A DNA stretch of 8,348 nt from DRGV01 sp018903055 [NCBI: bacterium]. GTDB lineage: Bacteria > UBP18 > UBA7526. The first letter of the stretch is position 1; the number at the start of each line of letters is the position of its first letter. Positions 1 to 8,348 of this stretch are shown in pieces. Made by a program: the position numbers and the translations under genes. The notes below the pieces were generated by a model. The model ran no database searches, was not told the origin of the DNA, and saw only the letters and a program-made list of their open reading frames with translations. The stretch spans positions 1-8,348 of the forward strand of contig JAHIPW010000083.1 of assembly GCA_018903055.1 (NCBI GenBank), in the 5' to 3' direction.

Positions 1-1
1 T

Positions 2-133
2 TCCCCAGAGACGAAAAGAATAGGAGAGAATCTAATTAAGAAAGAATTGGAGAAGATTCCCCAAAGACGCAAGCAGGTAGTTAAAAAAAGACTGGCCAAA
101 ATAAGAGAAGGCGAGAGGGATCTCTATTTCTAA
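2..133 (+). CDS. C-terminal fragment of a small basic/acidic helical protein, possibly anti-sigma-28 factor FlgM (5' end outside window)
   Basis: The reading frame is open from the window edge to TAA at 131-133 and gives 43 residues rich in Lys, Arg and Glu. The stretch RRKQVVKKRLAKIREGE resembles the C-terminal FlgM pattern (R..KV..lk..I..G.Y), which binds and inhibits the flagellar sigma factor FliA. In FlgM this is followed about ten residues later by a short helix of the type 'iAeKL'. Here that helix (ISKEISEKL) is present with the right spacing, but in the frame one base over, from about 120 onward, so the gene may carry a one-base insertion in the GGG at 117-119. The stop lies at the edge of a palindromic repeat block. 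The identification rests on a short tail and is tentative; an unrelated small protein with a natural stop at 131 is possible. Confidence 0.4.
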   Translation, partial: SPETKRIGENLIKKELEKIPQRRKQVVKKRLAKIREGERDLYF

Positions 134-150
134 AGAGATATCTGAAAAAC

Positions 151-373
151 TCACGGATTCAGACAGATTTGAGCGGATTCACCCCGCACCTTTTTAGAAA
201 GTAATTCCTGAAAAGGCAAAGGTGCGGGGTTCAAACGGATAAACCATCGAAAAGAAGTTTCCGTCTGCATCCGCCATAATAAAGACGCCTCCGCTTCGCG
301 AAGAACTTTGTTATTCCAGCGCGTCTTTATTAGACAGGGCAAGTGAAACGCGCTATCATAATCCGTTTGCATC
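151..373. repeat. Palindromic intergenic repeat block 1
   Basis: This gene-free stretch contains nested inverted repeats. ACCCCGCACCTTT (181-193) pairs perfectly with 218-230. CGGATTCAGAC (154-164) pairs 10/11 with 263-273. TAATAAAGACGC (277-288) pairs perfectly with 321-332 and encloses the small palindrome CTTCGCGAAG (294-303). CAAACGGAT (232-240) is the complement of 361-369. CGGATTCA also occurs as a direct repeat at 154 and 174, a 20-nt period. The part from about 277 to 373, read on the minus strand, is related to 7281-7388 on the plus strand (shared TTCACTTGCC, GTCTAA, AACAA.GTTCT, GCGAAGC). No protein is supported here; the minus-strand open frame across the block is produced by the palindromes. 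Confidence 0.75.
331..359 (+). promoter_or_regulatory. Putative sigma70-type promoter of hydE-hydF
   Basis: TAGACA (331-336, 5/6 to TTGACA) is followed after a 17-nt spacer by TATCAT (354-359, 5/6 to TATAAT). Transcription would start near 366, about 30 nt before the hydE ATG and upstream of its AGGAG. The -35 hexamer overlaps the right arm of the 277-288/321-332 palindrome, so the promoter seems to be built from repeat DNA. Prediction from motifs only. Confidence 0.5.
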
Positions 374-394
374 TTTTTCAGGAGTTTCATCTTG

Positions 395-1399
395 ATGGAG
401 AGAAAAGAGATTATAGAGCGATTAAAAGAAGGAAGCCCGGAGGAACTCTTTAAGGAAGCAGACCGGGTGCGAAAAACCTACCTTGATGATGAAGTCCATA
501 TTAGAGGCATAATTGAATTTTCTAATTACTGCTGTCGGAGTTGCTTATATTGTGGTTTACGTCGGGAAAATGAAAATATTCGCCGGTACCGGATGTTACC
601 TGATGAAATAATAAAATTAGCAAACGAGATAACTCAATGCGGGGTAAAAACTATTGTTTTGCAATCCGGAGATGATTTCGGATTTAGCCAAAAGGTGCTT
701 TGTAGGATTATAGAGAAAATAAAGGAAGAAAATCCGGAGATTGCTATAACTCTATCTATAGGGGAAAGGCCACTCGATGACTATAAAGCCTTCAAAGATG
801 TCGGGGCTGATAGATATTTATTAAAACATGAAACGGCAAACCTCAAACTTTACGAAAGATTTCACCCTGGACAGACACTAAAAAGAAGACTCCAAATTCT
901 GGAATATCTTAAAAAGTTAGATTATCAAATAGGTGCGGGCAACATTGTAGGTTTACCAAATCAAACCTTGGAAGATTTAGCAGATGATATTTTACTTATG
1001 AAGAGATTGGATGTCGATATGGCAGGAATTGGACCATTTATTTCTCAGAAAGATACCCCTTTGCGTAACCATCCTTCGGGCAATTTAGATTTGACTTTAA
1101 AGGTTTTAGCCTTAACAAGAATAGTTACTAAATATACTCACCTGCCCGCTACTACTGCTCTGTCCACCCTAAATCCCACGTATGGTCAGGTTTTGGCTTT
1201 TAGGTCTGGGGCAAATGTCATTATGCCCGATTTTACCCCGGAAGAAGAGCGAAAAAATTATATTATTTACGATAATAAAACAAGGGTAGATTTAGAAAAA
1301 GCAAAGACAATAATTCTTGAGGCCGGAAGGAAAATTTCCACTGCACGAGGAGATTCTTTAAAATGGAAAAGACACCAAAAGGCATTCGCCTCCATATAG
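395..1399 (+). CDS. hydE: [FeFe] hydrogenase H-cluster radical SAM maturase HydE
   Basis: HydE is a cytoplasmic radical S-adenosylmethionine enzyme that works with HydG and HydF to build the diiron subcluster of [FeFe] hydrogenase; it acts on the cysteine-ligated iron synthon made by HydG. The protein is about 334 residues, close to the usual 340-350. The radical-SAM motif Cx3Cx2C is at residues 46-53 (C-CRS-C-LY-C), within the characteristic context IIEFSNYC...CGLRREN. Further HydE-like segments are SGDDFGF, the SIGERPLDDY strand, KHETAN..LYERFHPG, GNIVGLPNQT, GIGPFI and the C-terminal NPTYGQ...GANVIMPDFTP. AGGAG at 380-384 precedes ATG 395; a TTG at 392 directly abuts it and would add one Met. 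The 3' end overlaps hydF by 37 nt, which implies translational coupling. hydG is not adjacent. Confidence 0.95.
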   Translation: MERKEIIERLKEGSPEELFKEADRVRKTYLDDEVHIRGIIEFSNYCCRSCLYCGLRRENENIRRYRMLPDEIIKLANEITQCGVKTIVLQSGDDFGFSQKVLCRIIEKIKEENPEIAITLSIGERPLDDYKAFKDVGADRYLLKHETANLKLYERFHPGQTLKRRLQILEYLKKLDYQIGAGNIVGLPNQTLEDLADDILLMKRLDVDMAGIGPFISQKDTPLRNHPSGNLDLTLKVLALTRIVTKYTHLPATTALSTLNPTYGQVLAFRSGANVIMPDFTPEEERKNYIIYDNKTRVDLEKAKTIILEAGRKISTARGDSLKWKRHQKAFASI

Positions 1400-2601
1400 G
1401 AATCTTTGGCCGGAGGAACGTGGGCAAGTCTTCCTTGCTCAATGCTCTTACCCAGCAGGAGGTCTCTATCGTCTCTGAATCCGCGGGCACTACCACGGAT
1501 CCGGTAGAGAAAGCCATGGAACTATTACCCATTGGCCCGATCCTATTCATCGATACCGCTGGCATAGATGATCTGGGGGCCTTGGGAGACTTGAGAAAGG
1601 CTAAGACCTATCAGGTCTTTGAGCGCACTGATGTGGCCCTCCTCGTTACTCAGGCCGATATCTGGGGAGAGTATGAGGATAAAATCGTTCAGGAATTTCA
1701 TAAAAGAAAGACACCCCTTTTGGTCGTTTTCAATAAGATAGACCTTTTCTCTGTTAACGAGAAGATAAAAGGGAGGCTAGATCAGGAAAAGATTCCCCAT
1801 ATCGAAACCTGTGCTCTTTCTCCTGACCTGTCTGCCGCGCCAGCACAGGCAGGCTGGAAAGTTACTACTGGAGTGAAAGAAGCAATTATTAAACTATTGC
1901 CCGACGATTGGCTAAACCCTCCCCCCATCATTGCGGATCTCATTGAGGCTGGAGATACCGTCATTTTGGTCATCCCTATAGACAAGGAAGCACCCAAAGG
2001 AAGGCTCATCCTGCCTCAGGTACAGACCTTAAGAGAGATACTGGATAGAAAGGCTCAAGCCTTAGTAGTGAATGAGAAAGGGTTATCCCGGGCAATTGCT
2101 AACCTGAAAAAGGCCCCGGCACTCGTGGTCACTGATTCGCAGGTATTTGCTGAGGTTTTTGCTTCTACGCCTTCTGATATTCCCCTGACCAGTTTCTCCA
2201 TCCTCTTTGCCCGTTTTAAGGGCGATCTAAGAGAATTGGCCAAAGGGGCCGAAAAGATAGGAGAACTGAAGCCAGAAGATAAAATCTTAATTGCTGAGGC
2301 CTGCACCCATCATCCTATTGGTGATGATATCGGAAGAAAGAAGATACCCTGCTGGATTGGCGAAAGGATAGGGGAGGAAATAGATTTTGAGGTAGTAACC
2401 GGTCACGATTTTCCACCAGATTTAGAAAAGTATAGATTAATCATTCACTGTGGAGCCTGTATGCTAAATAGAAAAGAGATGCTTGGCAGAATCCTTAAGG
2501 CTAAGGAGAAAGGGGTTCCCATCACTAATTATGGGGTGGCCATTGCTTATCTTCAGGGAGGTTTGAAAAGAGCCCTGAGGCCTTTTAAAGGGATGGAATA
2601 A
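1363..2601 (+). CDS. hydF: [FeFe] hydrogenase H-cluster maturation GTPase HydF
   Basis: HydF is the GTPase scaffold that receives the diiron precursor and delivers it to apo-hydrogenase. At 412 residues it has full family length. The N-terminal GTPase domain shows G1 GRRNVGKS (16-23), switch threonines TTT (43-45), G3 DTAG (64-67) and G4 NKID (124-127). A middle dimerisation-type region follows, about 185-300. The C-terminal Fe-S binding domain has the diagnostic CxH (C314, H316) and HCxxC (H362, C363, C366) ligands. GAGGAGA (1347-1353) is an excellent ribosome binding site inside the end of hydE, 9 nt before the ATG, and fixes the start. The gene starts before hydE ends, so the two must be co-transcribed. 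All key residues are present, so the protein is predicted to be functional. Confidence 0.96.
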   Translation: MEKTPKGIRLHIGIFGRRNVGKSSLLNALTQQEVSIVSESAGTTTDPVEKAMELLPIGPILFIDTAGIDDLGALGDLRKAKTYQVFERTDVALLVTQADIWGEYEDKIVQEFHKRKTPLLVVFNKIDLFSVNEKIKGRLDQEKIPHIETCALSPDLSAAPAQAGWKVTTGVKEAIIKLLPDDWLNPPPIIADLIEAGDTVILVIPIDKEAPKGRLILPQVQTLREILDRKAQALVVNEKGLSRAIANLKKAPALVVTDSQVFAEVFASTPSDIPLTSFSILFARFKGDLRELAKGAEKIGELKPEDKILIAEACTHHPIGDDIGRKKIPCWIGERIGEEIDFEVVTGHDFPPDLEKYRLIIHCGACMLNRKEMLGRILKAKEKGVPITNYGVAIAYLQGGLKRALRPFKGME

Positions 2602-2679
2602 AAGATCTTTATTGAGGGCCCTGAAAAATACCCAGAGACCTTTTCATCATTGTAATCTTTAGTTTAATCACCGTAATCA

Positions 2680-2704
2680 AGATTTCTGACTTTTTCAGAA
2701 ATCT
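2680..2704. terminator. Hairpin downstream of hydF, possible weak terminator
   Basis: AGATTTCTGA (2680-2689) and TCAGAAATCT (2695-2704) form a perfect 10-bp stem with a 5-nt loop (CTTTT), 78 nt after the hydF stop and upstream of the next promoter. The following sequence, CTTATTAATACTT, is only partly T-rich, so this is not a textbook rho-independent terminator; it could instead be an RNA-stabilising hairpin. Confidence 0.35.
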
Positions 2705-2715
2705 CTTATTAATAC

Positions 2716-2744
2716 TTGATTGAAATACTCGTATATGTTACAAT
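2716..2744 (+). promoter_or_regulatory. Putative sigma70-type promoter of the eight-gene operon
   Basis: TTGATT (2716-2721, 4/6 to TTGACA), a 17-nt spacer and TACAAT (2739-2744, 5/6 to TATAAT) lie in A+T-rich DNA 87 nt before the aldo/keto reductase start. The predicted start of transcription is near 2751, immediately before a strong dyad. No other promoter is evident before 7173, so this one may drive all eight genes. Confidence 0.6.
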
Positions 2745-2751
2745 ACTTTAG

Positions 2752-2776
2752 AGTATCGGAAGTTCAATCCGATACT
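2752..2776. promoter_or_regulatory. Perfect dyad in the 5' leader (possible operator or leader hairpin)
   Basis: AGTATCGGA (2752-2760) and TCCGATACT (2768-2776) are perfect 9-bp inverted repeats around a 7-nt spacer. The dyad begins at or just after the predicted transcription start, where a repressor operator or a 5' stabilising hairpin would sit. The half-site AGTATC recurs at 2802-2807. No binding protein can be named. Confidence 0.4.
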
Positions 2777-2830
2777 TGTTTCAGATTCCGAACGAAACGG
2801 GAGTATCTTAAAAAAGTATAGTCTTGTTAA

Positions 2831-3799
2831 ATGGAGAGAAGAAGATTAGGCTACACAGATCTTAAGTTATCCCCCGTGGGACTAGGTACCTGGGCCATAG
2901 GAGGCGGGGGTTGGGCTTTTGGCTGGGGTCCCCAGGACGATGAAGAGTCAGTCGCTACCATCCGCTATGCCTTAGAACAGGGAGTAAACTGGATAGATAC
3001 TGCCCCGGTCTATGGACTTGGTCACTCTGAAAAGGGGGTGGGCCAGGCCATCAAGGGCCTGCGGGAGAAGGTCATCATAGCTACCAAGTGTGGTCTGATC
3101 TGGAACAAGAGAGGAAAGATCTCTGGTCGATTGAAGAGAGAAAGCATTCGCCGTGAGGTGGAAGCCAGTCTGAGACGACTGAATATTGATGTAATCGACC
3201 TCTACCAGATTCACTGGCCAGACCCTGACCGAGAGATAGAGGAGGCCTGGAGCACTATGGCGGATCTGATAAAAGAAGGGAAGGTCCGCTATATCGGAGT
3301 ATCCAATTTCAATGTGGAACAGCTCAAGCGTATCCGCCCCATCCATCCCGTAGCATCTCTTCAGTCACCCTACAGCATGCTTAATCGTGGTATTGAGGAT
3401 GAGTTACTGAACTATTGCCAAGCCCATAATATTGGAGTAATCGTATATAGTCCCATGGAGTGTGGTCTGCTTACCGGTAAGTATACTAAAGAAAGTATCC
3501 AGAATTTGCCTGAGGATGATTGGCGAAGGACAAAGAATCCCCACTTCCAGGAACCGGAACTTTTTGCCAATCTCAAACTGGTTGAAGGCTTGCGCCCTAT
3601 CGCTGAGGAGAACAATAGAACCGTAGCCCAGCTGGCAGTGGCCTGGGTATTGCGTAAATCAGAAGTAACGGCAGCCATCGTAGGCGCCCGACACCCCTCC
3701 CAGATTGAGGAGACCGCCCTCGCTGGGGAATGGGCACTTTCTAAAAAAGATATTGCTGCCATAGAAAGACTACTTAAAGAGCGGGGGAAGGCAAGATAG
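2831..3799 (+). CDS. Aldo/keto reductase (AKR11/IolS-like)
   Basis: This is an NAD(P)H-dependent oxidoreductase of the aldo/keto reductase superfamily, a cytoplasmic (beta/alpha)8 barrel that reduces carbonyls. At 322 residues it has normal length. The catalytic tetrad is visible: D56 (NWIDTAPVYG), Y61, K86 (IIATKCG) and H128 (YQIHWPD). Other family marks are LKLSPVGLGTW at the N terminus, YIGVSNF (154-160), the barrel segment VIVYSPMECGLLTGKY and the cofactor-phosphate segment IVGARHPSQIEE (283-294). The WAFGWG insertion and overall pattern look most like AKR11 members (YhdN, IolS). The substrate cannot be told. The start fits the usual family N terminus, although no clear Shine-Dalgarno precedes it. 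It heads a tight gene string; the CDF gene starts 4 nt after its stop. Confidence 0.9.
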   Translation: MERRRLGYTDLKLSPVGLGTWAIGGGGWAFGWGPQDDEESVATIRYALEQGVNWIDTAPVYGLGHSEKGVGQAIKGLREKVIIATKCGLIWNKRGKISGRLKRESIRREVEASLRRLNIDVIDLYQIHWPDPDREIEEAWSTMADLIKEGKVRYIGVSNFNVEQLKRIRPIHPVASLQSPYSMLNRGIEDELLNYCQAHNIGVIVYSPMECGLLTGKYTKESIQNLPEDDWRRTKNPHFQEPELFANLKLVEGLRPIAEENNRTVAQLAVAWVLRKSEVTAAIVGARHPSQIEETALAGEWALSKKDIAAIERLLKERGKAR

Positions 3800-3803
3800 T
3801 CTG

Positions 3804-4685
3804 ATGAGAAATGAACTGAAGTATAAAAAGGGAGAGAAAGGGACGAGAATAGGGATACTGGTCTTACTCTTACTCGCCCTAACAAAGGGAATAGTAGGAC
3901 ACTGGGGCGACAGCCGGGCCCTATTGTCAGACGGCCTCCATTCCTTCTCTGATGTCCTGACCTCAGTTGTTGTCTTGATTGGCCTTCGCATAGCAAAGAG
4001 ACCCCCCGATAAGACCCACCCCTATGGACATGGAAAAGCAGAGTCCATCGCTGCCAAAACCGTAGCCATCATCCTCATTCTGATCGGTACCCATTTTGGG
4101 ATAGACAACCTCAAGACTATCTTTACCAAAACTCTAGTTACTCCCGGAATGATCACCCTATGGATTGCTCTTATAGCCATCATAGTTCAGGAGTTACTTT
4201 TCCGATATAAATTCAGAATAGGAAAAAAGATTGGCAGTAGCGCTGTTATTGCCGATGCCTGGCATCACCGAAGCGACGTCTTCGCTTCTTTAGCAGCAAT
4301 GATTGGGATTGGAGGGGCAAGGCTCCTTGGCTGGAGATGGCTCGATCCCTTAGCTGGGGTAGTGGTTTGTATCCTGATCATGATGGTAGGAATAAAGATA
4401 TTCCTCACTACGACTGGGGAGTTGATGGATGCCACAATTGATAGGAGAATCAGGGAGAGGATTGAAAAAGAGGCCTTAAGAGTAAAAGGGGTTAAAAGGG
4501 TAAGCAGCCTGAGAGCGCGCCGCAGCGGACTGGATATCTTCGTTGATTTGGAGATTGAGGTGGATAGCAGATTAACCGTAGAAAAAGGTCACGCTATTGC
4601 TGTTCAAGTAGAAAAGAAGATATTAAGGGAAGTGGAACAAGTTGCCAATGTCCTGGTTCATGTCAACCCCTACCAGGGATTATGA
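3804..4685 (+). CDS. Cation diffusion facilitator (CDF) family metal efflux transporter
   Basis: CDF proteins are inner-membrane antiporters that export divalent metals (Zn, Fe, Cd, Co, Mn) in exchange for protons. The 293 residues show six hydrophobic segments (about 14-31, 39-62, 84-102, 116-134, 147-170, 181-203) and a soluble C-terminal domain (205-293) ending VLVHVNPY. The metal site is intact: SDGLHSFSD in TM2 (D43, H46, D50) and DAWHHRSD in TM5 (D151, H154, D158). HxxxD in both helices resembles zinc-type members more than Mn-type ones, but the substrate is not certain. HPYGHGKAE (72-80) is the typical loop after TM2. Its stop overlaps the MOSC start (ATGA at 4682-4685), so translation is coupled. 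Confidence 0.93.
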   Translation: MRNELKYKKGEKGTRIGILVLLLLALTKGIVGHWGDSRALLSDGLHSFSDVLTSVVVLIGLRIAKRPPDKTHPYGHGKAESIAAKTVAIILILIGTHFGIDNLKTIFTKTLVTPGMITLWIALIAIIVQELLFRYKFRIGKKIGSSAVIADAWHHRSDVFASLAAMIGIGGARLLGWRWLDPLAGVVVCILIMMVGIKIFLTTTGELMDATIDRRIRERIEKEALRVKGVKRVSSLRARRSGLDIFVDLEIEVDSRLTVEKGHAIAVQVEKKILREVEQVANVLVHVNPYQGL

Positions 4686-5119
4686 AGATGGGCAGAATAG
4701 TTGCCGTTTTAAGAAGTGAGAAAAAAGGCGTGGCCAAGAAAGAGATCGCCATTGGTTACCTGCGCAAGGATTATGGCCTGGTGGGCGATGCCCATGCTGG
4801 CTCTGGCCGCCAGGTGAGCCTTTTGGCCTTAGAAAGTATCCAAAGAATGCAAGAGAAGGGGCTAAAGGTGGGCCCAGGCGATTTTGCTGAGAATCTCACT
4901 ACCGAAGGGATCGATCTTCTCTCTCTGACCAAAGGGCAGAGGATACTTATTGGGAAGAGGATCGTCTTAAAGATTACACAAATCGGCAAAGAGTGTCCTG
5001 CTCCCTGTGCCATTTTCAGACGTCTAGGAGAATGTATCATGCCCAAAGAAGGGGTCTTCGCTCGGGTAGTTAAGGGAGGAAGTGTAAAAGCAGGCGACCG
5101 CCTAGAAGTGGAGGAATAA
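4682..5119 (+). CDS. Stand-alone MOSC domain protein
   Basis: MOSC domains occur in molybdenum-cofactor sulfurases and in small proteins such as YiiM; they handle sulfur or molybdopterin. This 145-residue protein is essentially one MOSC domain. Visible marks are GDAHAG (35-40), RQVSLLALESI (43-53), PGDFAENLTTEGIDL (65-79), ITQIGKECPAPCAIF (98-112) and GVFARVVKGG..KAGD near the end. C105, C109 and C118 cluster where MOSC proteins carry their conserved cysteine. ATG at 4682 overlaps the CDF stop; a second ATG at 4688 would remove two residues. It ends on TAATG with the next gene. The neighbouring E1 and MoaD-like genes support a role in Mo/W cofactor or sulfur handling, by inference. Confidence 0.9.
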   Translation: MKMGRIVAVLRSEKKGVAKKEIAIGYLRKDYGLVGDAHAGSGRQVSLLALESIQRMQEKGLKVGPGDFAENLTTEGIDLLSLTKGQRILIGKRIVLKITQIGKECPAPCAIFRRLGECIMPKEGVFARVVKGGSVKAGDRLEVEE

Positions 5120-5991
5120 TGGAAAATCTTATCAAGCGTTTGAAGGAACTGGAGGAGAGGCATAGGGCACCCAATGGCCAGGAATACCGGGGGCTCTCTC
5201 TAAAATCTGTTGAAGTGGTAGCAAAGGAGTTTAATCTTTCTAAAAAGGAAGTGGAGTTCACTGCCCTAAAGAATGAAATCGTTCCCCTGCGTTATCAGAG
5301 AAATATCGGGACCATTGGGATGAAGGGTCAGATTAAACTTCTCAAATCAACGGTAGCGGTCATTGGTGCTGGTGGATTGGGGGGAGGAATAATAGAGCTC
5401 TTGGCCCGACAGGGCATCGGCCATATCATCATCGCTGATAATGACCGCTTTACAGAGTCCACCCTGAACCGTCAGCTCATGTCCACTGAGAAGGATATTG
5501 GTAAGTATAAGGCCCAGATAGCAGCAGATAGAGTGAGGTCCATAAACTCCAGCCTTATCGTTACCTCTTATACCGATACCATTACGAAAGGGAATGTAAA
5601 AGAGGTCCTGAAGGGCGCGGATGTGGTGGTGGATGGGCTGGATCTTCTTCCCCCTCGTTTTATGGTAGCAAAGGCCGCTAAGGAACTGGACATCCCCTTT
5701 GTCTATGGTGCCATTGCGGGATTCGTTGGTCAGGCCATGACTATCTTTCCAGAGGATGAAGGGCTCTCTCTCATCTATGGCAAGAAGAAAGAGTATCCCC
5801 AGAGAGGGGATGAGGTTACCGCCGGCAATCCTTCTGCCACTCCCACCATGATTACTTCCTGGCAGGTACAGGAAGTAGTGAAGATACTAACGGGAATTGG
5901 GAGGCCCCTGCGCAATCGTTTATTATATCTCGATGCCAAAGAGGGAACAGCAGAGATCATTGATCTAAAAGTAGGAGAAAAAAATGGCTAA
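5119..5991 (+). CDS. ThiF/MoeB/HesA family adenylyltransferase (E1-like)
   Basis: E1-like enzymes of this family adenylate the C-terminal Gly-Gly of small ubiquitin-like sulfur carriers (MoaD, ThiS) for cofactor synthesis. The likely partner is encoded at 6895-7173 in the same operon. The protein has 290 residues. Residues 1-60 are a helical N-terminal extension, after which PLRYQRNIGTIGMKGQIKLL (56-75) matches the family start. The ATP-binding core shows GAGGLGG (83-89), ADNDRF (106-111), NRQ (117-119), K131 and DGLDLLPPRF (172-181); the crossover-loop region lies around 222-240. No cysteine occurs anywhere, so the paired CxxC zinc site of MoeB/ThiF and any thioester cysteine are missing. 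GAGGA (5111-5115) precedes the ATG, and the start overlaps the previous stop by one base. Assignment to MoeB, ThiF or HesA cannot be settled. Confidence 0.88.
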   Translation: MENLIKRLKELEERHRAPNGQEYRGLSLKSVEVVAKEFNLSKKEVEFTALKNEIVPLRYQRNIGTIGMKGQIKLLKSTVAVIGAGGLGGGIIELLARQGIGHIIIADNDRFTESTLNRQLMSTEKDIGKYKAQIAADRVRSINSSLIVTSYTDTITKGNVKEVLKGADVVVDGLDLLPPRFMVAKAAKELDIPFVYGAIAGFVGQAMTIFPEDEGLSLIYGKKKEYPQRGDEVTAGNPSATPTMITSWQVQEVVKILTGIGRPLRNRLLYLDAKEGTAEIIDLKVGEKNG

Positions 5992-6361
5992 GAGGATTCG
6001 GATTAAAGCAGGTAGAATAGAGATGTCAGCGGAATTGAACGAATCAAAGACCGCCTCCCTTATCTGGGATGCTTTACCCCTTAAGGCCAAAGTTAATACC
6101 TGGGGTGAGGAAATCTATTTCTCCATACCGGTAAAGGCAGAACTGGATGACCCTAAAGAGGTGGTGGAGAAGGGTGATTTAGGCTATTGGCCTCAAGGTC
6201 CTGCTTTTTGTATCTTCTTTGGTCCCACACCAATAAGTAAAGGAGAGGAGATCAGGCCAGCCAGCGGGGTCAATTTAGTGGGTCGTCTCTTAGGTGACTC
6301 CCAGGGGTTCAAAAAGGTCTCTCCTGGAGAAAGAATAATCCTGGAGAAGGAGGAAGAATGA
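5984..6361 (+). CDS. Cyclophilin-like fold protein (TM1367/DUF369 type)
   Basis: At 125 residues this closely follows the pattern of Thermotoga TM1367, a small beta-barrel with a cyclophilin-like fold but no demonstrated prolyl-isomerase activity. Recognisable segments are VNTWGEEIYFSIPV (37-50), EVVEKGDLGYWPQGPAFCIFFGPTP (59-83, given in two blocks: EVVEKGDLGYWP and QGPAFCIFFGPTP) and IRPASGVNLVG (90-100). No signal peptide or membrane segment is seen, so it should be cytoplasmic. The ATG lies inside the last codons of the E1 gene (8-nt overlap), and the stop overlaps the cutA start by 4 nt (ATGA), so it belongs firmly to the operon. Its biochemical role is unknown. Confidence 0.85.
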   Translation: MAKRIRIKAGRIEMSAELNESKTASLIWDALPLKAKVNTWGEEIYFSIPVKAELDDPKEVVEKGDLGYWPQGPAFCIFFGPTPISKGEEIRPASGVNLVGRLLGDSQGFKKVSPGERIILEKEEE

Positions 6362-6690
6362 CCGACAGTATTGTGGTTATGATTACCTGTTCTTCGAAGA
6401 GAGAGGCAGGAAAAATAAAGAAAGTATTATTAGAGAAGAGAAAGGTGGCCTGTGTAAATATTATTCCTAAAGTGGACTCTTTTTTCTGGTGGAAAGGCAA
6501 GATAGATTCTTCTCTTGAGGTTTTACTATTAGCCAAAACAAAGAAGAAAATGCTTAGGGGGATTATCACCTTAGTCAAGAAGATACATAGTTATGAGGTT
6601 CCGGAAGTAATTGCTCTGCCCATAATTGGGGGCAACAAGAACTATCTAAAATGGATAGAAAGGGAGGTGCTGGTTGAAGGAGAAGATTGA
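6358..6690 (+). CDS. cutA: CutA1 divalent-cation tolerance protein
   Basis: CutA1 is a small trimeric ferredoxin-like-fold protein linked to copper and divalent-metal tolerance; its molecular function is still debated. The 110 residues contain the family blocks CSSKREAGKI (11-20), RKVACVNIIP (28-37), FFWWKGKI (42-49), the TKKKM segment (61-65), the signature IHSYEVPEVIALPI (76-89) and NYLKWI (95-100). H77 is in the conserved position near the trimer's metal-binding region. The length is normal and nothing is missing. GGAGAAGGAGG before the start (about 6343-6353) is a strong ribosome binding site. The ATG overlaps the preceding stop by 4 nt, and the end overlaps the Nfu gene by 17 nt. Confidence 0.94.
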   Translation: MTDSIVVMITCSSKREAGKIKKVLLEKRKVACVNIIPKVDSFFWWKGKIDSSLEVLLLAKTKKKMLRGIITLVKKIHSYEVPEVIALPIIGGNKNYLKWIEREVLVEGED

Positions 6691-6895
6691 GGAGGCTTTG
6701 AAAGAGGTAAGAGAGATGTTGGCCATGCATGGTGGCGGTGTAGAGTTAATTGAGGTGACAGAGGAGAGCGTGGTCAAGGTGAGATTAACTGGGGGTTGCG
6801 TTGGCTGTCCGTCGGCTCAGATGACCTTGGTAGATGTAGTAGAAAAGGCCATTAAATCCAAGGTCCCGGAAGTCAAGAAAGTGGAGGCCGTCTAG
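6674..6895 (+). CDS. NifU C-terminal domain (Nfu-type) Fe-S cluster carrier
   Basis: Nfu-type proteins hold a [4Fe-4S] or [2Fe-2S] cluster between two monomers and pass it to apo-proteins. The 73-residue protein consists only of the NifU-C domain: an N-terminal helix (KEKIEEALKEVREMLAMHGG), the strand VELIEVTEESVVKVRLTG, and the cluster motif GGCVGCPSAQMTL with C42 and C45. The helix required by the fold is coded only if translation starts at TTG 6674; AGGGAGGTG (6661-6669), 4 nt before it, supports this rare start over ATG 6717. The gene overlaps cutA by 17 nt and the next gene by one base (TAGTG). It may serve the neighbouring metallo-cofactor genes or be the general carrier; sequence alone does not decide. 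Confidence 0.92.
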   Translation: MKEKIEEALKEVREMLAMHGGGVELIEVTEESVVKVRLTGGCVGCPSAQMTLVDVVEKAIKSKVPEVKKVEAV

Positions 6896-7173
6896 TGGCT
6901 CAGATTACGGTTCGTTTTTATACTACCCTGCGGGAGAAGGTAGGGAAGAGCAAGGTCTCCCTGGATGCCCCTACCGTGGCCCAGGCCTTAGAGGAGTTGA
7001 AGAGGCAGTTTGGTTCTCGATTTACCGATCAGCTCTATAATTCCGACGGAACGATAAAGAATTATTATATCCTCCTCCTCTCTGGTCGTAGCGTGGATAG
7101 GAAAGAGATTAAAAAGACCGCTTTGAAAGAAGGAGATATTTTACACATCTTTCCCCCTATTGCTGGCGGCTAA
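6895..7173 (+). CDS. MoaD/ThiS-family ubiquitin-like sulfur carrier
   Basis: This 92-residue beta-grasp protein ends in PPIAGG, the exposed Gly-Gly tail that an E1 enzyme adenylates and a sulfurtransferase converts to thiocarboxylate. The family pattern is clear: an N-terminal strand ITVRFYTTLREKVGKSKV, the helix TVAQALEELKRQFG (27-40), ILLLSGRSVD (59-68) and the LKEGDILHIFPPIAGG end (77-92). MoaD donates sulfur for molybdopterin; related carriers serve tungsten pterin, thiamine or other thiolations. The E1 partner is probably the product of 5119-5991. The start is GTG at 6895, supported by GGAGG (6883-6887) 7 nt upstream and by one-base overlap with the previous stop. It is the last gene of the operon. 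Confidence 0.92.
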   Translation: MAQITVRFYTTLREKVGKSKVSLDAPTVAQALEELKRQFGSRFTDQLYNSDGTIKNYYILLLSGRSVDRKEIKKTALKEGDILHIFPPIAGG

Positions 7174-7442
7174 TACGCAGATTTACGCCCTTCAGGATCC
7201 CGAGAATCCTTTCCCTCGACCCCGAATGGGGTCTCGGGACGAGAACCCCAGAGGGGCAGGATCCGAGGGGCAGATCAAAACGCAGATGGGCGCTGATTTA
7301 CGACGACGCACTTCACTTGCCTCGTCTAAATAAGAAGTAAACAAGGTTCTGCGAAGCAGGTTCTTATTTATCAGCGGTAATCAGCGGTCCTTAAAGCCCA
7401 AGCAGTAAGCAGTAAAAAGAAATCCGCGTCTTGGGGGTTTAA
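7174..7442. repeat. Palindromic intergenic repeat block 2
   Basis: There is no supported gene in these 269 nt. The left part (7193-7264) has CAGGATCC as a direct repeat at 7193 and 7257, TCCCGAGA (7198-7205) complementary to TCTCGGGA (7232-7239), and an inner hairpin ACCCC-GAAT-GGGGT (7219-7232). The middle part has a 10-bp stem TAAATAAGAA (7327-7336) with 7361-7370 enclosing CTGC-GAA-GCAG (7349-7359). Short direct repeats follow: CGCAGAT at 7176 and 7281, GATTTACG at 7180 and 7295, TCAGCGGT at 7371 and 7381, AGCAGTA at 7401 and 7408. The section 7281-7388 is related to the minus strand of repeat block 1. No clear promoter for sufC was found in it. Confidence 0.75.
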
Positions 7443-8243
7443 ATGTTAGAAGTAAAAAACTTGAGACTGACTCTAAATGGACACCCCGTACTACGGGGAA
7501 TAAATCTTGTAGTTAAGAAGGGTGAGATTCACACCATCTTAGGAGTGAATGGCGCAGGCAAGAGTTCCTTAGCCTACTGCCTTATGGGGAGTGAAGGTTA
7601 TCGGCCGCAGGAAGGAATAATTAAGTTTCTGGGAAAAGATATTACCAATCTCTCCATTACCGAGAGGGCGAGGATGGGATTGACCCTCGCCTGGCAGGAA
7701 TCAGCAAGGTTTGAGGGACTATCAGCAAGAGAATATCTCTCTTTGGGGATTTACCCCGTTAGAAATAATCCGACCCCAAAGGGGACGGATGCCTCACCTT
7801 TAGTGAGGATTTCTAATGGGGTGGGAAATAGGGAAGATAGCAAGAGGATAGCCCACGCTTTAGAGTTAGTTGCCTTAAATCCCAAAGAGTTCTTGGATCG
7901 GGCAGTGGATAATACCCTCTCTGGAGGAGAGAGAAAGAGGATTGAACTGGCCAGTGTAATTGCTATGAGACCCAAGTTAGCCATACTCGATGAGCCGGAC
8001 TCCGGGATCGATATGCTCTCTCTCGATGATATCCTGAATGTTATAAAGAGTATGAGGAAGGAGGGAAGTACCATACTCCTTATTACCCATCGGGAAGAGA
8101 TGGCCTCCATCTCTGATAGGGCATCCTTGATGTGTGATGGCTTGATTCTTAAGACAGGAAAGCCAAAGGAGGAGATGGACTACTTTAAGTTACACTGTAA
8201 ACCATGTCCCACCCATAAGTTTCCTGGTAAACTAAAGGAGTAA
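7443..8243 (+). CDS. sufC: SufC, ABC-type ATPase of SUF Fe-S cluster assembly, with an in-frame repeat insertion
   Basis: SufC is a cytoplasmic ABC ATPase that works with SufB/SufD to assemble Fe-S clusters. Visible motifs: Walker A GVNGAGKSS (34-42), Q-loop LAWQES (Q85), signature LSGGERKR (159-166), Walker B LAILDEPDSGID (179-190) and H-loop ITHRE (H216). DEPDSGID and THKFPGKL near the end are SufC-like rather than transporter-like. The protein has 266 residues, about 20-25 more than usual. The excess is residues about 104-128, encoded by a palindromic element, between the Q-loop and the signature motif; the frame is kept, so the ATPase may still work. GGGGG (7433-7437), 5 nt before the ATG, is a plausible ribosome binding site. 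The next gene, SufB/D-like, starts 4 nt after the stop. Confidence 0.9.
   Translation: MLEVKNLRLTLNGHPVLRGINLVVKKGEIHTILGVNGAGKSSLAYCLMGSEGYRPQEGIIKFLGKDITNLSITERARMGLTLAWQESARFEGLSAREYLSLGIYPVRNNPTPKGTDASPLVRISNGVGNREDSKRIAHALELVALNPKEFLDRAVDNTLSGGERKRIELASVIAMRPKLAILDEPDSGIDMLSLDDILNVIKSMRKEGSTILLITHREEMASISDRASLMCDGLILKTGKPKEEMDYFKLHCKPCPTHKFPGKLKE
7753..7822. mobile_element. In-frame palindromic element within sufC
   Basis: ACCCCGTTAGAAAT (7753-7766) pairs with ATTTCTAATGGGGT (7809-7822) over 14 positions, with one G-T wobble (7758/7817). Inside are two further hairpins: ATCCG/CGGAT (7768-7772/7786-7790) with CCCC-AAA-GGGG (7774-7784), and CCTCAC/GTGAGG (7792-7797/7803-7808) with loop CTTTA. 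The whole can fold as a three-way junction. It has no stop in the sufC frame and adds a polar, loop-like segment beginning YPVRNNPTPKG. The structure and its position in a surface-type region of an ABC ATPase recall protein-coding palindromic elements such as the Rickettsia RPEs; membership in any named family is not shown. Confidence 0.7.
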
Positions 8244-8247
8244 TGGG

Positions 8248-8348
8248 ATGAGCGATTATGAGAGTATGGCCCGGGCCTATCGAAAAGCAGGGGGCGATCC
8301 CAAGGTCTTAAGAGACCCTAAGTGTGCTTCTCTGGTAGTAAATAAGAA
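8248..8348 (+). CDS. SufB/SufD-family Fe-S assembly scaffold (N-terminal part; continues beyond window)
   Basis: ATG at 8248 follows AAAGGAG (8234-8240) at 7-nt spacing and lies 4 nt after the sufC stop. Only 33 codons are in the window. The segment YRKAGGDPKVLRDPK followed by ASLVVNK matches the N terminus I associate with short SufB/SufD-type proteins of anaerobes, in which AGGDP...H/S-LVV precedes the first strands of the beta-helix. Such proteins form the scaffold on which SufC-driven cluster assembly takes place. The position directly behind sufC supports this strongly; the fragment alone is too short to tell SufB from SufD. Confidence 0.72.
   Translation, partial: MSDYESMARAYRKAGGDPKVLRDPKCASLVVNK

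What the first reader, a model, noticed from the sequence alone, without database searches (positions are those of the whole stretch)
7753..7822. Three-way-junction palindrome translated in frame inside sufC
Seen: 14-bp near-perfect outer arms, two inner hairpins, no in-frame stop, and a SufC that is about 20-25 residues too long exactly here. Known: Rickettsia palindromic elements insert in frame in essential genes and are translated. Inferred: this is a mobile or once-mobile element that tolerates being coded in a conserved ATPase, between the Q-loop and signature motif. The other half of the interest is whether the RNA hairpin affects sufC translation.
Basis: partly seen in the sequence, partly recalled or inferred. 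Interest (0 to 1): 0.75.

Follow-up and report, generated by a model that had tools for sequence, protein, structure and literature searches.

The report
Translated three-way-junction transposon in sufC
A 68-base palindromic jumping element sits inside an iron-sulfur-cluster ATPase gene without breaking it, and it belongs to an apparently undescribed element family, found in many uncultured bacterial phyla, whose copies inside genes keep the reading frame and so are probably translated as part of the host proteins.

Summary
The element is at 7754-7821: 13-bp arms, two inner hairpins, open frame. Three same-family genomes have the same ATPase gene without it. It is not alone: 107 arms (up to one mismatch) lie in this 1.09-Mb genome against 22 for the reversed pattern, and a model of it matches in 6 of 6 genomes of the phylum. 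A strict pattern also hits contigs whose titles bear about ten other phylum-level names.

Identical 4-mers (TNAA type) flank 65 of 111 copies from that scan, against about 9 by shuffling, so it is a non-autonomous inverted-repeat transposon (MITE-like). Inner stems differ between copies yet pair in 91 and 88% of cells. Where a 55-72-bp copy interrupts a long frame, 32 of 32 keep it, murA and an ftsW/rodA-like gene among the hosts. In this phylum junction-type copies have 3n+2 length also outside long frames (23 of 26), so element plus duplication adds 3n.

Closest known kind: Rickettsia palindromic elements. New here: a clear 4-bp duplication, hairpins stepped by three, cross-phylum spread. 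No transposase found.

The parts
7443..8243 (+). sufC-like (MJ0035/SmsC-type) ABC ATPase gene, 266 codons, carrying the insertion
7754..7821 (+). 68-bp mobile palindromic element (three-way junction), read in frame as part of YPVRNNPTPKGTDASPLVRISNGVG
7754..7766 (+). left terminal inverted repeat, CCCCGTTAGAAAT
7768..7790 (+). hairpin 1 (23-nt module)
7792..7808 (+). hairpin 2 (17-nt module)
7809..7821 (+). right terminal inverted repeat, ATTTCTAATGGGG
7750..7753 (.). left flanking 4-mer TTTA, presumed decayed target-site duplication
   Evidence: 72-bp difference from the empty site = 68 + 4; only 1 of 4 letters matches the right flank
7822..7825 (.). right flanking 4-mer TGGG, presumed decayed target-site duplication
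   Evidence: aligns with TGRR at the three empty sites

Best explanation
The segment is a small non-autonomous transposable element that inserted into the sufC-like gene. SHOWN: it belongs to a dispersed family with conserved 13-bp terminal inverted repeats and 4-bp target duplications of TNAA type; orthologous sites are empty in relatives; the interior of this class is two hairpins that, with the arms, make a three-way junction kept by paired changes; in this phylum the commonest layouts use 17-, 20- or 23-nt hairpins, so element plus duplication adds a multiple of three; copies of this size inside long frames left the frame open in every case tested. INFERRED: a cut-and-paste transposase acting in trans recognises the inverted repeats and makes staggered cuts 4 bp apart; the insert is translated with its host as a disordered surface loop (residues 108-127 have pLDDT below 50 in an otherwise confident ATPase model) and is tolerated, because insertions that shift or stop the frame of needed genes are lost. 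The stem structure is probably required for, or produced during, replication or transposition as single-stranded DNA. Whether the mRNA fold changes sufC expression is unknown.
For: Empty sites: sufC in 3 relatives; murA filled in G005, empty at that site in 5 relatives; the ftsW/rodA-like gene filled in both species of the window's genus, empty in 4 others. Copies. Target duplication: 65 of 111 exact, shuffled mean 9.0, maximum 17; agreement is high only at a size of four. Structure on 13 own copies: 94.3% of 387 cells paired (arms 100, hairpins 91.2 and 88.5%), 15 of 31 pairs with changes on both sides, 0 of 500 shuffles reach either value. Frame: 32 of 32 copies of 55-72 bp kept the frame; 81 other copies lay in no long frame. 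MurA: net insert of 22 residues against solved MurA. Model: mean pLDDT 84.5, pTM 0.82, insert below 50.
Against: The window copy's own flanks match at 1 of 4 letters. Exact duplications are seen in only 25 of 67 family arm pairs. One of the five pair measures, further pair types, is reached by 59 of 500 shuffles. No transposase was recognised between arms in the DNA in hand (by reading, no family search of those frames). IS1380 transposases (PF13701) were not found in any of the 6 family genomes, some of which are incomplete. No expression or peptide data.
Confidence: 0.87

Rival explanations
1. The segment is removed from the product: the ribosome bypasses the hairpin, or the RNA is excised, so the protein lacks it.
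For: Compact, stable RNA structure; mobile bypassed hairpins are known in yeast mitochondria (recalled). In the 73-84-bp class 3 of 7 copies in long frames shift the frame (L099, L123, L250); L250 looks like a gene-start insertion, the other two are unexplained.
Against: Bypass or excision needs no frame and no absence of stops, yet 32 of 32 copies of 55-72 bp in long frames add a multiple of three and are stop-free in the frame tested, and 20 of 20 on the stricter setting.
Confidence: 0.04
2. A natural length difference of the sufC loop, not a mobile element.
For: Distant SufC-type homologues have an extension of up to a dozen or so residues at the same site.
Against: The seven closest homologues in the alignment lack it, and the same arms occur across the genome and in other phyla.
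Confidence: 0.01
3. The family is mainly regulatory (terminators, RNA-stability or 5' leader signals) that moves about, and the copies in genes are accidents.
For: Most copies are not in long frames: 81 of 113 of 55-72 bp. Elements are rarer in frames than random windows: 17 of 54 of 60-72 bp against 61%. The 73-84-bp class is enriched at gene starts: 18 of 38 supply an in-frame ATG against 7.3% of 661 random windows. In other phyla junction-type copies outside frames show little or no excess of 3n+2 length: 14 of 35.
Against: The junction class of this phylum keeps 3n+2 length in 23 of 26 copies outside long frames and 11 of 11 inside.
Confidence: 0.2
4. The paired stems come from hairpin-templated repair of imperfect palindromes, not from selection for the structure.
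For: Stems vary in sequence while staying paired; such repair yields paired changes (recalled). In the ftsW/rodA-like orthologues hairpin 2 differs by 6 nt and is still a hairpin in both.
Against: Hairpin sizes and one-base junctions are very regular: (1,17,1,17,0) in 13, (1,23,1,17,0) in 6 and (1,17,1,20,0) in 6 of 40; repair alone does not explain steps of three.
Confidence: 0.35

Closest known systems
Rickettsia palindromic elements (RPE) and the Wolbachia palindromic repeats
   Same: Short palindromic mobile elements inserted in frame in conserved protein genes and between genes (reviews: PMC10969869 section 13 read, PMC2229807 passages; Wolbachia from a reference title there).
   Different: RPEs are given as 105-146 bp, with the duplication marked '?' in the table of PMC2229807. 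Here: mostly 62-71 bp, a clear 4-bp TNAA duplication, a three-way junction of modular hairpins sized in steps of 3, and contigs with about ten phylum-level names, none titled Rickettsia in the list.
[quoted passage not shown]
   Same: Terminal inverted repeats, target duplications, no transposase gene, high copy number.
   Different: Most bacterial ones are said to end in TA and to be A+T-rich (PMC2229807 passage); this one ends in CCCC/GGGG, duplicates 4 bp, and is frame-neutral inside genes.
REP/REPIN (RAYT-linked) palindromes
   Same: Small, structured, high copy.
   Different: Those are not flanked by duplications (recalled) and bear GTAG- or CGTC-type tags (PMC3733652, title and abstract start seen in a listing); here 4-bp duplications and inverted-repeat ends.
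piggyBac / IS1380 transposons
   Same: CC-rich ends, 4-bp A+T-rich duplication (recalled).
   Different: TTAA was not among the 65 exact duplications (one TTAA case in the own genome, L021). No IS1380 transposase was found in the 6 family genomes; around the eight PF13701 matches elsewhere only three-mismatch look-alikes of the arms were seen, mostly single.

Membership tests
MITE (non-autonomous TIR element) | terminal inverted repeats | tested here: met
   13-bp arms in 110 distinct matches and in the own genome
MITE (non-autonomous TIR element) | target-site duplication of fixed size | tested here: met
   4 bp, 65 of 111 exact; 25 of 67 arm pairs in the family; not exact in the window copy
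MITE (non-autonomous TIR element) | no transposase gene; related autonomous partner shares the ends | tested here: inconclusive
   elements are too small to code for one; no partner recognised
MITE (non-autonomous TIR element) | filled and empty orthologous sites | tested here: met
   sufC, murA, ftsW/rodA-like
Rickettsia palindromic element | in-frame insertion in conserved protein genes | tested here: met
   32 of 32 of 55-72 bp in long frames
Rickettsia palindromic element | sequence kinship with RPE families | not tested
   no RPE sequence was fetched; size and hosts differ from those in PMC2229807
Translational bypass element | insert skipped, so frame and stops do not matter | tested here: not met
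   0 of 32 copies of 55-72 bp shift or stop the frame; 3 of 7 of 73-84 bp do
IS1380/piggyBac derivative | cognate transposase with the same ends | tested here: not met
   0 of 6 family genomes; 5 of 21 others over the cut-off. Arms with up to 3 mismatches: lone look-alikes at a few of the eight loci, and at L203 (below the cut-off) one on each side that do not match each other
Known structured RNA (Rfam) | match at gathering score | tested here: not met
   0 matches in the window

The most novel reading that the evidence does not exclude
A cross-phylum family of mobile DNA that has itself evolved to be translation-neutral. In one class, hairpin modules sized in steps of three, with many stop-free frames, make insertion plus duplication a multiple of three, so it drops portable peptides (PVR...SNGV or PLE...LTG) into essential enzymes. 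A sister class with the same ends carries its own leader and start codon and settles on gene starts (ATGAA), replacing the N-terminus. Such elements would be a general source of new protein loops and N-termini in uncultured bacteria.
Probability: 0.4. Interest if true: 0.9.

Novelty: new variant of a known kind. Interest (0 to 1): 0.77.

Why it matters
In the reviews read here, protein-coding palindromic elements are described for Rickettsia (and, by a reference title, Wolbachia). A family with the same behaviour, clear target duplications and a recognisable architecture in many candidate phyla makes two open questions testable: how mobile DNA becomes tolerated inside essential genes, and whether it feeds new loops and N-termini into proteins. 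It also warns annotators that conserved enzymes of these phyla can carry foreign peptides, and similar copies in different phyla may trace gene flow in subsurface communities. My seven literature searches listed no paper that, by title and abstract start, describes this repeat; most listings were partial (for instance 20 of 48), the 4 papers holding an arm-like string were not opened, and the held library lacks most subscription journals.

Tried and rejected
IS1380/piggyBac partner: considered because of CC-rich ends and 4-bp duplication; not borne out. Long arm pairs as autonomous transposons: one search gave nine pairs over 500 bp with identical flanking 4-mers; their frames, read by eye (eight pairs; L016, a ribosomal-protein-L3-like frame), looked like ordinary genes, not transposases; no family search was run on them. 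One search (unpaired arms) gave only L207, a tilS-like region with non-identical flanks. Integron attC: the arms resemble GTTRRRY only in reverse order (recalled motif) and 4-bp duplications do not fit. Frame counts that require an open frame (27 of 111, all 3n+2, recounted: 22 of 22) are biased by construction, so the empty-site test was made. In that test the window copy entered through its antisense frame, because deleting the mismatched right 4-mer makes a stop in the sense frame. 73-84-bp class in the same test: 4 kept, 3 frameshifted.

Rows dropped before counts: 2 of 113 pattern matches (duplicate or short flank; the 111 left include L178, which is a family genome); 14 of 111 with under 300 bp on a side; 3 of 40 family and 5 of 52 other junction-type copies with under 200 bp on a side (frame part); L206; L178. 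Part of the printout was cut; counts were made by script.

Full report
What is there. The window is contig 67 of a 1,085,295-base genome of 191 contigs, 85% complete; its phylum holds only 6 genomes in the collection, one family, three genera. One relative, G003, has a contig of the same length and element as a public record titled only 'bacterium isolate CSMAG_2709' (L178). The gene at 7443-8243 codes for a SufC-like ATPase of 266 residues, closest to MJ0035 among solved proteins. At 7754-7821 lies a 68-bp element: arm, one unpaired A, 23-nt hairpin, one unpaired G, 17-nt hairpin, arm.

It is an insertion. Three same-family genomes (G002, G003, G004) encode the protein at 90-91% identity in 242 residues (G004 has a C-terminal extension besides) and lack precisely 72 bp; 72 = 68 + 4. 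The genus mate G001 (53% complete) and G005 (75%) gave no close orthologue, so the age within the genus is unknown. Walker, Q-loop, signature and H-loop regions (names recalled) are intact in the alignment. AlphaFold2 with 19 sequences gives a confident ATPase (mean pLDDT 84.5, pTM 0.82) with residues 108-127, most of the insert, below 50.

It is one of a family. The arm pattern with up to one mismatch occurs 53 + 54 times in the own genome against 13 + 9 for the reversed pattern. A covariance model of 13 own copies finds matches in 6 of 6 family genomes (28 to 97 at E up to 1; both strands counted, only 150 candidates a genome scored, the 13 members included); the strict pattern finds 5 of 6, none in G002. 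Sixty-seven non-identical arm pairs were read from the family loci then in hand; some are nested or overlapping. Besides the junction class there are arms-only copies (26-32 bp) and long ones (94-158 bp).

It is a transposon of the inverted-repeat kind. Of 111 usable copies (one, L178, from this family), 65 have identical 4-mers on both sides (shuffled mean 9.0, maximum 17); per-position agreement is 0.76-0.83 at size four and at most 0.49 at the other sizes tested; commonest duplications are TAAA 24, TGAA 18, TCAA 10, each counted with its reverse complement. Prevalence is patchy: 18 of 379 genomes of the phylum of a Portnoybacterium, 5 of 6 in the window's phylum, 1 of 35 other bacterial families. 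Horizontal movement is suggested by an own copy (L012, G000:C80, a 3.2-kb contig) whose interior is 95.6% identical to three copies in an Elusimicrobia genome (shuffled best 0.59); mis-binning of that short contig is not excluded.

Structure. On 13 own copies, aligned by sequence, 94.3% of 387 cells pair (arms 100%, hairpins 91.2 and 88.5%), 15 of 31 pairs have changes on both sides, and the covariation score is 0.362 against 0.131 in shuffles and at most 0.090 when slid; the number of further pair types is not exceptional (59 of 500 shuffles reach it). The structure was drawn from folds of these copies, which favours it. Of 43 distinct family elements of 55-84 bp, 40 fold as a three-way junction; the commonest layouts are (1,17,1,17,0) 13, (1,23,1,17,0) 6, (1,17,1,20,0) 6, with (1,23,1,20,0) once. 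Of 128 in other lineages, 52 do so by the same loose criterion, several of them start-type elements.

Frame. In the family, 39 of 40 arm pairs of 50-85 bp have length 2 modulo 3; with loci fetched later 39 of 43 of 55-84 bp. Among junction-type copies with room to test, 11 of 11 in long frames and 23 of 26 outside them do; in other lineages 12 of 12 and only 14 of 35. So frame neutrality is built into the copies of this phylum, perhaps by descent from few masters, but not evidently into those of all lineages. In an empty-site test not biased by the open frame itself, 32 of 32 copies of 55-72 bp that interrupt a long frame keep it; 81 of 113 interrupt none, and 60 of those 81 are also 2 modulo 3. 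With 43% of their frames stop-free the naive chance is 0.32 per copy; copies are not independent. Other sizes: 26-40 bp 2 of 2 kept, 73-84 bp 4 of 7, 85-160 bp 2 of 2. Reading frames are PVR...SNGV in 24 and PLE...LTG in 8 of 32, the window copy being counted in its antisense frame.

Other host genes. murA of G005 carries a 62-bp copy plus 4 bp, empty in five relatives, a net 22-residue insert against solved MurA. The ftsW/rodA-like gene (name from my reading) has the element at the same place in G000 and G001 and not in G002-G005; hairpin 2 is 23 nt in one and 17 nt in the other, so an old insertion changed by six bases with the frame kept. A moaA-like gene carries a 98-bp copy. PepP-, TolC-, geranylgeranyl-reductase- and radical-SAM-like hosts are named from my reading.

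Start class. Of 38 copies of 73-84 bp with room, 18 hold an ATG in frame with a following frame of at least 80 codons, against 7.3% of 661 random windows; 15 of 22 start-type copies have an inner half-arm like TAACGGGG, where shuffles give about 0.14 each. Of these 22, 17 have exact duplications and 12 of those are TGAA on the coding strand, as if the target were an ATGAA start; the right end GGGG plus TGAA then rebuilds a GTG in frame (from the sequence).

Known or new. It works like the Rickettsia palindromic elements (reviews PMC10969869, section 13, and PMC2229807, passages); the original papers were not read (one look-up failed). Membership in that family was not tested by sequence. As a MITE it meets the defining features tested except a known partner transposase.

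Noticed in passing
L100, L106, L163, L188 and others; L206 3245-3324: A sister class (73-84 bp, same arms) sits on gene starts and supplies an in-frame ATG, so proteins begin M...ISNGVK; one lies in a viral contig with Mu-A/Mu-B-like frames (my reading)..
   Followed up: partly
L282 461-526 (G004 murA): A different 66-bp in-frame insert, strongly folded, in another place of murA, absent from five relatives and with no match in other genes among held loci: perhaps a second kind of coding insert.
   Followed up: partly
L010 209-317: A tRNA-Val gene (225-301) lies just between a left and a right arm (209-221, 305-317), as if carried by an element; the flanks (CTTG, TGAA) do not match.
   Followed up: no
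window 130-400, 2600-2830, 7170-7445: The intergenic spacers hold other dispersed repeats with matches in other loci of this genome and family.
   Followed up: no
L210 369-474 and L212 300-406; L017 and L019: Long-type arm pairs whose non-hairpin interiors look alike, by eye, in two loci each.
   Followed up: no
G046 and G047 (Elusimicrobia; Nealsonbacteria): High load: 34 + 31 exact arms in 2.4 Mb, with many pairs of 71 or 74 bp, and 69 + 76 arms in only 0.7 Mb (counts only).
   Followed up: no
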